A stretch of DNA of 64,000 bases from Planctomycetota bacterium (GTDB lineage: Bacteria; Planctomycetota; Phycisphaerae; Phycisphaerales; SM1A02). Below the pieces are notes generated by a model. The model was given only the letters and a program-made list of their open reading frames with translations, was not told the origin of the DNA and made no database searches. This document shows positions 1 through 64,000 of the stretch, in pieces; position 1 is the first letter of the stretch; each line of letters starts with the position of its first letter. The stretch is from contig JAIOPG010000001.1 of assembly GCA_021414025.1 (NCBI GenBank), positions 1-64,000 of the forward strand. Reading direction: 5' to 3'. A program made the translations under genes and the position numbers.

Positions 1-2499
<2,499 letters not shown>

Positions 2500-2517
2500 T
2501 TTCGGCTCGGCGTCAAT

Positions 2518-3234
2518 TCACTTGACGCGCGGGTCGCGCTCGCGAGCCTCGGCGAAGCCCTTGGCGCGCAGCCGGCACGAGTCGCAGGTCCCACAGGGCT
2601 CGGCGCCGGGACCGGGGTCGTAGCAGCTGGTGGTGAGTGCGAAGTCCACCCCGAGCTTCCTTCCCAGCGAAACAATCTCCCCCTTGGTCATCCGCAGCAG
2701 CGGCGCCCGCACCGTGAACCAAGGCTCGCCCGCGGGGGGGGCTTCCACGCCGTCGCGCGTGGCCAGATTCGCGAGTCGCTCGAAGGCCTCGATGAACTCC
2801 GGACGGCAATCCGGATAGCCGGAGTAGTCCAGCGCGTTGGCGCCGAAGGCGATCTGCCGGGCGCCGATCGACTCGGCGAATCCGAGGGCGACCGAGAGGA
2901 AGATGGTGTTGCGCGCCGGCACGTAGGTGACCGGGACATCGACCCCGCCGAGGTCGCGGCCGCGGGGAACCTCGATGTCGGCGGTGAGCGCGCTGCCGCC
3001 GAGCGTCCGCAAGTCGACGGCCACCTGCCGGTGCTCCGCGGCGCCGAGCGCTTTCGAAACGCGCCGCGCGAACTCCAGCTCGATCCGGTGCCGCTGCCCA
3101 TAGTCGATGGCCAGGGTGGCGCAGCGGCATCCCTCGGCCTGCAGGGCCGCCAGCGTGACCGCGCTGTCGAGTCCGCCGGAAAGCAGGACGACCGCCCTGC
3201 GGGCATCGGGAGGCGTGTCTCGAATCGGTTTCAT
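2518..3234 (-). CDS. queC: 7-cyano-7-deazaguanine synthase QueC
   Basis: Converts 7-carboxy-7-deazaguanine to preQ0 with ATP and ammonia in queuosine biosynthesis (cytosolic). The 238-residue protein has the N-terminal PP-loop SGGLDS at about residue 19, the DYGQRHRIEL motif, and a C-terminal four-cysteine zinc site (C...CGTCDSC). Length is normal for the family. The ATG at 3234 lies just before the PP-loop strand. The gene faces away from the zinc-ribbon gene at 3281, and the 46-bp gap between them holds overlapping -10-like boxes for both. It ends 18 bp from the gyrB stop (convergent). No other queuosine gene is in the window. Confidence 0.95.
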   Translation of the reverse strand: MKPIRDTPPDARRAVVLLSGGLDSAVTLAALQAEGCRCATLAIDYGQRHRIELEFARRVSKALGAAEHRQVAVDLRTLGGSALTADIEVPRGRDLGGVDVPVTYVPARNTIFLSVALGFAESIGARQIAFGANALDYSGYPDCRPEFIEAFERLANLATRDGVEAPPAGEPWFTVRAPLLRMTKGEIVSLGRKLGVDFALTTSCYDPGPGAEPCGTCDSCRLRAKGFAEARERDPRVK

Positions 3235-3263
3235 CGGGGATTCCGGCGCGGGCGCCGCGTTGA

Positions 3264-3271
3264 AGTATAAC
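3264..3271. promoter_or_regulatory. Overlapping divergent -10 boxes (queC / zinc-ribbon gene)
   Basis: On the minus strand TATACT (3269-3264) precedes queC; on the plus strand TATAAC (3266-3271) ends 9 nt before the ATG at 3281. Both read through the same near-palindromic TATA core, so this is a candidate bidirectional promoter. No good -35 box is seen on either side. Confidence 0.45.
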
Positions 3272-3280
3272 TTTCACTCG

Positions 3281-4132
3281 ATGGCGACATTGGCGACCCA
3301 CATCCGCTGCGACCGCTGCAAGTACGACCTGCACGGGCTCGCCCTGCTCGACGTCTGCCCGGAGTGCGGTCTCGCGGTGGCGACCACGCTGGCCGGCAGC
3401 GAGGACCAGACCGTCCGTTCGCTCGTCGCGTTGCAGCGGCCCCATCGCGTGGCGGCCCTGATGATCGCGATTCCGCTGGCATGCCTGCTGGCCGCGGTGC
3501 TGCAATCCGCCGGTCCCCTGCTCGCCTTCATCGACTCCATGTCGAACCAGACCAGCCGCTTCGCGGAGCAGGTCCGCTTCTGGGGATGGAGCGCCTCTTT
3601 CGCGCTGGTTGCCGTCGCGATCCTGATCGCGATGCTGGCCCTGCTCCCGGCCGAGCTCTCCCTTCGCGCCGAAATGCGCCGGTGGCGGCACTGGCTCAAC
3701 TCGGGGCTGCTGCTCTGGGCCGCGACGCTCGCCGCGATCATCGTGGTGTCGATGCGTCCGGTCCTTCCGCGCGGCGTGCTTGAGATGATCGCCCCCGCGC
3801 TGCAGCTGCCCGCATTCGCGATCACCCTGATCAGCTATCGCCGATTGATTTTCGTCTGCGGCCGGCGCTCGCAGGCCTTCCGCGAGGCGGGGGCGGCGCG
3901 GCAAAAAATCAATCTGCTCATCTACGCCCTCGGCCTGGTCATGGTGGGCGCGATTGCCTCTCCGATTCTCCGCAACCGCCTCGGATGGGACTTGGTCGCC
4001 GTGCTGGCGGACAGCCTGGTGGTGATCGAAACCGGGATTCTCATTTTTGGCCTGGCCTACCTGGTCGCCAACGCTTGGTGGATCGCGCACAGCCTGCTGA
4101 TGCCCCCGATGAAATTCGACATTTCGAATTGA
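3281..4132 (+). CDS. Zinc-ribbon membrane protein, function unknown
   Basis: The 283-residue product begins with a zinc ribbon (CDRCKYDL...CPECG, residues about 9-29) followed by four or five hydrophobic segments typical of membrane helices (around residues 60-85, 105-130, 145-165, 210-235, 245-275). The architecture, a cytosolic CxxC/CxxCG ribbon on a membrane anchor, is common among uncharacterised planctomycete proteins, but no reaction can be assigned. The ATG at 3281 is preferred over upstream in-frame starts because the ribbon begins right after it and a TATAAC box sits 9 nt upstream. Transcribed away from queC. Confidence 0.75.
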   Translation: MATLATHIRCDRCKYDLHGLALLDVCPECGLAVATTLAGSEDQTVRSLVALQRPHRVAALMIAIPLACLLAAVLQSAGPLLAFIDSMSNQTSRFAEQVRFWGWSASFALVAVAILIAMLALLPAELSLRAEMRRWRHWLNSGLLLWAATLAAIIVVSMRPVLPRGVLEMIAPALQLPAFAITLISYRRLIFVCGRRSQAFREAGAARQKINLLIYALGLVMVGAIASPILRNRLGWDLVAVLADSLVVIETGILIFGLAYLVANAWWIAHSLLMPPMKFDISN

Positions 4133-4472
4133 CCGGGGGGTCCCCAATGGGGCCCAAAACCCCGCCTGGCGCTGTCAGGTTGGCAGACTGGCCTCCGTTG
4201 AAGCCAGATTCGGATCATGCCCAGGTCCAAGGGCACCATTTTTCCAGTTCAAATGAGGCTCCGAGCCCCACAAAGGTCTGGTTGAAGTCTCGTCAAATTG
4301 GCTCTAACCGCCTGTTTTATAGATGTTTACGCGAGTTCATACTCGGGGGAAACCGGTCCCTGATCATCTCCAGCACTTTGGCATCCCATTTGTATCTAGA
4401 GGGGTCTCCCTCAATTTTGAGGCACGCAACGTCACATCACCTTCACCAACACTCCCACGGAGAAACACCCCC
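4133..4472. other. 340-bp intergenic region before groEL1
   Basis: No gene is supported here. It contains a -10-like TATAGA at 4318-4323 without a convincing -35 box, and a GGAG Shine-Dalgarno at 4459-4462 serving groEL1. I looked for a CIRCE element (TTAGCACTC-N9-GAGTGCTAA) and did not find one. G/C runs just after 4132 can pair (CCCC/GGGG) but have no T-tract, so I do not call a terminator. Confidence 0.5.
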
Positions 4473-6101
4473 ATGTCCGTCAAAGAACTCTCCTTCGACA
4501 TCGAAGCCCGCAAGTCCCTGCTTGCCGGCGTCGAGAAACTCGCCGCCGCCGTCAAGAGCACGCTGGGTCCCCGCGGACGCAACGCAGTGCTGGACAAGAG
4601 CTGGGGCGGACCGACGGTGACCAAGGACGGCGTCAGCGTCGCCGAGGAGATCGAGTTGACCAACAAGACGGAGAACATGGGCGCCAAGCTCGTCAAGGAA
4701 GCCGCGAGCAAGACCAGCGACGATGCCGGCGACGGTACCACCACCGCCACGGTCCTGGCCGAGGCCATCTTCCGCAGCGGACTGAAGTTCATCGCCAGCG
4801 GCGCCGAGGCCAATGCCCTGGTGCGCGGCATCCGCAAGGCGGTTCTGGTGGTCACCAAGAACATCGAGTCGCTGGCCAAGCCTGTTTCCAGCGTGGCCGG
4901 CGGCATCGCCGCGGTCGCCAGCATCTCCGCCAACAACGACGAGGAGGTCGGCGCCATGATGGCCAAGGCCTTCGAGAAGGTCGGCAAGGATGGCGTGATC
5001 ACGGTCGAAGAAGGCAAGGGCCTGGAGACCGTCGTGGACGTGGTCGAAGGCATGCAGTTCGACCGCGGCTACCTCAGCGCCAACTTCATCACCGACACCG
5101 ATGAGATGACCGTCGAGTTCAGCCGCGCTCTGGTCCTGATCTACGAGGACAAGATCGACTCCATCACCAAGCTGGTGCCCTTCCTCGAGAAGGTCATGGA
5201 CGCCAAGAAGCCTCTGCTGATCATCGCCGAGGACATCACCGGCGAGGCCCTGAGCACGCTGGTGATCAACAAGATGCGCGGCGTGCTGAACGTCTGCGCG
5301 GTGAAGGCCCCCGGCTACGGCGACCGCCGCAAGGCCATGCTCGAAGATCTCGCGATTCTCACCGGCGGCGAAGCGATCATGAAGGATCTGGGCATCGATC
5401 TTGACAAGGTCGTCATCTCCCAGCTCGGCCAGGTCAAGAAGGTCACCGTCGACGCCGACAACACCACGCTCGTCGAGGGCGCGGGAAGCACCAAGGCCAT
5501 CAAGGATCGCTGCGAGCAGATTCGCGCCGAGATGGAGAAGACCGACAGCGACTACGACCGCGAGAAACTGCAGGAGCGCCTGGCCAAGCTCGCCGGCGGC
5601 GTTGCTCAGATCAAGGTTGGAGCCAGCTCCGAGACCGAGCTCAAGGAGAAGAAGAGCCGCGTCGAGGACGCACTGCACGCGACCCGAGCCGCGGTCGCCG
5701 AAGGCGTGGTCGCCGGCGGAGGCGTCAGCTTCGTCCGCAGCATCGCCGCGGTCAAGAAGGCCCGAACCACCGTCGAGGGCGACGAGGCCTTCGGCTTCGA
5801 TGTCATCGCCGAGGCCCTCTCGGTTCCGCTGCGCGTGATCGCCGAGAACGCCGGTGAAAAGGGCACCGTGGTCGTCTCCAAGGTGCTCTCCATGACCGGT
5901 CACAACGGCTTCAACGCACTCACCCGCACCTACGGCGACCTGATCAAGGACGGCGTCATCACGCCGGCCAAGGTCGACCGCTCCGCATTGCAGAACGCGG
6001 CCAGCGTCGCCGGACTGCTGCTCAGCGCCGACTGCGTCATCACCGAGGCTCCCAAGCCGAAGGATGCGCCGGCCGCCCACGACCATTCGCACGCCCACTA
6101 A
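4473..6101 (+). CDS. groEL: Chaperonin GroEL (copy 1, His-rich tail)
   Basis: 60-kDa chaperonin subunit, 542 residues; folds cytosolic proteins in an ATP-driven double ring with GroES. The family signatures are intact: TLGPRGRNAV, the nucleotide-binding AGDGTTTATVLAEA, YGDRRKAMLEDLAILTGG, and the hinge region GGVAQIKVGASSE. The ATG at 4473 is chosen because MSVKELSF aligns with the family start and a GGAG box lies 10 nt upstream. Odd feature: instead of the usual GGM-rich tail the C-terminus ends APAAHDHSHAH, which is histidine-rich. It is first in a groEL1-groES-groEL2 cluster (46 bp to groES). Client or metal specificity of this copy is unknown. Confidence 0.96.
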   Translation: MSVKELSFDIEARKSLLAGVEKLAAAVKSTLGPRGRNAVLDKSWGGPTVTKDGVSVAEEIELTNKTENMGAKLVKEAASKTSDDAGDGTTTATVLAEAIFRSGLKFIASGAEANALVRGIRKAVLVVTKNIESLAKPVSSVAGGIAAVASISANNDEEVGAMMAKAFEKVGKDGVITVEEGKGLETVVDVVEGMQFDRGYLSANFITDTDEMTVEFSRALVLIYEDKIDSITKLVPFLEKVMDAKKPLLIIAEDITGEALSTLVINKMRGVLNVCAVKAPGYGDRRKAMLEDLAILTGGEAIMKDLGIDLDKVVISQLGQVKKVTVDADNTTLVEGAGSTKAIKDRCEQIRAEMEKTDSDYDREKLQERLAKLAGGVAQIKVGASSETELKEKKSRVEDALHATRAAVAEGVVAGGGVSFVRSIAAVKKARTTVEGDEAFGFDVIAEALSVPLRVIAENAGEKGTVVVSKVLSMTGHNGFNALTRTYGDLIKDGVITPAKVDRSALQNAASVAGLLLSADCVITEAPKPKDAPAAHDHSHAH

Positions 6102-6147
6102 ATCGTTTCCAATCATCAATCGTTCACAACCCAACGGAGTCAACACC

Positions 6148-6441
6148 ATGTCAAACATTCGTCCCCTCGAAGACCGCATCCTCGTCAAGCCGCTCGATCC
6201 CGAGACCAAGACCGCAACCGGCCTCTACCTTCCGGAGAGCGCCAAGGAAAAGCCCATGCAGGGCAAGGTGGTCGCCACCGGTCCGGGCAAGCTGCTGGAC
6301 AACGGCACGCGCCAAACCCCGCTCGTCAAGAAGGGCGACACCGTCGTGTACGGGAAGTACTCCGGCACCGAAGTCGAGATCAAGAACACCAAGCACCTGA
6401 TCGTTCGCGAGAGCGAGCTGCTGGGCATCATCGAAGGCTGA
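6148..6441 (+). CDS. groES: Co-chaperonin GroES
   Basis: 10-kDa lid of the GroEL chamber, 97 residues. MSNIRPLEDRILVKPLD is the family N-terminus; the mobile loop region (TATGLYLPESAKEKP) and the C-terminal VRESELLGIIEG strand are present. The ATG at 6148 follows a GGAG box by 8 nt; upstream in-frame codons are not needed. It lies between two groEL genes, 46 bp after groEL1 and 24 bp before groEL2, so all three are probably one transcript. The groEL-groES-groEL order differs from the usual groES-groEL. Confidence 0.96.
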   Translation: MSNIRPLEDRILVKPLDPETKTATGLYLPESAKEKPMQGKVVATGPGKLLDNGTRQTPLVKKGDTVVYGKYSGTEVEIKNTKHLIVRESELLGIIEG

Positions 6442-6465
6442 TTCAGAAAGACCAAAGGAAACACC

Positions 6466-8079
6466 ATGAGCAACAAGCAGATGAAATTCAAGGCCCTGGC
6501 CCACGCCGAACTCAAGCGCGGCGTCGACCAGATCGCCCGCGCCGTCGCGGTGACAATGGGACCGACCGGCCGCAATGTGATCGTGCAGAAGTCCTTCGGC
6601 AACCCGAGCGTGACCAAGGACGGCGTCAGCGTCGCCAAGGAAGTCGAGCTGCCCTGTCCTTTTGAAAATATGGGCGCCAAGCTGGTGCACCAGGTCGCCA
6701 AGAAGACCGCGGATGTCGCCGGCGACGGCACCACCGCCGCCACCGTGCTGGCCGCCGCCATCTTCAACGGCGGGTTGAAGTTCGTCGCGGGCGCGGTCAA
6801 CGCCGTCGCTCTGCAGCGCGGCATCAATCTTGCGGCCACCGCCGCCAGCAACGCGCTGGTCGAGATGGCCCAGAAGTGCAAGGGCAAGGCCGATCTGGAG
6901 AAGATCGCCACCGTCAGCGCCAACCACGACGCTCAGCTCGGCAAGCTGATCGCCGAGGCCATCGACCGCGTCGGCGCCAACGGCGTCGTCGAGGTGGAGG
7001 ATGGCCGGACCGCCGAGACCACACTCGAATACGTCGAGGGCATGAGTTTCGACAAGGGCTACCTCTCCCCCTACTTCATGACCGATCCCAAGAAGGGCGA
7101 GTGCGTGCTTGAGAATCCGCAGATCCTGATCCACGAGAAGAAGATCTCCAACCTCGCCGATCTGCTGCCCCTGCTGAACAAGGTGGCCCAGTCCGGCAAG
7201 CCCCTGCTGATCATCGCCGAGGAAGTCGAGAACGAGGCCCTCGCGGCCCTGGTCGTCAACCGCCTCCGCGGCGTGCTGCAGGTCTGCGCCGTCAAGGCTC
7301 CCGGTTTCGGTGATCGCCGCAAGGCCATGCTGGGCGACATCGCCACGCTGACCGGCGGAACCTTCATCGCCGAGGACCTCGGTCGCAATCTCGAGGACGT
7401 GGCGCTGGACGAGCTGGGAACGGCCAAGCGCGTCGTCATCGGCAAGGACGAGACCATCATCGTGCAGGGCGGCGGCAAGAAGAGCGAAGTCACCGCCCGC
7501 GCCGAGCAGATCAAGTCGCTGCACGACAAGAGCACCAGCGACTACGACCGCGAGAAGCTGATGGAGCGCCACGCCAAGCTCACCAGCGGCGTCGCCGTGA
7601 TCCATGTCGGCGCCTCCACCGAGGCGGCCCTCAAGGAGAAGAAGGATCGCGTCGACGACGCGATCCACGCGACCCGCGCGGCCGCCAAGGAGGGCTATGT
7701 GCCCGGCGGCGGCGTGGCCTATCTGCGGGCCATCGACGCGGTCACCAAGGCGAAGGCCAAGGCCGACGGCGACGAGAAGTTCGGCTTCGACATCGTGATC
7801 AGCGCCATGCGGACTCCCTGCTGGCAGATCGCCCAGAACTCCGGCGTGGACGGCGACGTCACCGTGGAGAAGGTGCTTGAAGGCAAGGGCGCCTACGGCT
7901 TCAACGCCGGCAGCGGCGAGTACGAGGATCTGGTGAAGGCGGGCATTATCGATCCCGTCCTGGTCACCCGCACCGCGCTGCAAAACGCGGCCAGCGTCGC
8001 CGGCCTCATGCTTACCACCGACGTCCTGGTGACGGACTTGAAGGACGACGCGGAGCCCGTGGAAGACAGCGTCAGTTGA
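6466..8079 (+). CDS. groEL: Chaperonin GroEL (copy 2)
   Basis: Second 60-kDa chaperonin, 537 residues, clearly divergent from copy 1 but with intact ATPase signatures (TMGPTGRNVIV, AGDGTTAATVLAAA, FGDRRKAMLGDIATLTGG, GVAVIHVGAS). Its N-terminal SNKQMKFKALAHAELKRGV and C-terminal acidic tail (LKDDAEPVEDSVS) replace the canonical ends; there is no GGM repeat. A Shine-Dalgarno AAAGGAA precedes the ATG. It is last in the cluster and is followed by a strong intrinsic terminator at 8116-8156. Which of the two copies is the general housekeeping chaperonin cannot be told from sequence alone. Confidence 0.95.
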   Translation: MSNKQMKFKALAHAELKRGVDQIARAVAVTMGPTGRNVIVQKSFGNPSVTKDGVSVAKEVELPCPFENMGAKLVHQVAKKTADVAGDGTTAATVLAAAIFNGGLKFVAGAVNAVALQRGINLAATAASNALVEMAQKCKGKADLEKIATVSANHDAQLGKLIAEAIDRVGANGVVEVEDGRTAETTLEYVEGMSFDKGYLSPYFMTDPKKGECVLENPQILIHEKKISNLADLLPLLNKVAQSGKPLLIIAEEVENEALAALVVNRLRGVLQVCAVKAPGFGDRRKAMLGDIATLTGGTFIAEDLGRNLEDVALDELGTAKRVVIGKDETIIVQGGGKKSEVTARAEQIKSLHDKSTSDYDREKLMERHAKLTSGVAVIHVGASTEAALKEKKDRVDDAIHATRAAAKEGYVPGGGVAYLRAIDAVTKAKAKADGDEKFGFDIVISAMRTPCWQIAQNSGVDGDVTVEKVLEGKGAYGFNAGSGEYEDLVKAGIIDPVLVTRTALQNAASVAGLMLTTDVLVTDLKDDAEPVEDSVS

Positions 8080-8115
8080 CACCCATGCGACATGGGTTTG
8101 ATTCGGTCTTGACCC

Positions 8116-8156
8116 AGGGACCGAGTCGGCATTGAAAACCGGCTCGGTCCCTTTTT
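8116..8156 (+). terminator. Intrinsic terminator after groEL2
   Basis: A perfect 10-bp stem (8116-8125 with 8143-8152, AGGGACCGAG/CTCGGTCCCT) is extended inward by CGG/CCG and followed by TTTTT to 8156. It closes the chaperonin operon 36 bp after the groEL2 stop and separates it from dnaJ. Confidence 0.9.
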
Positions 8157-8182
8157 CGTTCAACCCACCCAGCGGAGCCCCC

Positions 8183-9340
8183 GTGGCGGAACCTCGCGAC
8201 TACTACGAATTGTTCGGCATCGCCAAGGACGCCTCGGCGGACGACATCAAGCGCGCCTATCGGCGCCTGGCGATGAAGTACCACCCCGACCGCAATCCCG
8301 GCGACGCCGCGGCCGAGGCGGAATTCAAGGCCTGCGCCGAGGCCTACGAGGTGCTGGGCGACCCGGAAAAGCGCGCCCTCTACGACCGGTATGGCCATGC
8401 GGGCCTGCGCTCCAATCCCCACCATGACTTCCGCTCGATGCACGTGGAGGACATCTTCTCGATGTTCAACGACATCTTCGGCGGCGCTGGCGGTGGCGGC
8501 GGCGGGCGCCAGCGCGGCGTGGCCCGCGGCTACGACCTGGAGACCGAGGTGGAGCTGGAGCTGAAGGACGTCCTCAACGGCTGCGAGCGCGACGTGGAGT
8601 TCACGCGGCAGGATGTCTGCACCGTCTGCTCCGGCAGCGGCGCCAAGGCGGGCTCGACCCCCGTGACCTGCCCGACCTGCCAGGGCCGCGGACAGGTGCA
8701 GCAGTCGGGGCTCGGCGGCATGTTCCGCATGGTCACCACCTGCCCCAACTGCCAGGGTGCCGGCAAGATCGTCATCGACAAGTGCACCACCTGCCGCGGC
8801 AGCAGCCGCGTGCCCACCAACAAGCGGCTGCGGATCAAGGTGCCCGCCGGCATCGCCGACGGCCAGGTGATTCGCGTGGCCGGCGAGGGCGAGCCACCGC
8901 GCCGCGAGCTCAGCATGGACGGCAGCGGCGTGCGCGGCGACCTGCACGCCGTGGTGCGCGTCAAGGAACACAAGGATTTCGAGCGCGACGGAGACGACCT
9001 GGTCATGGCCCTGACCATCGGATTCTCGCGGGCGGCGCTGGGCGGCGTGGTCGAGGTCAAGTCGATCGACGGCCCGGTCTCGATCGAGATTCCCCACGGC
9101 TCGCAGCAGGGCGACACGGTGCGCATCGACAACCGCGGCGTGCCCAACCTCAAGAGCAAGAAGCGCGGCGACCTGGTCGCGGTGCTGATGCTGCAGGTTC
9201 CGAACAAGCTCACCGACCGGCAGCGCCAGCTCCTGGAGGAGTTCGCCCGCACCGAGAAGATCGAGCCGCGCAAAGGCGCCTCCAAGAGCGGCTTCTGGGA
9301 CAAGATGAAGGATCTGAAGGATTCCCTCACCGGCGGATAA
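8183..9340 (+). CDS. dnaJ: Chaperone protein DnaJ
   Basis: Type I Hsp40 (385 residues) that stimulates DnaK ATPase. Visible in order: J domain with HPD (residues about 5-70), Gly-rich segment (GGAGGGGGGRQRG), four CxxCxGxx zinc repeats (CTVCSGSG, CPTCQGRG, CPNCQGAG, CTTCRGSS), then the two client-binding beta domains. The last zinc repeat ends in Ser rather than Gly. The GTG at 8183 is chosen: GGAG sits 6 nt upstream, and the earlier in-frame ATG at 8132 lies in the loop of the groEL2 terminator. grpE follows after 8 bp. dnaK is not in the window. Confidence 0.95.
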   Translation: MAEPRDYYELFGIAKDASADDIKRAYRRLAMKYHPDRNPGDAAAEAEFKACAEAYEVLGDPEKRALYDRYGHAGLRSNPHHDFRSMHVEDIFSMFNDIFGGAGGGGGGRQRGVARGYDLETEVELELKDVLNGCERDVEFTRQDVCTVCSGSGAKAGSTPVTCPTCQGRGQVQQSGLGGMFRMVTTCPNCQGAGKIVIDKCTTCRGSSRVPTNKRLRIKVPAGIADGQVIRVAGEGEPPRRELSMDGSGVRGDLHAVVRVKEHKDFERDGDDLVMALTIGFSRAALGGVVEVKSIDGPVSIEIPHGSQQGDTVRIDNRGVPNLKSKKRGDLVAVLMLQVPNKLTDRQRQLLEEFARTEKIEPRKGASKSGFWDKMKDLKDSLTGG

Positions 9341-9348
9341 GGATCACC

Positions 9349-9873
9349 ATGAACAGCAACGACCAAACCAACAACACCGCGGACGCCGACGACGAAATGC
9401 CGGAAGCCGCCGGCACCCCCGAAGAGACCATCGTCCAGCTCGAGCAGGAGATCGTCGAGCTCAAGGAGTCGCGCCTGCGGGCGCTGGCCGATCTGCAGAA
9501 CACCGCGCGGCGCGGCGTGGAGAACGAAACGCGGGCGCGGATCCAGGGCATCATGGGCGCGGCGCGCGGAGTCATTCCGGTGCTGGACCAGTTCGAGCTG
9601 GCCCTGCAGCAGAAGGATCTGACCGCCAAGCAGGCCGCCGAGGGGCTGCGCCTGCTCCAGAGCGAGCTGTGGAAGTCGCTTGAGCGCGTGGGAGTGGCCA
9701 AGATCGAGCCCAGCATCGGCGACGCCTTCGAGCCGGACAAGCATGAGGCCGTGCTGCAGCAGCCCGCCGAAGGGGTCGAGGCGGGCGCGATCAGCATGCG
9801 CCTGCAGGATGGATATCGCATCGGCGAAACGGTGCTGCGCCCCGCGAAGGTCGCCATCCAGCCCAACAGCTGA
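9349..9873 (+). CDS. grpE: Nucleotide exchange factor GrpE
   Basis: Releases ADP from DnaK; 174 residues. An acidic, disordered N-terminus (about 25 residues) leads into a long amphipathic coiled coil (ETIVQLEQEIVELKESRLRA onward), a four-helix part, and the C-terminal beta domain with the family ending GYRIGETVLRPAKVAI. The ATG is 8 bp after dnaJ with AAGGAT overlapping the dnaJ stop, so the two are translationally close. The FmdB-like gene follows after 19 bp. Confidence 0.94.
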   Translation: MNSNDQTNNTADADDEMPEAAGTPEETIVQLEQEIVELKESRLRALADLQNTARRGVENETRARIQGIMGAARGVIPVLDQFELALQQKDLTAKQAAEGLRLLQSELWKSLERVGVAKIEPSIGDAFEPDKHEAVLQQPAEGVEAGAISMRLQDGYRIGETVLRPAKVAIQPNS

Positions 9874-9892
9874 GCGCCTCGCTGTCACGACC

Positions 9893-10399
9893 ATGCCGAC
9901 CTATGAATACATCTGTGACGCCTGCGGCAAGGAGTACGAGAAGTTCCAGTCGATCACTTCCAAGCCCGACCGCGTCTGCCCGAAATGCAAGGCCCGCAAG
10001 GTGCGCCGCAAGATCGGCATCGGCTCGGCGGTGATCTTCAAGGGCAGCGGCTTCTACGAAACCGACTACCGAAGCGAGGGCTACACCAAGGCCGCCGAAG
10101 CGGACCGCAAGTCCTCCGAGACACCCAAGGCCGACGCATCTTCGGCGAATGAAACTTCAAAGCCCGGCGCCGAAGCCGCAAAGCCTGCAAGCGGAGCGAC
10201 CGCCGGAAGCGCGGCATCGAATGATTCGAAGAAGAGCGGCGCCGATTCAAGCGCGGCCAAGGCGACCACCTCCGAGCCGACCAAAACCAGTTCCGATGAA
10301 AAGCCGCGGCGTTCCTCAAAAGAGGGCATGGCGGCGAAAGCGGTCCATCCATCGCGCGTGGGTCGCGGCCAGGGCAACCTGCGCCGCAAGACCAAGTGA
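9893..10399 (+). CDS. FmdB-family zinc-ribbon protein with low-complexity tail
   Basis: 168 residues. The first 45 residues are the FmdB zinc-ribbon: MPTYEYICDACGKEYEKFQS with a second CPKC pair and the GSAVIFKGSGFYETDY motif shared by the family. The remaining two thirds is low-complexity Ala/Ser/Lys/Thr/Glu sequence ending in a basic patch (GQGNLRRKTK). The family's biochemical role is not established. Position, 19 bp after grpE, suggests co-transcription with dnaJ-grpE. rnr starts 50 bp downstream with its own -10-like box. Confidence 0.85.
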   Translation: MPTYEYICDACGKEYEKFQSITSKPDRVCPKCKARKVRRKIGIGSAVIFKGSGFYETDYRSEGYTKAAEADRKSSETPKADASSANETSKPGAEAAKPASGATAGSAASNDSKKSGADSSAAKATTSEPTKTSSDEKPRRSSKEGMAAKAVHPSRVGRGQGNLRRKTK

Positions 10400-10437
10400 T
10401 CGCGCGGCCGCACATGATCCCAATTCTCTTTCAAAGA

Positions 10438-10443
10438 TAGACT
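10438..10443 (+). promoter_or_regulatory. -10-like TAGACT before rnr
   Basis: TAGACT ends exactly 6 nt before the rnr ATG (10450), inside GATAGACTC. No Shine-Dalgarno follows it, so transcription would start at or next to the start codon (leaderless). No clear -35 box. Confidence 0.5.
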
Positions 10444-10449
10444 CGTCCA

Positions 10450-12879
10450 ATGCCCCGCAGATTTACTGACCGAATCATCCAACATTTGTCCCACGATGGC
10501 GAGCGCGCCATGGAGGCCGACGTGGTCGCACACCGGCTTCGAATCGAGGACGATGAGCGCGCCGCATTCCATGCCGCAGTCAAGCTGCTGGCGACCGACG
10601 GACGGATCGAACTCGACCCCAAGGGCCGCCTGCGCCTGCCCCTGCATGAGGACGAAGTGACCGGCCGCCTCTTCGTGACCCAGAAGGGCCATGGATTCGT
10701 GCGGCCCGACCGCGTCTCGCGCGACGGCGATCTTTTCCTGCAGGCGGGCAATCTCGGCGACGCCATGAGCGGCGACCGTGTGCGCTGCGCCGTGATCCGA
10801 AAGAATCGCAGCTGGTCGGCGCCGGTCCGCGGCGCGGCGAGCGAATCGGGCGTGACCGGGCGCGTCCTTGAAGTGCTTGAGCGCGGCCGGACCCGCTTCA
10901 CGGGGACTTTGGCGCAGGATGGAAAGCGCTGGATCGTGCAGCCCGACGGCAAGGCTTTCCGCGGCGAACCCATCATCGTGCGAGATCCGCATGCGAAGGA
11001 CGCCAAAGCCGGAGACAAGGTGACGCTGGATCTCGTCCGCTTCCCCTCCGAGGGAGTGCTGGCCGAGGGCGCCATCGTGGAGGTGCTCGGCCCCGCGGGA
11101 CGGCCCGATGTCGAGACCTCTGCCGTGATGCGCCTCTTCCAGCTCAGCGAAGGCTTCAGCGAGAAAGTCGCGTCGGAGGCGGCGCTGGCGGCGATCTCCT
11201 TCGAGCGCGAGAGCGCCGGCCCCTGGAAAAAAGAAGAGCGGCTCGACCTCACTGACACACTGACCTGGACGATCGATCCGCCCGACGCCAAGGACTACGA
11301 CGATGCCTGCTCGGTCCACTTCGACGCCGAAAGCAACACCTGGGAACTGATGGTGCACATCGCCGATGTCAGCCACTTCGTGACCCAGGGCTCCGAGCTG
11401 GACATGGAGGCCGCCGAGCGCGGCAACAGCACCTACCTGCCGCGGCGCGTGGTGCCCATGCTTCCCGAGACCCTTTCCAACGGCGTGTGCAGTTTGCAGG
11501 AAGGCGTGCCGCGCTTCTGCAAGACCTCCATCATGCGCTTCGACGCGCGGGGCCGCCCGCTGGAGTCGCACTTCGCCAGCACGGTGATCAAGAGCGACAA
11601 GCGCCTCACCTATCTCGAGGCGCAGAACCTGATCGATGGCCGCACCGCCGAGGCCAAGAAGCACGCGCGCAGCGACACCGAGCCGACCGACGAGGTGGTC
11701 GCCAACCTTCGGCTGGCCGACCAACTCGCCAAGATCCTGAAGAAGCGCCGCATGGCGCAGGGGCAATTGGTTCTGGATCTGCCCGTCTCGGTGCTGGTCT
11801 ATGACGAGGCAGGACATGTCATCGACGCCGTGCCCGAGGACAATGCCTTCACGCACACCCTGATCGAGATGTTCATGGTGGAGGCCAACGAGTCGGTCGC
11901 CCGCCTTTTCGCCGAGCTCGACATCCCGCTGATCCGCCGCATCCATCCACCGCCCGCTTTCAAGACCATGGAAGAGCTGCGGACCTTCGCTCGAAGCGTG
12001 GGTTTCCGACTGCCCGACGAGCCGGAGCGCCAGGATCTGCTGGCGCTGCTGGAGAAGACCCGCGGCAGCGACTCCGCCCGCGCCGTCCACATGGCGGTGC
12101 TCAAGACGCTCTCCAAGGCCACCTACTCGCCCGCGATGATCGGGCACTACGCGCTGGCCAGCGAGCACTACACGCATTTCACCAGCCCAATCCGGCGCTA
12201 TCCCGATCTGCTGGTGCACCGCGCCCTGCAGGCGTGGCTTGACCACACCGAGAATGGAACCGTAGTTCCCGGCGGCAAGAAACGCAAGGCGTTCCAGCAT
12301 CAACTCGAAGGCGACGCCCGCTGCCTGGACGAGGTGCGCCTGGCCGAAGCCGGTCGCCACTGCTCCGACACCGAAGTCAACAGCGAATCCGCGGAGCGCG
12401 ACCTGCGCGCCTTCCTGGTGCTGCAGTTCCTGCATGAGAACCACATGGGCGACGAGATGGACGCGGTGGTCACCAACCTGGCGCCGGCGGGCGTCTGGGT
12501 CAGCATCAACCGCTATCTCGCCGACGGGCTGGTGAAGTTCAACGCACTGCCTTCAAGCCGCGACCGCTCCGACCGGTGGATCCTCAACGAGAAGTCGGGG
12601 CGGCTGGTCAGCGCCCGCAGCGGCATGAGCATCGGTCTGGGCGATCCGGTCAAGGTCACCGTGCTGGCGATCAATCTGGCCAGCCGTTCGATGGACCTCT
12701 CCATCACACGGCTCGGTCTCAAGAAGGATGCGACCGCGGCGCCGGTCGACAAGAAGAACAAGCCGCGGACCTCGGGAGGGCGCGATCCGCGCCGAGACCT
12801 CTTCACGCGCGACGATGTCGCGCAGACCAAGGGCCACAAGCGAGGCTTCAAACGCGGACGCCGCGGCCAGCGGCCGTGA
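10450..12879 (+). CDS. rnr: Ribonuclease R (RNase II family exoribonuclease)
   Basis: Processive 3'-to-5' exoribonuclease, 809 residues. Domains in order: N-terminal winged-helix (about 1-70), cold-shock-like OB folds (TGRLFVTQKGHGFVRPD onward), the RNB catalytic domain with the Asp cluster TIDPPDAKDYDDACS (about residue 275) and HFTSPIRRYPDLLVHRAL, an S1 domain (GDEMDAVVTNLAPAGVWV), and a Lys/Arg-rich tail ending KRGFKRGRRGQRP. The tail and winged helix favour RNase R over RNase II. The stop is 3 bp from that of the convergent hydrolase gene. Likely transcribed from its own leaderless promoter. Confidence 0.95.
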   Translation: MPRRFTDRIIQHLSHDGERAMEADVVAHRLRIEDDERAAFHAAVKLLATDGRIELDPKGRLRLPLHEDEVTGRLFVTQKGHGFVRPDRVSRDGDLFLQAGNLGDAMSGDRVRCAVIRKNRSWSAPVRGAASESGVTGRVLEVLERGRTRFTGTLAQDGKRWIVQPDGKAFRGEPIIVRDPHAKDAKAGDKVTLDLVRFPSEGVLAEGAIVEVLGPAGRPDVETSAVMRLFQLSEGFSEKVASEAALAAISFERESAGPWKKEERLDLTDTLTWTIDPPDAKDYDDACSVHFDAESNTWELMVHIADVSHFVTQGSELDMEAAERGNSTYLPRRVVPMLPETLSNGVCSLQEGVPRFCKTSIMRFDARGRPLESHFASTVIKSDKRLTYLEAQNLIDGRTAEAKKHARSDTEPTDEVVANLRLADQLAKILKKRRMAQGQLVLDLPVSVLVYDEAGHVIDAVPEDNAFTHTLIEMFMVEANESVARLFAELDIPLIRRIHPPPAFKTMEELRTFARSVGFRLPDEPERQDLLALLEKTRGSDSARAVHMAVLKTLSKATYSPAMIGHYALASEHYTHFTSPIRRYPDLLVHRALQAWLDHTENGTVVPGGKKRKAFQHQLEGDARCLDEVRLAEAGRHCSDTEVNSESAERDLRAFLVLQFLHENHMGDEMDAVVTNLAPAGVWVSINRYLADGLVKFNALPSSRDRSDRWILNEKSGRLVSARSGMSIGLGDPVKVTVLAINLASRSMDLSITRLGLKKDATAAPVDKKNKPRTSGGRDPRRDLFTRDDVAQTKGHKRGFKRGRRGQRP

Positions 12880-12882
12880 GAC

Positions 12883-13647
12883 TCAGCCGGGCACGGGACA
12901 TTTCGCCCAGGACGCGGCCGGCGACTCTGCAAGCGTTTCGCGCAGGAAATCTTCCATCGCCGCGAAGGCACGCCGATTCGCCAGCGGGCAGAATTGCATT
13001 CCGCCCGCAGCATCCGTAGCCTGCGGATTCGTGAAGGCATGACCGCGATGTCCGTAGGCCTCAAGGGTCCAGTCGCATCCTGAATCGGTCAACTCCTTCG
13101 CCCAGGCAAGCACATCCGCGGGCTTCGCCATGGGATCGTTCCAGCCATGGAGCGCCAATATCTTGGTGTGCAGCGGCTTCGCGCCGGCGGTCACACCGGA
13201 TGGAGCTCCGAGCAAACCATGAAAGCTCACCACACTGCGCACGCCTTCGAGACCGGCGCGGGCCACATCCATCGCGCAGAGGCCGCCGAAGCAGAAGCCG
13301 ATCGCTGCGATTCGATGTCGATCCACTCGAGGATGGTGGCGAAGCGTGTTCAGCGCCGCCTGCGCCCGCGACAGCAAGAGGGCGCGGTCCTGGACCAGCG
13401 GTTGCATGAGGGCGGCATTTTCCTCGGTGGAGTTGCCGCGGCGGCCCTTGCCATACATGTCCACGGCGAAGCCGACATATCCCAGCGCCGCCAATTTCTC
13501 CGCCTGCAGGCGGGCGAAGGCATCCTGGCCCGCCCAGGCGTGGAAGATCAGCACGCCGGGGCGACGATCTCTTTCGGCATCGTCAAAGGCGGCGTACCCC
13601 TCGTACTCCATCCGGTCGTCGGCGTAGGAAATGATCTCGGTTTGCAT
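12883..13647 (-). CDS. Dienelactone hydrolase family protein
   Basis: Alpha/beta hydrolase of 254 residues. The nucleophile elbow reads GFCFGG, i.e. a cysteine as in dienelactone hydrolases; the acid is the Asp in HGWNDPM and the His is in GHRGHAF. Substrate unknown; chlorocatechol genes are absent, so a role in aromatic degradation is not supported. The start is placed at ATG 13647 (MQTEIISYADD), because a TAGGAT box ends 7 nt upstream; the longer open frame upstream overlaps the divergent FG-GAP gene. Convergent with rnr. Confidence 0.88.
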   Translation of the reverse strand: MQTEIISYADDRMEYEGYAAFDDAERDRRPGVLIFHAWAGQDAFARLQAEKLAALGYVGFAVDMYGKGRRGNSTEENAALMQPLVQDRALLLSRAQAALNTLRHHPRVDRHRIAAIGFCFGGLCAMDVARAGLEGVRSVVSFHGLLGAPSGVTAGAKPLHTKILALHGWNDPMAKPADVLAWAKELTDSGCDWTLEAYGHRGHAFTNPQATDAAGGMQFCPLANRRAFAAMEDFLRETLAESPAASWAKCPVPG

Positions 13648-13654
13648 GACGCGG

Positions 13655-13660
13655 ATCCTA
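13655..13660 (-). promoter_or_regulatory. -10-like TAGGAT before dienelactone hydrolase gene
   Basis: On the minus strand TAGGAT ends 7 nt before the ATG at 13647 and no Shine-Dalgarno intervenes. Same geometry as the other leaderless candidates here. Confidence 0.42.
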
Positions 13661-13756
13661 GCCCAGGAAAAAGGGGCAGCATTTCGGAAGCACCGCGTGG
13701 CGCCGCTAAGGTGCCCGCTCGTCAAGGAATCGCGAAGAGGCGGAAAGGGAGGAGCC

Positions 13757-15157
13757 ATGGAAGGCTGGAAGGTCGTCGCCCATTGCATCGTGGTCTGCGT
13801 GTGCGCGGTGGGGCCCGTGCGCATCGGCGAAGGGACGCCGCCGGGAAGCGGCATCATGGGCGGAGGGATCCAAGCGGCGCTGCCGCATGGCAGTGCGGCA
13901 CCCGCGGCCCATTCCTCCGCCCCGATGCCTCCGGCCTGGCAATGGCAGTCCACCATCGAGCCCAATGCCAACAACTTCGACTGGAAGCTGGGCGCCGCAG
14001 TTTCGATATTTGAGCGCACGCTCGCCGTCGGACCTGCGCGCGATTGGGACCTTGGAACAGACCAGGGCGGCGTGCAGATGTTTGCGTTCTCCGGTCGGCG
14101 CTGGAACCAGTGCGCGGCGCTGTCGCCGCCATCCGGCGACGGACACTCGCAGTTCGGCGCGTCACTTGCCCTTCAGAACCGGATGCTGTTGGTGGGCGCG
14201 CCGCGCGATTCCGAGATCGCCTTTGAACAAGGGGCGGCGTTCGTCTATCGGCAAACCGGCGAGCAATGGGATTTGGACGCGACGCTGCGAAGATCCGTCG
14301 TCGGCGCCGGAGACCAGTTCGGGGCGGCGGTCGCCTGCGACGAGCACACGCTGGTCATCGGTGCGCCCAAGGCGGACGAGGGGGCGATCGACTCAGGCGC
14401 CGTCGAGGTGTTCGAGCGCGTGGGCCAGTCCTGGCGCCCGGTCGCCACGCTGGTGTCCAATCCGCCAGTGGCCGGCGCGCTTTTCGGCCTCTCGATCGCC
14501 ATCGACGGAGGGCGGATCGTGGTCGGCGCTCCAGGCGATCGAACGGATGGCGCGTACTCGGGCCGGGCCTTCATCTTCACGCGAGGCGCCGGAGGTTGGT
14601 CGCTCGAAGCCTCGCTCTCCTGCCCGGGCGGAACGCGCGGCTGGTTTGGCAGCGCCGTCTCCGCAAGCCAGGGCCGCATCCTGATCGGCGCGCCGCGGCT
14701 GGTCCGCGCCGGTCGGACGGACTTCGACCCGCGCGGAGCCGTGTTTGAATTTCGTCGTGCCAAGGAGGGATGGTTTGGCGCCGCGGCCATCATGCCTGCC
14801 GATCCACTTGAGGGGGACTCGTTCGGATGCGCTGTGGCGCTGCAAAAGGATCGCGCCGTGTTCGGAGCCAGCGCTGATTCACGCTCGGGGCATCTTGCCG
14901 GCGCCGCGTTCGCGGGATCGCGCAACTCCGAGGGTCTCTGGAGCGTGGATAGACTCGCGCCGCCTGACGCGGCCGCCGGGCAACTCGCGGGGCATGCGGT
15001 TGCATTGTTCGGTCCGCGCATCGTCGTCGGCCGCTTGGGAAATCCGGAGGAGGATCCCGCCCCAGGCGCGGTCTCGGTGTTCGTGGCCGCTTCCGCGCCG
15101 ACGCCTCAGCGCGAGGAAACCACGGCGTCCGCGGCGCAATCCTCCGCCGTGCCGTAG
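13757..15157 (+). CDS. Exported FG-GAP beta-propeller protein 1
   Basis: 466 residues with an N-terminal hydrophobic signal (about residues 5-20). Seven copies of an FG-GAP-like unit can be counted (pattern FGxAVA...LxVGAP; e.g. SQFGASLALQNRMLLVGAP, DQFGAAVACDEHTLVIGAP), as expected for a seven-bladed integrin-alpha-like propeller. Function unknown; such propellers usually mediate protein or ligand contacts outside the cytosol. The ATG at 13757 follows a strong GGGAGGAG. The last 52 bp overlap the 3' end of dus on the other strand. Two more genes of this type lie at 20357 and 57545. Confidence 0.82.
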   Translation: MEGWKVVAHCIVVCVCAVGPVRIGEGTPPGSGIMGGGIQAALPHGSAAPAAHSSAPMPPAWQWQSTIEPNANNFDWKLGAAVSIFERTLAVGPARDWDLGTDQGGVQMFAFSGRRWNQCAALSPPSGDGHSQFGASLALQNRMLLVGAPRDSEIAFEQGAAFVYRQTGEQWDLDATLRRSVVGAGDQFGAAVACDEHTLVIGAPKADEGAIDSGAVEVFERVGQSWRPVATLVSNPPVAGALFGLSIAIDGGRIVVGAPGDRTDGAYSGRAFIFTRGAGGWSLEASLSCPGGTRGWFGSAVSASQGRILIGAPRLVRAGRTDFDPRGAVFEFRRAKEGWFGAAAIMPADPLEGDSFGCAVALQKDRAVFGASADSRSGHLAGAAFAGSRNSEGLWSVDRLAPPDAAAGQLAGHAVALFGPRIVVGRLGNPEEDPAPGAVSVFVAASAPTPQREETTASAAQSSAVP

Positions 15158-16275
15158 TGCCGCGCGATCACGCTCCGCCACTGCTCCATGGTTTCGCACT
15201 GGATGAAATCGTTCTTCACTTCCAGCTCGCTCGGATGGTGGGCGGCGAACTTGATGCCGAACTTGCGCATCCGCCGCCCGGCGTTGCGCTCGCCGTGGAT
15301 CGTCTGGGCGAACTGGCAATGCTGCAGCAGCGCCTCGCGCTGCTCGGCGAGCGAGGGAAGTCGCGGCGTGCGCCCCGCCATCAGATCGCGGGCCTGGGTG
15401 AAGATCCAGGGATTGCCGATGCAGCCGCGGGCCACGCTCACCGCGTGCACGCCGCACAGGTGCAACATGTGAAAGATGTCCCAGGCGCTCCACACATCGC
15501 CGGAACCCATCACGATCCGATCGGGCCGTCGCGACACGAGATCCCTGAGCACCTCCCAGCGCGCGAACCCCTGGTACTTCTGGAGGACGGTGCGGGCATG
15601 CACCACCGCCCACGCGTAGCCGATCTCGTAGGCGGCGTCGAAGACCATCTCGAAGTTCCCCGCCATCTCGGGAGTGTCGTCCCAGGCGCGGCGCATCTTG
15701 ACCGTGCAGGGCACCGACGCGGGAACCGCCTGCCGAACCGCCTTGAGCACCTCGATCGCCTCGCGCGGATGGGCGAGGAAGTGCCCGCCGCGGTTGGACT
15801 TCTGGATCTTCTTGACGGGGCAGGCAAGGTTGACGTCGATCACGTCGTAGCCCATCTTGACCAGGATCAGCGCCGCCTTGGCCATCTCGTCGGGATGTGT
15901 GCCCATGACCTGGCCTGCGATCGGATGGTCGTCCAGCCCCGCGACCTGGTTGTCCTCGACTTCGCCCAGCCCGCACTCGCTGGCGATCAGATCCGGATCC
16001 TCCTTGCGGCGGCCCTTGCCGCCGTTGACCAGGGTCCGATCCAGCAGCGCCTCGGTGATGCAGAAGGGCGCGCCATGCCGCCGCGCCACCAGGCGCATGG
16101 CGCCATCGCTGTAGCCGGCGAGCCCCGCCTGGAAAAACGGGGCGTCGAAGCCGGGGACCGTCGCGGGAATCCGCGGGTCCATCCGGAATTGGCGGGCTAC
16201 TTCGGCCGCCTGCTCGCGCGAGGCGCGCGGTGCCTGTTCTTCGGGTTCGAGGTTGACGCTCACGGAGCCCAGCAT
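15106..16275 (-). CDS. dus: tRNA-dihydrouridine synthase
   Basis: FMN-dependent reductase of tRNA uridines (COG0042), 389 residues. TIM-barrel motifs are present: GLAGYSDGAMR, the catalytic Cys in DVNLACPVKKI, KMRRAWDDTPE, the VVHART strand, and the phosphate-binding GSGDVWSAWD / VARGCIGNPWIF. It is longer than typical DusB, with about 40 extra residues at the N-terminus and a C-terminal extension. Which U positions it modifies cannot be told. The ATG is 28 bp from the divergent lipoprotein gene; the 3' end overlaps FG-GAP protein 1 by 52 bp. Confidence 0.92.
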   Translation of the reverse strand: MLGSVSVNLEPEEQAPRASREQAAEVARQFRMDPRIPATVPGFDAPFFQAGLAGYSDGAMRLVARRHGAPFCITEALLDRTLVNGGKGRRKEDPDLIASECGLGEVEDNQVAGLDDHPIAGQVMGTHPDEMAKAALILVKMGYDVIDVNLACPVKKIQKSNRGGHFLAHPREAIEVLKAVRQAVPASVPCTVKMRRAWDDTPEMAGNFEMVFDAAYEIGYAWAVVHARTVLQKYQGFARWEVLRDLVSRRPDRIVMGSGDVWSAWDIFHMLHLCGVHAVSVARGCIGNPWIFTQARDLMAGRTPRLPSLAEQREALLQHCQFAQTIHGERNAGRRMRKFGIKFAAHHPSELEVKNDFIQCETMEQWRSVIARHYGTAEDCAADAVVSSR

Positions 16276-16303
16276 ATTCCAGCCGCTATCCTTTCCATCG
16301 ACG

Positions 16304-16759
16304 ATGGATCGAACTTTTCACGGAATGTTTCGGCGATTGGGCCTGGCCCCGCTTCTGGCCGGTTCGTTGGCTGTCTCATGCACCATGGTGCCCTACGAGC
16401 CCTCGAAGGCGACCCGCCCCTATCCCTTCGAGCTGCCGCAGGGAAGCGTGGCGCAGGTACAGGTAATTCCCGAGGCGGATTCGCTGCGGATCATCAACGC
16501 GACCGCGACCGACTACCGGAACTTCGACCTCTGGCTGAATCAGCGCTACGTGGTGCACATGCCGGAGCTACTGGCCGGACAAACGATCGAGGTGCGCTTG
16601 AACACGATGTGGGACCAGGCGGGCGGCACGCCATTTTCAGGCGGAGCCTTCCGCTATTTCCAGCCCACGCCGATGGTGCTCGTGCAGATCCAGACCGACG
16701 ACAAGAGTCCGTTGATCGGGCTGGTGCCGACGCTTCCCGAGTCGACGCGAGAGCGCTGA
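16304..16759 (+). CDS. Small predicted lipoprotein
   Basis: 151 residues. Hydrophobic LGLAPLLAGSLAVSC is a lipoprotein-type signal ending in Cys; the mature part is about 120 residues with no family I recognise (segments such as VAQVQVIPEADSLRIINATA suggest a beta sandwich). Two starts are possible, ATG 16304 and ATG 16325; 16304 is used because TATCCT at 16287-16292 would place a transcript start close to it. Divergent from dus and convergent with the Gfo/Idh gene (1 bp between stops). Confidence 0.65.
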   Translation: MDRTFHGMFRRLGLAPLLAGSLAVSCTMVPYEPSKATRPYPFELPQGSVAQVQVIPEADSLRIINATATDYRNFDLWLNQRYVVHMPELLAGQTIEVRLNTMWDQAGGTPFSGGAFRYFQPTPMVLVQIQTDDKSPLIGLVPTLPESTRER

Positions 16760-16760
16760 T

Positions 16761-18212
16761 TCAGGAGAGTCCCTTGACGCTCCATCCGTCCCGGTACTTG
16801 GTCTTCAGGAACTGAGCGCCCTTGGGCTCGTTGGAGAAGGCGAAGCTCTTCGGGTCGTACTGCAGATCGCGATTGGCGAAATGGCTCGCCGCCGCGCCCA
16901 CGCTCAGGCTTTCGCAGAGCAGTCCCGCGAAGGCGAAATTGGCCTCGGGCTTGGTCTTGCCGAAGCACCCATCCACCCAGTGGTGCCAGTGGTTGCGGGT
17001 CTCCAACTTGGGCAGGTTCAGCGCGATCGCCTTCTTGTTCTTGTCCCAGACCTGCGGCTCGTCGGTGAGGGCGAGCTTCTTGGGATCCTTCGGGTCGGCG
17101 CGCTCCGGATCCAGCGGGCAGAGCATCACGCCTTTCTCGCCGATCACCACCGCCGCGTTGCCGCGGATGTCGACGCCATCCGGTATGCCCATCTGGGCGT
17201 TGGTCGGCCGAAGCCCGCCGTCATACCAGGTCACGGTCACGCCCTCCGCCACGGTCCGGTCGGTCGGCGCGTACTTCAATGTGATGGTCTCCTTGGTCGG
17301 GAACTCATCCTCGGTCGCGTCGGTGCAGTCGCAGCGAACAGAGGTCGGCAGCCCCAGCTTCGCCGCCAGGAAGGGATAGTCAAGGATGTGGCAGCCCATG
17401 TCGCCCAGCGCGCCGCAGCCGAAGTCGTAGGTGCCGCGCCACATGAAGGGGGCGTAAGCGTCCTTCACATAGGGGCGGGTCGGCGCGACGCCCAGCCAGA
17501 GGTCCCAAGAGAGCCATTCCGGCGGCTTCTCCGAGCCGGTCGGCATGGGCTTGCCCTGCGGCCACCAGCCCATGGGCCGATCGCTCCACGCATGGATGGC
17601 GCTGATTTTTCCGACGATGCCCTCGTTGAGGAGCTGCAGCTGCTGACGGCGCCCGATCATGGCGGATCGCTGCGTTCCCATCTGCGTAACCACCTTGGAG
17701 TTCGCCTTGGCGAAGTCGGCCAGCATCCGGTTCTCGTAGGCGGAGTGCGCCAGGGGCTTCTGGCAGTAGACGTGCTTGCCCATCTGCATGGCGCTCATGG
17801 CGATCGGCGCGTGCATGTGGTCGGGGGTCGACACCGAGACGGCGTCGAACTTGTCGCCAAGCTTGGCGAACATTTCGCGCCAATCGGAAAACCACTGCGC
17901 CTTGGGAAACTTCGCGGACAGCTTCGACTTTTCCTGTGAATCGACGTCGCAGAGCGCGACAATGTCGACGTTCGGGTGCGCGGAGAGCTGCTCCAGATCG
18001 GACTCCCCCATGCCGCCGACGGCGACCTTGGCGAGCTGAAGACGCTGGTTCGGCCCCAGCTGGAAGCGCGGCTCGAGGCGCGGCATCAGCGGAAGCACGG
18101 CGAAGGCGGCGGCGCTGCGGATGAAGGTGCGCCGGGAGGGATTCCAGAGGTTCGCCAAACGAGGGCTGAGGGCGGAAGACTCGGCCGCTTGATTCGAAGT
18201 GGTTTTCGTCAT
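16761..18212 (-). CDS. Tat-exported Gfo/Idh/MocA-family oxidoreductase
   Basis: NAD(P)-dependent sugar-type oxidoreductase, 483 residues. A twin-arginine signal (NPSRRTFIRSAAAFAVLPLM) is at residues about 25-45, followed by the Rossmann fold (VAVGGMGESDLEQL), the CDVD motif, and EKP-type KHVYCQKPLAHS, then the C-terminal beta-sheet domain. Tat-exported members of this family are numerous in planctomycetes and probably act on sugars or polyols in the periplasm; the substrate is not known. ATG 18212 is chosen since TACCAT ends 6 nt upstream; an ATG 15 nt earlier is possible. Confidence 0.88.
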   Translation of the reverse strand: MTKTTSNQAAESSALSPRLANLWNPSRRTFIRSAAAFAVLPLMPRLEPRFQLGPNQRLQLAKVAVGGMGESDLEQLSAHPNVDIVALCDVDSQEKSKLSAKFPKAQWFSDWREMFAKLGDKFDAVSVSTPDHMHAPIAMSAMQMGKHVYCQKPLAHSAYENRMLADFAKANSKVVTQMGTQRSAMIGRRQQLQLLNEGIVGKISAIHAWSDRPMGWWPQGKPMPTGSEKPPEWLSWDLWLGVAPTRPYVKDAYAPFMWRGTYDFGCGALGDMGCHILDYPFLAAKLGLPTSVRCDCTDATEDEFPTKETITLKYAPTDRTVAEGVTVTWYDGGLRPTNAQMGIPDGVDIRGNAAVVIGEKGVMLCPLDPERADPKDPKKLALTDEPQVWDKNKKAIALNLPKLETRNHWHHWVDGCFGKTKPEANFAFAGLLCESLSVGAAASHFANRDLQYDPKSFAFSNEPKGAQFLKTKYRDGWSVKGLS

Positions 18213-18218
18213 GCGGCA

Positions 18219-18224
18219 ATGGTA
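18219..18224 (-). promoter_or_regulatory. -10-like TACCAT before Gfo/Idh gene
   Basis: Minus-strand TACCAT ends 6 nt before ATG 18212 and no Shine-Dalgarno is present. Leaderless candidate. Confidence 0.4.
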
Positions 18225-18269
18225 CATCGCGGGAATTGACCCGCCCCCGCCGCGCCGCATGAAAAGGCC

Positions 18270-20090
18270 TCAGTTGATGGTGTTGCCGCCGCGCTGACGA
18301 CCACCTTGGCCGCCACCGCCCTGACCGCCGCCTTGTCGACCGCCCTGCGCGCCGCCGGGGCCCCCGCCAGGGCCACCGGGCCCGCCATCGTTTGGCCGCA
18401 TCTGGCGGAACAATTCGCCGCGCTCATCGCCCTCGATGATGCCGTTGCCGTCCTTGTCCACGCTCTTGGCCATGGCTCGATTTTCCTCCGGCATGTCCGC
18501 GATGGTCCACGATCCGAAGGGCCCGCGCTGACGGCCGTCTTCCCGTCCATTGCCCTTGGGCAACTGGGCGACTTGCTCCGCAGTGAGCAGCGACTTCAGT
18601 CGCTCGACATATTTGTCGGTCATGGTGCCGCGCTTGGAAAGCATCTCGTCGGCCACATCGGGATCGTTGCGACCGAACATGCGCCCCGCGCCGCCATTCA
18701 GAAGCCCCGCGGATCGGACCGCCTCCTCTTGGAGCTGCGTGGGTTCGTTCTTGCGGATCGCCTGGGCGATCTTCTCGTTCATGCCGACGATCTCCGCCAT
18801 CATGGCCGTCTGCATTTCGGCGATGGCGGCCTTGGTGTCGGGGTTCAGGTCCTCAAACGTCAGGGCCTTGTCGAAGGCACGCTCGGCGCGGGTCGGCCGG
18901 TAGACGCGGCCGAAACCTGCGGCCAGCGCCGCCTTGGTGAAGCGCTGTGCCTCCTCCGGGGGAAGCGCGCCGGCGACGGCGGTGCGGAACTGCTCGTTGG
19001 TGTCGCGCACATTGTTGCGCAGGTCGATGCCCTTGGAGGCGATCTGTTCGATGCTCTTGGCGTCGCTGTTCTGAATCGCGGCAAGCACCTTCGACTCGTT
19101 CTGGGCCAGGTAGTCGCTGCGTCGCTTCAGCGCCTCGTCCAGGCGCAGCTCGTATTCGTCCAGGATCGGCGTGACCGCGGTGATCTGCTCCTTGGAGAGG
19201 CCCGCCTCGTCGACCACGGCGAAAAGATTCACGTTCTCGCCGCTGAGGCGGCCGCGGCTCAGCAGCTTCTCGCGACGCATGAAGCGCTCGAAGGATTCCC
19301 ATCGGGCGGCTTGTTCCGGCTTGAGCGTGGTCTTGATGTCGTCCATGACCTGGCGGTCCATCACGGCCCGCTCCCTGCGCCACTTCTCGTAGAGCTGGTT
19401 CATGTTGCCGACGATCTTGCGGGTCTCCGCGGCCTCGCCGCTGGTCTCGCGCTCCGCGGCGATCTGCTGCGACATCTTGTCCATCTGGTCGCGGAAGTAC
19501 TGGCCGCGCTGCTCGGGGGACATCTCGGCGCCGGACTCCTTCTCGATCTGCTCGATGTCCTTCTGGGCCTTCTCGCCGAAGTTCTGGAAGCGCTCGCGCA
19601 TGTTCCCGCCCATGAAGCTCTGGAACATGGAGCGCATCAATTCCTGCTGCGCCGCGGAAGCCTTGTCGCTGGCGGCGGTGAAGGTCGTCTCGTAGTCGAC
19701 CACGAAATTCTCGACCACGGTGATCTGGCCGTCGTCCAGCTTGAGCTGCTCCTTGATCAGTGGCACGTCGCGCTTCACGATGTAGGGCTGGAACTGCTCG
19801 CGCAATTCGGTCACGGCGCCGAGCGAACGCTGGAGCCCTCCGCCCGGGCCGCCGCCCATGCCTCCCATGCCTCCCATGCCACGGCCGCCGGGTCCGCCCT
19901 GGCCACCCTGCCGTCCATCCTGGCGATTGCCTTGCCGGTTTCCCTGATCAGCGGGCGGCGCGGACTTGTCCGCTTGGCCAGCGGCTGCCGCCGGCGATGG
20001 CGGCGCGCCGGCTCCCGATGCAGGCGGCGTCTGAGCCGTCGCCATGAAGGACAGGGCGAGCGGCGCAAGGACGAATGCTGTTTTGTTCAT
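18270..20090 (-). CDS. Secreted Gly/Met-rich protein with EF-hand-like loop
   Basis: 606 residues of unknown function. It starts with a signal peptide (NKTAFVLAPLALSFMATA, cleavage near ATA-QT), then a Pro/Ala/Gln/Gly-rich segment with RQGGQGGPGG and GMGGMGGMGG runs (about 40-100), a long charged helical middle rich in Gln/Glu/Arg (Spy/LTXXQ-like in character), a DKDGNGIIEGDE calcium-type loop near residue 555, and a C-terminal GG/GGQ-rich tail. ATG 20090 gives the cleanest signal peptide; ATG 20108 and GTG 20144 are alternatives. No Shine-Dalgarno is evident. It could be a periplasmic stress or metal-binding protein, but that is a guess. Confidence 0.72.
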   Translation of the reverse strand: MNKTAFVLAPLALSFMATAQTPPASGAGAPPSPAAAAGQADKSAPPADQGNRQGNRQDGRQGGQGGPGGRGMGGMGGMGGGPGGGLQRSLGAVTELREQFQPYIVKRDVPLIKEQLKLDDGQITVVENFVVDYETTFTAASDKASAAQQELMRSMFQSFMGGNMRERFQNFGEKAQKDIEQIEKESGAEMSPEQRGQYFRDQMDKMSQQIAAERETSGEAAETRKIVGNMNQLYEKWRRERAVMDRQVMDDIKTTLKPEQAARWESFERFMRREKLLSRGRLSGENVNLFAVVDEAGLSKEQITAVTPILDEYELRLDEALKRRSDYLAQNESKVLAAIQNSDAKSIEQIASKGIDLRNNVRDTNEQFRTAVAGALPPEEAQRFTKAALAAGFGRVYRPTRAERAFDKALTFEDLNPDTKAAIAEMQTAMMAEIVGMNEKIAQAIRKNEPTQLQEEAVRSAGLLNGGAGRMFGRNDPDVADEMLSKRGTMTDKYVERLKSLLTAEQVAQLPKGNGREDGRQRGPFGSWTIADMPEENRAMAKSVDKDGNGIIEGDERGELFRQMRPNDGGPGGPGGGPGGAQGGRQGGGQGGGGQGGRQRGGNTIN

Positions 20091-20356
20091 GGCGATGGAA
20101 ACGTTCATGGTCAGGGCATATTCGCCCAAGTTGCCGAGTTTCACCTGATTGGAAGAAGAATTTTCCGGCTTTGAACGCGCTCGCGGCGTGAGTTTCAGTG
20201 CAACGGTCGAGTCGAAACTGTGGTCTTATAACCGTGTTCGGATCGACCTGGCATTTCAAAATGTTGCGGAATGCCGAAAAAGAAGCCATCTCTGCAATTC
20301 TGACCCATTTCTCCTCTTCAAGCTCATAGTTGGAGCGGATCATAGTGAGGCACCCG
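20091..20356. other. Divergent intergenic region
   Basis: This 266-bp gap separates the Gly/Met-rich protein gene (minus) from FG-GAP protein 2 (plus). It contains TATAAC at 20227-20232 (plus strand, no clear -35) and the GTGAGG Shine-Dalgarno at 20345-20350 for the plus gene. It is visibly less GC-rich than the flanking genes. No gene or RNA is supported. Confidence 0.4.
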
Positions 20357-22738
20357 ATGCGATTCAGCCGCAACACATTCCTGATGGCCTGCTGCGCCCT
20401 TGTCCTGGGCTTGGCCTCTCCATCAAGCGCGGGCTGGGTCATCAATGACAAGCTGACCGCCTACCCCGCGATCACCAAGGAAAAATTCGGATGCTCCGTG
20501 GCGACGGATGGCAACTGGCTCGCGGTCGGCGCCACCGACACCGCCATCGTTGGATTTCGATCGACCGGCGCCGTCCATCTCTTCGAGCGTGTCGGCGATC
20601 AATGGCTTTTTCGACAGACGCTTTTCCATCCGGCGCCCTTTTCCTTCCAGGCCTTCGGCAACGCGGTGGCGCTGCGGCAGGATCATCTGGTCGTCGGCTC
20701 GTGGGGAAGCAACGGCTTCGCGGGCCGCGCCTTTGTCTACACGCGCGGAGGTGATGGCCGCTGGACGCTCGCCGCGACGCTTGAAGCGGCCGATCCCCAG
20801 CCTGCCAAGCCGGCTCTCTTCGGCTGGAGCGTTTCGCTGGACATGCCCTCATCGGGACCCGGAGTCATCGCGGTCGGGCGCGTGAACGACACGATCAACA
20901 GCACCGGCGCAATCTATGTGTTCGAAGGGCGCGACGGAACCTGGACCCAGGTGTCCAAGCTCACGGCCTCCGACGCAACGCGCTCCGACCAGCTTGGAAC
21001 AAGCCTTTCCGTTCGAGATGGAACCTTGGTCGCCGGCGTTCCCCGCCGGCGCGTTGCCTACATCTTCACGCGCTCGATGGTCGGGGACACGCCGGTGTGG
21101 AGCCAGACCGCGAAGCTGTCCGCCGCGGCGTCGGCGCTGGGCGACAACTTCGGATTCAGCGTGGCCAGCGCCGGAAATTTCGTCGCCGTCGGAGCGCCCA
21201 GCCGCCTGGGCAGCGCGGGCGAAAGCCGCGCTGGAGCCGTGGTCATTTTCTACAGCAACGGCACGATCTGGCAGGAAGGCGCGACGATCACCGCGCGCTC
21301 GGAGATTTCGGGCGACTCCTTCGGCTACGCCGTCGGCGCCGCGCCACTGCCCAACTCTGTCCAGGGGATCGTGGTCGGGTCGGCTCTTTCGCGCGACACG
21401 CCGCTGGCCAACTCCGGCGCCGCCTTCGCCTTCCGCGGCTCGGCAAATTCCTGGAAGCTGGATGACACGGATCTCTGGACCTCGGCGGCGGTGGCCAATC
21501 AGAACATCGGCAAGTCGCTGGGCATCTCCTCCGATGGATCCGTGGTGGCGCTGGCCACCGACGGCCCGACGAATTCCACCGGCGGCGCCTTTCCTTTCGT
21601 GTTCGACGCCGCCTCGTCTTCCGGAAGCGGCGCCACGAGCGGCTCATCGGGAGGCGGCTCGTCGGGCAGTGGAGGTTCGGGAAGCGGCGGCTCCGGCGGC
21701 GGAGGCTCGTCGGGAAGCGGAGGTTCCGGCGACACCGGCTCCGCAGGCGGACCGGGCGATGATCCGGCCGACACCTTCGGCGCCGGCGGCAATGTCCGTC
21801 CGGTCAATGCCCTCTCGCCGCTGCAGAACAACATCGGCATGGTGAGCGACACTCTGGTCGCGGACAACGCCGTCAGCCAGACGATCACAGGACTGCAGCT
21901 CGCCCACCCCGAGACGCTCAATGCAGAACTTCAGGCCAGCCCGCTGCTGCTGGCCACCTATCCGGGCAACCTTCGGCTGGTCGCGGTCGCCGACTGCAAC
22001 GGCGACGGAGGCAGCGATCTGCTCTGGCAGGATCGAAACACCAACGAGGTGGTGCTGTGGACCCGCGATGGAACCACGATCACCAAGACCAAGGTGGTCG
22101 CGACTCCCGCCGCCGGAGTCACCGCGGTCGCCGCTTACGACGTGCAGGGCGACGGCAGCGCCGACGACATCCTGCTGCTCAATCCCGCGACCTCGACGCT
22201 GAGCGTTGTGAACATGTACGACGGCGAGGCGGTCAACACGGTCGATCTGGCGATGCCGGGCGGCGGATGGCGACCGGTGCCCTATCCCTTCATCGCCAAC
22301 TCGGTGCTGATCCGCAACCCGGGCACTGGCGAGCTTCGGCGCATCACCATGCCGGACACAGGCGTCGACTCGCGCACCATCGAGGTGGGTTCGCCCCCCG
22401 CGAGCTACGAAATCCAGGCGATCGGCGATCTCGACGCTGACGGTCAGCCCGACCTGGTGGCGCGCAGCGCCGCCGACGATCAGGTCCGCTTCTACCTCAT
22501 GAACGGCAATTCCATTTCGCAGGTGTGCACGGGCATTCCAACCGGGCACTGGAACGTCACGGGCTTGCGCGACTTCGACAGCAACGGCGTCCTCGACCTG
22601 CTGCTGAGCGAATCCGGCGGCGACCGTCGCATCGTCGTGCTCTACATGCAGGTGCTCAGCAACATTCCGCAGATCAAGAGCAACCAAGTGGTCGGGCGCC
22701 TCGGCATGGGCGGCGTCGTCGGCCTAGGCACCCGTTGA
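20357..22738 (+). CDS. Exported FG-GAP/VCBS two-domain protein 2
   Basis: 793 residues. Signal peptide (residues about 1-25, ...LASPSSAG); then seven FG-GAP units (EKFGCSVATDGNWLAVGA, QAFGNAVALRQDHLVVG, DNFGFSVASAGNFVAVGAP and others) forming a predicted seven-bladed propeller; a Ser/Gly linker (nt 21612-21770); then a second region with four Asp-rich VCBS-type loops (DCNGDGGSD, DVQGDGSADD, DLDADGQPD, DFDSNGVLD) that look calcium-binding. Role unknown; probably extracellular or outer-surface. ATG 20357 is preferred over the TTG at 20330 since GTGAGG lies 6 nt upstream. Its 3' end overlaps the MBL gene by 15 bp. Confidence 0.83.
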   Translation: MRFSRNTFLMACCALVLGLASPSSAGWVINDKLTAYPAITKEKFGCSVATDGNWLAVGATDTAIVGFRSTGAVHLFERVGDQWLFRQTLFHPAPFSFQAFGNAVALRQDHLVVGSWGSNGFAGRAFVYTRGGDGRWTLAATLEAADPQPAKPALFGWSVSLDMPSSGPGVIAVGRVNDTINSTGAIYVFEGRDGTWTQVSKLTASDATRSDQLGTSLSVRDGTLVAGVPRRRVAYIFTRSMVGDTPVWSQTAKLSAAASALGDNFGFSVASAGNFVAVGAPSRLGSAGESRAGAVVIFYSNGTIWQEGATITARSEISGDSFGYAVGAAPLPNSVQGIVVGSALSRDTPLANSGAAFAFRGSANSWKLDDTDLWTSAAVANQNIGKSLGISSDGSVVALATDGPTNSTGGAFPFVFDAASSSGSGATSGSSGGGSSGSGGSGSGGSGGGGSSGSGGSGDTGSAGGPGDDPADTFGAGGNVRPVNALSPLQNNIGMVSDTLVADNAVSQTITGLQLAHPETLNAELQASPLLLATYPGNLRLVAVADCNGDGGSDLLWQDRNTNEVVLWTRDGTTITKTKVVATPAAGVTAVAAYDVQGDGSADDILLLNPATSTLSVVNMYDGEAVNTVDLAMPGGGWRPVPYPFIANSVLIRNPGTGELRRITMPDTGVDSRTIEVGSPPASYEIQAIGDLDADGQPDLVARSAADDQVRFYLMNGNSISQVCTGIPTGHWNVTGLRDFDSNGVLDLLLSESGGDRRIVVLYMQVLSNIPQIKSNQVVGRLGMGGVVGLGTR
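21612..21770 (+). repeat. Ser/Gly-coding low-complexity linker
   Basis: Within FG-GAP protein 2, repeated GGA/AGC/TCG codons encode a Ser-Gly linker of about 50 residues between the propeller and the VCBS-like part. It is a tandem-like coding repeat prone to length variation; it is not a mobile element. Confidence 0.8.
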
Positions 22739-23677
22739 GGCGAGCCGGACCGCACCCTGCAGATTCATCCGCAGAAAATAATCGCCGAGGAAGGCCTTGA
22801 AGTGCGGCGCCGTCACGCCGGCGGCTTCCGCCTTCGGGTGGAGCCAGGCGCGATAGTCGTCGACAGCCTTCGAGAGCGCGATCCGATGCGCCTCGCTCTC
22901 GCGCGGCCCGCTGGCGACGACCGCCTGGGCAAGATGACGGAGCTCCGCTCTCTCCTCGTCGAGCCGGGCTTCCACGCGGTCGATGTACTGCCGCGCAGTG
23001 GCGGCGCTCTCCGATCGAAGCCCTCCATGCGTGAGCCAGAGATGGGTCGGTTCCGCATCGCGCAATTTCTGCAGGCTTCGCTTCCATGCGGCTGGATCGA
23101 ACTCGGGCGGCGGAGTGGGAATGGAGATGAAACCGCTCTCGGGCATGGCGATGCCGAGTACATCCCCGACGAAGATGTGGCGATGACCGTCGGAGTCGAG
23201 TTGCCAGGCGTGGTGATGCCGCGCGTGACCTGCTGTTTCAATGGCGCGGAATTGAAGTCCCGCGGCGGAGACGATTCCTCCGTCATCGACGGCATGCGCC
23301 TGCGTGGGCGGCACCGGCCAGAGGTCGCCGTAATAGCGCTCGTACATCGCTCCATGCACGCGCCGACTGCTGGCGAGCAATTTTTCCGGATCGATCAGGT
23401 GCGGATGACCGAAGGGATGGACCCAGATCCGGGCGCCGCATGCCGCGAGATGACCCGCCGCTCCCGCATGGTCCAGATGAATGTGGGTGAGAAAGAGATC
23501 CTCGATCTGAGTCGGATGCACACCGCATTCTTCCAACTTCGCCTCGAGCGCAGGCCAGGTCACGGCCGTACCGCATTCGACCATCGCAAATCCCTCTGGC
23601 CCCTCGATCAGGTAGGCGTTGGCCGCGCCGGGAAGCTCCAGGTAGCCGACGTCGAGAGGATGGATGTGCACGGCCAT
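22724..23677 (-). CDS. MBL-fold metallo-hydrolase
   Basis: 317-residue metallo-beta-lactamase-fold hydrolase. Metal ligands are visible: THIHLDHAG (HxHxDH), the His in TAGHARHHH, the Asp in FVGDVLG and a late His (LTHGG). The C-terminal 90 residues form a helical extension. Substrate unknown; the fold serves glyoxalase II, lactonase and other hydrolases. It lies 15 bp downstream of the glpD stop and is probably co-transcribed with it. The 3' end overlaps FG-GAP protein 2 by 15 bp. Confidence 0.86.
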   Translation of the reverse strand: MAVHIHPLDVGYLELPGAANAYLIEGPEGFAMVECGTAVTWPALEAKLEECGVHPTQIEDLFLTHIHLDHAGAAGHLAACGARIWVHPFGHPHLIDPEKLLASSRRVHGAMYERYYGDLWPVPPTQAHAVDDGGIVSAAGLQFRAIETAGHARHHHAWQLDSDGHRHIFVGDVLGIAMPESGFISIPTPPPEFDPAAWKRSLQKLRDAEPTHLWLTHGGLRSESAATARQYIDRVEARLDEERAELRHLAQAVVASGPRESEAHRIALSKAVDDYRAWLHPKAEAAGVTAPHFKAFLGDYFLRMNLQGAVRLASTGA

Positions 23678-23692
23678 GAGTGTGGTGGAATA

Positions 23693-25285
23693 TCACATCG
23701 GCAGGTAGTGCCGGGCCAGTTGGGCAAATTGGGCCGTCTGCTCGATGGCCCATGCCCGGTTGCGACCGAGTTCACCCGCAAGGAGATCGGCGACCGCGGC
23801 GGAGCACTCAAGGGTCGCCCGCGCGTCCAACAGAAGCGAGCGCGTACGCCGCGAAAGCACATCCTCCAGCGTCCGCGCCTGCTCGCAGCGCGCCGCCCAG
23901 GCGACCACCGCCATTGGATAGGGCAGGCGCGGATGCAGCGGCGCTGCCAGCTCCGGCCGTGACTTCATCAGCGCGGCGACGGCCTCGGCATCGCTGCCGT
24001 AGCAGCGCAGCCACTCTGGAAATTTGGCGAGCGACTTGAGATCGTGCGATGCGCCATGGACAAGCAGCGCCTCGGTCCGGCAGGGTGCCGAGGGCAGCGA
24101 TCCCGAAAGAATCGCGGCGTCGACCGTGTCTTCGGCCATCTTTCGATAGGTGGTCCACTTGCCGCCCATCACGCTGACCATGCCGCTCGCGCTGGTCAGC
24201 ACAACGTGCTCGCGACTCACCTTTTTGCTGGCTCCGCCGTCGGCGCCGCCGGCGTGGACCAGCGGCCTTTGCCCGGCGAAGACGCTCAGCACATCCGATC
24301 GCTGCGGCTCGCGCTGCAGGTAGCGCGAGGCGTTTCGCAATATGAATCCGATCTCCTCCTCGAGCGGCTTGGGCTCGATCTCGGCGACTTTCATCGGCGT
24401 GTCGGTTGTGCCCAGGATCACCCGGTCATGCCAGGGAATCACGAAGAGCACGCGGCCATCGTCGGTGTGCGGCACCATGATCGCAGTCTCGCCCGACAGG
24501 AAGGACTTGGGCAGCACCAGATGCACGCCCTGGGCGGGCTCGATCATCGGCGTGGCCGCGGGATCATCCATGCGGCGGATGGAGTCGGCGAAGATGCCGG
24601 TTGCGTTCACGACCACCTTGGCGCGAATGGTGAACTCCCGGCTCGTCTCCTCGCAGCGGACGACGGCGCCGACCGCGCGGCCGCCCTCATGCAAAAGCTT
24701 CACGACCGCGACGCGATTGGCGGCCACGGCGCCGAACTGCTGCGCCGTCTGCAGAAGATTCACCGCCAGGCGGGCGTCGTCGAATTGTCCGTCGTAATAC
24801 TCGATGCCTCCCTGCAGATCCTCGCGATGCACATTGGGAATGAGCTCGATGGTCTGCTCCGCGGAAAGAGTGCGGCTTGACTTCAAGTTCAGCTTGCCGG
24901 CCAGCGCGTCGTAGAGTTTCAAACCGGCCCCATAGAAAGGGCCCTCCCACCAGGTATAGCGCGGCACGATGAATGCCAATGGATGGACCAGGTGCGAGGC
25001 GTTCTGGTGGAGCAGGCCGCGTTCGCGCAGCGCCTCCATGACCAGCGAAATGTCCATCTGCTCCAGGTAGCGCACGCCGCCGTGGACCAGCTTGGTGCTT
25101 CGGCTGCTGGTGCCCTTTGCCCAGTCATGCGCCTCGACCAGCGCGGTTTTGAACCCGCGGTTCGCGGCGTCCACCGCCGTACCCAGGCCGGTCGCCCCGC
25201 CACCGATCACCAGGATGTCAAACTGTTGGCCGCCAAGATTTTTCAGCGATGATTCGCGGGCGGATTGGATGGTCGTGGATTGCAT
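23693..25285 (-). CDS. glpD: Glycerol-3-phosphate dehydrogenase (FAD, aerobic type)
   Basis: Oxidises sn-glycerol-3-phosphate to dihydroxyacetone phosphate, feeding electrons to quinones at the membrane. 530 residues. The FAD-binding GGGATGLGTAVDAANRG is at about residue 28, followed by RSTKLVHGGVRYLEQ; the C-terminal helical domain (PYPMAVVAWAARCEQARTLEDVLSRRTR) is standard GlpD/GlpA. The ATG at 25285 lies 7 nt from a 9-bp inverted repeat with a -10-like box in its centre (25293-25320). It shares the minus strand with glpK but a dockerin-like gene separates them. Confidence 0.95.
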   Translation of the reverse strand: MQSTTIQSARESSLKNLGGQQFDILVIGGGATGLGTAVDAANRGFKTALVEAHDWAKGTSSRSTKLVHGGVRYLEQMDISLVMEALRERGLLHQNASHLVHPLAFIVPRYTWWEGPFYGAGLKLYDALAGKLNLKSSRTLSAEQTIELIPNVHREDLQGGIEYYDGQFDDARLAVNLLQTAQQFGAVAANRVAVVKLLHEGGRAVGAVVRCEETSREFTIRAKVVVNATGIFADSIRRMDDPAATPMIEPAQGVHLVLPKSFLSGETAIMVPHTDDGRVLFVIPWHDRVILGTTDTPMKVAEIEPKPLEEEIGFILRNASRYLQREPQRSDVLSVFAGQRPLVHAGGADGGASKKVSREHVVLTSASGMVSVMGGKWTTYRKMAEDTVDAAILSGSLPSAPCRTEALLVHGASHDLKSLAKFPEWLRCYGSDAEAVAALMKSRPELAAPLHPRLPYPMAVVAWAARCEQARTLEDVLSRRTRSLLLDARATLECSAAVADLLAGELGRNRAWAIEQTAQFAQLARHYLPM

Positions 25286-25292
25286 GGCGATT

Positions 25293-25320
25293 GTTGTAGA
25301 TCACCGAGCATATCTACAAC
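25293..25320. promoter_or_regulatory. Inverted-repeat operator candidate before glpD
   Basis: A perfect 9-bp inverted repeat, GTTGTAGAT (25293-25301) and ATCTACAAC (25312-25320), has a 10-nt spacer. On the minus strand TATGCT (25312-25307), a -10-like hexamer for glpD, lies in the spacer. There is no T-tract, so a terminator is unlikely; a dimeric repressor site over the glpD promoter fits best. Confidence 0.55.
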
Positions 25321-25327
25321 CCATCGC

Positions 25328-26200
25328 TCACTCCCTCCACCCATTCAGCAGTATTCCAACATCCGCGCCATCAACCTCGCCGGAACCGTCGAGGTCGTAC
25401 TCACAACCCGAACATGGACCAAAATGGAACAGCAACATATCGATGTCCCTACCGTCGTTTTCACCGGAACCATCCAAGTCGCCAATCAGCGGCATGTCCA
25501 CGACGGTCACTGGCAAGGCTGATTCCAGTTGACCGTTATGCGCACGAATGACTGTCTTGCCGACTCGGACAGAGCGCATCTCGCCAATCGCACTCACAGT
25601 CGCAATTGAAGTGTCGTCGCTGGAATAGGTTGTCCCACGCGAGGCGCTGGACACATCGCGTGTTGCACCGTCGCTATATTTTCCAAGAACTCTTAAACGA
25701 TAGGAAGACAAGTATTTGGTGAAATAGAACTCGTCCGATACGGTGGCGATTGATGTCACGACCGCCGTTGTGACGACATCGATGTCCAGCGGTTCCGCAC
25801 AAAAGCGATTGCCGTTCGCATCTTTGCCGAGCGCCCACAACTTGCCGGCACCCAACATTTCTGAAGGAATGGACAGCGTGGTCGTATAAGGAGCTTCTGT
25901 CACAATTGCCGCGTTGTCGGGTCCTCCAATGAGCACGCTCACCGGCATAAAACCCGGCAACAGATCGACACAGACATCCACCTTACTGCCGGCGTGCACG
26001 ACCGTGCCGGCACTGGGTGAAACAATTTGTAAACCAATCGGCAACTCAGTTGGTAATTCGGCATTCTGGTTGCCTGCATTGCCTTCCCGAGCCATGACTC
26101 GGTCCGAACCGATAGCCAGCACAGCCATGAGCAAACTGAAGTGCAGTCGTCTCTTTCGAATCCAAGCTGCTTGGAATTCAAACCCATGTTCCGTTCGCAT
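25328..26200 (-). CDS. Secreted Ig-like/dockerin-type protein
   Basis: 290 residues. N-terminal signal (LHFSLLMAVLAIGSDRVMA), an Ig-like beta domain with a BIG2-type segment (YSSDDTSIATVS), and a C-terminal pair of calcium-type loops, DLDGSGENDGRDID and DLDGSGEVDGADVG, separated by FHFGPCSGCEY, i.e. a dockerin-like module typical of Phycisphaerae secreted proteins. Function unknown. Translation start has a strong GGAGG 7 nt upstream, unlike most neighbours. Composition is lower in GC than the flanking glp genes (one 60-nt stretch near 25681 is about 37%), suggesting later insertion between glpK (47 bp away) and glpD. Confidence 0.78.
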   Translation of the reverse strand: MRTEHGFEFQAAWIRKRRLHFSLLMAVLAIGSDRVMAREGNAGNQNAELPTELPIGLQIVSPSAGTVVHAGSKVDVCVDLLPGFMPVSVLIGGPDNAAIVTEAPYTTTLSIPSEMLGAGKLWALGKDANGNRFCAEPLDIDVVTTAVVTSIATVSDEFYFTKYLSSYRLRVLGKYSDGATRDVSSASRGTTYSSDDTSIATVSAIGEMRSVRVGKTVIRAHNGQLESALPVTVVDMPLIGDLDGSGENDGRDIDMLLFHFGPCSGCEYDLDGSGEVDGADVGILLNGWRE

Positions 26201-26247
26201 TGAAGTCCTCCAAATACGCGCCTGTCAAAGAAGGCCAAGGTTGCAGT

Positions 26248-27756
26248 CTATTTGGTTTCGCCCTGCTGCCAGTCGCCAGCGCGGGCCAGGGCCCGCTTCC
26301 AGTTGGCGCGGCGCGTGCGTCGCTCATCCTCCGAAATCTTCGGCTTGAACACGTGGTCGACTGCGCGATGCTTGCTGAGTTCGGCGGCGTCCTTCCAGAT
26401 TCCACAGGCAAGCCCGGCCACGAAGGCAGCCCCCTGCGCCGTGGTTTCAATCACCTTGGGCCGCTCCACCGCAGCGTTGAGCAGGTCGGCCTGCGTCTGC
26501 ATGAGCAGATCGCTGGCGCAGGCGCCGCCATCCACGCGCAGAATGCCCACGGGGGCGCCGGCGTCGGAAGTCATGGCTTCAAGCACATCGGCCACCTGGT
26601 GGGCGATGCCCTCCAGCGTCGCCCGCGCGATGTGCGCTGCGGTGCTTCCGCGCGTCAGACCGACGATGCAGCCTCGCGCCCGTGGATCCCACGTCGGCGC
26701 GCCGAGCCCGGCGAAGGCGGGCACCACGAAGACGCCATCCGAATCCGGCACCGACTCCGCCAGCGGATTCACATCCGCGCTTTTCTTGATGATGCCCAGG
26801 CCGTCGCGCAGCCATTGCACAGCGCTGCCGCCGACGAAGACGCTTCCCTCCAGCGCGTAGTGCGCCGGCTTGCCTTCCATCCGCCAGGCGACGGTGGACA
26901 GCAGCCGGTTCTTGCTCGCAGCGGGTTTGGTTCCCGTCTGCATCAGCATGAAACAGCCGGTGCCAAAAGTGTTCTTCGCCATTCCCTTCTCGAAGCACAA
27001 TTGGCCGAAGAGCGCCGCCTGCTGGTCGCCGATCATCGAGCGGATCGGAATCGCACCGCCCAAAAGCTTCGGCTCGCACTCGCCGAATTCGTTGTCGCAC
27101 GAAACGACCTCGGGAAGAATCTCCGCCGGAACATTGAAGATGGAGAGCATCTCGGGATTCCAGGACAACGTCTTCAAATCGAGCAAGCTTGTGCGGCATG
27201 CGTTGGTGACATCGGTCTTGTGCACGCGGCCGCCGGTCAATTTCCACAGCAGCCACGAGTCGATCGTGCCCGCCGCCAATTCTCCCTTGGCGGCGCGCTT
27301 GCGCGCGCCGGTGACATGGTCCAAGATCCACGCCATCTTGGAGGCGCTGAAATAGGGATCAAGCAGAAGACCTGTCTTTTTGCGCACGCGCGGCTCAACT
27401 CCATCGGCACGCAGCTTCTCCATCGCGTGCGCCGTGCGCCGATCCTGCCAAACGATGGCCGGCGCAATTGGTCGGCCCGAAGAGCGCTCCCAGATGACGG
27501 TCGTCTCGCGCTGATTGGTGATGGCGATCGCTGCGACATCGCGCGGGCCCAGGCCAGCACGGTGCAGGCATTCCTTGGCCGTCTCCAGCTGCGTCGACCA
27601 GATTTCCTGCGCGTCGTGCTCCACCCATCCCGACTTGGGAAAGGACTGGCGAAACTCCTGCTGCGCCACGGCGCGGATCGCCCCCCTGGAATCGAAAAGG
27701 ATCGAGCGCGAACTGGTGGTGCCTTGGTCAAAAGCCAGAATGTGAGACCGGGTCAT
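26248..27756 (-). CDS. glpK: Glycerol kinase
   Basis: Phosphorylates glycerol to sn-glycerol-3-phosphate with ATP; 502 residues, the normal length. FGGY-family motifs are present: FDQGTTSSRSILFD at the N-terminus, TNQRETTVIWERSSGRP, the substrate loop WQDRRT, and the C-terminal GILRVDGGACASDLLMQ. A GGGA box precedes the ATG by 5-6 nt. Together with glpD it gives a glycerol-to-DHAP route; a glycerol facilitator gene was not found. It lies 31 bp downstream of the DinB-like gene. Confidence 0.96.
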   Translation of the reverse strand: MTRSHILAFDQGTTSSRSILFDSRGAIRAVAQQEFRQSFPKSGWVEHDAQEIWSTQLETAKECLHRAGLGPRDVAAIAITNQRETTVIWERSSGRPIAPAIVWQDRRTAHAMEKLRADGVEPRVRKKTGLLLDPYFSASKMAWILDHVTGARKRAAKGELAAGTIDSWLLWKLTGGRVHKTDVTNACRTSLLDLKTLSWNPEMLSIFNVPAEILPEVVSCDNEFGECEPKLLGGAIPIRSMIGDQQAALFGQLCFEKGMAKNTFGTGCFMLMQTGTKPAASKNRLLSTVAWRMEGKPAHYALEGSVFVGGSAVQWLRDGLGIIKKSADVNPLAESVPDSDGVFVVPAFAGLGAPTWDPRARGCIVGLTRGSTAAHIARATLEGIAHQVADVLEAMTSDAGAPVGILRVDGGACASDLLMQTQADLLNAAVERPKVIETTAQGAAFVAGLACGIWKDAAELSKHRAVDHVFKPKISEDERRTRRANWKRALARAGDWQQGETK

Positions 27757-27787
27757 GAAGTCCCTGGGGTTGCGGCGGGCTCGTGCC

Positions 27788-28315
27788 TCACATGCAGCTG
27801 CCCATGCCGATGACCCGGCGCCACGCGCTGATCTGGCCCAGGTGCATCTGCAGATGGCTTCCGCACATGAACATGGTCGCAGCGCCGATGGTCGGAAGAA
27901 TCTCGGTCATGCGTCCGCCCATGGGATTCGCGCGGGCAAAGGTTTCGTCCGAGACCTCGGGGAGCGCGTCGGCCACGACCTTGTAGCGCTCCATGTAGTT
28001 CTTGAGCACGGCGTCCTTGTTCGGATAGCGGCCATCCTGCTCGAGGCAGGGCGCGCCGTTCTTGAAGAGCTCCTCCTGCTTCGGATCGACCTTGCGGGCC
28101 AGGTCCTCGCGGCCAATCAGCGTCAGCGCGCGCTCGGCGTAGAGCCCGAGGTGGCCGATGCAGAAGAGCGGGTGGTTCACCCCCTTCATCGGAATGTGCC
28201 CGAACTTGTCGGCGGGAATGTCAGCGCAAAGTTTCTCCGCATAGGTCATGGCCATGCGAAGGTTGAATGAGATCATGGAGCCGACGCCGACGGTGGTTGC
28301 GGTGGAGGTGGTCAT
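27788..28315 (-). CDS. DinB-like four-helix protein
   Basis: 175 residues resembling the DinB/YfiT four-helix bundle family: histidines at the expected spacing occur in GVNHPLFCIGHLGLYAE and in GSHLQMHLGQISAWRRVIG, the usual metal site. DinB-like proteins often act as thiol (bacillithiol, mycothiol) transferases, but the substrate here is not known. ATG 28315 is chosen as TAAGAT ends 7 nt upstream. It is the first gene upstream of glpK on the same strand, so the two could share a transcript. Confidence 0.72.
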   Translation of the reverse strand: MTTSTATTVGVGSMISFNLRMAMTYAEKLCADIPADKFGHIPMKGVNHPLFCIGHLGLYAERALTLIGREDLARKVDPKQEELFKNGAPCLEQDGRYPNKDAVLKNYMERYKVVADALPEVSDETFARANPMGGRMTEILPTIGAATMFMCGSHLQMHLGQISAWRRVIGMGSCM

Positions 28316-28322
28316 GGGGGTG

Positions 28323-28328
28323 ATCTTA
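28323..28328 (-). promoter_or_regulatory. -10-like TAAGAT before DinB-like gene
   Basis: Minus-strand TAAGAT ends 7 nt before ATG 28315 with no Shine-Dalgarno. Leaderless candidate. Confidence 0.45.
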
Positions 28329-28355
28329 TCCCCATTTCCCCCGCCGTCGAAATGA

Positions 28356-29447
28356 TCATCCGCCGATGAATCGGTCGTAGATCGATTGCGCCACAACCTC
28401 GTCGCTGCATTGCCCGACGATCGCCCGGCCATCCGCAAAGACGGTGAGCTCGACCGGCTCGCCGCCCGTGCCCGGCAGGTCCTTCAGTTGTCCCTGAAGC
28501 CGACCCCCCTGCATGGCGAATTGACCATGGATTTTCAACTGCGATTGCAAGACCGCCAAATCCATGGCTCCCCGACCGCGCCGCGAGGGCAGCACCTGGA
28601 TGGCTCCGCGCCCGCACAGGTGCGCGACGCGCGGATTGTCATCGGCCGGCTCCAGGAAGGGAAACTTCCGCTTGCCGCAGCATTCGCACTGCCCATCAAT
28701 GGAGACCGCGATGGACGCGCGGCGATGATCCGCCAGGTCCACGCTCCACAATTTCCGCTCCAGCAGGTCGGGTCGACCCGCGAGGATGAAGAGCGCCTGG
28801 CTCGCCGCGAACGAACCCACCATGCCGACCAGAGGTCCGAGCACTCCGGCGCGATCGCAGGTGGGCAGCTCGCCGGGCGCCGGAAGATCGGGATAGACGC
28901 AGCGCAGGCAGGCGCCGCGCGCCGCGAAGTTTTCGTCGCCGGCAGCGCCGAGGTCCCGCGGCACCACCGCCAGCGACAAGCCCTCCATCGCCACCGCCGC
29001 GGCGTAGATGTAGGGAATCCCGTCGCGCACCGAAAGGTCGTTCAGGATGAACCGCGTCGCGACATTGTCGAGTCCGTCAACGATCACATCGGCGCCGCGG
29101 GCGAGCTCGGCCGCGTTGTGGGCGTCGAGATGCTCGACGCAGGCGTCGACGCGGATGCCGGAATCGATCTCCTTGACGCGGCGCGAGGCGGCCTCCGCCT
29201 TGGGCGCGCCCGATCGCGCGTCGCGCTCGCTGAAAAGCTGCTGCCGCTGCAGGTTTGACCACTCCACCACGTCGCGGTCGACCAGCGTGAGACGACCCAC
29301 ACCCGCGCGGGCAAGCCACTCGATGGACGCGGAGCCCAGGGCGCCGCACCCCACCACCAGCGCATGCGAACTCTTGAGGCGCGCCTGTCCCTGCGGCCCG
29401 CACCAGGGCAAAGCGATCTGTCGAAGATGGCGTTGCGCCTCAGACAT
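28356..29447 (-). CDS. ThiF/MoeB-family adenylyltransferase (E1-like)
   Basis: 363 residues. E1-like enzymes adenylate the C-terminal Gly of ubiquitin-fold sulfur carriers such as MoaD or ThiS. The nucleotide motif VVGCGALGSASIEWLARAG, VDRDVVEWSNLQRQ, and DGLDNVATRFILND are all present, as are Cys pairs for the structural zinc (CLRC, CECC). A C-terminal domain of about 90 residues ends QSIYDRFIGG. The ATG at 29447 matches the usual MoeB start. No moaD, thiS or moeA lies nearby, so the pathway stays open. Located just beyond the rpsG terminator. Confidence 0.88.
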   Translation of the reverse strand: MSEAQRHLRQIALPWCGPQGQARLKSSHALVVGCGALGSASIEWLARAGVGRLTLVDRDVVEWSNLQRQQLFSERDARSGAPKAEAASRRVKEIDSGIRVDACVEHLDAHNAAELARGADVIVDGLDNVATRFILNDLSVRDGIPYIYAAAVAMEGLSLAVVPRDLGAAGDENFAARGACLRCVYPDLPAPGELPTCDRAGVLGPLVGMVGSFAASQALFILAGRPDLLERKLWSVDLADHRRASIAVSIDGQCECCGKRKFPFLEPADDNPRVAHLCGRGAIQVLPSRRGRGAMDLAVLQSQLKIHGQFAMQGGRLQGQLKDLPGTGGEPVELTVFADGRAIVGQCSDEVVAQSIYDRFIGG

Positions 29448-29487
29448 GGCCGCATTGTCCCGAGTTTGACCGGGAAAAGAAATTCGC

Positions 29488-29522
29488 AAAAAGAAACGCG
29501 GCGACCCCGAAGGATCGCCGCG
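29488..29522 (-). terminator. Intrinsic terminator after rpsG (UUCG loop)
   Basis: On the minus strand a GC-rich stem (29522-29512 with 29507-29497, one mismatch) is capped by a C(TTCG)G tetraloop and followed by TTTCTTTTT (29496-29488). It ends the rpsL-rpsG transcript. Confidence 0.88.
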
Positions 29523-29552
29523 ATGAATTCATGTGCAAACCGCGAACCCGAA

Positions 29553-30047
29553 TCACCACGCGAAGTGGGCGAAGGCCTTGTTGGCGTCCGCCATGCGATG
29601 CGTGTTCTCGCGGGTCGCGACGGCCTTGCCTTCGTTCTTGCAGGCGCTGAGCAGCTCGTTGGCGAGCTTCAGGTGCATCGGCCGACCCTTTTCAGCGCGG
29701 GCCGCCTCGATGATCCAGCGGAAAGTCAAACTTTGAGCGCGGCGCCGATTCAACTGCATCGGCACCTGGTAGTTGGCTCCGCCGACGCGCTTGGAGCGCA
29801 CTTCGACGACGGGCTTCACGTTCTCGATCGCCTTCTGGAAGACTTCAATCGCGGTTCGTGGCATGCCCTCGGCCTTCTCCTTCTCGAGTCGGGCCTGGAT
29901 GGCGTCGAAAGCCTGATAGACGACCTTCTGGGCCGTGGCTTTCTTGCCGTCATACATGATGCAATTGACAAACTTGGATACCAACTTGTCTTGGTAACGA
30001 GGGTCCGGCTGAAGCTGAGCTTCGCTGTGCGTAATACGTCCGCCCAT
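29553..30047 (-). CDS. rpsG: 30S ribosomal protein S7
   Basis: Primary 16S rRNA binding protein of the small-subunit head, 164 residues. Family segments: YQDKLVSKFVNCIMYDGKK, the VEVRSKRVGGANYQVP loop, and TFRWIIEAARAEKG. The N-terminus is a few residues longer than in E. coli. It follows rpsL by 159 bp and is followed by a terminator, so fusA and tuf are not in this transcript, unlike the classical str operon. Confidence 0.96.
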   Translation of the reverse strand: MGGRITHSEAQLQPDPRYQDKLVSKFVNCIMYDGKKATAQKVVYQAFDAIQARLEKEKAEGMPRTAIEVFQKAIENVKPVVEVRSKRVGGANYQVPMQLNRRRAQSLTFRWIIEAARAEKGRPMHLKLANELLSACKNEGKAVATRENTHRMADANKAFAHFAW

Positions 30048-30206
30048 TGGGGGATCTCCTGTGGCTCGGCATCCCGAAGTGGGACGTCAGTTCACCAAGG
30101 TCCGGGCAACGCGCCCGCAGGTGGCTCCTTGATTACTTGCCGAAATTGTCCGAAACAAACTCAAACCAAACTTCCCGGCCGGAATCGCTTCCGCCGGGCG
30201 AATGTC
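30048..30206. other. rpsL-rpsG spacer
   Basis: This 159-bp spacer is long for two adjacent ribosomal protein genes. Short G/C palindromes are present (e.g. around 30170-30200, CCGGCCGG and CGGCG/CGCCG), so an S7 leader structure for autoregulation is possible. I cannot demonstrate one by eye. Confidence 0.3.
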
Positions 30207-30593
30207 TTACTTCTTCTTGGCCGCGGCCTTCTTCTTCACGCCGTAGAGCGAGCGGCCCTTCTTGCGGCCATCGACGCCGAGGCAGTCCAGGATGCCGCGC
30301 ACCACGTGGTAGCGCACGCCGGGCAGATCGCGGACGCGGCCGCCGCGCACCAGGACGATCGAATGCTCCTGCAGGTTGTGTCCTTCGCCGCCGATGTAGG
30401 CGGTAATTTCCTTGCCGTTGCTCAGGCGGACGCGGGCCACCTTGCGGAGAGCCGAGTTGGGCTTCTTCGGGGTGACGGTCTTCACCTGGAGGCAGACGCC
30501 GCGTCGCTGCGGGCAGCGGGCAAGATCCTTCACCTTGCTCTTGGCGGGAGGATTGCGTCGGGGATTCTTGATGAGTTGATTGATCGTTGGCAT
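30207..30593 (-). CDS. rpsL: 30S ribosomal protein S12
   Basis: Decoding-centre protein, 128 residues. The conserved loops are intact: [26 protein letters not shown] (streptomycin-site Lys region), [11 protein letters not shown] and [15 protein letters not shown]. The C-terminus is Lys-rich. Upstream, TACACT at 30636-30631 on this strand is a -10 candidate; no Shine-Dalgarno is seen. rnhA ends 51 bp upstream on the same strand. Confidence 0.97.
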
Positions 30594-30630
30594 GGAGGAG
30601 TCGCTTGTGGGTCGATGGACCGGGTCGGGG

Positions 30631-30636
30631 AGTGTA
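30631..30636 (-). promoter_or_regulatory. -10-like TACACT before rpsL
   Basis: Minus-strand TACACT lies 37 nt before the rpsL ATG, giving a leader of roughly 30 nt. It shares the TAxACT form with other promoters here. No convincing -35 box. Confidence 0.4.
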
Positions 30637-30644
30637 ACGGAAAT

Positions 30645-31091
30645 TCAACCGTTTCGCAGGGTGAAAATGGCCGCGACCGCCATTTCATCGCATTTTGTGT
30701 TCTCGGGGTGCTCGGCATGGCCCCGTATCCATTGCGGCGAAACCTGGTGGATCGACCGCAATTGATCCAGCCGCTGCCAGAGATCGACATTCTTGACCGG
30801 CTTTTTCGCGGCGGTTTTCCACCCCCGGACTTTCCATCCCGCCAGCCATTCATTCAAGCCCTTGATGACATACTCGCTGTCCGAAACCAGCCGCACCCGG
30901 GAGGGCTTGGAAATGGCCTCGAATCCACGGATCACGGCGGTCAATTCCATGCGATTATTGGTGGTGTCGGGCTCCGCCCCCGAGCCGAGGACTTCCTCCG
31001 AAGCTCCCGTTTCCCGCAAAATAAAGCCCCAGCCGCCGGGGCCGGGATTGCCGGAGCACGCCCCATCCGTGAAGAGTTCGAAACTTTGCAC
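30645..31091 (-). CDS. rnhA: Ribonuclease HI
   Basis: Cleaves the RNA strand of RNA-DNA hybrids; 148 residues. Catalytic carboxylates are visible in order: FTDGACSGNPGPGG (Asp), NNRMELTAVIRG (Glu), VSDSEYVIKGL (Asp), and the last in ENTKCDEMA (Asp). The GWKTAAKKPVKNVDLW basic region is present. Start codon is GTG at 31091; TACATT ends 6 nt upstream. Divergent from rpmF. Confidence 0.95.
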   Translation of the reverse strand: MQSFELFTDGACSGNPGPGGWGFILRETGASEEVLGSGAEPDTTNNRMELTAVIRGFEAISKPSRVRLVSDSEYVIKGLNEWLAGWKVRGWKTAAKKPVKNVDLWQRLDQLRSIHQVSPQWIRGHAEHPENTKCDEMAVAAIFTLRNG

Positions 31092-31097
31092 GCTTTC

Positions 31098-31103
31098 AAT
31101 GTA
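31098..31103 (-). promoter_or_regulatory. -10-like TACATT before rnhA
   Basis: Minus-strand TACATT ends 6 nt before the GTG at 31091. Leaderless candidate, though GAAAG in the gap is weakly Shine-Dalgarno-like. Confidence 0.4.
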
Positions 31104-31148
31104 CGCTCAATCCAGGCCCGATCCCCACCGGGTCAGGTTGCGGCATGC

Positions 31149-31176
31149 TTGACAAAAGGCCGCTTTCGATTACCTT
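31149..31176 (+). promoter_or_regulatory. Sigma70-type promoter for rpmF-plsX-fabH-fabD
   Basis: TTGACA (31149-31154), a 16-nt spacer, and TACCTT (31171-31176) precede rpmF by 30 nt. This is the best -35 match in the window and would drive the lipid operon. Confidence 0.6.
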
Positions 31177-31206
31177 TGCCAATCCCCCGCATTCGGGAAA
31201 AACGCC

Positions 31207-31392
31207 ATGACTCCAGCATTCAGACAATCCCCAGGCCGAACCCGTCGTCGACGCTCGCATCAAGCGATCAAGGCGACGCACACCGTTTTGTGCCCGAATT
31301 GCGGCGCCGCGAAGCGCCCCCACACCGCATGCTCAGGCTGCGGCTACGTGCGGCCGGGTCTGCAGTTGAAGACCGGCCAGATAGGTCAATAA
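31207..31392 (+). CDS. rpmF: 50S ribosomal protein L32
   Basis: 61 residues. A basic N-terminal half (GRTRRRRSHQAIK) is followed by the L32 zinc ribbon CPNCGAAKRPHTACSGCGY. The N-terminus departs from the common MAVPKRK start but the ribbon and spacing are typical. plsX starts 3 bp after the stop, the usual rpmF-plsX linkage that couples ribosome and lipid synthesis. Confidence 0.93.
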   Translation: MTPAFRQSPGRTRRRRSHQAIKATHTVLCPNCGAAKRPHTACSGCGYVRPGLQLKTGQIGQ

Positions 31393-31395
31393 TTC

Positions 31396-32421
31396 ATGCG
31401 ACTCGGCGTGGATGTCATGGGTGGCGACAATGCGCCCGACGAGATCCTGAAGGGCTGCATCGCCGCCCTGCCGAAACTTGCCGCGAACGACGAACTGGTC
31501 CTCTACGGCGACCGCCGCGTCATCGATGAAACATTCAAGGAACGGGGCATCCGCGATCCCCGCGTCACGGTGGTGGCCACAACCGAGGTCATCGGCATGG
31601 ACGAGTCTCCCGTGGAGGCCATCCGCTCCAAGCGCGACGCCAGCATGGTGGTGATGACCAAGGACGCCAGCCCGAAGACCGCCAACCGCCTCGACGCGAT
31701 CATGAGCGCCGGCAACACCGGCGCGATGGTCAGCGCGTCGCAGATGCACATGCGGCGCATCCCCAACGTGGTTCGCCCCGGCATCGCCGTCACCGTCCCC
31801 ACCTTCGCGGGCCCGGTCGTGCTGATCGACGTCGGCGCCAACATCGAGCCCAAGCCGGTGCACCTGGCCCAGTATGGCGTGATGGGCGCGATCTACGCCC
31901 GTATCTCCAGCGGCATCGCCAACCCGCGCGTCGCCATCATGAATGTCGGCGGCGAGGAGGCCAAGGGCACCGATGACATGCGGCTTGCCCGCGACATGCT
32001 CCGCGGCGCCCACGACCTGAACTTCACAGGATTCGTCGAGGGGCGCGGCGTTTTCAACGGAGAAGCCGACGTGGTCATCACCGACGGCGTGGTGGGCAAC
32101 GTCATGATCAAGCTCGCCGAGGGGTTGGCCAGCGGCATCTTCAAGGCGCTCGCCCGCGAGGTGCTCTCGGTCGATCCGGAGCTCGCGGCCCGTCTCGAGC
32201 CGGTGGTCAAGAGCCTCTACGCCAAGCACGACTACCACGAATTCGGCGGCGCACCGCTGCTGGGGGTGAACGGCATCGCGCTGATCAGCCATGGCTCCAG
32301 CGTGGCCCGCACCGTCATGAACGCGATCACGCGCATGAAGACCTTCGCCGCCTCCAAGATCAACACGATCATGAGCGAGGAACTCGGACGCCTTCGGGTT
32401 TCCGAAGAGGTCTCTGCGTGA
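31396..32421 (+). CDS. plsX: Phosphate acyltransferase PlsX
   Basis: Makes acyl-phosphate from acyl-ACP for phospholipid synthesis; 341 residues. VDVMGGDNAPDEILKG at the N-terminus and MSAGNTGAMVSAS are family signatures, as are EGRGVFNGEADVVITDG and GNVMIKLAEG. The stop overlaps the fabH start by 4 nt (GTGA), implying translational coupling. Confidence 0.96.
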   Translation: MRLGVDVMGGDNAPDEILKGCIAALPKLAANDELVLYGDRRVIDETFKERGIRDPRVTVVATTEVIGMDESPVEAIRSKRDASMVVMTKDASPKTANRLDAIMSAGNTGAMVSASQMHMRRIPNVVRPGIAVTVPTFAGPVVLIDVGANIEPKPVHLAQYGVMGAIYARISSGIANPRVAIMNVGGEEAKGTDDMRLARDMLRGAHDLNFTGFVEGRGVFNGEADVVITDGVVGNVMIKLAEGLASGIFKALAREVLSVDPELAARLEPVVKSLYAKHDYHEFGGAPLLGVNGIALISHGSSVARTVMNAITRMKTFAASKINTIMSEELGRLRVSEEVSA

Positions 32422-33422
32422 TCCAGCCCTCCGGCGCCTGCGGCGTCCGGATGGTGGGCACCGGATCCGCCGTTCCCGACACCATCCTCACCAACGACGA
32501 CCTCGCCCGGATCATGGACACCACCGACGAGTGGATCACCCAGCGCACGGGTATCCGCTGCCGCCGGGTGAGCGACCAATCCAAGGAGGGCACCTTCACC
32601 CTGGCCCGCGATGCCCTGCGCCGCGCCCTCGAGGCTTCCTCGATGAAGGCCTCGGACCTGGACCTGGTGATCATCGGCACCTGCACCGCGGAGATGCGCT
32701 GCCCCAGCCTTTCCTGCCGCGTCGCCGGTGAGCTCGGGGCGATCAACGCCGGCGCCTTCGACGTGGTGGCGGCGTGCAGCGGCTTCGTCTACGCGCTCAA
32801 CATCGCCGAGACCATGGTGCGCTCCGGCCGCTACCGCAATGTCGGCGTGGTCGGCGCCGACGCCATGTCGACCATGGTCGACTACCAGGACCGATCGGTC
32901 AGCATCCTCTTCGGCGACGCCGCCGGCGCCGCGATCCTGACCCCCGACCGCGACCTGAAGCGCGGCTGCATCTACCAGACCCTCGGCTCCGACGGCCGCG
33001 ACTGGAGCGCGCTTTACATCCCCACCCGCGCCCAGGAGATTCCGGAGAACGACCGCGACAACCCGATCCGCCTGGGATTCCTGCGCATGGATGGCCGCGA
33101 GGTCTTCAAGTTCGCGGTGACCAAGTTCCGCGAGGTCATCGCCGACGCCCTGGAGAAGACCGGCCTGACCGCCGACGACATCAGCCAGGTGGTCTGCCAC
33201 CAGAGCAACGCCCGCATCATCGAGAACGCCATCGAGAAGCTGAAGCTGCCGCGCGAAAAGGTCCTGATCAACATCGACCAGTTCGGCAACTCCAGCTCCG
33301 GCAGCGTCGGCCTCTGCCTGGACCAGGTCTGGCGCGCCGGCAAGGTGCCCGCGGGCAAGCCCATGCTGCTGGTGGCCTTCGGCGGCGGAGTCACCTGGGC
33401 CAGCTGCGTCTGGAATGTCTGA
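32418..33422 (+). CDS. fabH: 3-oxoacyl-ACP synthase III
   Basis: Initiates fatty acid synthesis by condensing acetyl-CoA with malonyl-ACP; 334 residues. Catalytic triad is intact: Cys in VVAACSGFVYALN, His in CHQSNARI, Asn in FGNSSSGSVG. GTG start at 32418 overlaps plsX. Followed after 21 bp by fabD. Confidence 0.96.
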   Translation: MIQPSGACGVRMVGTGSAVPDTILTNDDLARIMDTTDEWITQRTGIRCRRVSDQSKEGTFTLARDALRRALEASSMKASDLDLVIIGTCTAEMRCPSLSCRVAGELGAINAGAFDVVAACSGFVYALNIAETMVRSGRYRNVGVVGADAMSTMVDYQDRSVSILFGDAAGAAILTPDRDLKRGCIYQTLGSDGRDWSALYIPTRAQEIPENDRDNPIRLGFLRMDGREVFKFAVTKFREVIADALEKTGLTADDISQVVCHQSNARIIENAIEKLKLPREKVLINIDQFGNSSSGSVGLCLDQVWRAGKVPAGKPMLLVAFGGGVTWASCVWNV

Positions 33423-33443
33423 ACCCTTTTTTGGAGAAGACCA

Positions 33444-34412
33444 ATGAGCATGAACGCGATCTTTCTCGCACCGGGCCAAGGCGCCCAGGCGGTCGGCATG
33501 GGGCGCTCGTGGCATGACGCCAGTCCCGCGGCGCGGGCCATCTTTGAGGAGGCCGACCGGATCGCGCGCTTCGATGGCGGCGAGTCGCTTTCCAAATTGT
33601 GCTTCGACGGTCCCGCCGAGCGGCTCAACCAGACCGACGTCAGCCAGCCGGCCTTGCTGGTCTGCGGCATCGCATGCCACGCGGCGCTGGTCGAGCAGAA
33701 TGGCGCGATTCAAATCGCCGGAACCCTCGGCCTCTCGCTGGGCGAATACACCGCGCTGGCCCTGGCCGGCGCCTTCTCCTGGCAGGACGCCCTCAAGTTG
33801 GTGATGATCCGTGGCCGCCTCATGCAGCAGGCCGCCGTCGCCAGCCGCGGCTCGATGGTGGCGCTCATCGGTGCCGATGAGGCGAAGGCCAACGCGGTTT
33901 GCGCTGCGGCCGCGCAAGGCCAGGTGCTCGTGCCTGCGAACTTCAACGCCCCCGGCCAGATCGTGCTCAGCGGACATGCGGAGGCCTGCGATCGGGCCGT
34001 GACCGAAGCCGGCACGCTGGGACTTCGCGCCAGCAAGCTCACCGTCGCGGGCGCCTTCCACAGCCCGCTGATGGCGCCGGCCGCCCAGGGCATGGCCAAG
34101 GCTCTCGCGGAGATTTCCATCGCCCCGCTGCGCTGCCCCGTCTGGAGCAACGTCACCGGCAAGCCCCACCAGCCCAAGGACGCGGAAAGTGTGCGAAAAC
34201 TGCTGGTGGACCAGCTGGTCCAGCCGGTTCGCTGGGATGCCTGCTGCGCCGATATGATCGCGTGGCGGAAAACCGCCGGCCTGGGCGAGACCTGCAAGGT
34301 CCATGAACTCGCCCCGGGCAGCGTGCTTCGAGGATTGATGAGACGCATCGACAAGGCCACCGAGGTCACCACCCATGATTCCATCCCAGAGACTCAGAAT
34401 GCGAAGAACTGA
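33444..34412 (+). CDS. fabD: Malonyl-CoA:ACP transacylase
   Basis: Loads malonyl groups onto ACP; 322 residues. Catalytic Ser lies in TLGLSLGEYTALALAG, His in GAFHSPLM; the N-terminal FLAPGQGAQAVGMG is canonical. A GGAG-type site precedes the ATG. The 3' end overlaps the following lipoprotein gene by 14 bp. Confidence 0.95.
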   Translation: MSMNAIFLAPGQGAQAVGMGRSWHDASPAARAIFEEADRIARFDGGESLSKLCFDGPAERLNQTDVSQPALLVCGIACHAALVEQNGAIQIAGTLGLSLGEYTALALAGAFSWQDALKLVMIRGRLMQQAAVASRGSMVALIGADEAKANAVCAAAAQGQVLVPANFNAPGQIVLSGHAEACDRAVTEAGTLGLRASKLTVAGAFHSPLMAPAAQGMAKALAEISIAPLRCPVWSNVTGKPHQPKDAESVRKLLVDQLVQPVRWDACCADMIAWRKTAGLGETCKVHELAPGSVLRGLMRRIDKATEVTTHDSIPETQNAKN

Positions 34413-35193
34413 CCGAGCCCTCATCGGCCGCGCCGCGCTGGCCGCGTCGCTGCTGCTGCTCTCTGCCTGCAGCAAGCCCGCGCCCAAGCAGGAGGAGACC
34501 CAGGAAGCCAAGCCCGTCGAGGTGGCGGCGGCTCCCAGTGAAACGCTCAACGAGATCGTCAAGCGGCTCGGTGTGGACAAGCGCATTCGCGTGGACGACG
34601 GAGAGAAGTCGCCGGAGAACGTCAAGCAGGCCGAGGCCGTGCTGGTCTTCTTCGACGCCATGGTGCAGGGCAACGCCGACAAGATCGCGCCGCTCATGAG
34701 CAAGCCGGACCAGTCGGTCCTGGCGGAGATGAAGAAGTCCGGGCAGTGGAAGTCGGCGACGGAAAAAATTTCGCGCGTGAATGTGGGCTGGGCCCCGGGG
34801 GCCGAGGCGGGAACGCTCGCGGTGCTCGGGTTCTTCACCGTCGGCGATGACTTCGCCGCGCAGCTCTGGTCGCTTTCGGCTTTCGAAGAAGGGAAGCCGC
34901 TGATCATGACCGCGCTGCCTTCGCCGCCGAAGATTGCGGAGCGGCTGCAGGGCAACAAGACTGACGCCCGCATCAAGCAGTGGCTGGCCCTGAACAAGGA
35001 GGAGCTTGCCTCCGCCAAGGCGGCCGACGAAATCATCGAGATTCCGCAGCAGGACCGCTCGGTCAAGGGCGAATCCGACTCGGGCAGCGGCTCGGGCGAA
35101 GGCGGACCAAGCGCCCCCGCCGGTCCGGGCCGGCGCAAACCGGATGGACCGCCGGTCGCTCCGCCCAGGGGCCCGCCGCTCAAGCCCGGTTGA
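34399..35193 (+). CDS. Predicted lipoprotein in fab cluster
   Basis: 264 residues with a clear lipoprotein signal (ALAASLLLLSAC; lipobox LSAC). The middle is helical and charged (NVKQAEAVLVFFDAMVQGNADKI, a SnoaL/DUF-like look but not assignable), and the C-terminal 50 residues are Ser/Gly/Pro-rich and probably disordered. Function unknown. ATG 34399 is preferred; an ATG at 34375 would enlarge the fabD overlap. A terminator-like hairpin with eight Ts follows at 35245-35273, so this is probably the last gene of the rpmF-plsX-fabH-fabD transcript. Confidence 0.75.
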   Translation: MRRTDRALIGRAALAASLLLLSACSKPAPKQEETQEAKPVEVAAAPSETLNEIVKRLGVDKRIRVDDGEKSPENVKQAEAVLVFFDAMVQGNADKIAPLMSKPDQSVLAEMKKSGQWKSATEKISRVNVGWAPGAEAGTLAVLGFFTVGDDFAAQLWSLSAFEEGKPLIMTALPSPPKIAERLQGNKTDARIKQWLALNKEELASAKAADEIIEIPQQDRSVKGESDSGSGSGEGGPSAPAGPGRRKPDGPPVAPPRGPPLKPG

Positions 35194-35244
35194 TCTGCGC
35201 GGCGATTGGCGCTGTTCGATCGCGGCCAACACCATTGATGGCGG

Positions 35245-35273
35245 CGCGCCACCGTGGATGCGCGGTTTTTTTT
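35245..35273 (+). terminator. Terminator-like hairpin before fabG
   Basis: CGCGC (35245-35249) pairs with GCGCG (35260-35264), with a smaller CCA/TGG inner stem, and is followed after one G by eight Ts (35266-35273). It would separate the upstream lipid genes from fabG-acpP-fabF. Confidence 0.65.
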
Positions 35274-35279
35274 CCCAGT

Positions 35280-35285
35280 TACACT
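35280..35285 (+). promoter_or_regulatory. -10-like TACACT before fabG
   Basis: TACACT lies just after the terminator T-tract and about 50 nt before the likely fabG start. It shares the TAxACT form with other candidates here. No -35 box is visible. Confidence 0.35.
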
Positions 35286-35337
35286 TGATTTTGTCCGGGG
35301 CGCCTTCGTGGGCGCGCCTTCAACAGGAGATCGCACC

Positions 35338-36072
35338 ATCGACAAGCGTGTAGCCATCGTGACCGGCGCCAGCCGCGGAATCGGAAGGGCGATCGCCGAG
35401 CGACTCGCCAAGGATGGGCGGCACGTCGTGGGCGTGGCCCGCGCCGAGGCGAACATGTCCGAAACGATCAAGGCGGTGCAGTCCGCGGGCGGATCCATTG
35501 AGGGCGTCGGCTGCGATGTCGCCGACGGCGCGGCGCTGGCCGCGATGGTCGAGGCCGTGGCCGAGCGCCACGGGCGGCTGGACATTCTGGTCAACAACGC
35601 CGGCATCACCAAGGACGGCCTGCTGCTGCGCATGAGCGACCAGGACTTCGACGAGGTGATCCAGGTCAACCTGCGCAGCGCCTTCGTGACCTGCCGCTCC
35701 GCGGCGCGGCCGATGATGAAGGGCCGCTGGGGGCGGATCATCAACGTGGGCAGCGTCAGCGGATTGATGGGAAACGCCGGGCAAGTCAACTATTCCGCCG
35801 CCAAGGCCGCGCTGACCGGGCTGACCAAGTCCATCGCCCGCGAGCTGGGCAGCAAGGGGCTGACCGCCAATGTGATCGCCCCGGGATTCATCGAGACCGA
35901 CATGACCGCGGGCCTGCCGCCCCAGGTCAAGGAGATGGCCCTGCCCGGCATTCCGCTGCGCCGCTTCGGCCTGCCCGCGGATATCGCGGCGGCGGCGGCC
36001 TTTCTCGCCAGCGACGAGGCCGGCTACATCACAGGACAGGTTCTCGCCATCGATGGCGGCATGTCCATGTGA
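35338..36072 (+). CDS. fabG: 3-oxoacyl-ACP reductase FabG
   Basis: NADPH-dependent beta-ketoacyl-ACP reductase, 244 residues from the start used. SDR signatures: VTGASRGIGRAIAERL, NNAGITKDGLLLRM, catalytic Ser in VGSVSGLMGN, YSAAK. Start choice: no ATG is in reach. AGGAG (35325-35329) is followed 8 nt later by ATC at 35338, which gives (M)DKRVAIVTGASRGIG and exactly the 244 residues usual for FabG. The alternatives are GTG 35308 (adds 10 residues, poor Shine-Dalgarno) and GTG 35254, which lies in the terminator hairpin. acpP follows after 87 bp. Confidence 0.9.
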   Translation: MDKRVAIVTGASRGIGRAIAERLAKDGRHVVGVARAEANMSETIKAVQSAGGSIEGVGCDVADGAALAAMVEAVAERHGRLDILVNNAGITKDGLLLRMSDQDFDEVIQVNLRSAFVTCRSAARPMMKGRWGRIINVGSVSGLMGNAGQVNYSAAKAALTGLTKSIARELGSKGLTANVIAPGFIETDMTAGLPPQVKEMALPGIPLRRFGLPADIAAAAAFLASDEAGYITGQVLAIDGGMSM

Positions 36073-36159
36073 TGGATACCATCCGCCCGTGCAGTCACCA
36101 TTGATTTCCGCTAGCATATTGTCCTTAAGTCCTGCAACTTTTTGATTAGGAGAAGCCCC

Positions 36160-36429
36160 TTGACTGAGCAAGAGATCGAAACCAAAGTGATTGGCATCGT
36201 CGCGGAGCAAATGGGTGTTGACAAGGATCAGATCACCCGCGACACCAGTTTTACCAATGACCTCAACGCGGACAGCCTTGACACGGTCGAGCTTGTGATG
36301 GAACTCGAGGAGGAATTCGACACCCAGATTCCCGACGAGCAGGCGGAGAAGATCCACACCGTCGGCCAGGCCATCGATTTCATCAACAAGAACTTCGTCA
36401 ACAACGTGAACAAGAACAAGGACAAGTGA
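36160..36429 (+). CDS. acpP: Acyl carrier protein
   Basis: Carries acyl chains on 4'-phosphopantetheine; 89 residues. The attachment Ser is in [18 protein letters not shown], and the acidic four-helix pattern is standard. The C-terminus has an unusual NNVNKNKDK Asn/Lys tail. Start is TTG 36160: AGGAG (36148-36152) precedes it by 7 nt and [17 protein letters not shown] matches family starts. It lies between fabG and fabF as in most bacteria. Confidence 0.95.
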
Positions 36430-36470
36430 CGCACGAACCGGCTTCGGTCTCGTCCGCCTGAAACCTTCCC

Positions 36471-37733
36471 ATGCGAACCATCACGCTTCGCCGCGTCGTG
36501 GTAACCGGCCTCGGCGCTGTGACCGACGTCGGTCTGGATGTCCCCACCTTCTGGGCCTCGCTGCTGGCGGGGAAATCCGGCATCGGCCCGATCACCAATT
36601 TCGAGCAGAATGAGGAGTGGTCGACCCGGTTCGCCGGCGAGATCCGCGGCTTCGAGCCTGAAAAGCACGCCGGACTGGACGTCCGCGAAGCCAAGCGGAT
36701 GGACAACTTCTCGATCTACGGACTGGGCGCGGCCATCCAGGCGGCGACCGATTCCGGCATCGACTTCAAGAGCGGCGATCCCTCACGCCGCGGCGTGGCC
36801 ATCGGCAGCGGCGTGGGCGGCATCAACACCATCGAGTCGGGCTACTTCAAGCTGCTCGAGGGCGGGCCGCGCAAGGTCAGCCCCTTCGTGGTGCCGCGGC
36901 TCATGGTCAACGCCTGCGCCGGGCAGGTCAGCATCCGCTACAACCTCTGCGGCTTCAACATCGCCACCGCCACCGCCTGCGCCTCGGGAAGCCACGCGAT
37001 CGGCGCGGCCTACCAGGCGATCCAGCGCAGCGATGCGGACGTGATTTTCGCCGGCGGTGCGGAGAGCGGCATCGGGCCCGTGTGCGTCGCGGCCTTCAGC
37101 GCCATGAAGGCGCTGAGCACCCGCAACGACGATCCCACCAAGGCGAGCCGCCCCTTCGACAGGGACCGCGACGGATTCGTGCTCGCCGATGGCGCCGCCA
37201 TTCTCATGCTTGAGGAGCTGGAGCACGCCAAGAAGCGCGGCGCCAAGATCTACGCCGAGGTCATCGGCTATGGATCCAGCGGCGACGCCTTCCACATCGC
37301 CGCCCCCGACGAGCAGGGCGCCGGCGCCATGCGCTCAATGACCTGGGCGCTGCGCGACGGGCAGATCAACGCCGAGCAGATCGGCTACATCAACGCCCAC
37401 GGGACCAGCACGCCGCTGGGGGACCGCGCCGAGGTCAACGCGGTCAAGCAACTCTTCGGCCCGCACGCCTACAAGCTGGCCATGAGCAGCACCAAGGGCG
37501 TCACCGGCCACGCGCTGGGCGCCGCCGGCGGCATCGAGAGCCTGGCCACGGTGATGGCGATCCACGAAGGCGTGATGCCCCCGACGATCAACCTGGACCA
37601 TCCCGACGAGGGCATGGACCTGAACTTCGTGGCTCACACGCCGCAGCCGCGCAAACTGGACTACGCCATCAACAACTCCTTCGGATTCGGCGGGCACAAC
37701 ACCAGCCTGATCTTCGGCCGCTTCAACGGCTGA
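36471..37733 (+). CDS. fabF: 3-oxoacyl-ACP synthase II
   Basis: Elongating condensing enzyme, 420 residues. Cys in TATACASGSHAIG, His in NAHGTSTPLGD, second His in GVTGHALGAAGG, and the C-terminal NNSFGFGGHNTSLIF all match FabF. The N-terminus (RRVVVTGLGAVTDVG) carries a 4-residue extension. The GH15 gene starts 22 bp after the stop. Confidence 0.96.
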   Translation: MRTITLRRVVVTGLGAVTDVGLDVPTFWASLLAGKSGIGPITNFEQNEEWSTRFAGEIRGFEPEKHAGLDVREAKRMDNFSIYGLGAAIQAATDSGIDFKSGDPSRRGVAIGSGVGGINTIESGYFKLLEGGPRKVSPFVVPRLMVNACAGQVSIRYNLCGFNIATATACASGSHAIGAAYQAIQRSDADVIFAGGAESGIGPVCVAAFSAMKALSTRNDDPTKASRPFDRDRDGFVLADGAAILMLEELEHAKKRGAKIYAEVIGYGSSGDAFHIAAPDEQGAGAMRSMTWALRDGQINAEQIGYINAHGTSTPLGDRAEVNAVKQLFGPHAYKLAMSSTKGVTGHALGAAGGIESLATVMAIHEGVMPPTINLDHPDEGMDLNFVAHTPQPRKLDYAINNSFGFGGHNTSLIFGRFNG

Positions 37734-37755
37734 CCGCGACCGCTTCCAAACCTCT

Positions 37756-39765
37756 ATGCCCCGCAACATTCCAGTCGGCAACGGCGACATGCTGGTGGCC
37801 TTCGACGACCTCTACCGCATCCGCGACCTCTACTGGCCGCACGTGGGACAGCCCAACCACACCTGCGGGCACCTGCAGCGCTTCGGCGTCTGGGCCGATG
37901 GACAGTTCGCCTGGCTGGACAGCCCGGGCTGGACGCGCGACTTCGCCTACAAGCACCACACCCTGCTGACCGAGGTGCGCCTGCGCAACGAGCGCCTGGG
38001 TCTTGAGCTGGTCTGCAACGACGCGGTCGACTACTGGAGCCCGGTCTATTTTCGCAAGGTCGTCGTGACCGACCTGTGGAACCGTCCGCGCGACGTGCGC
38101 GTCTTCTTCCACGCCGACCTGAGCGTGAGCGAGAGCCCGGTGGGCGACACGGTGGCGTTCGATCCGCAGACCGGCGGGCTGATCCACTACAAGAATGACT
38201 TCTACTTTCTCTTCAACGGCAGCCACCCCGCGGGAGTCGGCGTCTCGACCTACGCGACCGGCGCCAAGCGCATCGGCGACGCCGAGGGCACCTGGCGCGA
38301 CGCCGAGGATGGCATGCTCAGCCGCAACAGCATCGCGCAGGGAAGCGTGGACAGCGCGGTGGGATTCCAACTCACCCTCGCCCCCGGCGGCAGCGAGACC
38401 TGCGTCTACTGGATCGCCGCCGGCCACAGCTACGAGGATGTGAGCCAGCTCAACCAGAAAGTCTGCACCAAGAGTCCGCAGCGCATGCTCGACCGCACCG
38501 AGGCCTACTGGCGGCTCTGGTCGCGGCAGGAACTTCCCTTCGACGACCAGTTCCCCGAGCACCTGCGGCAGCTGCAGACCCGCAGCCTGCTGATCGCGCG
38601 CACCCAGATCGACAATGGCGGAGCGATCATCGCCGCCAACGACTACGACATCACCCACTTCGCCGGCGACACCTACTCCTACATGTGGCCGCGCGACGGC
38701 GCCCTGGTGGCGCAGGCGCTGGTGCTCTCGGGGCAGAGCGAGCTGAGCCGCAGCTTCTTCCGCTTCTGCGAGCGGGTGCGCCATCCCGACGGCTACTTCC
38801 ACCACAAGTACAACCCCAACGGAACGGTCGCCTCGAGCTGGCATCCCTGGCTGACCGAGAAGCCCGCGCTGCTGCCCATCCAGCAGGATGAAACGGCGCT
38901 GATTCCCTGGGCGCTGCGCCAGCACTTCGTGCAGTTCCGCGACGTTGAGTTCATCAAGTCGCTCTACAACCCGCTGGTGGTCGACACCGCGAACTGGATG
39001 ATCGCCTACCGCGACCACCATGGCCTGCCGCTTCCAAGCTGGGACTTGTGGGAGGAGCGGCGCGGCGTGCACCTGTTCACGGTCTGCGCCACCATCGGCG
39101 GCCTGCTGGCCGCCAGCCAGTTCGCCGAGGACATGGGCGCCTTCGACCGCGCCACCGACTTCAGCGAGGCCGCCGACCGCATGCGCCTGGCGATGATGAA
39201 GCACATGTGGGATCCCGAGCGACGGCTTTTCGCCCGCACCGCCATCCCCTGCGAAGATGGCTCCTACCGGCTCGACTTCACGCTCGACGCGTCGGCCTTC
39301 GCGCTCTTCGCCTTCGGCGTGCTGCCCGCCGGCGACCCGCGCGTCGCCGACCACATGCGTGCCATCCGCGACCGGCTCTGGGTGCGCACCGAGATCGGCG
39401 GCATCGCCCGCTATGAGCGCGACTCCTACCAGCGCGTGGAGCACGCCGACCTGGACCAGGTCCCGGGAAATCCCTGGGTGATCTGCACGCTCTGGTTCGC
39501 CCAGTGGCTGATCGCCAAGGCCCAGACGCCGGCGGAACTGGAGGAAGCGCTTCCCTACCTGGAATGGACCAACTGGCGGGCCTCCTCCAGCGGAGTGCTG
39601 GCGGAGCAGTACCACCCCTACACCGGCGCCCAAATATCAGTGAGCCCGTTGACGTGGAGCCACGCCACGCTGATCACCACCTCGATGCAGTACCGGATCC
39701 GCCGCGCCGAGCTCTCCGGACCGACCGTGCATGCGACCGACCGCAGCGACAGTGCGGCGCGTTAA
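37756..39765 (+). CDS. Glycoside hydrolase family 15 (glucoamylase-like)
   Basis: 669 residues without a signal peptide, so cytosolic. An N-terminal beta-sandwich (about 1-270) precedes an (alpha/alpha)6 barrel. Likely catalytic acids: the Glu in SWDLWEERRGVHLF and the Glu in GVLAEQYHPYTG; DTYSYMWPRDGAL is the substrate-pocket motif. Members hydrolyse alpha-glucans or trehalose; the exact substrate is not predictable. It follows fabF by 22 bp and may be read through from the fab transcript, an unexpected pairing. Confidence 0.9.
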   Translation: MPRNIPVGNGDMLVAFDDLYRIRDLYWPHVGQPNHTCGHLQRFGVWADGQFAWLDSPGWTRDFAYKHHTLLTEVRLRNERLGLELVCNDAVDYWSPVYFRKVVVTDLWNRPRDVRVFFHADLSVSESPVGDTVAFDPQTGGLIHYKNDFYFLFNGSHPAGVGVSTYATGAKRIGDAEGTWRDAEDGMLSRNSIAQGSVDSAVGFQLTLAPGGSETCVYWIAAGHSYEDVSQLNQKVCTKSPQRMLDRTEAYWRLWSRQELPFDDQFPEHLRQLQTRSLLIARTQIDNGGAIIAANDYDITHFAGDTYSYMWPRDGALVAQALVLSGQSELSRSFFRFCERVRHPDGYFHHKYNPNGTVASSWHPWLTEKPALLPIQQDETALIPWALRQHFVQFRDVEFIKSLYNPLVVDTANWMIAYRDHHGLPLPSWDLWEERRGVHLFTVCATIGGLLAASQFAEDMGAFDRATDFSEAADRMRLAMMKHMWDPERRLFARTAIPCEDGSYRLDFTLDASAFALFAFGVLPAGDPRVADHMRAIRDRLWVRTEIGGIARYERDSYQRVEHADLDQVPGNPWVICTLWFAQWLIAKAQTPAELEEALPYLEWTNWRASSSGVLAEQYHPYTGAQISVSPLTWSHATLITTSMQYRIRRAELSGPTVHATDRSDSAAR

Positions 39766-39815
39766 GGCGAAGTCCGGCGACTCGCGCCGTTGACGAACCA
39801 ACGCGCAAGGACGGC

Positions 39816-41327
39816 TCAGAGGATGTCGGCGGCGAGGCTGGCCAGTTCGCTGCGCTCGGTGCGGCTCAGCGTCACATGCCCGGCGATGCGCTGTCCCTTC
39901 ATGCGCTCAATCATGTGCGAAAGGCCGTTGCTGGCCGCGTCGAGGTAGGGATTGTCGATCTGCCCGATGTCGCCCGAGAGCACGATCTTGGTGCCCTCGC
40001 CGACGCGGCTGACGATGGTCTTCACCTCGTGCGGCGAGAGGTTTTGCGCCTCGTCCACGATGATGAATTGGTGGGGAATGCTGCGGCCGCGGATGTAGGT
40101 CAGCGGCTCCATGACCAGCTTGCCGCTGGCCACGAGCTGGTCCATGCGCTGCTCGGTGCTGCGGCTGTCGGCGTCGGTGCCGCTGCCGCCGCGGGTGGAA
40201 AGCAAATAGGAAACGTTGTCGAAGACCGGCTGCATCCAGAGGGCGAGCTTCTCATCCTTGTCGCCGGGCAGGAAGCCAATGTCGCGGCCCAGCGGCATGA
40301 TCGGCCGCGCCACCAGCAGCTTGTCGAAGCGCTCCTCGCGCAGCACCTTGTGCATGCCCGCCGCGATGGCCAGCAGCGTCTTGCCCGTGCCCGCGGCGCC
40401 GATGAGCGAGACCAGGCGCACTTCGTCGTCCAGCAGCAGATCCATCGCCATGGTCTGCTGCACATTGCGTGCGAGAATGCCGTAGATCGGCTTGCGCGGA
40501 CCCGTGACCGGGATCAGATGGCCCGTGTCGGAAAGCACGCGCCCGAGTCCGGTGTGGCTCTCGTCGGCGTCGTCCTGCAGGATGACGAACTGGTTGGCGA
40601 CCAGATCGTGGGCCTTCAACTCGGCCCCCTCGATCGTGCGGAAGATCAATCCCTCAAGTTGCTCCAGGCTGAGCTGCCGCTCCTGGTAGAGCTCGTCAAT
40701 GGTGGCGCCCGGGCATGAGAGCGAGGCGTAGCCGCCGTAGAGCCAGTCGGCGTCCACGCGGTCGGCCTCGAAGTCCTCGCAGGGAATGTTTAGCGCGTCG
40801 CACTTCACCCGCGCGTTGATGTCCTTGGAAATGAAGATGGTGCGCAGGCCCATGCTGTGCAGGCGGTGGGCCACGCCCAGGATTTTGTTGTCGGCCACAT
40901 CCAAGTCCAGGGCGAAGGGCGTCTTCAGGTCGCAGCGCTCGATGCGGATCGAGCCCCCCTGCTCGTTCCAGACCACTCCCTCAAAGAGCCGCCCGATGGA
41001 GCGCATCTTGTCGAGGCGGCGGATGACGGTGCGGGCGTTGCGCCCGGTTTCATCGTTGTTCTTCTTGAGGTGATCGAGCTCCTCGATCACCTGCAGAGGA
41101 ATCACCACCTCGTGCTCCTCGAACTTGAAGATGGCGTTGGGGTTGTGCAGCAACACGTTCGTGTCGAGCACGAAATGCTTGCGCAGATCGGCGGCGCCGG
41201 ATTGGGAGGCTTCGCTCTTGGGTGCGGCCCCAATGGACGACCCGCTGGGCATTCCTGCGGCGGGTTTGGTTTTCTCGGCTCGGGTTTCAGACGGCGTCCG
41301 CGATGCGGAGGACGAAGGATTCTTCAA
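39816..41327 (-). CDS. PIN-PhoH fusion ATPase/ribonuclease
   Basis: 503 residues. An N-terminal PIN nuclease domain (FVLDTNVLLHNPNAIFKF, later ISKDINARVKCDAL) is fused to a PhoH-like P-loop domain with Walker A GAAGTGKTLL and Walker B HQFIIVDEAQNLSP. This architecture is widespread (PhoH2/YlaK-like) and thought to act on RNA with helicase-type ATPase. The first 45 residues are Ser/Ala/Pro-rich and variable. Start is uncertain: TTG 41327 (AAGGG about 10 nt upstream) or ATG 41252. Convergent with the GH15 gene. Confidence 0.9.
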   Translation of the reverse strand: MKNPSSSASRTPSETRAEKTKPAAGMPSGSSIGAAPKSEASQSGAADLRKHFVLDTNVLLHNPNAIFKFEEHEVVIPLQVIEELDHLKKNNDETGRNARTVIRRLDKMRSIGRLFEGVVWNEQGGSIRIERCDLKTPFALDLDVADNKILGVAHRLHSMGLRTIFISKDINARVKCDALNIPCEDFEADRVDADWLYGGYASLSCPGATIDELYQERQLSLEQLEGLIFRTIEGAELKAHDLVANQFVILQDDADESHTGLGRVLSDTGHLIPVTGPRKPIYGILARNVQQTMAMDLLLDDEVRLVSLIGAAGTGKTLLAIAAGMHKVLREERFDKLLVARPIMPLGRDIGFLPGDKDEKLALWMQPVFDNVSYLLSTRGGSGTDADSRSTEQRMDQLVASGKLVMEPLTYIRGRSIPHQFIIVDEAQNLSPHEVKTIVSRVGEGTKIVLSGDIGQIDNPYLDAASNGLSHMIERMKGQRIAGHVTLSRTERSELASLAADIL

Positions 41328-41556
41328 GAGGCAAATTCCCTTCGAAACGGTGCGAGGTGTGCGAGTTGTCGTCTAGAGTATCGGCCACTCGGGTGCTGCA
41401 ACTTGGATTCGGAAGTCCCTGGAGTCAAGTTCGCACAATCTTTATCCTTTCAAAAGATCGGCGTGCGCGGCGGGCGCCGGACGCCGGCCTTTGATTCGGT
41501 AGGATTTCCGCCGCTTCCCCGGCGGTCGGGATAGACTCGGAATCCAGGAGAAAATC
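41328..41556. other. Divergent intergenic region
   Basis: This 229-bp region between the PIN-PhoH gene and the YccA-like gene carries a minus-strand TACTCT near 41370 and plus-strand TAGACT at 41532-41537. No gene is supported. Confidence 0.35.
41532..41537 (+). promoter_or_regulatory. -10-like TAGACT before YccA-like gene
   Basis: Same GATAGACTC string as at 10436 and 57530. Here it is 19 nt before the ATG and an AGGAG site intervenes, so a short leader with Shine-Dalgarno is expected. Confidence 0.4.
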
Positions 41557-42372
41557 ATGTCGATCTTGCAATCTTCCAACCCCGTGCTCGCCGAAGGCCG
41601 CCTGGCCGAGGCCCTGCGCTGCGCGCCGCGCTCGGAGGGAACCGTGACCGTCGGGGGCGTCGTCAACAAGACCACACTCTGCCTGGCCGTTGCCGTGGTG
41701 TTCGGGGCGCTGGGCAATGCCTTCGCCCAGGCCAATCCAAGCCAGTTGGGCATTGTGAATGTCGCTGCGTTCGCGGTTTCGCTGGGCGTTGGCTTCGCCC
41801 TCTTCGGCCGGCCCAGCTGGGCGGTCTTTCTCGCCCCGATCTACGCCGCGGTCCAGGGTTTTTTCCTGGGCGCGGTCGGCCTGGTGCTGGACAACCTGCT
41901 CAAGGCGCGGGGCATCTCGCTCACCGGCGGCATCGCCCTGCAGGCCTTCGTGATGACGGTGGGCGTGGCCGTCACGTGCCTGATCCTCTACCGAAGCGGC
42001 GCCGTGCGGATCACCCAGCGCGGGGCGTTCATCCTCTGGGCGTGCGTGCTCGGCATCGGCGTGACCTATCTCATCTCCTTCGTGCTCTACCTCTTCGGAG
42101 TGCAGACCCCCTTCATCGCGCTGCCGAGTCAGACGGGCGGATCCTCGGGGGCGTACATCGGCCTGGGGATCAACGCGCTGATCCTGGTGGTGGCGGCCTT
42201 CACCCTTGTCGCCGACATCCAGATGGTGGACCAGGCTGCGAAGGAGGGCGCGCCGGCCAGCAGCGAGTGGTACCTGGCCTACGGGCTCACCGTCAGCCTG
42301 GTGTGGATCTACTTCGAGTCGATGAAAATCATTTTCCGCCTCGCCATGATCTTCGGCGGCAAGCGAGATTGA
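41557..42372 (+). CDS. Bax inhibitor-1/YccA family membrane protein
   Basis: 271 residues with about seven hydrophobic helices. The segment LGINALILVVAAFTLVADIQ and the C-terminal YGLTVSLVWIYFESMKIIFRLA match the Bax1-I-like (COG4760/YccA) family. In bacteria such proteins are proposed as ion (calcium or proton) leak channels; not proven. AGGAG lies 6 nt before the ATG. The Nif3-like gene follows after 12 bp. Confidence 0.85.
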   Translation: MSILQSSNPVLAEGRLAEALRCAPRSEGTVTVGGVVNKTTLCLAVAVVFGALGNAFAQANPSQLGIVNVAAFAVSLGVGFALFGRPSWAVFLAPIYAAVQGFFLGAVGLVLDNLLKARGISLTGGIALQAFVMTVGVAVTCLILYRSGAVRITQRGAFILWACVLGIGVTYLISFVLYLFGVQTPFIALPSQTGGSSGAYIGLGINALILVVAAFTLVADIQMVDQAAKEGAPASSEWYLAYGLTVSLVWIYFESMKIIFRLAMIFGGKRD

Positions 42373-42384
42373 GGACGCGACCTC

Positions 42385-43515
42385 ATGCCCAAGCGCTCCG
42401 GGTCGATGATCGGTGAATTGGCACTGGCGATGGAGGCGGTCGCGCCGCGCCGACTCGCCGCGTCGTGGGACAACACCGGTTTCCTGCTCGGCGATCCCTC
42501 CCTGCCGCTGCGCCGCGCCCTGCTGACGATCGACCTGACGTCGAAAGTGCTCGACGAGGCCATCGCCTCCCGCTGCGAGGCGATCGTCGCCTACCACCCG
42601 CCCATCTTCGAACCGCTCAAGCAGGTGACGGCGATGAATCCCCGGGAAAATCTGCTGCTGCGCTGCGCCGTGCACCAAATCGCGCTGCTTTCACCGCACA
42701 CGGCCCTGGACGCAGTTCGTGGCGGCATGGCCGATTGGCTGGCGGACCTGATTGGAGCGGGCGAGCGCGCGGCGCTGGAACCGGCCGGGCGGGCAGCGCA
42801 GGTCCTGGTGAGCACGCATGTGCCCGTCGCTTCGGTGGACGCGGTGCGCGAGGCCATGGCGCAGGCCGGAGCGGGACACATCGGCGATTATTCGCAATGT
42901 TCCTTCACGGTCGATGGCCGGGGAACTTTCCTGGGCGGCTTTGCGAGCCATCCCGCCGTCGGCCGCCGCGGCTCGCTCGAGGAAGTCGCGGAGGCGCATC
43001 TCACGATGATCGCCAGTGCCTCCATCCAGGGCGAAGTCATCCAGGCCATCGAACGATCGCATCCCTACGAGACACCGGCGATCCATGTCGTGCCTCTGGC
43101 GACGGAGTTGGATCATGCGCAGGGCCAGGGCCGCACTCTGACATTGAACAAACCAAACACGGCAGGCGCCATCGCGCGGCGGCTTCGGACTTCGCTGAAA
43201 CTTCCGGCCGGGACAGTTCAAATATGTGACGCGAAGAAATCGCGGCGCCATGAGCGCGTCGCCATTGTGCCCGGCTCCGGAGCGAGCATGTTGCCGCAGG
43301 CACTGGCCGCGCAGTGCACCCTGATGGTCACCGGCGAGGCGAAGCACCACGACGTTCTCTTGGCGCAGGACAATGGCTGCGACCTGGTGCTGGCTGGACA
43401 CACCAACACCGAGCGCGGATTCCTTCCCCACTTCGCCAAGCTGCTTCAACTGCATGTGCCCGCGGTGCGTCTGCTCGTGAGCCGGCAGGACCGCCATCCG
43501 CTGGCGAACATCTAG
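42385..43515 (+). CDS. Nif3-like dinuclear metal centre protein
   Basis: 376 residues. Hallmarks of the NIF3/YqfO family are present: SWDNTGFLLGD near the N-terminus, the metal ligands in VAYHPPIFEPLK, HTALDAVRGGMADWLAD, and the C-terminal GEAKHHDVLLAQDNG and GHTNTERGFLP. A central insert of about 120 residues (PII-like, with SHPYETPAIHVVPL) marks the YqfO-type long form. Some relatives act as GTP cyclohydrolase I-type enzymes; the function here is not established. Confidence 0.9.
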   Translation: MPKRSGSMIGELALAMEAVAPRRLAASWDNTGFLLGDPSLPLRRALLTIDLTSKVLDEAIASRCEAIVAYHPPIFEPLKQVTAMNPRENLLLRCAVHQIALLSPHTALDAVRGGMADWLADLIGAGERAALEPAGRAAQVLVSTHVPVASVDAVREAMAQAGAGHIGDYSQCSFTVDGRGTFLGGFASHPAVGRRGSLEEVAEAHLTMIASASIQGEVIQAIERSHPYETPAIHVVPLATELDHAQGQGRTLTLNKPNTAGAIARRLRTSLKLPAGTVQICDAKKSRRHERVAIVPGSGASMLPQALAAQCTLMVTGEAKHHDVLLAQDNGCDLVLAGHTNTERGFLPHFAKLLQLHVPAVRLLVSRQDRHPLANI

Positions 43516-43560
43516 AACGACATCAATTTCGATGGAGTCCGATTGGGGCCGCGACGAGCC

Positions 43561-44571
43561 TCACTCCTTTTCCTCCTGCAGCGTCTCCCGCGCCAGCAGC
43601 GCCGCCCCGAGCATGCCCGCGTCGTCGCCGAGCTCGCTGGGAACGATTTCGCAGCGCTGCAGCGACTGCGGGAAAACCGTGCGCTCGAAGCTCTCGTGGA
43701 CGCTGTAGAGATAGGGTTTGCCCAGTGCCTCGGAGACTCCGCCGCCGAGCACGACCGTCCTCAGGCTCAACACCGTGATGAAATTCGCGATCGCCAGCCC
43801 CAGCAGCTCGGCCGAGGCGTCGACCACCTTGCGCACCAGCGGATCGCCCTTGGAATAGCACTCCGCGAGTACGCCGCTGCCGATCGCCGATGGATCGGGC
43901 TTGCCCTCCTCGTCCTTCTCCTTGTTGAGGAACTCGCGCAGCATGCTGTCGGGATAGTGGCCCAGCAGCATCATCATGCTGCGCACCATGGCCGTGCGGC
44001 TGCAATGGTCCTCGAGCGAGCGATGGCCCGGGCCCGCTCCCGGGAAGAGCACGACGTGGCCGACTTCTCCAGCAGTGTGGAAGGGGCCGCGCCACAATTT
44101 TCCGTTGAGGATGAGCCCGCCGCCGATGCCCGTGCCGATCCACATGGCGAGCAGGTCGCCGCGATTCTTGCCCGCCCCCAGGCGGCTCTCGCCCAGCGCC
44201 GCCACGTTGACGTCGTTGTCGACCACCACCGGCATCTCCAGGCGCTTGGAGAGGATGTCGCGAAGCGGAACCTTCTTCCAGCCCAGGTTGCCCGCGTGGA
44301 TCACGCTGCCCTTGTCCCAGTCGACGGCGCTGGGGGCGCCGACGCCCGCCGCCTCGATCTCCTTCAACGGAAGCTTGGCGTCTTCGCAGGCACGCTCGAT
44401 CCCCTCGACCAGCCGCGTGACGACCCGCTCCCGTCCCTCGACGGCCTTGGTCTTGCGCCGGCAACGGCCGAGCACGCGCCCCTTTTCGTCGATCACCCCG
44501 ATGCTGATGTTGGTGCCGCCCAGATCCACGCCGACGATCGGCCCGGTGAACCGCTGTTTGCGCTCTGCCAT
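43561..44571 (-). CDS. ROK-family sugar kinase (glucokinase-like)
   Basis: 336 residues. ATP/sugar motifs: VGVDLGGTNISIGVID, VDNDVNVAALGESRLG, WIGTGIGGGLILNGKLW and GEVGHVVLFPG. The ROK zinc signature (CxCGxxGC) is not there: after GEVGH the segment reads GAGPGHRSLEDHCS with a single Cys. It may therefore bind no zinc, or be a ROK side branch. Substrate is probably a hexose. TAGATT ends 6 nt before ATG 44571; divergent from gatC. Confidence 0.86.
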   Translation of the reverse strand: MAERKQRFTGPIVGVDLGGTNISIGVIDEKGRVLGRCRRKTKAVEGRERVVTRLVEGIERACEDAKLPLKEIEAAGVGAPSAVDWDKGSVIHAGNLGWKKVPLRDILSKRLEMPVVVDNDVNVAALGESRLGAGKNRGDLLAMWIGTGIGGGLILNGKLWRGPFHTAGEVGHVVLFPGAGPGHRSLEDHCSRTAMVRSMMMLLGHYPDSMLREFLNKEKDEEGKPDPSAIGSGVLAECYSKGDPLVRKVVDASAELLGLAIANFITVLSLRTVVLGGGVSEALGKPYLYSVHESFERTVFPQSLQRCEIVPSELGDDAGMLGAALLARETLQEEKE

Positions 44572-44577
44572 GCGCGC

Positions 44578-44583
44578 AATCTA
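44578..44583 (-). promoter_or_regulatory. -10-like TAGATT before ROK kinase gene
   Basis: Minus-strand TAGATT ends 6 nt before ATG 44571, with no Shine-Dalgarno in the GCGCGC gap. Leaderless candidate, back to back with the gatC box. Confidence 0.5.
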
Positions 44584-44606
44584 ACCGACCCGGTCCCTCT
44601 CCTCGT

Positions 44607-44612
44607 TACACT
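44607..44612 (+). promoter_or_regulatory. -10-like TACACT before gatC
   Basis: TACACT ends 7 nt before the gatC GTG at 44620, with no Shine-Dalgarno. Leaderless candidate. Confidence 0.5.
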
Positions 44613-44619
44613 CGAAATC

Positions 44620-44931
44620 GTGACCGTTCCGCATGAGCTTTCGATCCAGGAGACCGCCCACGTCGCCAAGCTGGCGCGGCTGGAAGTCGCGCCGGACAGG
44701 CTCGAGCAGTACCGCGGAGAGCTGGCCAGCGTGCTGGGCCACGTCGCCAAGCTCAAGGCCGTGGATGTGGAAGGCGTCGAGCCCCTGACCAGCCCGGTCG
44801 ACTCCGTCAATCGGCTCGCCGCCGATGAACCGGGCCCAGTGCTCTCGCTGGAGGAGTTGCTCATGAACGCGCCCGCAGTCGAGGGGCGCTTTCTCGCCGT
44901 GCCGAAGGTCTTGGCGGAGGAGAGCTCGTGA
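44620..44931 (+). CDS. gatC: Asp-tRNA(Asn)/Glu-tRNA(Gln) amidotransferase subunit C
   Basis: Small belt subunit of the GatCAB transamidosome, 103 residues. ETAHVAKLARLEVAPDRLEQY and LTSPVDSVNRLAADEP are family segments. Start is GTG 44620; it gives the right length and a TACACT box ends 7 nt before it. The stop overlaps the gatA start by 4 nt. Much of the upstream open frame is antisense to the ROK gene and not coding. Confidence 0.93.
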   Translation: MTVPHELSIQETAHVAKLARLEVAPDRLEQYRGELASVLGHVAKLKAVDVEGVEPLTSPVDSVNRLAADEPGPVLSLEELLMNAPAVEGRFLAVPKVLAEESS

Positions 44932-46406
44932 GCGGCGAATTCACCGACGCGGTTTCGATTCGCGACGCAGTTCGTTCGGGGAAAACCTCCGCCGAGCAGG
45001 TCGCAAAGGATTTTCTGCGCCGTGCCGCAACTTCGAACAAAGCCCTCAACGCCTTCCATGAAGTTTTTGAAAGCGAAGCGATCGAAGCCGCACGAGCCAT
45101 CGACGCAAAGGTGAAGTCCGGCAATGATCCCGGCCCGCTCGCCGGCGTTCCCGTGGCGGTGAAGGACAACCTGGCGACGAAGGTTGGGAAAACCACCTGC
45201 TCAAGCCGCATGCTCGAGAACTACCGCTCCCCCTTCACGGCCACCTGCGTGGAGCGGCTCCAGGCCGCCGGCGCCATCGTGATGGGAAAGACCAACATGG
45301 ATGAGTTCGCCATGGGCTCCAGCACCGAGCATTGCGCCTGGGGCGCCGTGAAGAATCCCTGGGACACGTTGCGCGTTCCCGGCGGCTCCAGCGGCGGCAG
45401 CGCCGTGGCCGCGGCCGCGGGATTGTGCGGATTTTCGCTGGGCAGCGACACCGGCGGCAGCATCCGCCAGCCCGCATCGCTCTGCGGATGCGTCGGATTC
45501 AAGCCAACGTATGGGCGCATCAGCCGCTACGGACTTGTCGCCTTCGGCAGCAGTCTGGATCAGGTCGGTCCGCTGACCCGCAGCGTGCGCGACGCCGCGC
45601 TGGCCTACCAGGTCATGTCGGGACTCGATCACCGCGACAGCACCAGCGCCGATTTCGCCGTCGAGGATCCGATGAAGGAACTCGAGGTTCCGCTCGCCGG
45701 TCTTCGAGTCGGCGTGCCCAAGCAATATTTGAGCGACGCGAACGATCCCGCGGTCAACGACTGTGTGAATGACGCGCTGCAGCGGCTCAAGGGCCAGGGC
45801 GTGACGCTGGTGGAGGTCGACCTGCCGCTGACTGACATCGGCATCAGCACCTACTACGTGATCGCCCCCGCCGAGGCGAGCGGAAACCTGGCCCGCTTCG
45901 ACGGCATCCGCTACGGTCATCGCGCTGCGCTCAAGCCCGGCGAAAGCCTGGACACGCTCTACGCGCGGAGCCGTGCCGAGGGGTTCGGCCCCGAGGTGCA
46001 GCGTCGCATCATGCTGGGCACCTATGTGCTCAGCTCGGGCTACTACGACGCCTACTACGGACGGGCGCTGCGCATCCGCCGCCTGATCAAGGGCGAATTC
46101 GACCGCGCCTTCCAGAAGTGCGACGTCATCGCCGGTCCCGCGAGCCCCTCGCCCGCCTTTGCCTTCGGCGGCATGTCCGATCCGCTCAAGATGTACCTCT
46201 GCGACGTCTACACGGTGAACACGAATATCGCGGGATTGCCCGCCCTGTCGGTGCCGATTGGATTCGTGAAGGAGGGCGCGAAATCGCTTCCGGTCGGCTT
46301 CCACCTGCAGGCCCCCGCATTCGCGGAATCAAAATTACTGCGTGCGGCGCGGATGGTGGAGAAGCTCTACCCGGATCTGCCGCGGCAGGCGCCCGATTTT
46401 TCCTGA
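44928..46406 (+). CDS. gatA: Asp-tRNA(Asn)/Glu-tRNA(Gln) amidotransferase subunit A
   Basis: Glutamine amidase subunit, 492 residues. The Ser-cisSer-Lys triad is visible: Lys in PVAVKDNLATK, Ser in VPGGSSGGSAVAAAAG and LGSDTGGSIRQPAS. SSRMLENY and MGKTNMDEFAMGSS match GatA. GTG start overlaps gatC. gatB is not in the window, so the complex is encoded at split loci. Confidence 0.96.
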   Translation: MSGEFTDAVSIRDAVRSGKTSAEQVAKDFLRRAATSNKALNAFHEVFESEAIEAARAIDAKVKSGNDPGPLAGVPVAVKDNLATKVGKTTCSSRMLENYRSPFTATCVERLQAAGAIVMGKTNMDEFAMGSSTEHCAWGAVKNPWDTLRVPGGSSGGSAVAAAAGLCGFSLGSDTGGSIRQPASLCGCVGFKPTYGRISRYGLVAFGSSLDQVGPLTRSVRDAALAYQVMSGLDHRDSTSADFAVEDPMKELEVPLAGLRVGVPKQYLSDANDPAVNDCVNDALQRLKGQGVTLVEVDLPLTDIGISTYYVIAPAEASGNLARFDGIRYGHRAALKPGESLDTLYARSRAEGFGPEVQRRIMLGTYVLSSGYYDAYYGRALRIRRLIKGEFDRAFQKCDVIAGPASPSPAFAFGGMSDPLKMYLCDVYTVNTNIAGLPALSVPIGFVKEGAKSLPVGFHLQAPAFAESKLLRAARMVEKLYPDLPRQAPDFS

Positions 46407-46407
46407 G

Positions 46408-46971
46408 TCACTCCTGCACCATCGAGGCGGTCTGCGGCATCGGGGCCGGGCGCGGCACCGCGCCCAGCGTGTGAAGGTGGGAATAAAAAGATTCCACCAG
46501 CAGATCCGCATCCTGCGGGCGCTCGTCGAACAATCCCAGGGTCGCGGTGGCGCTGGTCACTCCATGCATCGGATCGCCCTTCACCAGCAGCTCGCCGGCG
46601 TCGTTGTTCAAGGCGACAATGGTGAAACGCACTCCATCGGGCTCCACAACCCAGTTCACCACGGCCATCTCGACAAACTTGGAGCCAAGAATTGCGGCGA
46701 GTGGAACCTCCGACCAGCGGCCCTTGGGGCTTGTCTCGAAAGGGCGCGCTTCCGAGATGTCCTGCGGACGGCGCGTCGAGGCCATCGCGTCGATCACCCG
46801 CTGCGACTCACGTGACGAAAGTTCGCGGTCAACGGTCGGGAGATCTCCCGGAAAAACGTCGTTGGAAGTGACGATCGGTTGCGTCTTGGTCTCCGCGCAG
46901 GCGCCGCAGAGGAGCGTCACTAGCAGCGCGCCGCGGCCCAGGATCGTTCGAAGTGCATCCACGCCGGACAC
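46408..46971 (-). CDS. Predicted lipoprotein, unknown function
   Basis: 187 residues. A hydrophobic segment ending in Cys (ILGRGALLVTLLCGAC) looks like a lipoprotein signal, though the lipobox is imperfect. The mature part contains a beta-rich region (VEMAVVNWVVEPDGVRFTIV) with no recognised family. The start is GTG 46971, one base after the mutY stop, with GTG 46962 as an alternative; the gene is probably translated from the mutY transcript. Convergent with gatA (1 bp between stops). Confidence 0.62.
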   Translation of the reverse strand: MSGVDALRTILGRGALLVTLLCGACAETKTQPIVTSNDVFPGDLPTVDRELSSRESQRVIDAMASTRRPQDISEARPFETSPKGRWSEVPLAAILGSKFVEMAVVNWVVEPDGVRFTIVALNNDAGELLVKGDPMHGVTSATATLGLFDERPQDADLLVESFYSHLHTLGAVPRPAPMPQTASMVQE

Positions 46972-46972
46972 T

Positions 46973-48049
46973 TTAGCGATTCCCGGGGCGGGGCTTCGCT
47001 TCGAGCGGCGGCCGGGCGATCTGCAAAACCGCGTTGCTGACCGCGTAATCCTCCAGTTTTGCGAGGGGGATCCAGCGCAGCTTCGCTCCCGGGCGGAACT
47101 CGACGTGGTGGACGCGGAATCGAATCCTCCGGTGGGAGGTGAGAAACTCGAACTCCCGGTCGAAACCCCTGATGCGCTTGATGTCGCGGCGCATTTGCAG
47201 CAGCCGCGCCGGGGAGGCGTTACCGGGGGCCTCGACCACCGGCGGCGAGAGCAGTCCGGCCCACAAGCCTGTGGCGGGGCGCGTCTCGACCCCCAGTTTC
47301 GAGCCGCGAATCTCCACGCAGGCATGGTGGACGACCGTCCGCCTGGGCTTGTCCGGGCTGGTCAGCGGCACAAACTCCTGCGAGTTCGCGCGGCGCGAGG
47401 CGCAGAGGCTCTTCAGCGGACACGCTCCGCAGCGCGGGGAACGCGGCGTGCAGATCGTCGCCCCCAACTCCATCAGCGCCTCGTTGAGCACCGCGGGGGA
47501 CTTGGCGGCCCGCACCAATCGTTCAGCGGCGCTCCAGAGCCAGGTCTGGGCCGCGCTGCCTTTGACGGACTCCCGCCGATCGGCAAGCCGCGAGAGCACC
47601 CGCGCCACATTGCCATCGACGATCGGCGCCGCCTGCCCATAGGCGAGGCTGGCGACCGCTCCGGCGGTGTAGCGCCCGACGCCGGGAAGGGAGCGCAGAT
47701 CCTCGAGCAAGCGCGGAACCCGCCCGCCGAACCGCAGCGTCATCTCCTTCGCAGCGGCCTGAAGATTTCGAGCCCGACGGTAGTAGCCCAGTCCCTGCCA
47801 TTGGGAAAGCACCGCCTGCTCGGTGGATCGGGCGAGCCGTTTTGGGGTGGGAAACCGCCGGAGAAACGCCGGATACATCTGGGCCACCCGCCCCGCCTGC
47901 GTCTGCTGGAGCATCACCTCGCTGACCAGAACCCGCCACGGCGTTCGCCGCTTTCGCCACGGAAAATCGCGAAAAACCGCTGGAAACCAAGCCTCCAGCC
48001 GCGGGACGATCGCTCGCTCTTTCGGCACTTGTCGGGCAACCTTTCTCAT
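46973..48049 (-). CDS. mutY: A/G-specific adenine glycosylase
   Basis: Removes adenine opposite 8-oxoguanine; 358 residues. Catalytic Glu in LVSEVMLQQTQAGRV, helix-hairpin-helix LPGVGRYTAGAVASLA with catalytic Asp in APIVDGNVARVLSRL, and the 4Fe-4S ligands CTPRSPRCGACPLKSLC are present. The C-terminal NUDIX-like 8-oxoG recognition domain covers the last 110 residues. Confidence 0.95.
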   Translation of the reverse strand: MRKVARQVPKERAIVPRLEAWFPAVFRDFPWRKRRTPWRVLVSEVMLQQTQAGRVAQMYPAFLRRFPTPKRLARSTEQAVLSQWQGLGYYRRARNLQAAAKEMTLRFGGRVPRLLEDLRSLPGVGRYTAGAVASLAYGQAAPIVDGNVARVLSRLADRRESVKGSAAQTWLWSAAERLVRAAKSPAVLNEALMELGATICTPRSPRCGACPLKSLCASRRANSQEFVPLTSPDKPRRTVVHHACVEIRGSKLGVETRPATGLWAGLLSPPVVEAPGNASPARLLQMRRDIKRIRGFDREFEFLTSHRRIRFRVHHVEFRPGAKLRWIPLAKLEDYAVSNAVLQIARPPLEAKPRPGNR

Positions 48050-48068
48050 GGGTTTGGCGAATACTCCC

Positions 48069-48097
48069 TTGCGAGTCTGCGACTCCCCATTTACCCT
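48069..48097 (+). promoter_or_regulatory. Sigma70-type promoter for HTH/TM gene
   Basis: TTGCGA (48069-48074), a 17-nt spacer and TACCCT (48092-48097) lie 39 nt before the ATG at 48137. Confidence 0.5.
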
Positions 48098-48136
48098 AAC
48101 CGACCGCCGCGAGGCTTTTCGACCCGACCCACCGCA

Positions 48137-49447
48137 ATGGCAAAAATTTTCTACACCATCGATGAAGCGTGCGCCAAACTCGGCAAGTCCAACGACCAGG
48201 TCATGGAGCTGATCAAGAACGGCAAGCTCCGCGAGTTCCGCGACCGCGGACAGCTCATGCTCAAAGTCGAGGACGTAAACAGCCTCTCCACCGACGCAGC
48301 CTCCGACAGCGGCCTGGACCTGAAGCTTGACTCCGGCACCGCCAATCTCGGCGGCGGCAGCGACAGCTTCGAGCTGGACCTTTCCGACTCCGCCTCGCCG
48401 GCCCTCGCAGCCGATCCCAAGGGTGACAGCCCCGTCGGTCTTTCGGCCCCCGCGGGCATCAAGGATGACAACGACGATCTGATGCTTGAGCTCGAGCCCG
48501 ATGCGGCGCCGACCGCGAAGTCGCCGGCGGCGAAGACTCCGGCCGCTCCCGCCAAATCAAAGTCGGATTCCGACGACCTCCTTCTGGAGCTCGATCTGGA
48601 CGCCTCCAACGCCAGCGCGGCGCCCGCCGCCTCGGCCTCCGCGTCCGCGGCGAAATCCGCAGCCGCCAAGTCTGCCGCCTTCGACGACGACTCGCTCACG
48701 CTCGAGCTCGATCTTTCCGACTCCGCCCCCGCAGCCCCGGCGGCTCCCGGCAAGACCAAGTCGGGCGGCAAATCGCAGGCCGATTCTGAGGCATTGTTCC
48801 TCGAGGACAGTCTCGCCAGCGGCATCGCCGCCAGCCCCGCCAAGAGCGCCACCGGCGGCCAGACCACCGATTTCGACCAGACCATCGAGGATGCACGCGA
48901 CGGCAGCGCGCTCGGCCTGGACAGCCGGGTCGACAGCGCCATAGGAGCTTCCGGAAGCCTTGAGGCCGACAAGATCAATCTCGATCAACCGGGCTCCGGC
49001 AGCGGACTTTTGGATCTCACGCAGGAGAGCGAGGACAGTCAGATGGGCGCGGCGCTCATGGACGAGGCCTTCCAGGGAGACGACGAAGAGGCGCCCAAGA
49101 ACGCCAGCGGCATTTTCGGCGGAGCTTCGGGCGAGAGCGGCATCAACGACGCGGCCATCGTCAACAGCGGCACCATTGCCGCCGCGGCTCCCGCCTTCGC
49201 GGGCGCGGCCGCAGTCGGCGTCGAGGTCTACAGCGGTTCATGGAGCGGACTGACCGTCGGCCTGCTCGTGCCGGCGATCGTCGGGCTCACCGCCACGGCT
49301 GCGATGCTGGTCGTCAAGGGGCTGGGCGGAACTCCCGAGCTTGCGGTGATGTTCGCCAGCGACTGGATGGTCTGGACGGGCGGCTACGCCGGCGCGATCG
49401 CGATCTGCGGCGGCATCGGCTTCTTCGTCGGCAAGGCTACTGAGTAA
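48137..49447 (+). CDS. HTH-acidic repeat-transmembrane protein
   Basis: 436 residues, no known function. Residues 1-55 form a MerR/excisionase-type helix-turn-helix (FYTIDEACAKLGKSNDQVME, LREFRDRGQLMLKVED). Residues about 60-330 are low-complexity and acidic with recurring blocks of the form D(D/S)L.LELDLD (e.g. DDLLLELDLDASN, DSLTLELDLSDSAP), linked by Ala/Lys/Ser stretches. The C-terminal 90 residues contain two hydrophobic helices, with Gly-rich GGYAGAIAICGGIGFFVG at the end. That suggests a membrane-tethered DNA- or protein-binding module. psd follows after 15 bp. Confidence 0.78.
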   Translation: MAKIFYTIDEACAKLGKSNDQVMELIKNGKLREFRDRGQLMLKVEDVNSLSTDAASDSGLDLKLDSGTANLGGGSDSFELDLSDSASPALAADPKGDSPVGLSAPAGIKDDNDDLMLELEPDAAPTAKSPAAKTPAAPAKSKSDSDDLLLELDLDASNASAAPAASASASAAKSAAAKSAAFDDDSLTLELDLSDSAPAAPAAPGKTKSGGKSQADSEALFLEDSLASGIAASPAKSATGGQTTDFDQTIEDARDGSALGLDSRVDSAIGASGSLEADKINLDQPGSGSGLLDLTQESEDSQMGAALMDEAFQGDDEEAPKNASGIFGGASGESGINDAAIVNSGTIAAAAPAFAGAAAVGVEVYSGSWSGLTVGLLVPAIVGLTATAAMLVVKGLGGTPELAVMFASDWMVWTGGYAGAIAICGGIGFFVGKATE

Positions 49448-49462
49448 GCGGGCCGCAACGAC

Positions 49463-50146
49463 ATGCTGACAAAATATGGAATGAACCAGTGGCTTCCCGC
49501 TGCGGCGATCATTCTGCCCGTGGCTGGCGCCTGCGCCTGGCTCGCCTCCAATGGCGAGCCCGAGTGGTGGATCCCCGCCGGAATCCTGACGGTGCTGTTG
49601 GCGGGGTTCGCCGCCTTTTTCCGCGATCCGCCGCGAACGCCTGAGACCGAAGACCCCGCCCACTTCCTGAGCCCCGCCGATGGAACCATCAGCGCCGTCG
49701 TGCGCGTCGCCCACCACGAGGCGACCGGCGGACCGGCGCTGGTCATCCGGATTTTTCTGAGCGTGCTCGACGTGCACATCAATCGCGCCGCGCAGGATGG
49801 CGTGGTCGTGGGCCTGCGCCATCAGCCCGGACGCTATCTCGACGCCCGCGCCGCCGCGGGCGCACGCGTGAATGAAAATCTGCTGCTCACCCTCCGGCTC
49901 GACGATGGCCGCGTCTACGGAATCCGGCAGATCTCGGGGGCGATCGCCCGGCGCATCATCTGCGGCGCCAAGCCCGGCGATCGCCTTCATCGCGGTCAAA
50001 AATATGGAATGATCCAGTTCGGCTCGACCACCGAACTGATCCTGCCCCAGCCCGAGCGGGCGACCAGCCTGGTGCGCGAAGGCGCATGCGTCCGTGCGGG
50101 GCGCACTGCGATCGCCTCCCTGGCTCCGGCCGCTTCAGCCCCGTAG
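49463..50146 (+). CDS. psd: Phosphatidylserine decarboxylase
   Basis: Pyruvoyl enzyme making phosphatidylethanolamine; 227 residues, the short (PSD-A/PssA-like) type. Two N-terminal membrane segments precede FFRDPPRTPE, SPADGTISAVV, FLSVLDVHINRAA, and the self-cleavage motif FGSTTELILP (cleavage before Ser gives the pyruvoyl group). A partner pssA is not in the window. Likely co-transcribed with the HTH/TM gene. Confidence 0.92.
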   Translation: MLTKYGMNQWLPAAAIILPVAGACAWLASNGEPEWWIPAGILTVLLAGFAAFFRDPPRTPETEDPAHFLSPADGTISAVVRVAHHEATGGPALVIRIFLSVLDVHINRAAQDGVVVGLRHQPGRYLDARAAAGARVNENLLLTLRLDDGRVYGIRQISGAIARRIICGAKPGDRLHRGQKYGMIQFGSTTELILPQPERATSLVREGACVRAGRTAIASLAPAASAP

Positions 50147-50147
50147 T

Positions 50148-51248
50148 TCATCCAAAAAGTTCGGGCTCTTCGTCGGAGGAATCCCCTGGCCACACCGGAA
50201 AGATTCGCCGGTGAATTCTCGCGTCGAAGGCGAGCTGGGTCGCCAGCGCAGAGCAGACGTCGCCCAGCCCTTGCTCGGCCTGCGCGGGACGGCTCCCCGC
50301 CGTGCCCATGATCAGGATGGCCGCAAAGCACTCGCCATTGGCCCGGCAGGGCGCCAGCATGGCCCAACGCCCGGCGAAGACCTGGTACTCGTCGCCGGCG
50401 ACGAACTGCCGGATGTCGTCCACGGCACAAATCGTTTTTTCGCGCAGCACGCGGGGCAAATGCAGGGTCTCGATCTCGCTCAGAAGCCGGGCGGACAGGA
50501 TGGCGTTGGCGCCGCCGTTGCCCGCGCAGGCGGCGAGGCCGGTGCGCAGATCGGGCCCGACGAGCCAGGAGACCACCATGGCGCCGGGAAGGCAGCGCTC
50601 GACGAAGTCGACCGCCACCCGCGACGCGGTCAGCGGCTCGAGCGACTTGGCCAGGACCTCGTTGAGCGCCTCGATTTCAGGCAGCTTGAGCTTGGGAAAC
50701 TGGGTTCGAGGATTGTGCTCCTGCAGGATGCTCAGCAATTTCTCCAGGTCGCCGGTCGGCTGCTCGGCATCCTGCACCTTGGTCGCCAGGGACTTCAGCG
50801 TGTGGATGCGCTCGTTGCGCTCGCGGCTGAGCCGGGAGACGCGGACAGCGGTGCGCATGATGTGGATGAAGTCGGCCGGAGAGACATCGGAGACGACGCG
50901 CTGCAGATTGTCATAGGCCGCAAGCGTGGGCGGCACGTCCTGGGCGGATTCGCAGAGCACCACGATCTTGGTGTAGTGGGAGACGCGCTGCAGCAGGCGC
51001 AGCGCCTTGGAAATCTCGTCGATGGACTGGGAGAGGTCGATGACGACCGCGTCCACCACCTGCTCCACGCATCGGATGGCGGCGCGCTCCATGTCGGTGA
51101 CCATCTCCACCTGGAATCCATAGTCGACCAGCGGCGCGACCAGCGGCGACCAGTTGCCGGGATCCCCCGCGACCAGAAGTCGGCCGTGAGGGTTGCTCTG
51201 CCAGGAATGGGAGGAATCGGCTTCCACTTCCGCGTGAAATCGACGCAA
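50148..51248 (-). CDS. Receiver-like plus GAF-like protein
   Basis: 366 residues. The N-terminal 140 residues resemble a CheY-type receiver (GRLLVAGDPGNWSP, VVDAVVIDLSQS with a possible phospho-Asp, TKIVVLCESAQD), but the motifs are degraded and the conserved Lys is not obvious. A helical linker leads to a GAF-like alpha/beta domain (VDFVERCLPGAMVVSWLVG to the end). No output domain is seen. Start is probably TTG 51248 (a GTG at 51227 is possible). Convergent with psd; stop codons 1 bp apart. Confidence 0.6.
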   Translation of the reverse strand: MRRFHAEVEADSSHSWQSNPHGRLLVAGDPGNWSPLVAPLVDYGFQVEMVTDMERAAIRCVEQVVDAVVIDLSQSIDEISKALRLLQRVSHYTKIVVLCESAQDVPPTLAAYDNLQRVVSDVSPADFIHIMRTAVRVSRLSRERNERIHTLKSLATKVQDAEQPTGDLEKLLSILQEHNPRTQFPKLKLPEIEALNEVLAKSLEPLTASRVAVDFVERCLPGAMVVSWLVGPDLRTGLAACAGNGGANAILSARLLSEIETLHLPRVLREKTICAVDDIRQFVAGDEYQVFAGRWAMLAPCRANGECFAAILIMGTAGSRPAQAEQGLGDVCSALATQLAFDARIHRRIFPVWPGDSSDEEPELFG

Positions 51249-51311
51249 CCCAGGAGCGACTCCATGCGCCCGGCAAAAAGAATGGGGTCCGGTTCCGTCT
51301 GTGCGGCCTGT

Positions 51312-52034
51312 TCAGGCTGTGCCGTGGCGCTCGCGCCAGAGGCGCACCGCCTCGGCCTCGCGCGGATAGACCGGCAGCGCGAGCTCGGGAGCAGTCGTCC
51401 GGCCGCGGGCCAGCAGGCGCCGCCCCGCGCGGAGCACCGCCTCTGCGGTGGGCTCGAGCGGCACGATGGAGATCTTCGAGCGCTCCGCGCGCTCGCGCCA
51501 GCTCGCGGGCAGATGCTCGTCGGCGATCAGCGCCTCCCCGTCCCTGAGCGGCCACTGCTCGATCGAGCGCACGCCGGCATCCTCGTGCTCGCCCAATTCC
51601 TGCGCCGCACCGGAGACTTTCGCCATCCAGCAGCCATCGTCCTTGGCCACCAGCGCCACCCACGCCGTCTGCCCGGGTTGAACGCGGCCCGCAAGAACGG
51701 CGGCCTCGCGGGCGACGATCGCCGCGAAAACCTGCACGAGCGGAATGGAGAGCGACTCCGCGATCGCCTGCGCCGCGGCGTGGGCGATGCGAAGCCCGGT
51801 GAATCCGCCCGGGCCGGCGTTGAGCGCCACCGCGCCGAGATTGTGCGGCGAAGCGCCGGCGCGGGCGCAAAGCCTTTGCGCCGCGGGCAGCGCGTCCTCC
51901 ACCAGCCGGTCGCGGGTGTCGATCGATTCACTGAAGATCTCATCCGCGCCGCCGCCCGGCGCGACCGCGCCCAGCGCCACTGAGGACTTCCGCTGCGAGG
52001 TCTCCAGTGCCAGCATCAGGCGAGCCGCGTTCAT
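51312..52034 (-). CDS. tsaB: tRNA threonylcarbamoyladenosine protein TsaB
   Basis: Non-catalytic partner of TsaD in t6A37 synthesis; 240 residues. MLALETSQRKSSVAL and LNAGPGGFTGLRIAHAAAQAIA are the family signatures. The C-terminal half diverges, as is usual for TsaB. AAGGA precedes the ATG by about 8 nt. tsaD, tsaE and tsaC are not in the window. Confidence 0.92.
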   Translation of the reverse strand: MNAARLMLALETSQRKSSVALGAVAPGGGADEIFSESIDTRDRLVEDALPAAQRLCARAGASPHNLGAVALNAGPGGFTGLRIAHAAAQAIAESLSIPLVQVFAAIVAREAAVLAGRVQPGQTAWVALVAKDDGCWMAKVSGAAQELGEHEDAGVRSIEQWPLRDGEALIADEHLPASWRERAERSKISIVPLEPTAEAVLRAGRRLLARGRTTAPELALPVYPREAEAVRLWRERHGTA

Positions 52035-52073
52035 CGCGAGATCCTTGAAACGGATTGAAGAGTGCGAAAGCGC

Positions 52074-52964
52074 CTAGTCAACGAGCGACCCTTCGATGGA
52101 GCTGATCGGCACCGCGTGCAGGAGCAGCTCCTGGGCGCTGGGCACCTCGCTGGAAAGCTGGATGGGAAGAACGGCGCCATGCTCATGATCAGTGTTCAAC
52201 AGCAGAAGCCCGGGGTTGGGAGCCGCCGCGCCCTCCGGCACCATGGCATGCCCCGAGATGAAGACCTTGACGCCCCACGCCTTGGCCAGCGCCGCCACTT
52301 GCTCCGGCTTCTGGTTTCTTCCCCAGGTCATCTGCCAGGCGCTGCCGCGTGTTGCCTCGTAGTCCGGCTCCTGAAGATCGCGCTCGAGAATCCCCATATC
52401 GAAGGATTTCATGTCGTAGGGGCTCGGCAGCGAGTGCGAGCAGAGGATGCCGCCGCGGGTCCGCAGCGCCAGCGGCATGGCCCGGACGAAAACCCGCACT
52501 GCCTCCTCCACGATCTCCGCGTCCTCGCCGAAGGTCCAGCGCAGACCGCCGCGAAAGAGCTCCGTGTTCTCCCCGGCGCCCTTGCTCACCGGCTGGTTGA
52601 AGGCCTGAGCCAGCTCGTGGTTGGCCAGCAGCACATGGACCTGCCCGGGATGCTTCTCGATCAGGCGGGCCACTTTCGCCAGCATCCGCCAACTCATGTC
52701 AACGCCGTAAGTCAGCCGGTCGCCGTGGATCAGCTCATGCAGCACCAGATGGTTCTCCGGCTGCTCAAGTTGTGCGAAGGCGACCACCTTCACGAAGTGG
52801 ACCGGATTGTCGTGCAGGTCGCCGGTGGCCAGCAGCCGCCCCTCGCCCTCCAGATGCACGCAGGAGCCGCGCCGCTTGGGATCGGACTGCATGGTCTGGG
52901 CGGCGGCGCCGAGCAGTCGGGCCACGCCGGCGGCGCCGAGGTGGTCGATGTCGGCGAGTTTCAC
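52074..52964 (-). CDS. Calcineurin-like metallophosphoesterase
   Basis: 296 residues. Metal-site motifs in order: LLATGDLHDN (GDxH), HELIHGDR (GD), VLLANHELAQ (a variant of GNHE), ILCSHSLPS, and VFISGHAMVP. The substrate is unknown; the protein is cytosolic. Its ATG overlaps the stop of the DUF1573 gene by 4 nt, so the two are translationally coupled. Confidence 0.82.
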   Translation of the reverse strand: MKLADIDHLGAAGVARLLGAAAQTMQSDPKRRGSCVHLEGEGRLLATGDLHDNPVHFVKVVAFAQLEQPENHLVLHELIHGDRLTYGVDMSWRMLAKVARLIEKHPGQVHVLLANHELAQAFNQPVSKGAGENTELFRGGLRWTFGEDAEIVEEAVRVFVRAMPLALRTRGGILCSHSLPSPYDMKSFDMGILERDLQEPDYEATRGSAWQMTWGRNQKPEQVAALAKAWGVKVFISGHAMVPEGAAAPNPGLLLLNTDHEHGAVLPIQLSSEVPSAQELLLHAVPISSIEGSLVD

Positions 52965-54040
52965 GGCGACACCGTCGCCGCGACGAAGAAGCGCGCCGTG
53001 CCCGTGTCGGTGGTGATCGTGACCGGCGCGTAGAGGAATCCGCCGGCGGACTTGGTCACGGTGAAGCGGAACTGGACGCGCACCCGGTCACCGTCGCGCT
53101 TGCTTGAGATCACTTCGACCGCCACATCCGGGCTGGGCGACTTCAAACCGCGCACCGCGTCCCAGCCTGCGGGCTGGGGCTTGCCCTTGGCGACCGAGCT
53201 CTCCAACTCCATCTCCAGCTCGACCGGCTTGTTCAGGGCGATCTTGCCGGCGACCACGATCGCTTCCGGAATGAACCAGCGGCGCTCGTCCATCTTGGGA
53301 TCGAAGCGAAGCCCCGTGGATTCATGGCGAATCCGGAAGGGCACGATCGGGCAATCGGCGACATCGGTCTCCACGCACCACCATTGCTGCATCTTGCCGT
53401 CGGGCACCATCGAAAAGTCCCAGCGCAGCCGGTAGCTGGACTGCGGCGCGTCCTTGGCCGGATCGAACCCGGCGAAGACCGGCGTCGCGCCGTCGCAGGA
53501 AAGCACATGGAAGGGCGTCCCGTTCGGGCTGGAAATCTCGACCACCCCCTGCATCTTTCCCTTGAGCGCGTCGATGTAGGTGGGCTGCACCAGCAGCGGC
53601 AGCTGCACGTCCCCCTGCATCTTGGCTATGAGCGGTTGCGGATCGCCCGCGATCGTGACGAAGACCTTGGCGTCCTTCGGGCCGGGGGTGCGCGGCGCGT
53701 CGAGCGAGGCGATCAGGTCGATCTCGCCGCCGGCGGGAATTTCCTTGCCCGCGAGATCAGAAATGGTCGTGCACTTGCAGCTGGGAAAGGCCGACTCGAT
53801 CTTGACCGCGGTGGTGCCCTTGTTCTGAATCTTGAACTCGCCTTTCTGGCGCGAGCCGGGCTTGATGACGCCGAAGTCAATCTGGGATGGCGCGATCGAC
53901 ACCGTCGAGGCCTTGGCGGTCGGCGCGCCGGCGGGTGGAGCCGCTGCGGGAGCGGACTGTCCGAAGGATTCCGCCGAGACCAGCATGCCCAGCACCGCGG
54001 CGAGCCAGGCGAAAGGGACGGTCGATTGCTTCTGCGGCAT
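52961..54040 (-). CDS. Secreted DUF1573-containing protein
   Basis: 359 residues. Signal peptide (FAWLAAVLGMLVSAESFG), a Pro/Ala linker, then the DUF1573 domain: SQIDFGVIKPGSRQKGEFKIQNKGTTAV and the paired Cys in PSCKCTT. DUF1573 domains are Ig-like (ASH-like) and very common in planctomycetes and Bacteroidetes; role unknown. The second half is unrecognised beta-rich sequence. TAAACT ends 6 nt before ATG 54040. Confidence 0.85.
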   Translation of the reverse strand: MPQKQSTVPFAWLAAVLGMLVSAESFGQSAPAAAPPAGAPTAKASTVSIAPSQIDFGVIKPGSRQKGEFKIQNKGTTAVKIESAFPSCKCTTISDLAGKEIPAGGEIDLIASLDAPRTPGPKDAKVFVTIAGDPQPLIAKMQGDVQLPLLVQPTYIDALKGKMQGVVEISSPNGTPFHVLSCDGATPVFAGFDPAKDAPQSSYRLRWDFSMVPDGKMQQWWCVETDVADCPIVPFRIRHESTGLRFDPKMDERRWFIPEAIVVAGKIALNKPVELEMELESSVAKGKPQPAGWDAVRGLKSPSPDVAVEVISSKRDGDRVRVQFRFTVTKSAGGFLYAPVTITTDTGTARFFVAATVSP

Positions 54041-54046
54041 GTGCCC

Positions 54047-54052
54047 AGTTTA
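54047..54052 (-). promoter_or_regulatory. -10-like TAAACT before DUF1573 gene
   Basis: Minus-strand TAAACT ends 6 nt before ATG 54040; the gap GGGCAC is not a Shine-Dalgarno at usable spacing. Leaderless candidate. Confidence 0.48.
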
Positions 54053-54116
54053 CGGCAGGTCGCGCGGACCCCGTTCGAATTTCTTTCGAGGTTTCCCGCG
54101 AATTCCCGGTGGAAGT

Positions 54117-56345
54117 TTATTGAGAGTTGGGACTCGCGCCGGAGCGGAGCCCCAGCAGCATCAGGTCCGCTGCGGCCGACGCCCGCTGCACCGCCAGCCC
54201 GGTGCGGGCCACGGCCTCGTCCACCTGTGCCTGGTCCTGCGCCAGCAGCGCGTCGCGCACCATGGGAAAGACGCTGGGCGAATAGCTGTTGGCGGGATCG
54301 GTCGCGACCCAGAGGTTGCGATACCAGGGACGGTCGGGCAATCCGCCGGGATCGTGGAAGGCCCGGGTGAATTTCTTCATGCCCGAGACCAGCCTCTGCT
54401 CCGACTGCGGATCGAGCGTTCGATTCTGCAGGATCGCCGCGTCGACCATCTCGCCCTGGGATTGAAGCGTCACCAGCAGCGGGCGCAGAGTCTCCATCGA
54501 GGATTTTTCCTGATCGCTTTTGGCCACCGTCATCAGATCTTCCACCGCCTTCAATCCCAGCCGCCCGATCTCGCCATATTGATAGGGCAGAAATTTCTGG
54601 TTGGACATCAGCGCCGTGAAGGCGAGCGTGGCCCGCGTCACCAGCAGCGCCGGCTCATAGTCTTCGCCCACGGTGGCGCGGTACCACGCCGTGGTGTCGT
54701 AGTTGCTGTGGTAGCTCGTGCCCTCCGAGCCTCCGGCCGAAATGGATATCGATGGCACCACCATGCGGCAGACGAATCCCACATGGTCGCTTCCGCCGCC
54801 AAGCGTTCCGAAGAGCGTGTCGGACTTGTGGTTCTTGAGCATGACCGCCAGCGCCGTCTCCGAAGGATTCCGCGCCGCAGGAATGATCGCGGCGGTGTCC
54901 TTGGCCACTTGCGTCAACTCCGGCGAGAGGGCCATGGAGAGATTCGGCCCCATCGCCGCCATGTCCAGGTTGACATAGGCGACGATTTTCTGGCCCATCT
55001 CCAGCTCGTGGGCCTCGACCCATTCGGTGCTGCCGATGATGCCGAACTCCTCGGCGCCCCAGGCGGCGAAGATCAGCGAGCGCTCGGGCCAGATCCCCTG
55101 CTTGGTCAGCTCGGCGACGCAGCGCGCGGCCTCCAGCAGGCAGATCGTTCCCGCGCAGGGGTCGGCCGCGCCGTAGCCCCAGGCGTCGTGGTGGCAGCCG
55201 ATGACGATCACTTCGTCGGGCCGGCGCCAGCCCTGCACCAGCGCCGTCACATTGGCGGAGGATCCGATGAAGCGCTGCTGCTCCACCGCGAGGCGCACCT
55301 TCAATCCGCTGCCGCCCGTGAGCTTGTAGGGCAGGTTCAATCCGCCCTGCCATGTCGGATCGGGACAGTCCACGCCCTTCATCCTTGAGAGAATCGCTCC
55401 TGCGGCGGCGTAGCCCACCGGCTGCACCGGGATGCGCGGCAGATCCAGCAGCTTCGGATCCTCGCGCATGACGTTGTCGGAGGAATAGACGCCGGGCGTT
55501 CCCGGATCGCCGGGATAGGAAAGCGTGTTGAGCGTGCCGCGCTGAATGCAGCAATCGTTGGCCCAGCCGCCCTTGCCGGGCCAGGTGGCGCCCTTGGAGA
55601 AACCGGAGTCGGCGGGATCGGTGAAGATGATCAATCCGGCGGCGCCGGCCTTCTCCGCGAAGCGCGCCTTGTAGCCGCGGAAATTTTTTCCGTAGCGGGC
55701 GAGCACGATTTTTCCGGTGACGTCGACTCCGAGCGCCTTCAGCCGATCGAAGTCCTCCTGGGTTCCATAGTTCGCGTAGACCACTTCGGCGGTGACGTCG
55801 CCGTTGCCGCTGTAGGCGTTCCAGCCGTAGGTCAGATCGGGATGCGCGGTCGCCGGATCCTCGAGCAGGTTCTTCTCCGAGACCGAAAGCGTCATGACCC
55901 CCTTGCGTCCGCTCGCGGCGGCGCCTGCGGCCGCCTCGCTCAAATCACCGCCCTCGACGATTTCGAGCGTGGCGCTGACCGGTCGGCAGAGGTAGGCGCG
56001 GAAGCCCTCGATCCGGGCCCCGATTCCCATGGACTCGAAGGCCTGCTTCAGCCGGTCGAGTTGCCGCACGTCGCCCGGAGTTCCCGCGACATGGGGCTCC
56101 TGGGTCAGCACGTCGTGCCAGCGCCGCAGCTCGGCTGCCTGCGGCAGGGAGATCAGCTTGTCGGCGTACTGCCGCGCGTTGAGCGGCGTCGGCGCCTTCG
56201 ACTCGGTTTTTGGAGTGGCGGCACTTTGAACCGGCGCGGCTTCGCCGGTCTGCGGCGCATCGGGCCCGGTCGCCGCGGCCATGGAGGCGCCGAGCAGGCA
56301 CGAGATCGCGATCGCCCTGGCTTGGTTGAGCTTGCCCGCGCTCAT
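54117..56345 (-). CDS. M28 metallopeptidase with PA and TfR-dimer domains
   Basis: 742 residues, glutamate carboxypeptidase II-like. Signal peptide (residues about 10-27), a PA insert ([20 protein letters not shown]), and the co-catalytic zinc site: His/Asp in [14 protein letters not shown], Glu pair in [12 protein letters not shown], Asp in VNLDMAA, His in [19 protein letters not shown]-terminal helical TfR-like dimerisation domain follows. It probably trims peptides in the periplasm. ATG 56345 is chosen since GAAGG lies 8 nt upstream; it overlaps the Msr fusion stop by 4 nt. Confidence 0.93.
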
Positions 56346-57469
56346 GGCGCCGCCTTCGCGGCGGGAGCTTCCTTTTTCTCGGCCTTCTCGGCGAAGACGG
56401 CGGGCCATGGATTGATCGCATGGCAGGCCCGTCCGGTCCGCTCGACATAGTCCTGGTGATATTCCTCGGCGGGGAAGAATTTTCGCGCCGGCTCGATGAC
56501 CGTGACGATCTTCCTGCCCGCGAACCCGGGCGAGACCTGCAGCGCGGCGGCGAAGGCCTTCGCCTCAGAGAGTTGCGCCTCGTCGGTGGTGAACACGGCG
56601 GAGCGGTACTGGTCGCCGAAGTCAGGCCCCTGTTGATTGAGCTGCGTCGGATCGTGCATGCGGAAGAAGCCGTCGAGCAATTGCCGGAACGTGACCTTCG
56701 ACGGGTCGTAGGTCACCTTCACGGCCTCCGCATGGCCGCTCTTGTGGGCGCAGACTTCCTCGTAGGTCGGGTTCTCGGTGGTGCCGTTCATGTAGCCGCT
56801 CACCACGTCGGCCACGCCCGGGCATTCCTGGAAGCGATGCTCCACACCCCAGAAGCAGCCGCCGGCGAAGTAGGCGGTCTTGAGGGGAACCGGCTGGCTC
56901 TCCAACGGCAGCGGCGCGCCCTTGTCGTGGAAGACCAGCGCCGCCGAGTTGAGGCAGTAGCGCAGGCCGGTCGGCTTGGGTCCATCCTCGAAAACGTGGC
57001 CCAGGTGGGCGCCGCAGCGGGCGCAATCAATCTCGACGCGCTCCATGCCGAACTCGTTGTCCTTCTTGTAGCTCACATGGTCGGTGTCGAAGGGGGCGAA
57101 AAAGCTCGGCCAGCCCGTGCCGGAATTGAACTTGTGCTCGCTCGAGAAGAGGGGCAGCCCGCAGACCACGCAGCAGTAGGAACCTTCCTTGTGGTTGTCG
57201 AGCAGATTGCCGCAGAAGGCCGGCTCCGTGCCCGCCTTCTGAGTCACCTTGTACTGCTCCGGAGTCAGCTTCTTGGCGAGGATTTCAACCTGCTCCTTGG
57301 CCAGCGGGGCCACGCTGTAACCGGAGCGGGAGAGCGTTCGAGTCTTGGTTTTCATGGGCGAGTCCGCGGTTGGAGTTGCGTCATCGAAGGACATGGCCAG
57401 GGCCGACACCACCGCAAGGGCCGCGAGTGCGGCGGCGGTCCTGAGGATCGAGGATCGGCGCAAGAGCAT
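56342..57469 (-). CDS. msrAB: Exported MsrB-MsrA methionine sulfoxide reductase fusion
   Basis: 375 residues. An N-terminal signal/anchor ([17 protein letters not shown]) is followed by MsrB (zinc Cys pairs CVVC and CARC, active RYCLNSAAL) and then MsrA (active [24 protein letters not shown]). The order B-A is the reverse of the Neisseria-type A-B arrangement. Repairs both epimers of methionine sulfoxide, here presumably in the periplasm. ATG 57469 is preferred to GTG 57490 because TATGCT ends 6 nt before it. Coupled to the downstream M28 peptidase gene. Confidence 0.92.
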
Positions 57470-57475
57470 GCACCA

Positions 57476-57481
57476 AGCATA
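57476..57481 (-). promoter_or_regulatory. -10-like TATGCT before msr fusion gene
   Basis: Minus-strand TATGCT ends 6 nt before ATG 57469 with no Shine-Dalgarno. Leaderless candidate. Confidence 0.42.
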
Positions 57482-57531
57482 GCCGAGCACCTGCGGCGGA
57501 CTCTTGCAAGAAACCGCGCGAGCGATGCCGA

Positions 57532-57537
57532 TAGACT
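57532..57537 (+). promoter_or_regulatory. -10-like TAGACT before FG-GAP protein 3
   Basis: TAGACT, again as GATAGACTC, ends 7 nt before ATG 57545. The gap (CAACGCA) has no Shine-Dalgarno. Leaderless candidate. Confidence 0.5.
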
Positions 57538-57544
57538 CAACGCA

Positions 57545-59041
57545 ATGGGCGACGACCGCTCCATCTTTTGCCGGCTCGCGGCGCTTCCGGTCCTGCTGCT
57601 GACCGCCGCGGTGGCGATTTCATGCAACAACCGGTACCAGCCGCCGCCCCCCTACGCATGGGATACGGGACACCCTGAGATCAATCCGATCCAGCGGCCG
57701 GTGACAATCGAGGAACCCGTCGCGACGGCGAACGAGAACCAGGTGGTGGAATCGCCTTCGCATCAGGTCGACGACCAATTCGGCGCCTCGGTGGCGCTGG
57801 CTTTGGACACGCTGGTGGTCGGCGCCCCCAACACGGTCGGTGGCGGCGCCGCGTGGGTTTTCGACCTGACGGAGGGAGGCGCTCCGCCCCTCAAACTGGT
57901 GCCGCCGAAGCTCGCGCCCGGAGATGCGTGCGGGTCCGCCGTGGCCATCTCCGAATCGGGCCGCTTCATCGCGGTCGGATCTCCGCGCAAGGAAGTGGAC
58001 AAGCAACGCGGCATCGGCGCGGTGCACGTCTGGGAAAAAATGGAGAATGTCTGGACCTTCGCGGGCACCTACTCGGGAGCGGACATCCCCGCTGATTCAC
58101 TGATGGGCAGCACGGTCGCGATCAGCGATGACACGCTGCTGGCCGGAGCCCCTTTCGCGCCTTACGAGCAGACCATGGCCCATGGCGCCGTCGCGACCTG
58201 GATGCGCGACCTGGATGGGCAGTGGATCGAAAACGTCACTCTGGCGCCCGATCCCAGCATCAGCAACGCCCGATTCGGCGGCGCCATGTCGCTGCGGGGA
58301 ACGCTGCTCATTGTCGGCGCGGCCTACGGTCGCGCCGCGGACCAGGCCGAGGGCGGCATCGCCTACATCTTCCAGCGGCGCCGCACGGGCTGGCCGATGA
58401 ATCCGATCTGCCAGATCATGGACATCGCGTCGCTTTCGGATCCCTCCGACGTGCACGTCAACTTCGACCGCGGACCGGGCAACCATTTCGGCTGGGCGGT
58501 GAGCGTGCTGGGCAATGTGGCCATTGTCGGATCGCCGGACCAAAGCGCGGACAGCATGCTGAACAACGGCTCGGTGTCCATCTTCAAGTATGAGGCCAAC
58601 GCGACCTGGTCCAAGATCCAATTTATCTCCGCGCTGGACCGGCAGAGCTGCGATGCGTTCGGCTCGGCGGTCGGGATCGCGGCGACGCAGTTCGTGATCG
58701 GGGCGCCGCTCAAGCCGACCAAGGAATTGGCGTTCGTCGGCGCGACCTACGTCTATCAGATCGTCCCCGGATCGAATCCGCCCGTCGAGGAATTCGTGAT
58801 CAAGCTGCTGCCCTCGAAGCCGCGCCAGGGCGGCCGCATGGGCGCGGCCCTCTCCTGCACCGCCGACATGATCGCGGTCTCCGCGCCGGGTCCGAGCGAC
58901 CGCTCGGCGCCGGGGGCGATCTATCTCTTCCGGCGCTCGGAGAATTCGTGGGGCGTTCCGGCTCCCGAGGCCAAGCCGATGGCGCCTCCGGCTGATGTTG
59001 CGCCCGTGCCCAAGCCGCCGCCGCAGCCCTACAACGGCTGA
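57545..59041 (+). CDS. FG-GAP beta-propeller lipoprotein 3
   Basis: 498 residues. Lipoprotein-type signal ([14 protein letters not shown]), a Pro/Glu-rich linker, then seven FG-GAP-like units ([57 protein letters not shown] and others) predicted to form one propeller, and a Pro/Ala-rich tail. It resembles FG-GAP proteins 1 and 2 in repeat number and sequence pattern but is anchored differently. Function unknown. The ATG is fixed by the signal peptide. Confidence 0.82.
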
Positions 59042-59089
59042 TTGCACCCCCACTTCGACCCGTGCTCTTCGCTATAGTGTTGCTCCACT

Positions 59090-59176
59090 GGACAGGTGTC
59101 CGAGCGGTTGAAGGAGCAGCATTGGAAATGCTGTATACGGGTAACCGTATCGTGGGTTCGAATCCCACCTTGTCCG
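59090..59176 (+). tRNA. tRNA-Ser (anticodon GGA)
   Basis: 87 nt. The 7-bp acceptor stem (GGACAGG with CTTGTCC) has one G-T pair; anticodon loop TTGGAAA puts GGA at 59124-59126; a long variable arm (class II) and TTCGAAT T-loop are present. Discriminator is G, as usual for Ser; CCA is not encoded. A TATAGT box (59073-59078) lies 11 nt upstream. Confidence 0.95.
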
Positions 59177-59245
59177 CTTTCACGGTTCGCGCTGAACACG
59201 TTCTGCGCGTTGCATGCGATCGGCCCGGCGCGCCGAGACATTTTT

Positions 59246-59319
59246 CGGGCTATAGCGCAGTTTGGTAGCGCGTTTGACTGGGGGTCAAAAGGTCGTGGGT
59301 TCAAATCCCGCTAGCCCGA
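59246..59319 (+). tRNA. tRNA-Pro (anticodon GGG)
   Basis: 74 nt. Acceptor CGGGCTA pairs perfectly with TAGCCCG (including the C1-G72 pair typical of bacterial tRNA-Pro); anticodon loop CTGGGGG gives GGG; T-loop TTCAAAT. Discriminator A; CCA is not encoded. Lies 69 nt after tRNA-Ser and probably shares its transcript. Confidence 0.95.
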
Positions 59320-59336
59320 CTTTCAGGACAACGAAG

Positions 59337-59368
59337 ACCCGCTTGATGCATGCATCGAGCGGGTTTTT
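59337..59368 (+). terminator. Intrinsic terminator after tRNA genes
   Basis: A 12-13 bp hairpin (ACCCGCTTGATGC / GCATCGAGCGGGT, one T-G pair, AT loop) is followed by a T-tract to 59368. It ends the tRNA-Ser/tRNA-Pro transcript. Confidence 0.9.
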
Positions 59369-59435
59369 CGTTTCACCCGTCCAAATCGAGGATGGTCTGC
59401 GATGACTCAGGGGTGGGCCGTGCGGCCTCGGTTCT

Positions 59436-60407
59436 CTAGCGGCCCTCGCGCTTGAACTCGAAGCGCCGGGGGCTGCCACCCTTGGCGAAGCCGATCGTGG
59501 CGCTGAGGCCACCCTCGGCCGAGAGCTCATACACGATGCGCTTCGGGTAGTCGTGGCGCGGATTCTCGAACACGGCGCGGGTTGGACTCAGTTCGGTGAG
59601 CGTGAACTCGGTCGGCTTGGCGCCGCCCGGCTGCGCGATGTACACCAGTCCGCCGTCGCGCTCGACGATGCGCAGGTACTCGAACGCGCCCATCTTGCCG
59701 CTGGTGTTGACGGTGCGCGACACGGCGAGCATCGCGCCGCCCAGCGGCGGGCTCCAGCGCTCCTCGATCGACGACCCTGAACTCCTCGTTCCGACCCACG
59801 CGCCGGCCAGCCAGGACAGATCACCGATCGCGGCCTTGGCCGGCGCGGGCATGGCGATGTCCTGCGCGTGGCGGTAGAGACCGATCGCTTCCTTTCCCAC
59901 GGGCGGATCGACCACAACGCTTACGAGGAGTCCGTCGGTCGTGACGCGGAAACTCCTCCGGATCAACCCGATCCCGTCGGGCGCGTTGCCCGGCGCACGC
60001 ACGAACTCGACCTGGTACTCGAATGTGCCGTCCTTCCACGCGCCGCGGTAGCGCGCGGTCGAGTCCTTGCCCGCCCCCGCGACTTCGGTGACCGAGCCAT
60101 CGAGCGCGACGCGCACATCCTTGTGCCCGGACCCATGACCGTTCAGGACGACCGCGCCTTCCTCGACGCGCATCGAGAACTTTGAAGCCATGGGTGGGCC
60201 CAGCTGCTCGAGGGTGTGGCCCTCGGTGCGGTCTTCGACAAAGATCCACTCGCCATCCAACTCGCGCCACTCGTCCGGCTGCGCCGAGGGTGCGCTCGAG
60301 GTCTGCTGCGGAGGCGCTATGCGGGCCGACGCCGTCGAGAGCGCGACGGGGATTCCGGGTGTTGCGAGGAATGCGAGCCCCGTGACGAGCAATGTGTGCA
60401 AGCGCAT
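59436..60407 (-). CDS. Secreted DUF6265-like protein
   Basis: 323 residues. Signal peptide (LHTLLVTGLAFLATPGIPVALSTASA), an unassigned beta-rich N-terminal domain (WRELDGEWIFVEDRTEGHT), and a C-terminal lipocalin-like domain of the DUF6265 type (DLSWLAGAWVGT, EERWSPPLGGAMLAVSRTV, HDYPKRIVYEL). Function unknown. ATG 60407 follows AGGAG by 8 nt and starts the signal peptide. The 139-bp gap upstream (60408-60546) holds nothing else I can identify. Confidence 0.8.
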   Translation of the reverse strand: MRLHTLLVTGLAFLATPGIPVALSTASARIAPPQQTSSAPSAQPDEWRELDGEWIFVEDRTEGHTLEQLGPPMASKFSMRVEEGAVVLNGHGSGHKDVRVALDGSVTEVAGAGKDSTARYRGAWKDGTFEYQVEFVRAPGNAPDGIGLIRRSFRVTTDGLLVSVVVDPPVGKEAIGLYRHAQDIAMPAPAKAAIGDLSWLAGAWVGTRSSGSSIEERWSPPLGGAMLAVSRTVNTSGKMGAFEYLRIVERDGGLVYIAQPGGAKPTEFTLTELSPTRAVFENPRHDYPKRIVYELSAEGGLSATIGFAKGGSPRRFEFKREGR

Positions 60408-60546
60408 TGAGGAGTCTCCTGTCAAATCGCGAGTTGTGCGAACAGCGAGCCTGCGTTGCGGCGAACTCGATCCGCGCGGCCGCCTGCAGCGTGACGCAAT
60501 GTAGCCGTCGGGCTGACCATTGGACGTGTGGGTCGAAGGACTTTCT

Positions 60547-61674
60547 TTAGAACAGCATCAATTGCCCGCTGTCATCCGGCCTGCGAAAGTGCGCCGTGGA
60601 CAGCGGACGGATGTCGCGGTTCAGGCCGTACTTGCGGGAGAAGACATCGAAGGTCTGGGCCAGCTGCGCCACGATCGGTCCCTGCCCGCGGCCGCGGCGC
60701 TGCCCTTCGCCAGCGTCAAACAACTTGCCGCCTCGCGCCTGGCGAATCAGGGACTCCACTTTTTTTGCGCGATCGGGATGCACGTTGCGCTGCAGCCAAT
60801 CCAGGAACAGATCCTTGATCTGGTAGGGAAGTTTCAGCAGCACCCACGCCGCCCTTCGCGCGCCGGCGTGGGCCACCGCCTCCAGAATCCGCGGCAGTTC
60901 CGCGTCCGTCAGACCGGGGATGATCGGCGCAACGTTGACGGAAACCGGCACCCCCGCCGCACTCAATTCGCGGATCGCCCGCAGTCGGCTGGCCGGCGCC
61001 GACGCTCGCGGCTCCAGCTTGCGGGCCAGGTCCGCGTCCAGCGTGACCAGCGTGATGGTCACGCGCCCCGCGTTGATCCTGGCCAGCCGCGACCAGAGAT
61101 CGACGTCGCGCAGCACCAGGGCGCTCTTGGTCATCGTCGTCACCGGATGCCCGCACTCGGCCAGCACTTCCAGGCACTGGCGCGCGATGCGCATCTTGTG
61201 CTCGATCGGCTGGTAGATGTCCGTGCTTGCCGACATGACCAGCGGCGCGGCACGCCAGCTCGGCGCCGCCAGCTCCTTGCGCAGCAGCGCGGGCGCGTCG
61301 GGCTTGGCCATCAATTTTGTTTCAAAGTCCAGCCCGCAGCTGAAGCCGAGGTATTCGTGGTATTGCCTGGCGAAACAATAAATGCATCCATGCTCGCAGC
61401 CGCGATAGGGATTCAGCGACCAGTCAAAGGGCACGTCGGCGGTCCTGGAAACCCGGTTGATGATGCGCTTGGTCCGATCATTGAACACCTGGCGCTGGAC
61501 TCGCTGCGGCGAGCCATCCTCGCCCTCCCGCTCGATCATCTGCCGGTCGAGTTCCTCCCCCAGCACATGCAGTCGGACGCTTTCAAAGCGGTTGCCGGGA
61601 TTGAGCCCGGCTCCGCGCTTGTGCGCCGGGCCGGTCGGCAGTCCGTCGCGATATAAAAAGTCCTCCGGGTCCAT
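60547..61674 (-). CDS. Radical SAM protein (PA0069/SplB-like)
   Basis: 375 residues. The cluster motif is CEHGCIYC (NPYRGCEHGCIYCFARQYHEY), with QRQVFNDRTKRIINRVSR ahead of it, as in the PA0069 family of radical SAM proteins related to Rv2578c. SASTDIYQPIEHKMRIAR and TLVTLDADLARKLEPRASAP support the assignment. The reaction is unknown. ATG 61674 is preferred; TACTTT ends 8 nt upstream. Confidence 0.9.
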   Translation of the reverse strand: MDPEDFLYRDGLPTGPAHKRGAGLNPGNRFESVRLHVLGEELDRQMIEREGEDGSPQRVQRQVFNDRTKRIINRVSRTADVPFDWSLNPYRGCEHGCIYCFARQYHEYLGFSCGLDFETKLMAKPDAPALLRKELAAPSWRAAPLVMSASTDIYQPIEHKMRIARQCLEVLAECGHPVTTMTKSALVLRDVDLWSRLARINAGRVTITLVTLDADLARKLEPRASAPASRLRAIRELSAAGVPVSVNVAPIIPGLTDAELPRILEAVAHAGARRAAWVLLKLPYQIKDLFLDWLQRNVHPDRAKKVESLIRQARGGKLFDAGEGQRRGRGQGPIVAQLAQTFDVFSRKYGLNRDIRPLSTAHFRRPDDSGQLMLF

Positions 61675-61682
61675 ACCCGAAC

Positions 61683-61688
61683 AAAGTA
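61683..61688 (-). promoter_or_regulatory. -10-like TACTTT before radical SAM gene
   Basis: Minus-strand TACTTT ends 8 nt before ATG 61674. Weaker leaderless candidate. Confidence 0.33.
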
Positions 61689-61723
61689 CGAACATCCATA
61701 GGCTTGTCAAATGACTGCGGAAA

Positions 61724-62476
61724 TCACGGGGAATCCGCGGCTTCGGCCAGGCGATACCCCACGCCCGCCTCGGTCACCAGAAACTGCGGCTGCGCCGGAT
61801 CCGCCTCCAGTTTCTGCCGCAACTGGCCGGCGTAGACGCGGAGGTATTGAACATCATCCGCATGGACGGGGCCCCACACCTCGGTCAGGATCTGCTTGTG
61901 CGTGAGCACTCGGCCCGCGTGCCTGACCAGCAGCGCCAGCAACTTGAACTCGGTGGGCGTCAACGACACTTCGCGATCCACGCCGCCCGCCGCCGCGCCC
62001 GTCATCTGCACGCGGCGCCGAGCCAGATCGACTCGCAGCGTGCGACCGCCCCGCGCGCATTGGTACACCGGATTCACATCCTGCCCCGCGATCCGCGCGC
62101 CATGCCGCAGGGCCACGCGGATCCGTGCGATCAATTCGCCCACGCTGAACGGCTTGGTGAGATAGTCATCGGCCCCCTGCTCCAGGGCGCTGACCTTGTC
62201 CTGCTCCTGTCCGCGCGCCGAAAGCACGATGATCGGCACGGTCGACCAGCCGCGAATCTGCCGCGTCACTTCCAGGCCGTCCGCGTCCGGCAGACCCAGG
62301 TCCAGGATGATGACATCCGGCGGCTGCATGCCCGCCTGCATGACGCCCTCCCGCGCCGTGCCCGCTTCATTGACGCGAAATCCGTTGGCCGTCAGCGTGG
62401 CCCGAAGGAAGCGGCGGATCGGCGGCTCATCCTCGATGACCAAGACCAGCGGAGCGTTGGCGGCGACGTCGGTCAT
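61724..62476 (-). CDS. kdpE: KDP operon response regulator KdpE
   Basis: OmpR-family regulator, 250 residues. Receiver: acidic pair in VIEDEPPIR, phospho-Asp in VIILDLGLPDADG, Lys in DDYLTKPFSVGEL; winged-helix output with LTPTEFKLLALLVRHAGRVLTHKQIL and WGPVHADDVQYLRVYAGQLRQKLE as in KdpE. It contains an insert of about 15 residues before the output domain. Start overlaps the kdpD stop by 4 nt. Controls the high-affinity K+ ATPase, which is presumably to the right of the window. Confidence 0.94.
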   Translation of the reverse strand: MTDVAANAPLVLVIEDEPPIRRFLRATLTANGFRVNEAGTAREGVMQAGMQPPDVIILDLGLPDADGLEVTRQIRGWSTVPIIVLSARGQEQDKVSALEQGADDYLTKPFSVGELIARIRVALRHGARIAGQDVNPVYQCARGGRTLRVDLARRRVQMTGAAAGGVDREVSLTPTEFKLLALLVRHAGRVLTHKQILTEVWGPVHADDVQYLRVYAGQLRQKLEADPAQPQFLVTEAGVGYRLAEAADSP

Positions 62477-64000
62477 GGGTTGGGAATCTGCCGGGAGGCA
62501 ATTTCCGCATCGGAGAGCGCGGCATCACTGGCCGGCGCGGCGGCGCCCTCGAAGTCGCGCGGGACATTGGGCTGCGGCAGCTCCACGGGCAGCGCGACCA
62601 GGAAGACCGCTCCGTGCGGCTTGTTGGGCTCGACCCAGATGCGCCCGCCGTGGATCTTGACAATTCCCTCGGCAATCGTCAGCCCCAGACCCATGCCGCC
62701 GCGCGACCCCTGGCGGGCGGCCCGGCCGCGGTAGAGCCGCTCGAACACCTTGCCGAATTCCGCAGGCTCCAGGCCCGAGCCCTGGTCGGCAACGCTGACA
62801 ATGACCGTATTGTCGGTGCGCCACGCGGAAATCTCGATCGGTGTTCCATCGTCGGTGTAGCGCAGCGCATTGTCGACGAGGTTGAACAGGACCTGCGACA
62901 GCATCGCGGGATCGCCGCGAATCATGGGAAGGTCCCGGGGAATCACGGTCTTGAACGGGCGCCGGGCCAGGGCCTCGCGGTGGCGGGCCAGTCCGGTGCC
63001 GACGATCTCCTCGATGGTGGTCCACTCCTTCCGGATCTCGATGCCGCTTTCCAAGCGCGTGGCGAACATCAGGTTGCCGATCAGGTCGTTCAGCCGCTGC
63101 GCCTCGTCGACAATGCCCTGAGTCAACTCGCGGCGCAGGCGAGGGTCCAGGGCGAGATCGTCGGCCAGCAGCGTGCTGGCCGACCCGGCGATGCCGGCCA
63201 GCGGCGTGCGCAAATCATGGGACACCGACGAAAGCAGCGCGCTGCGGAGTCGCTCGCGCTCGGCGTCGACCTCGGCGCGTTGCTGGGCGTCGCGCAGGGT
63301 GACCCGCTCCAGGGCGACGGCGATCTGGTCGGCGAACGCTTCCAGAAGGAGAAGCTGCGGCGTCGCGGTGAGGGCCGCCGGGTCGCGGGGCCGCAAAGCC
63401 AGCACTCCGAATTTGCCCTCATGGGTGGTCAGCGGCAGGTAGCGTCCCGCCGCGCCGGGAAGCGACGTCGTGCCCAGGCCCGCCACCTGCCCGTGGTCGT
63501 AGCTCCACCGCGCCACCCCGCGCTCGCGGTCGTTGAGCCAGTCCGGCAGCCCCTGCGTGGCCAGAAGGTCGAAGTGCGCCGCGTCGCCGCTGAAGCGGCC
63601 GATGATGGCGACATCCGCGTCGAAGGTGTCACTGAGATGCTTGGCGGAGATCTGGCCGGCGTGCTGGCGATCGGCGGTGCCCATCAACTCCCGCGACATC
63701 GAGTAGAGCAGCGAAGTTCGGCGCTCGCGCTGACGGGAATTTTCCGCCTGATCGCGCATCCGTGAAGCCAGCGATCCGACCAGCAGTCCGGTGATCAGCA
63801 GGGTGACGAACGTGATCACGTATTTGGGATCGCTGATCAGAAACGAGTAACGCGGCTCGGTAAAGAAATAATTGAACGCCAGCGCGCTGGCCACCGCGGC
63901 CACCACCGAGGGCCGGCGGCCGAATCGCCACGCAATCATCAGCACGCCGACCACATAGATCATCGACACCTCGGAGAGGTCGGGCGGACGGTCGACGACC
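62473..64000 (-). CDS. kdpD: KDP sensor kinase KdpD, C-terminal part (cut by window edge)
   Basis: The frame is open to the window edge, so the N-terminal universal-stress/KdpD domain lies outside. Visible part: DUF4118-type membrane helices (SMIYVVGVLMIAWRFGRRPS, FNYFFTEPRYSF, ITFVTLLITGLLVGSLASR), a GAF domain, HisKA with LLSSVSHDLRTPLAGIAGSA (phospho-His), and HATPase with LVDNALRYT, DQGSGLEP, GMGLGLTIAEGIVKIHGG. The C-terminus has an extra 30-residue Ala/Pro-rich tail. The GTG at 63969 is not the true start. Confidence 0.94.
   Translation of the reverse strand, partial: VVDRPPDLSEVSMIYVVGVLMIAWRFGRRPSVVAAVASALAFNYFFTEPRYSFLISDPKYVITFVTLLITGLLVGSLASRMRDQAENSRQRERRTSLLYSMSRELMGTADRQHAGQISAKHLSDTFDADVAIIGRFSGDAAHFDLLATQGLPDWLNDRERGVARWSYDHGQVAGLGTTSLPGAAGRYLPLTTHEGKFGVLALRPRDPAALTATPQLLLLEAFADQIAVALERVTLRDAQQRAEVDAERERLRSALLSSVSHDLRTPLAGIAGSASTLLADDLALDPRLRRELTQGIVDEAQRLNDLIGNLMFATRLESGIEIRKEWTTIEEIVGTGLARHREALARRPFKTVIPRDLPMIRGDPAMLSQVLFNLVDNALRYTDDGTPIEISAWRTDNTVIVSVADQGSGLEPAEFGKVFERLYRGRAARQGSRGGMGLGLTIAEGIVKIHGGRIWVEPNKPHGAVFLVALPVELPQPNVPRDFEGAAAPASDAALSDAEIASRQIPNP

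Follow-up and report, generated by a model that had tools for sequence, protein, structure and literature searches.

A 436-residue protein encoded in the window (the whole stretch of 64,000 nucleotides analysed here) is read, with a probability of roughly 0.5, as a phylum-wide membrane-tethered protein-interaction adaptor or scaffold of the cell envelope, with a MerR-fold head that does not bind DNA and with clients encoded in an ancestral operon. In this proposal, the cytoplasmic MerR-fold head would have lost its DNA-binding surface and would dock a protein partner, the long disordered acidic tether would hold clients through short linear motifs, and a transmembrane (TM) hairpin, represented by one TM helix in other classes, would anchor this assembly in the inner membrane; clients would be gathered at the envelope by head and motifs. 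The likely ancestral clients would be NP1, a small protein with one TM helix, an OmpA-type lipoprotein and, in many lineages, an ATPase and a platform protein like those of type II secretion systems (T2SS) and type IV pili; in Phycisphaerales the gene would have departed from the ancestral operon and become co-directional with psd (phosphatidylserine decarboxylase) without needing it. Conservation of the head, a linear motif and the hairpin, and not of the linker, was counted for the adaptor reading, as was the absence of a periplasmic domain; the DNA-binding proteins Xis, BldC, CarH and RacA among the best fold matches of the head, and the neutral charge of the window protein's own helix-turn-helix (HTH), were counted against it. 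The family is near-universal in Phycisphaerae, reaches across the phylum and has two conserved partners, one of which (NP1) was unmatched in Pfam and NCBIfam wherever its members were scanned, and it would provide a concrete example of a DNA-binding fold apparently converted to a protein adaptor.

Table 1. Features of the window protein and of its immediate neighbours (positions counted from the first letter of the window).
Feature	Position	Strand	Basis
CDS, HTH-acidic linker-TM hairpin protein P0001	48137..49447	+	ORF, 436 aa
Winged HTH, MerR/excisionase fold, residues 1–57	48137..48307	+	PF12728 match, model pLDDT
Disordered acidic Ala/Ser/Asp-rich linker, residues 53–285, LELD-type blocks	48293..48991	+	low pLDDT, block count
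Class-wide conserved motif GSGSGLLDLTQESEDSQMGAALMDE, residues 286–310	48992..49066	+	invariant columns in alignments A1 and A4
PKNASGIF, second conserved linear motif, residues 320–327	49094..49117	+	conserved in alignments
C-terminal TM hairpin, helices 371–395 and 410–435, short loop, IGKATE-type end	49247..49441	+	alignments, model
psd, phosphatidylserine decarboxylase	49463..50146	+	PF02666, 118.9 bits
MutY-type glycosylase (HhH-GPD and NUDIX_4), divergent upstream neighbour	46973..48049	-	domain matches

The gene (Table 1) and psd are each present in a single copy in the window's 2.8-Mb genome, and the psd ATG (49463) lies 15 bp past the stop of the HTH gene, in agreement with the first-pass annotation of this DNA. 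In a Pfam scan of the window protein, HTH_17 (PF12728) was matched at residues 5–48 with 27.5 bits (cut-off 27), a cut-off that most scanned homologues did not reach; in NCBIfam, TIGR01764 was matched with 26.4 bits, under its cut-off of 28.8. Beyond HTH_17, no Pfam domain exceeded its cut-off in the window protein, and no LysM, TPR or FimV domain was found. The linker (residues 53–285) has a net charge of −27 and contains 5 blocks of the form [LFM][DE]L[DE], whereas 5000 shuffled versions averaged 0.12 blocks and never had as many as 5. The first-pass annotation had described an acidic region of recurring LELDLD blocks, of which the acidity and the excess of blocks over chance stood, whereas literal LELDLD occurs once (residue 150, with the variants LELDLS at 189 and LELEPD at 117), the dominant residues are Ala (20%), Ser (15%) and Asp (14%), and the repeats are a genus-level feature.

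An AlphaFold model of the window protein was built with 55 homologues. It contained a winged HTH (residues 1–57, pLDDT about 88–95 over the first five 10-residue blocks), a disordered region (residues 59–364, pLDDT < 50 nearly throughout) and helices at residues 371–395 and 410–435 (block means about 74–85), the last corresponding to the two C-terminal membrane helices annotated previously. The HTH modelled alone adopted the same fold as within the full-length model. No periplasmic domain was present in the model, the loop between the TM helices being only ~14 residues. Matches to the head in structure comparison included Xis, BldC, CarH, CbpM and RacA (Z about 5.8–7.9), with RacA at rank 1 in Foldseek; as all Z scores were < 8, the range of common background, these matches were given limited weight. 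The MerR/excisionase-like HTH recognised at first sight was nonetheless borne out by the profile match, the confident model and the fold matches together. A full-profile sequence search of solved structures returned a sole match, to 8vd6 ('CAP repeat'), which consisted of five copies of a short stretch and was uninformative. Most class outgroups carry an additional Lys-rich C-terminal tail, which, under the positive-inside rule, suggests a predicted topology with N- and C-terminus both cytoplasmic.

Family searches were confined to Planctomycetota genomes. A family match was found in 58/61 relatives (window's genome counted in), and the named relatives are Phycisphaerales/Planctomycetota MAGs, many of them from lake or marine sources. 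Using a 25-row profile, the family was detected in 204/294 phylum genomes, comprising 53/54 Phycisphaerae as listed and 151/240 others, the latter mainly through the HTH region; this split assumes that the 70 unlisted misses are non-Phycisphaerae, as the listing runs by kinship. The sole Phycisphaerae miss (G304) also has no psd match. Within the order, the middle region can be as short as ~100 residues or run to several hundred, while the HTH, GSGSGLLDLTRESDDTSLGAELLEE, PANASGLFE and a hairpin with an IGKATE/IGKASE end are conserved. The class-wide core consists of the HTH, a SGSGLLDL[T/S]..DDTSLGA-type motif and the hairpin; the SGSGLLDL-type motif was present in 20/20 class/order proteins (L140–L159), in the form EEGSGILDLS in L147 and L148. 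Proteins of other classes were seen by eye to consist of HTH, acidic linker and one TM helix. At four loci (L140, L143, L144 and L145) the class motif occurs together with flanking NP1 and OmpA lipoprotein genes, and this combination of motif and both partners adds to the weak HTH match in tying the classes into a single family.

LELD-type blocks number 5–6 in the window protein, L068 and L071, and 0–2 in the 20 proteins L140–L159. Of the 55 A4 rows, 12 were sampled for this count, and the nine of these that do not belong to the genus-like group of the window also had 0–2. By these counts, the blocks are an elaboration found only in the genus of the window and its close relatives. LELDLD as a conserved docking motif was accordingly rejected, most sampled relatives having so few blocks, and the docking role put forward for the acidic repeats was abandoned, since most of the family is without them. 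Other repeats were observed in linkers among L160–L168, loci of another class which we take to be Pirellulaceae-like: SDSDVxL occurs in 5–7 copies in L160–L164, L167 and L168, and DSGISL-type hexapeptides in 4–6 copies in L160–L164, against ~0 in shuffles in both cases. These runs are candidate docking or phosphorylation motifs. At L165 the profile found no family ORF, yet BLAST clustering places L165 with the family.

Net charge over residues 5–48 averaged −2.2 in family alignment A1 (n = 25) and +4.86 in ordinary HTH_17 domains of the same clade (n = 29), with no overlap between the two; the 29 controls are a subset of a longer list, and the HTH_17 matches L182, L183 and L185 of the window's own genome are not among them. 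The mean was −3.2 in A4 (n = 55 rows, range −9 to +1) and, over equivalent residues, −2.45 in L140–159 (n = 20) and −3.25 in L160–205 (n = 36). The HTH of the window protein is less acidic than the family, with a net charge of 0 over residues 5–48. At positions where controls have, for example, S-Q-Q-T-I or A-R-T-V-S, most family members have S-E-D-E-V, and in place of basic control wings such as V-G-R-H-W-R most have F-R-D-R-D-K-L; the basic recognition helix and wing expected of HTH_17/excisionase DNA binders were not found. An acidic HTH (family mean −2 to −3, compared with +4.86) argues against canonical DNA binding, although acidity does not prevent a domain from making a few DNA contacts. 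A head that binds protein, and that has probably lost DNA binding, is favoured because of this acidic charge and of the precedents of CbpM and RodZ. Passages of PMC4063869 describe CbpM as having a MerR fold in which an acidic patch binds the basic J-domain and DNA-binding residues are absent, and passages of PMC6946637 describe RodZ as an HTH-TM protein whose HTH binds MreB and not DNA.

The head resembles CbpM, a MerR-fold regulator of the co-chaperone CbpA, with Z 7.3 and rmsd 2.7 over 61 aligned residues; CbpM differs in being a small soluble dimer with a coiled coil, and has no linker or TM segment. With RodZ the window protein shares an N-terminal cytoplasmic HTH and a membrane anchor, but RodZ has an XRE-type HTH, a periplasmic domain and, next to the membrane, a linker that is basic, whereas the window protein has a MerR/excisionase fold, an acidic linker and a TM hairpin, and a periplasmic domain was not found in it. 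Excisionase and BldC proteins share with the head both the Pfam family, by profile match, and the winged HTH fold (Xis 4j2n: Z 7.4, rmsd 1.6, 52 aligned; BldC 6ama: Z 7.0, rmsd 3.0, 55 aligned), but those proteins bind DNA and the ordinary HTH_17 domains of the clade are basic, whereas the head is acidic and is fused to a linker and an anchor.

The charge of the head bears on two readings in which it would bind DNA. A membrane-tethered transcription factor, with an HTH that would act on promoters while still membrane-bound, in the manner of CadC/ToxR, or once freed by proteolysis, and a linker serving as activation or degradation region, is unlikely: the HTH_17 match exceeds its cut-off, the fold matches include DNA-bound BldC, SoxR and Xis, and some operons include a histidine kinase, but the recognition helix and wing are acidic where those of the controls are basic (−2 to −3, compared with +4.9), no periplasmic sensor domain of CadC/ToxR type was found (the hairpin loop is ~14 residues), and the Phycisphaerales gene stands single, its only recurrent co-directional neighbour being a metabolic gene that some genomes lack. 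The membrane-tethered DNA-binding sensor considered at the outset is likewise disfavoured by the acidic HTH and the missing periplasmic domain. Still less probable is a chromosome-envelope tether, in which the head would bind DNA weakly or non-specifically, or bind a nucleoid protein, and the condensed nucleoid would be held to the membrane. RacA, which binds DNA and anchors via DivIVA, is a fold match (Z 6.3, rmsd 2.5, 58 aligned; Foldseek rank 1) and has in common with the window protein a MerR-like head and the idea of envelope tethering, and the length of the flexible tether and the near-universal presence in the class also suit such a function; unlike in RacA, however, the head here is acidic and the anchor is an integral membrane one, the negative charge of head and tether would repel DNA, and a Z below 8 is common background.

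The position of the gene next to psd suggested a further reading, in which the protein would serve lipid homeostasis by acting on Psd or together with it; this is the most improbable of the alternatives weighed. In its favour, psd is the next gene downstream, in the same orientation, at 77 of 78 named loci with room (80 named loci in all; the exception is L105), with a median gap of 18 bp and a gap of ≤130 bp at 76 loci, and is a better conserved neighbour than mutY, which was found upstream at only 40 of the 74 named loci that extend far enough on that side. When protein and psd coordinates were compared in 52 class genomes, the protein was present in 41/42 Phycisphaerales and psd in 27, the two being adjacent in 23 of these 27. 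Against this, 16/51 class genomes with the protein gave no PF02666 match, the two genes are adjacent in none of the class outgroups (protein 10/10, psd 8/10), and at other-class loci no psd match was found in the family neighbourhoods examined. In the order-family f2, the protein was found in 14/14 genomes and psd (PF02666) in 1/14; psd was apparently lost across this Phycisphaerales family (13/14 without PF02666, e.g. G042, G046, G054, G276 and G308).

Psd is not functionally required by the HTH protein. The counts mark the adjacency as an arrangement at the level of the order, where it has persisted long enough to make co-transcription plausible. Of the layout described in the first-pass annotation, HTH, TM order and psd link are retained by homologues in Phycisphaerales, whereas the repeats are not kept and the psd link is lost elsewhere; outside the order, homologues do occur scattered without psd. 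The part in membrane lipid homeostasis that had been proposed from the linkage was rejected as a general function on the distribution of psd. Tight synteny across an order, as with psd, may mislead on function.

Evidence for clients of the adaptor comes from the gene order outside Phycisphaerales. In class outgroups, the next gene encodes an OmpA-domain lipoprotein-like protein with a coiled-coil-like stretch (10/10 loci), and NP1 is encoded upstream in 4/10 of these loci and in most other-class loci. Outside the order, 62 genomes have both genes among the matches listed, a subset of the 204 and 186 genomes with a match to the HTH family and to NP1, respectively. In 59/62, NP1 is the next gene upstream, in the same orientation; in the remaining 3/62 the two genes are on separate contigs. 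NP1 profile matches were obtained in 186/294 phylum genomes, and Y, R and D are invariant in the NP1 alignment (A2). Scans of NP1 gave no NCBIfam match (L169, L171 and L178) and no Pfam match (L140, L169, L170, L171 and L178). In Phycisphaerales the profile gave only weak matches (15 genomes, best E about 4e-7), and none in the window's own genome.

Other-class gene order was examined at 39 loci, of which 19 were chosen from profile matches (one without a family ORF by profile) and 20 at approximately one per family, mostly with NP1 already known; some loci stop at contig edges. NP1 was upstream at 10/19 and 19/20 of these loci, the OmpA lipoprotein downstream at 5/19 and 13/20, and T2SSF upstream at 4/19 and 11/20, the NP1 counts including L176 and L204, where stop-to-stop frames overlap. 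NP1 was observed at L140, L143–L145, L169–L171, L173–L179 and L186–L204. A histidine kinase lies between T2SSF and the NP1-side genes in all but one of the 15 T2SSF loci, and the fullest operon reads T2SSE-T2SSF-histidine kinase-NP1-HTH gene-OmpA lipoprotein. The T2SSE and T2SSF proteins could be part either of a T2SS or of pili. NP1 and the lipoprotein are putative partners, a reading that is drawn from operon membership, which is not interaction.

The OmpA lipoprotein gave a strong match in 12/12 Phycisphaerales genomes tested, away from the HTH gene (G000:C7:27795-28523 in the window's own genome). Around the moved gene in eight Phycisphaerales genomes, T2SSE and T2SSF together were found within ~3.4 kb in G054 only, and a T2SSE-type ORF was found near it in G024 (L235); no other neighbour was repeated. 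In G054 (L240:8844-16451), T2SSF/T2SSE lie ~3.4 kb from the OmpA lipoprotein on the opposite strand, perhaps as a remnant of the ancestral cluster. Apart from psd, the HTH gene has no recurring neighbour in Phycisphaerales, f2 or the Pirellulaceae-like loci L160–L168, and the putative link to secretion or pilus machines is therefore not universal. According to passages of PMC10632474, Planctomycetota have an unusual cell biology and many phylum-restricted genes of unknown function, and in P. limnophila a type II secretion operon is followed by six Planctomycetes-restricted genes of unknown function. The role of the family is directly testable in Planctopirus limnophila, for which a transposon-essentiality dataset has been published.

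A more speculative form of the adaptor reading, held only tentatively, is that of a Planctomycetota-wide envelope organiser standing in for HubP/FimV, in which the MerR-fold head on its fast-evolving motif tether, anchored in the inner membrane, would form with NP1 and the OmpA lipoprotein a module reaching from the inner to the outer membrane, by which a T2SS/type-IV-pilus-like machine would be positioned or regulated. The tether motifs would be the LELDL, SDSDVxL and DSGISL repeats, differing by lineage. If true, Planctomycetota, whose cell biology is divergent, would have in it a substitute for a HubP/FimV-class landmark. HubP, FimV and TspA are described in passages of PMC12918733 as membrane-anchored proteins with a long disordered acidic cytoplasmic region, the repeats of which differ between genera both in number and in sequence, and FimV as functioning in the type IV pilus. 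The window protein likewise combines a membrane anchor with a long cytoplasmic region that is acidic and disordered, and the operon link of the family to T2SS/T4P-type genes in other classes recalls the pilus role of FimV. Unlike in HubP/FimV, neither a periplasmic LysM-like domain nor a C-terminal FimV/TPR domain was found in the window protein, which ends in the TM hairpin, and the order is reversed, with an N-terminal MerR-fold head and C-terminal TM helices. As the LysM and FimV/TPR features, both defining, are missing, the family was not filed under HubP/FimV; the adaptor proposed here would function in the manner of HubP/FimV or RodZ while belonging to neither. The first-pass annotation knew of no system with this layout, and none was found in open-licence full-text literature, mostly judged from search listings; the layout seems undescribed, and the general kind (membrane-tethered acidic scaffold, non-DNA-binding HTH) is already known.

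Further along the window, between psd and a tsaB-like gene, a 366-residue protein (50148-51248, minus strand) gave no Pfam match at 0.01, and its N-terminal part resembles, by eye, a degenerate response-regulator receiver. A DUF1573 protein with a HYDIN/VesB-like Ig domain is encoded at 52961-54040 on the minus strand.
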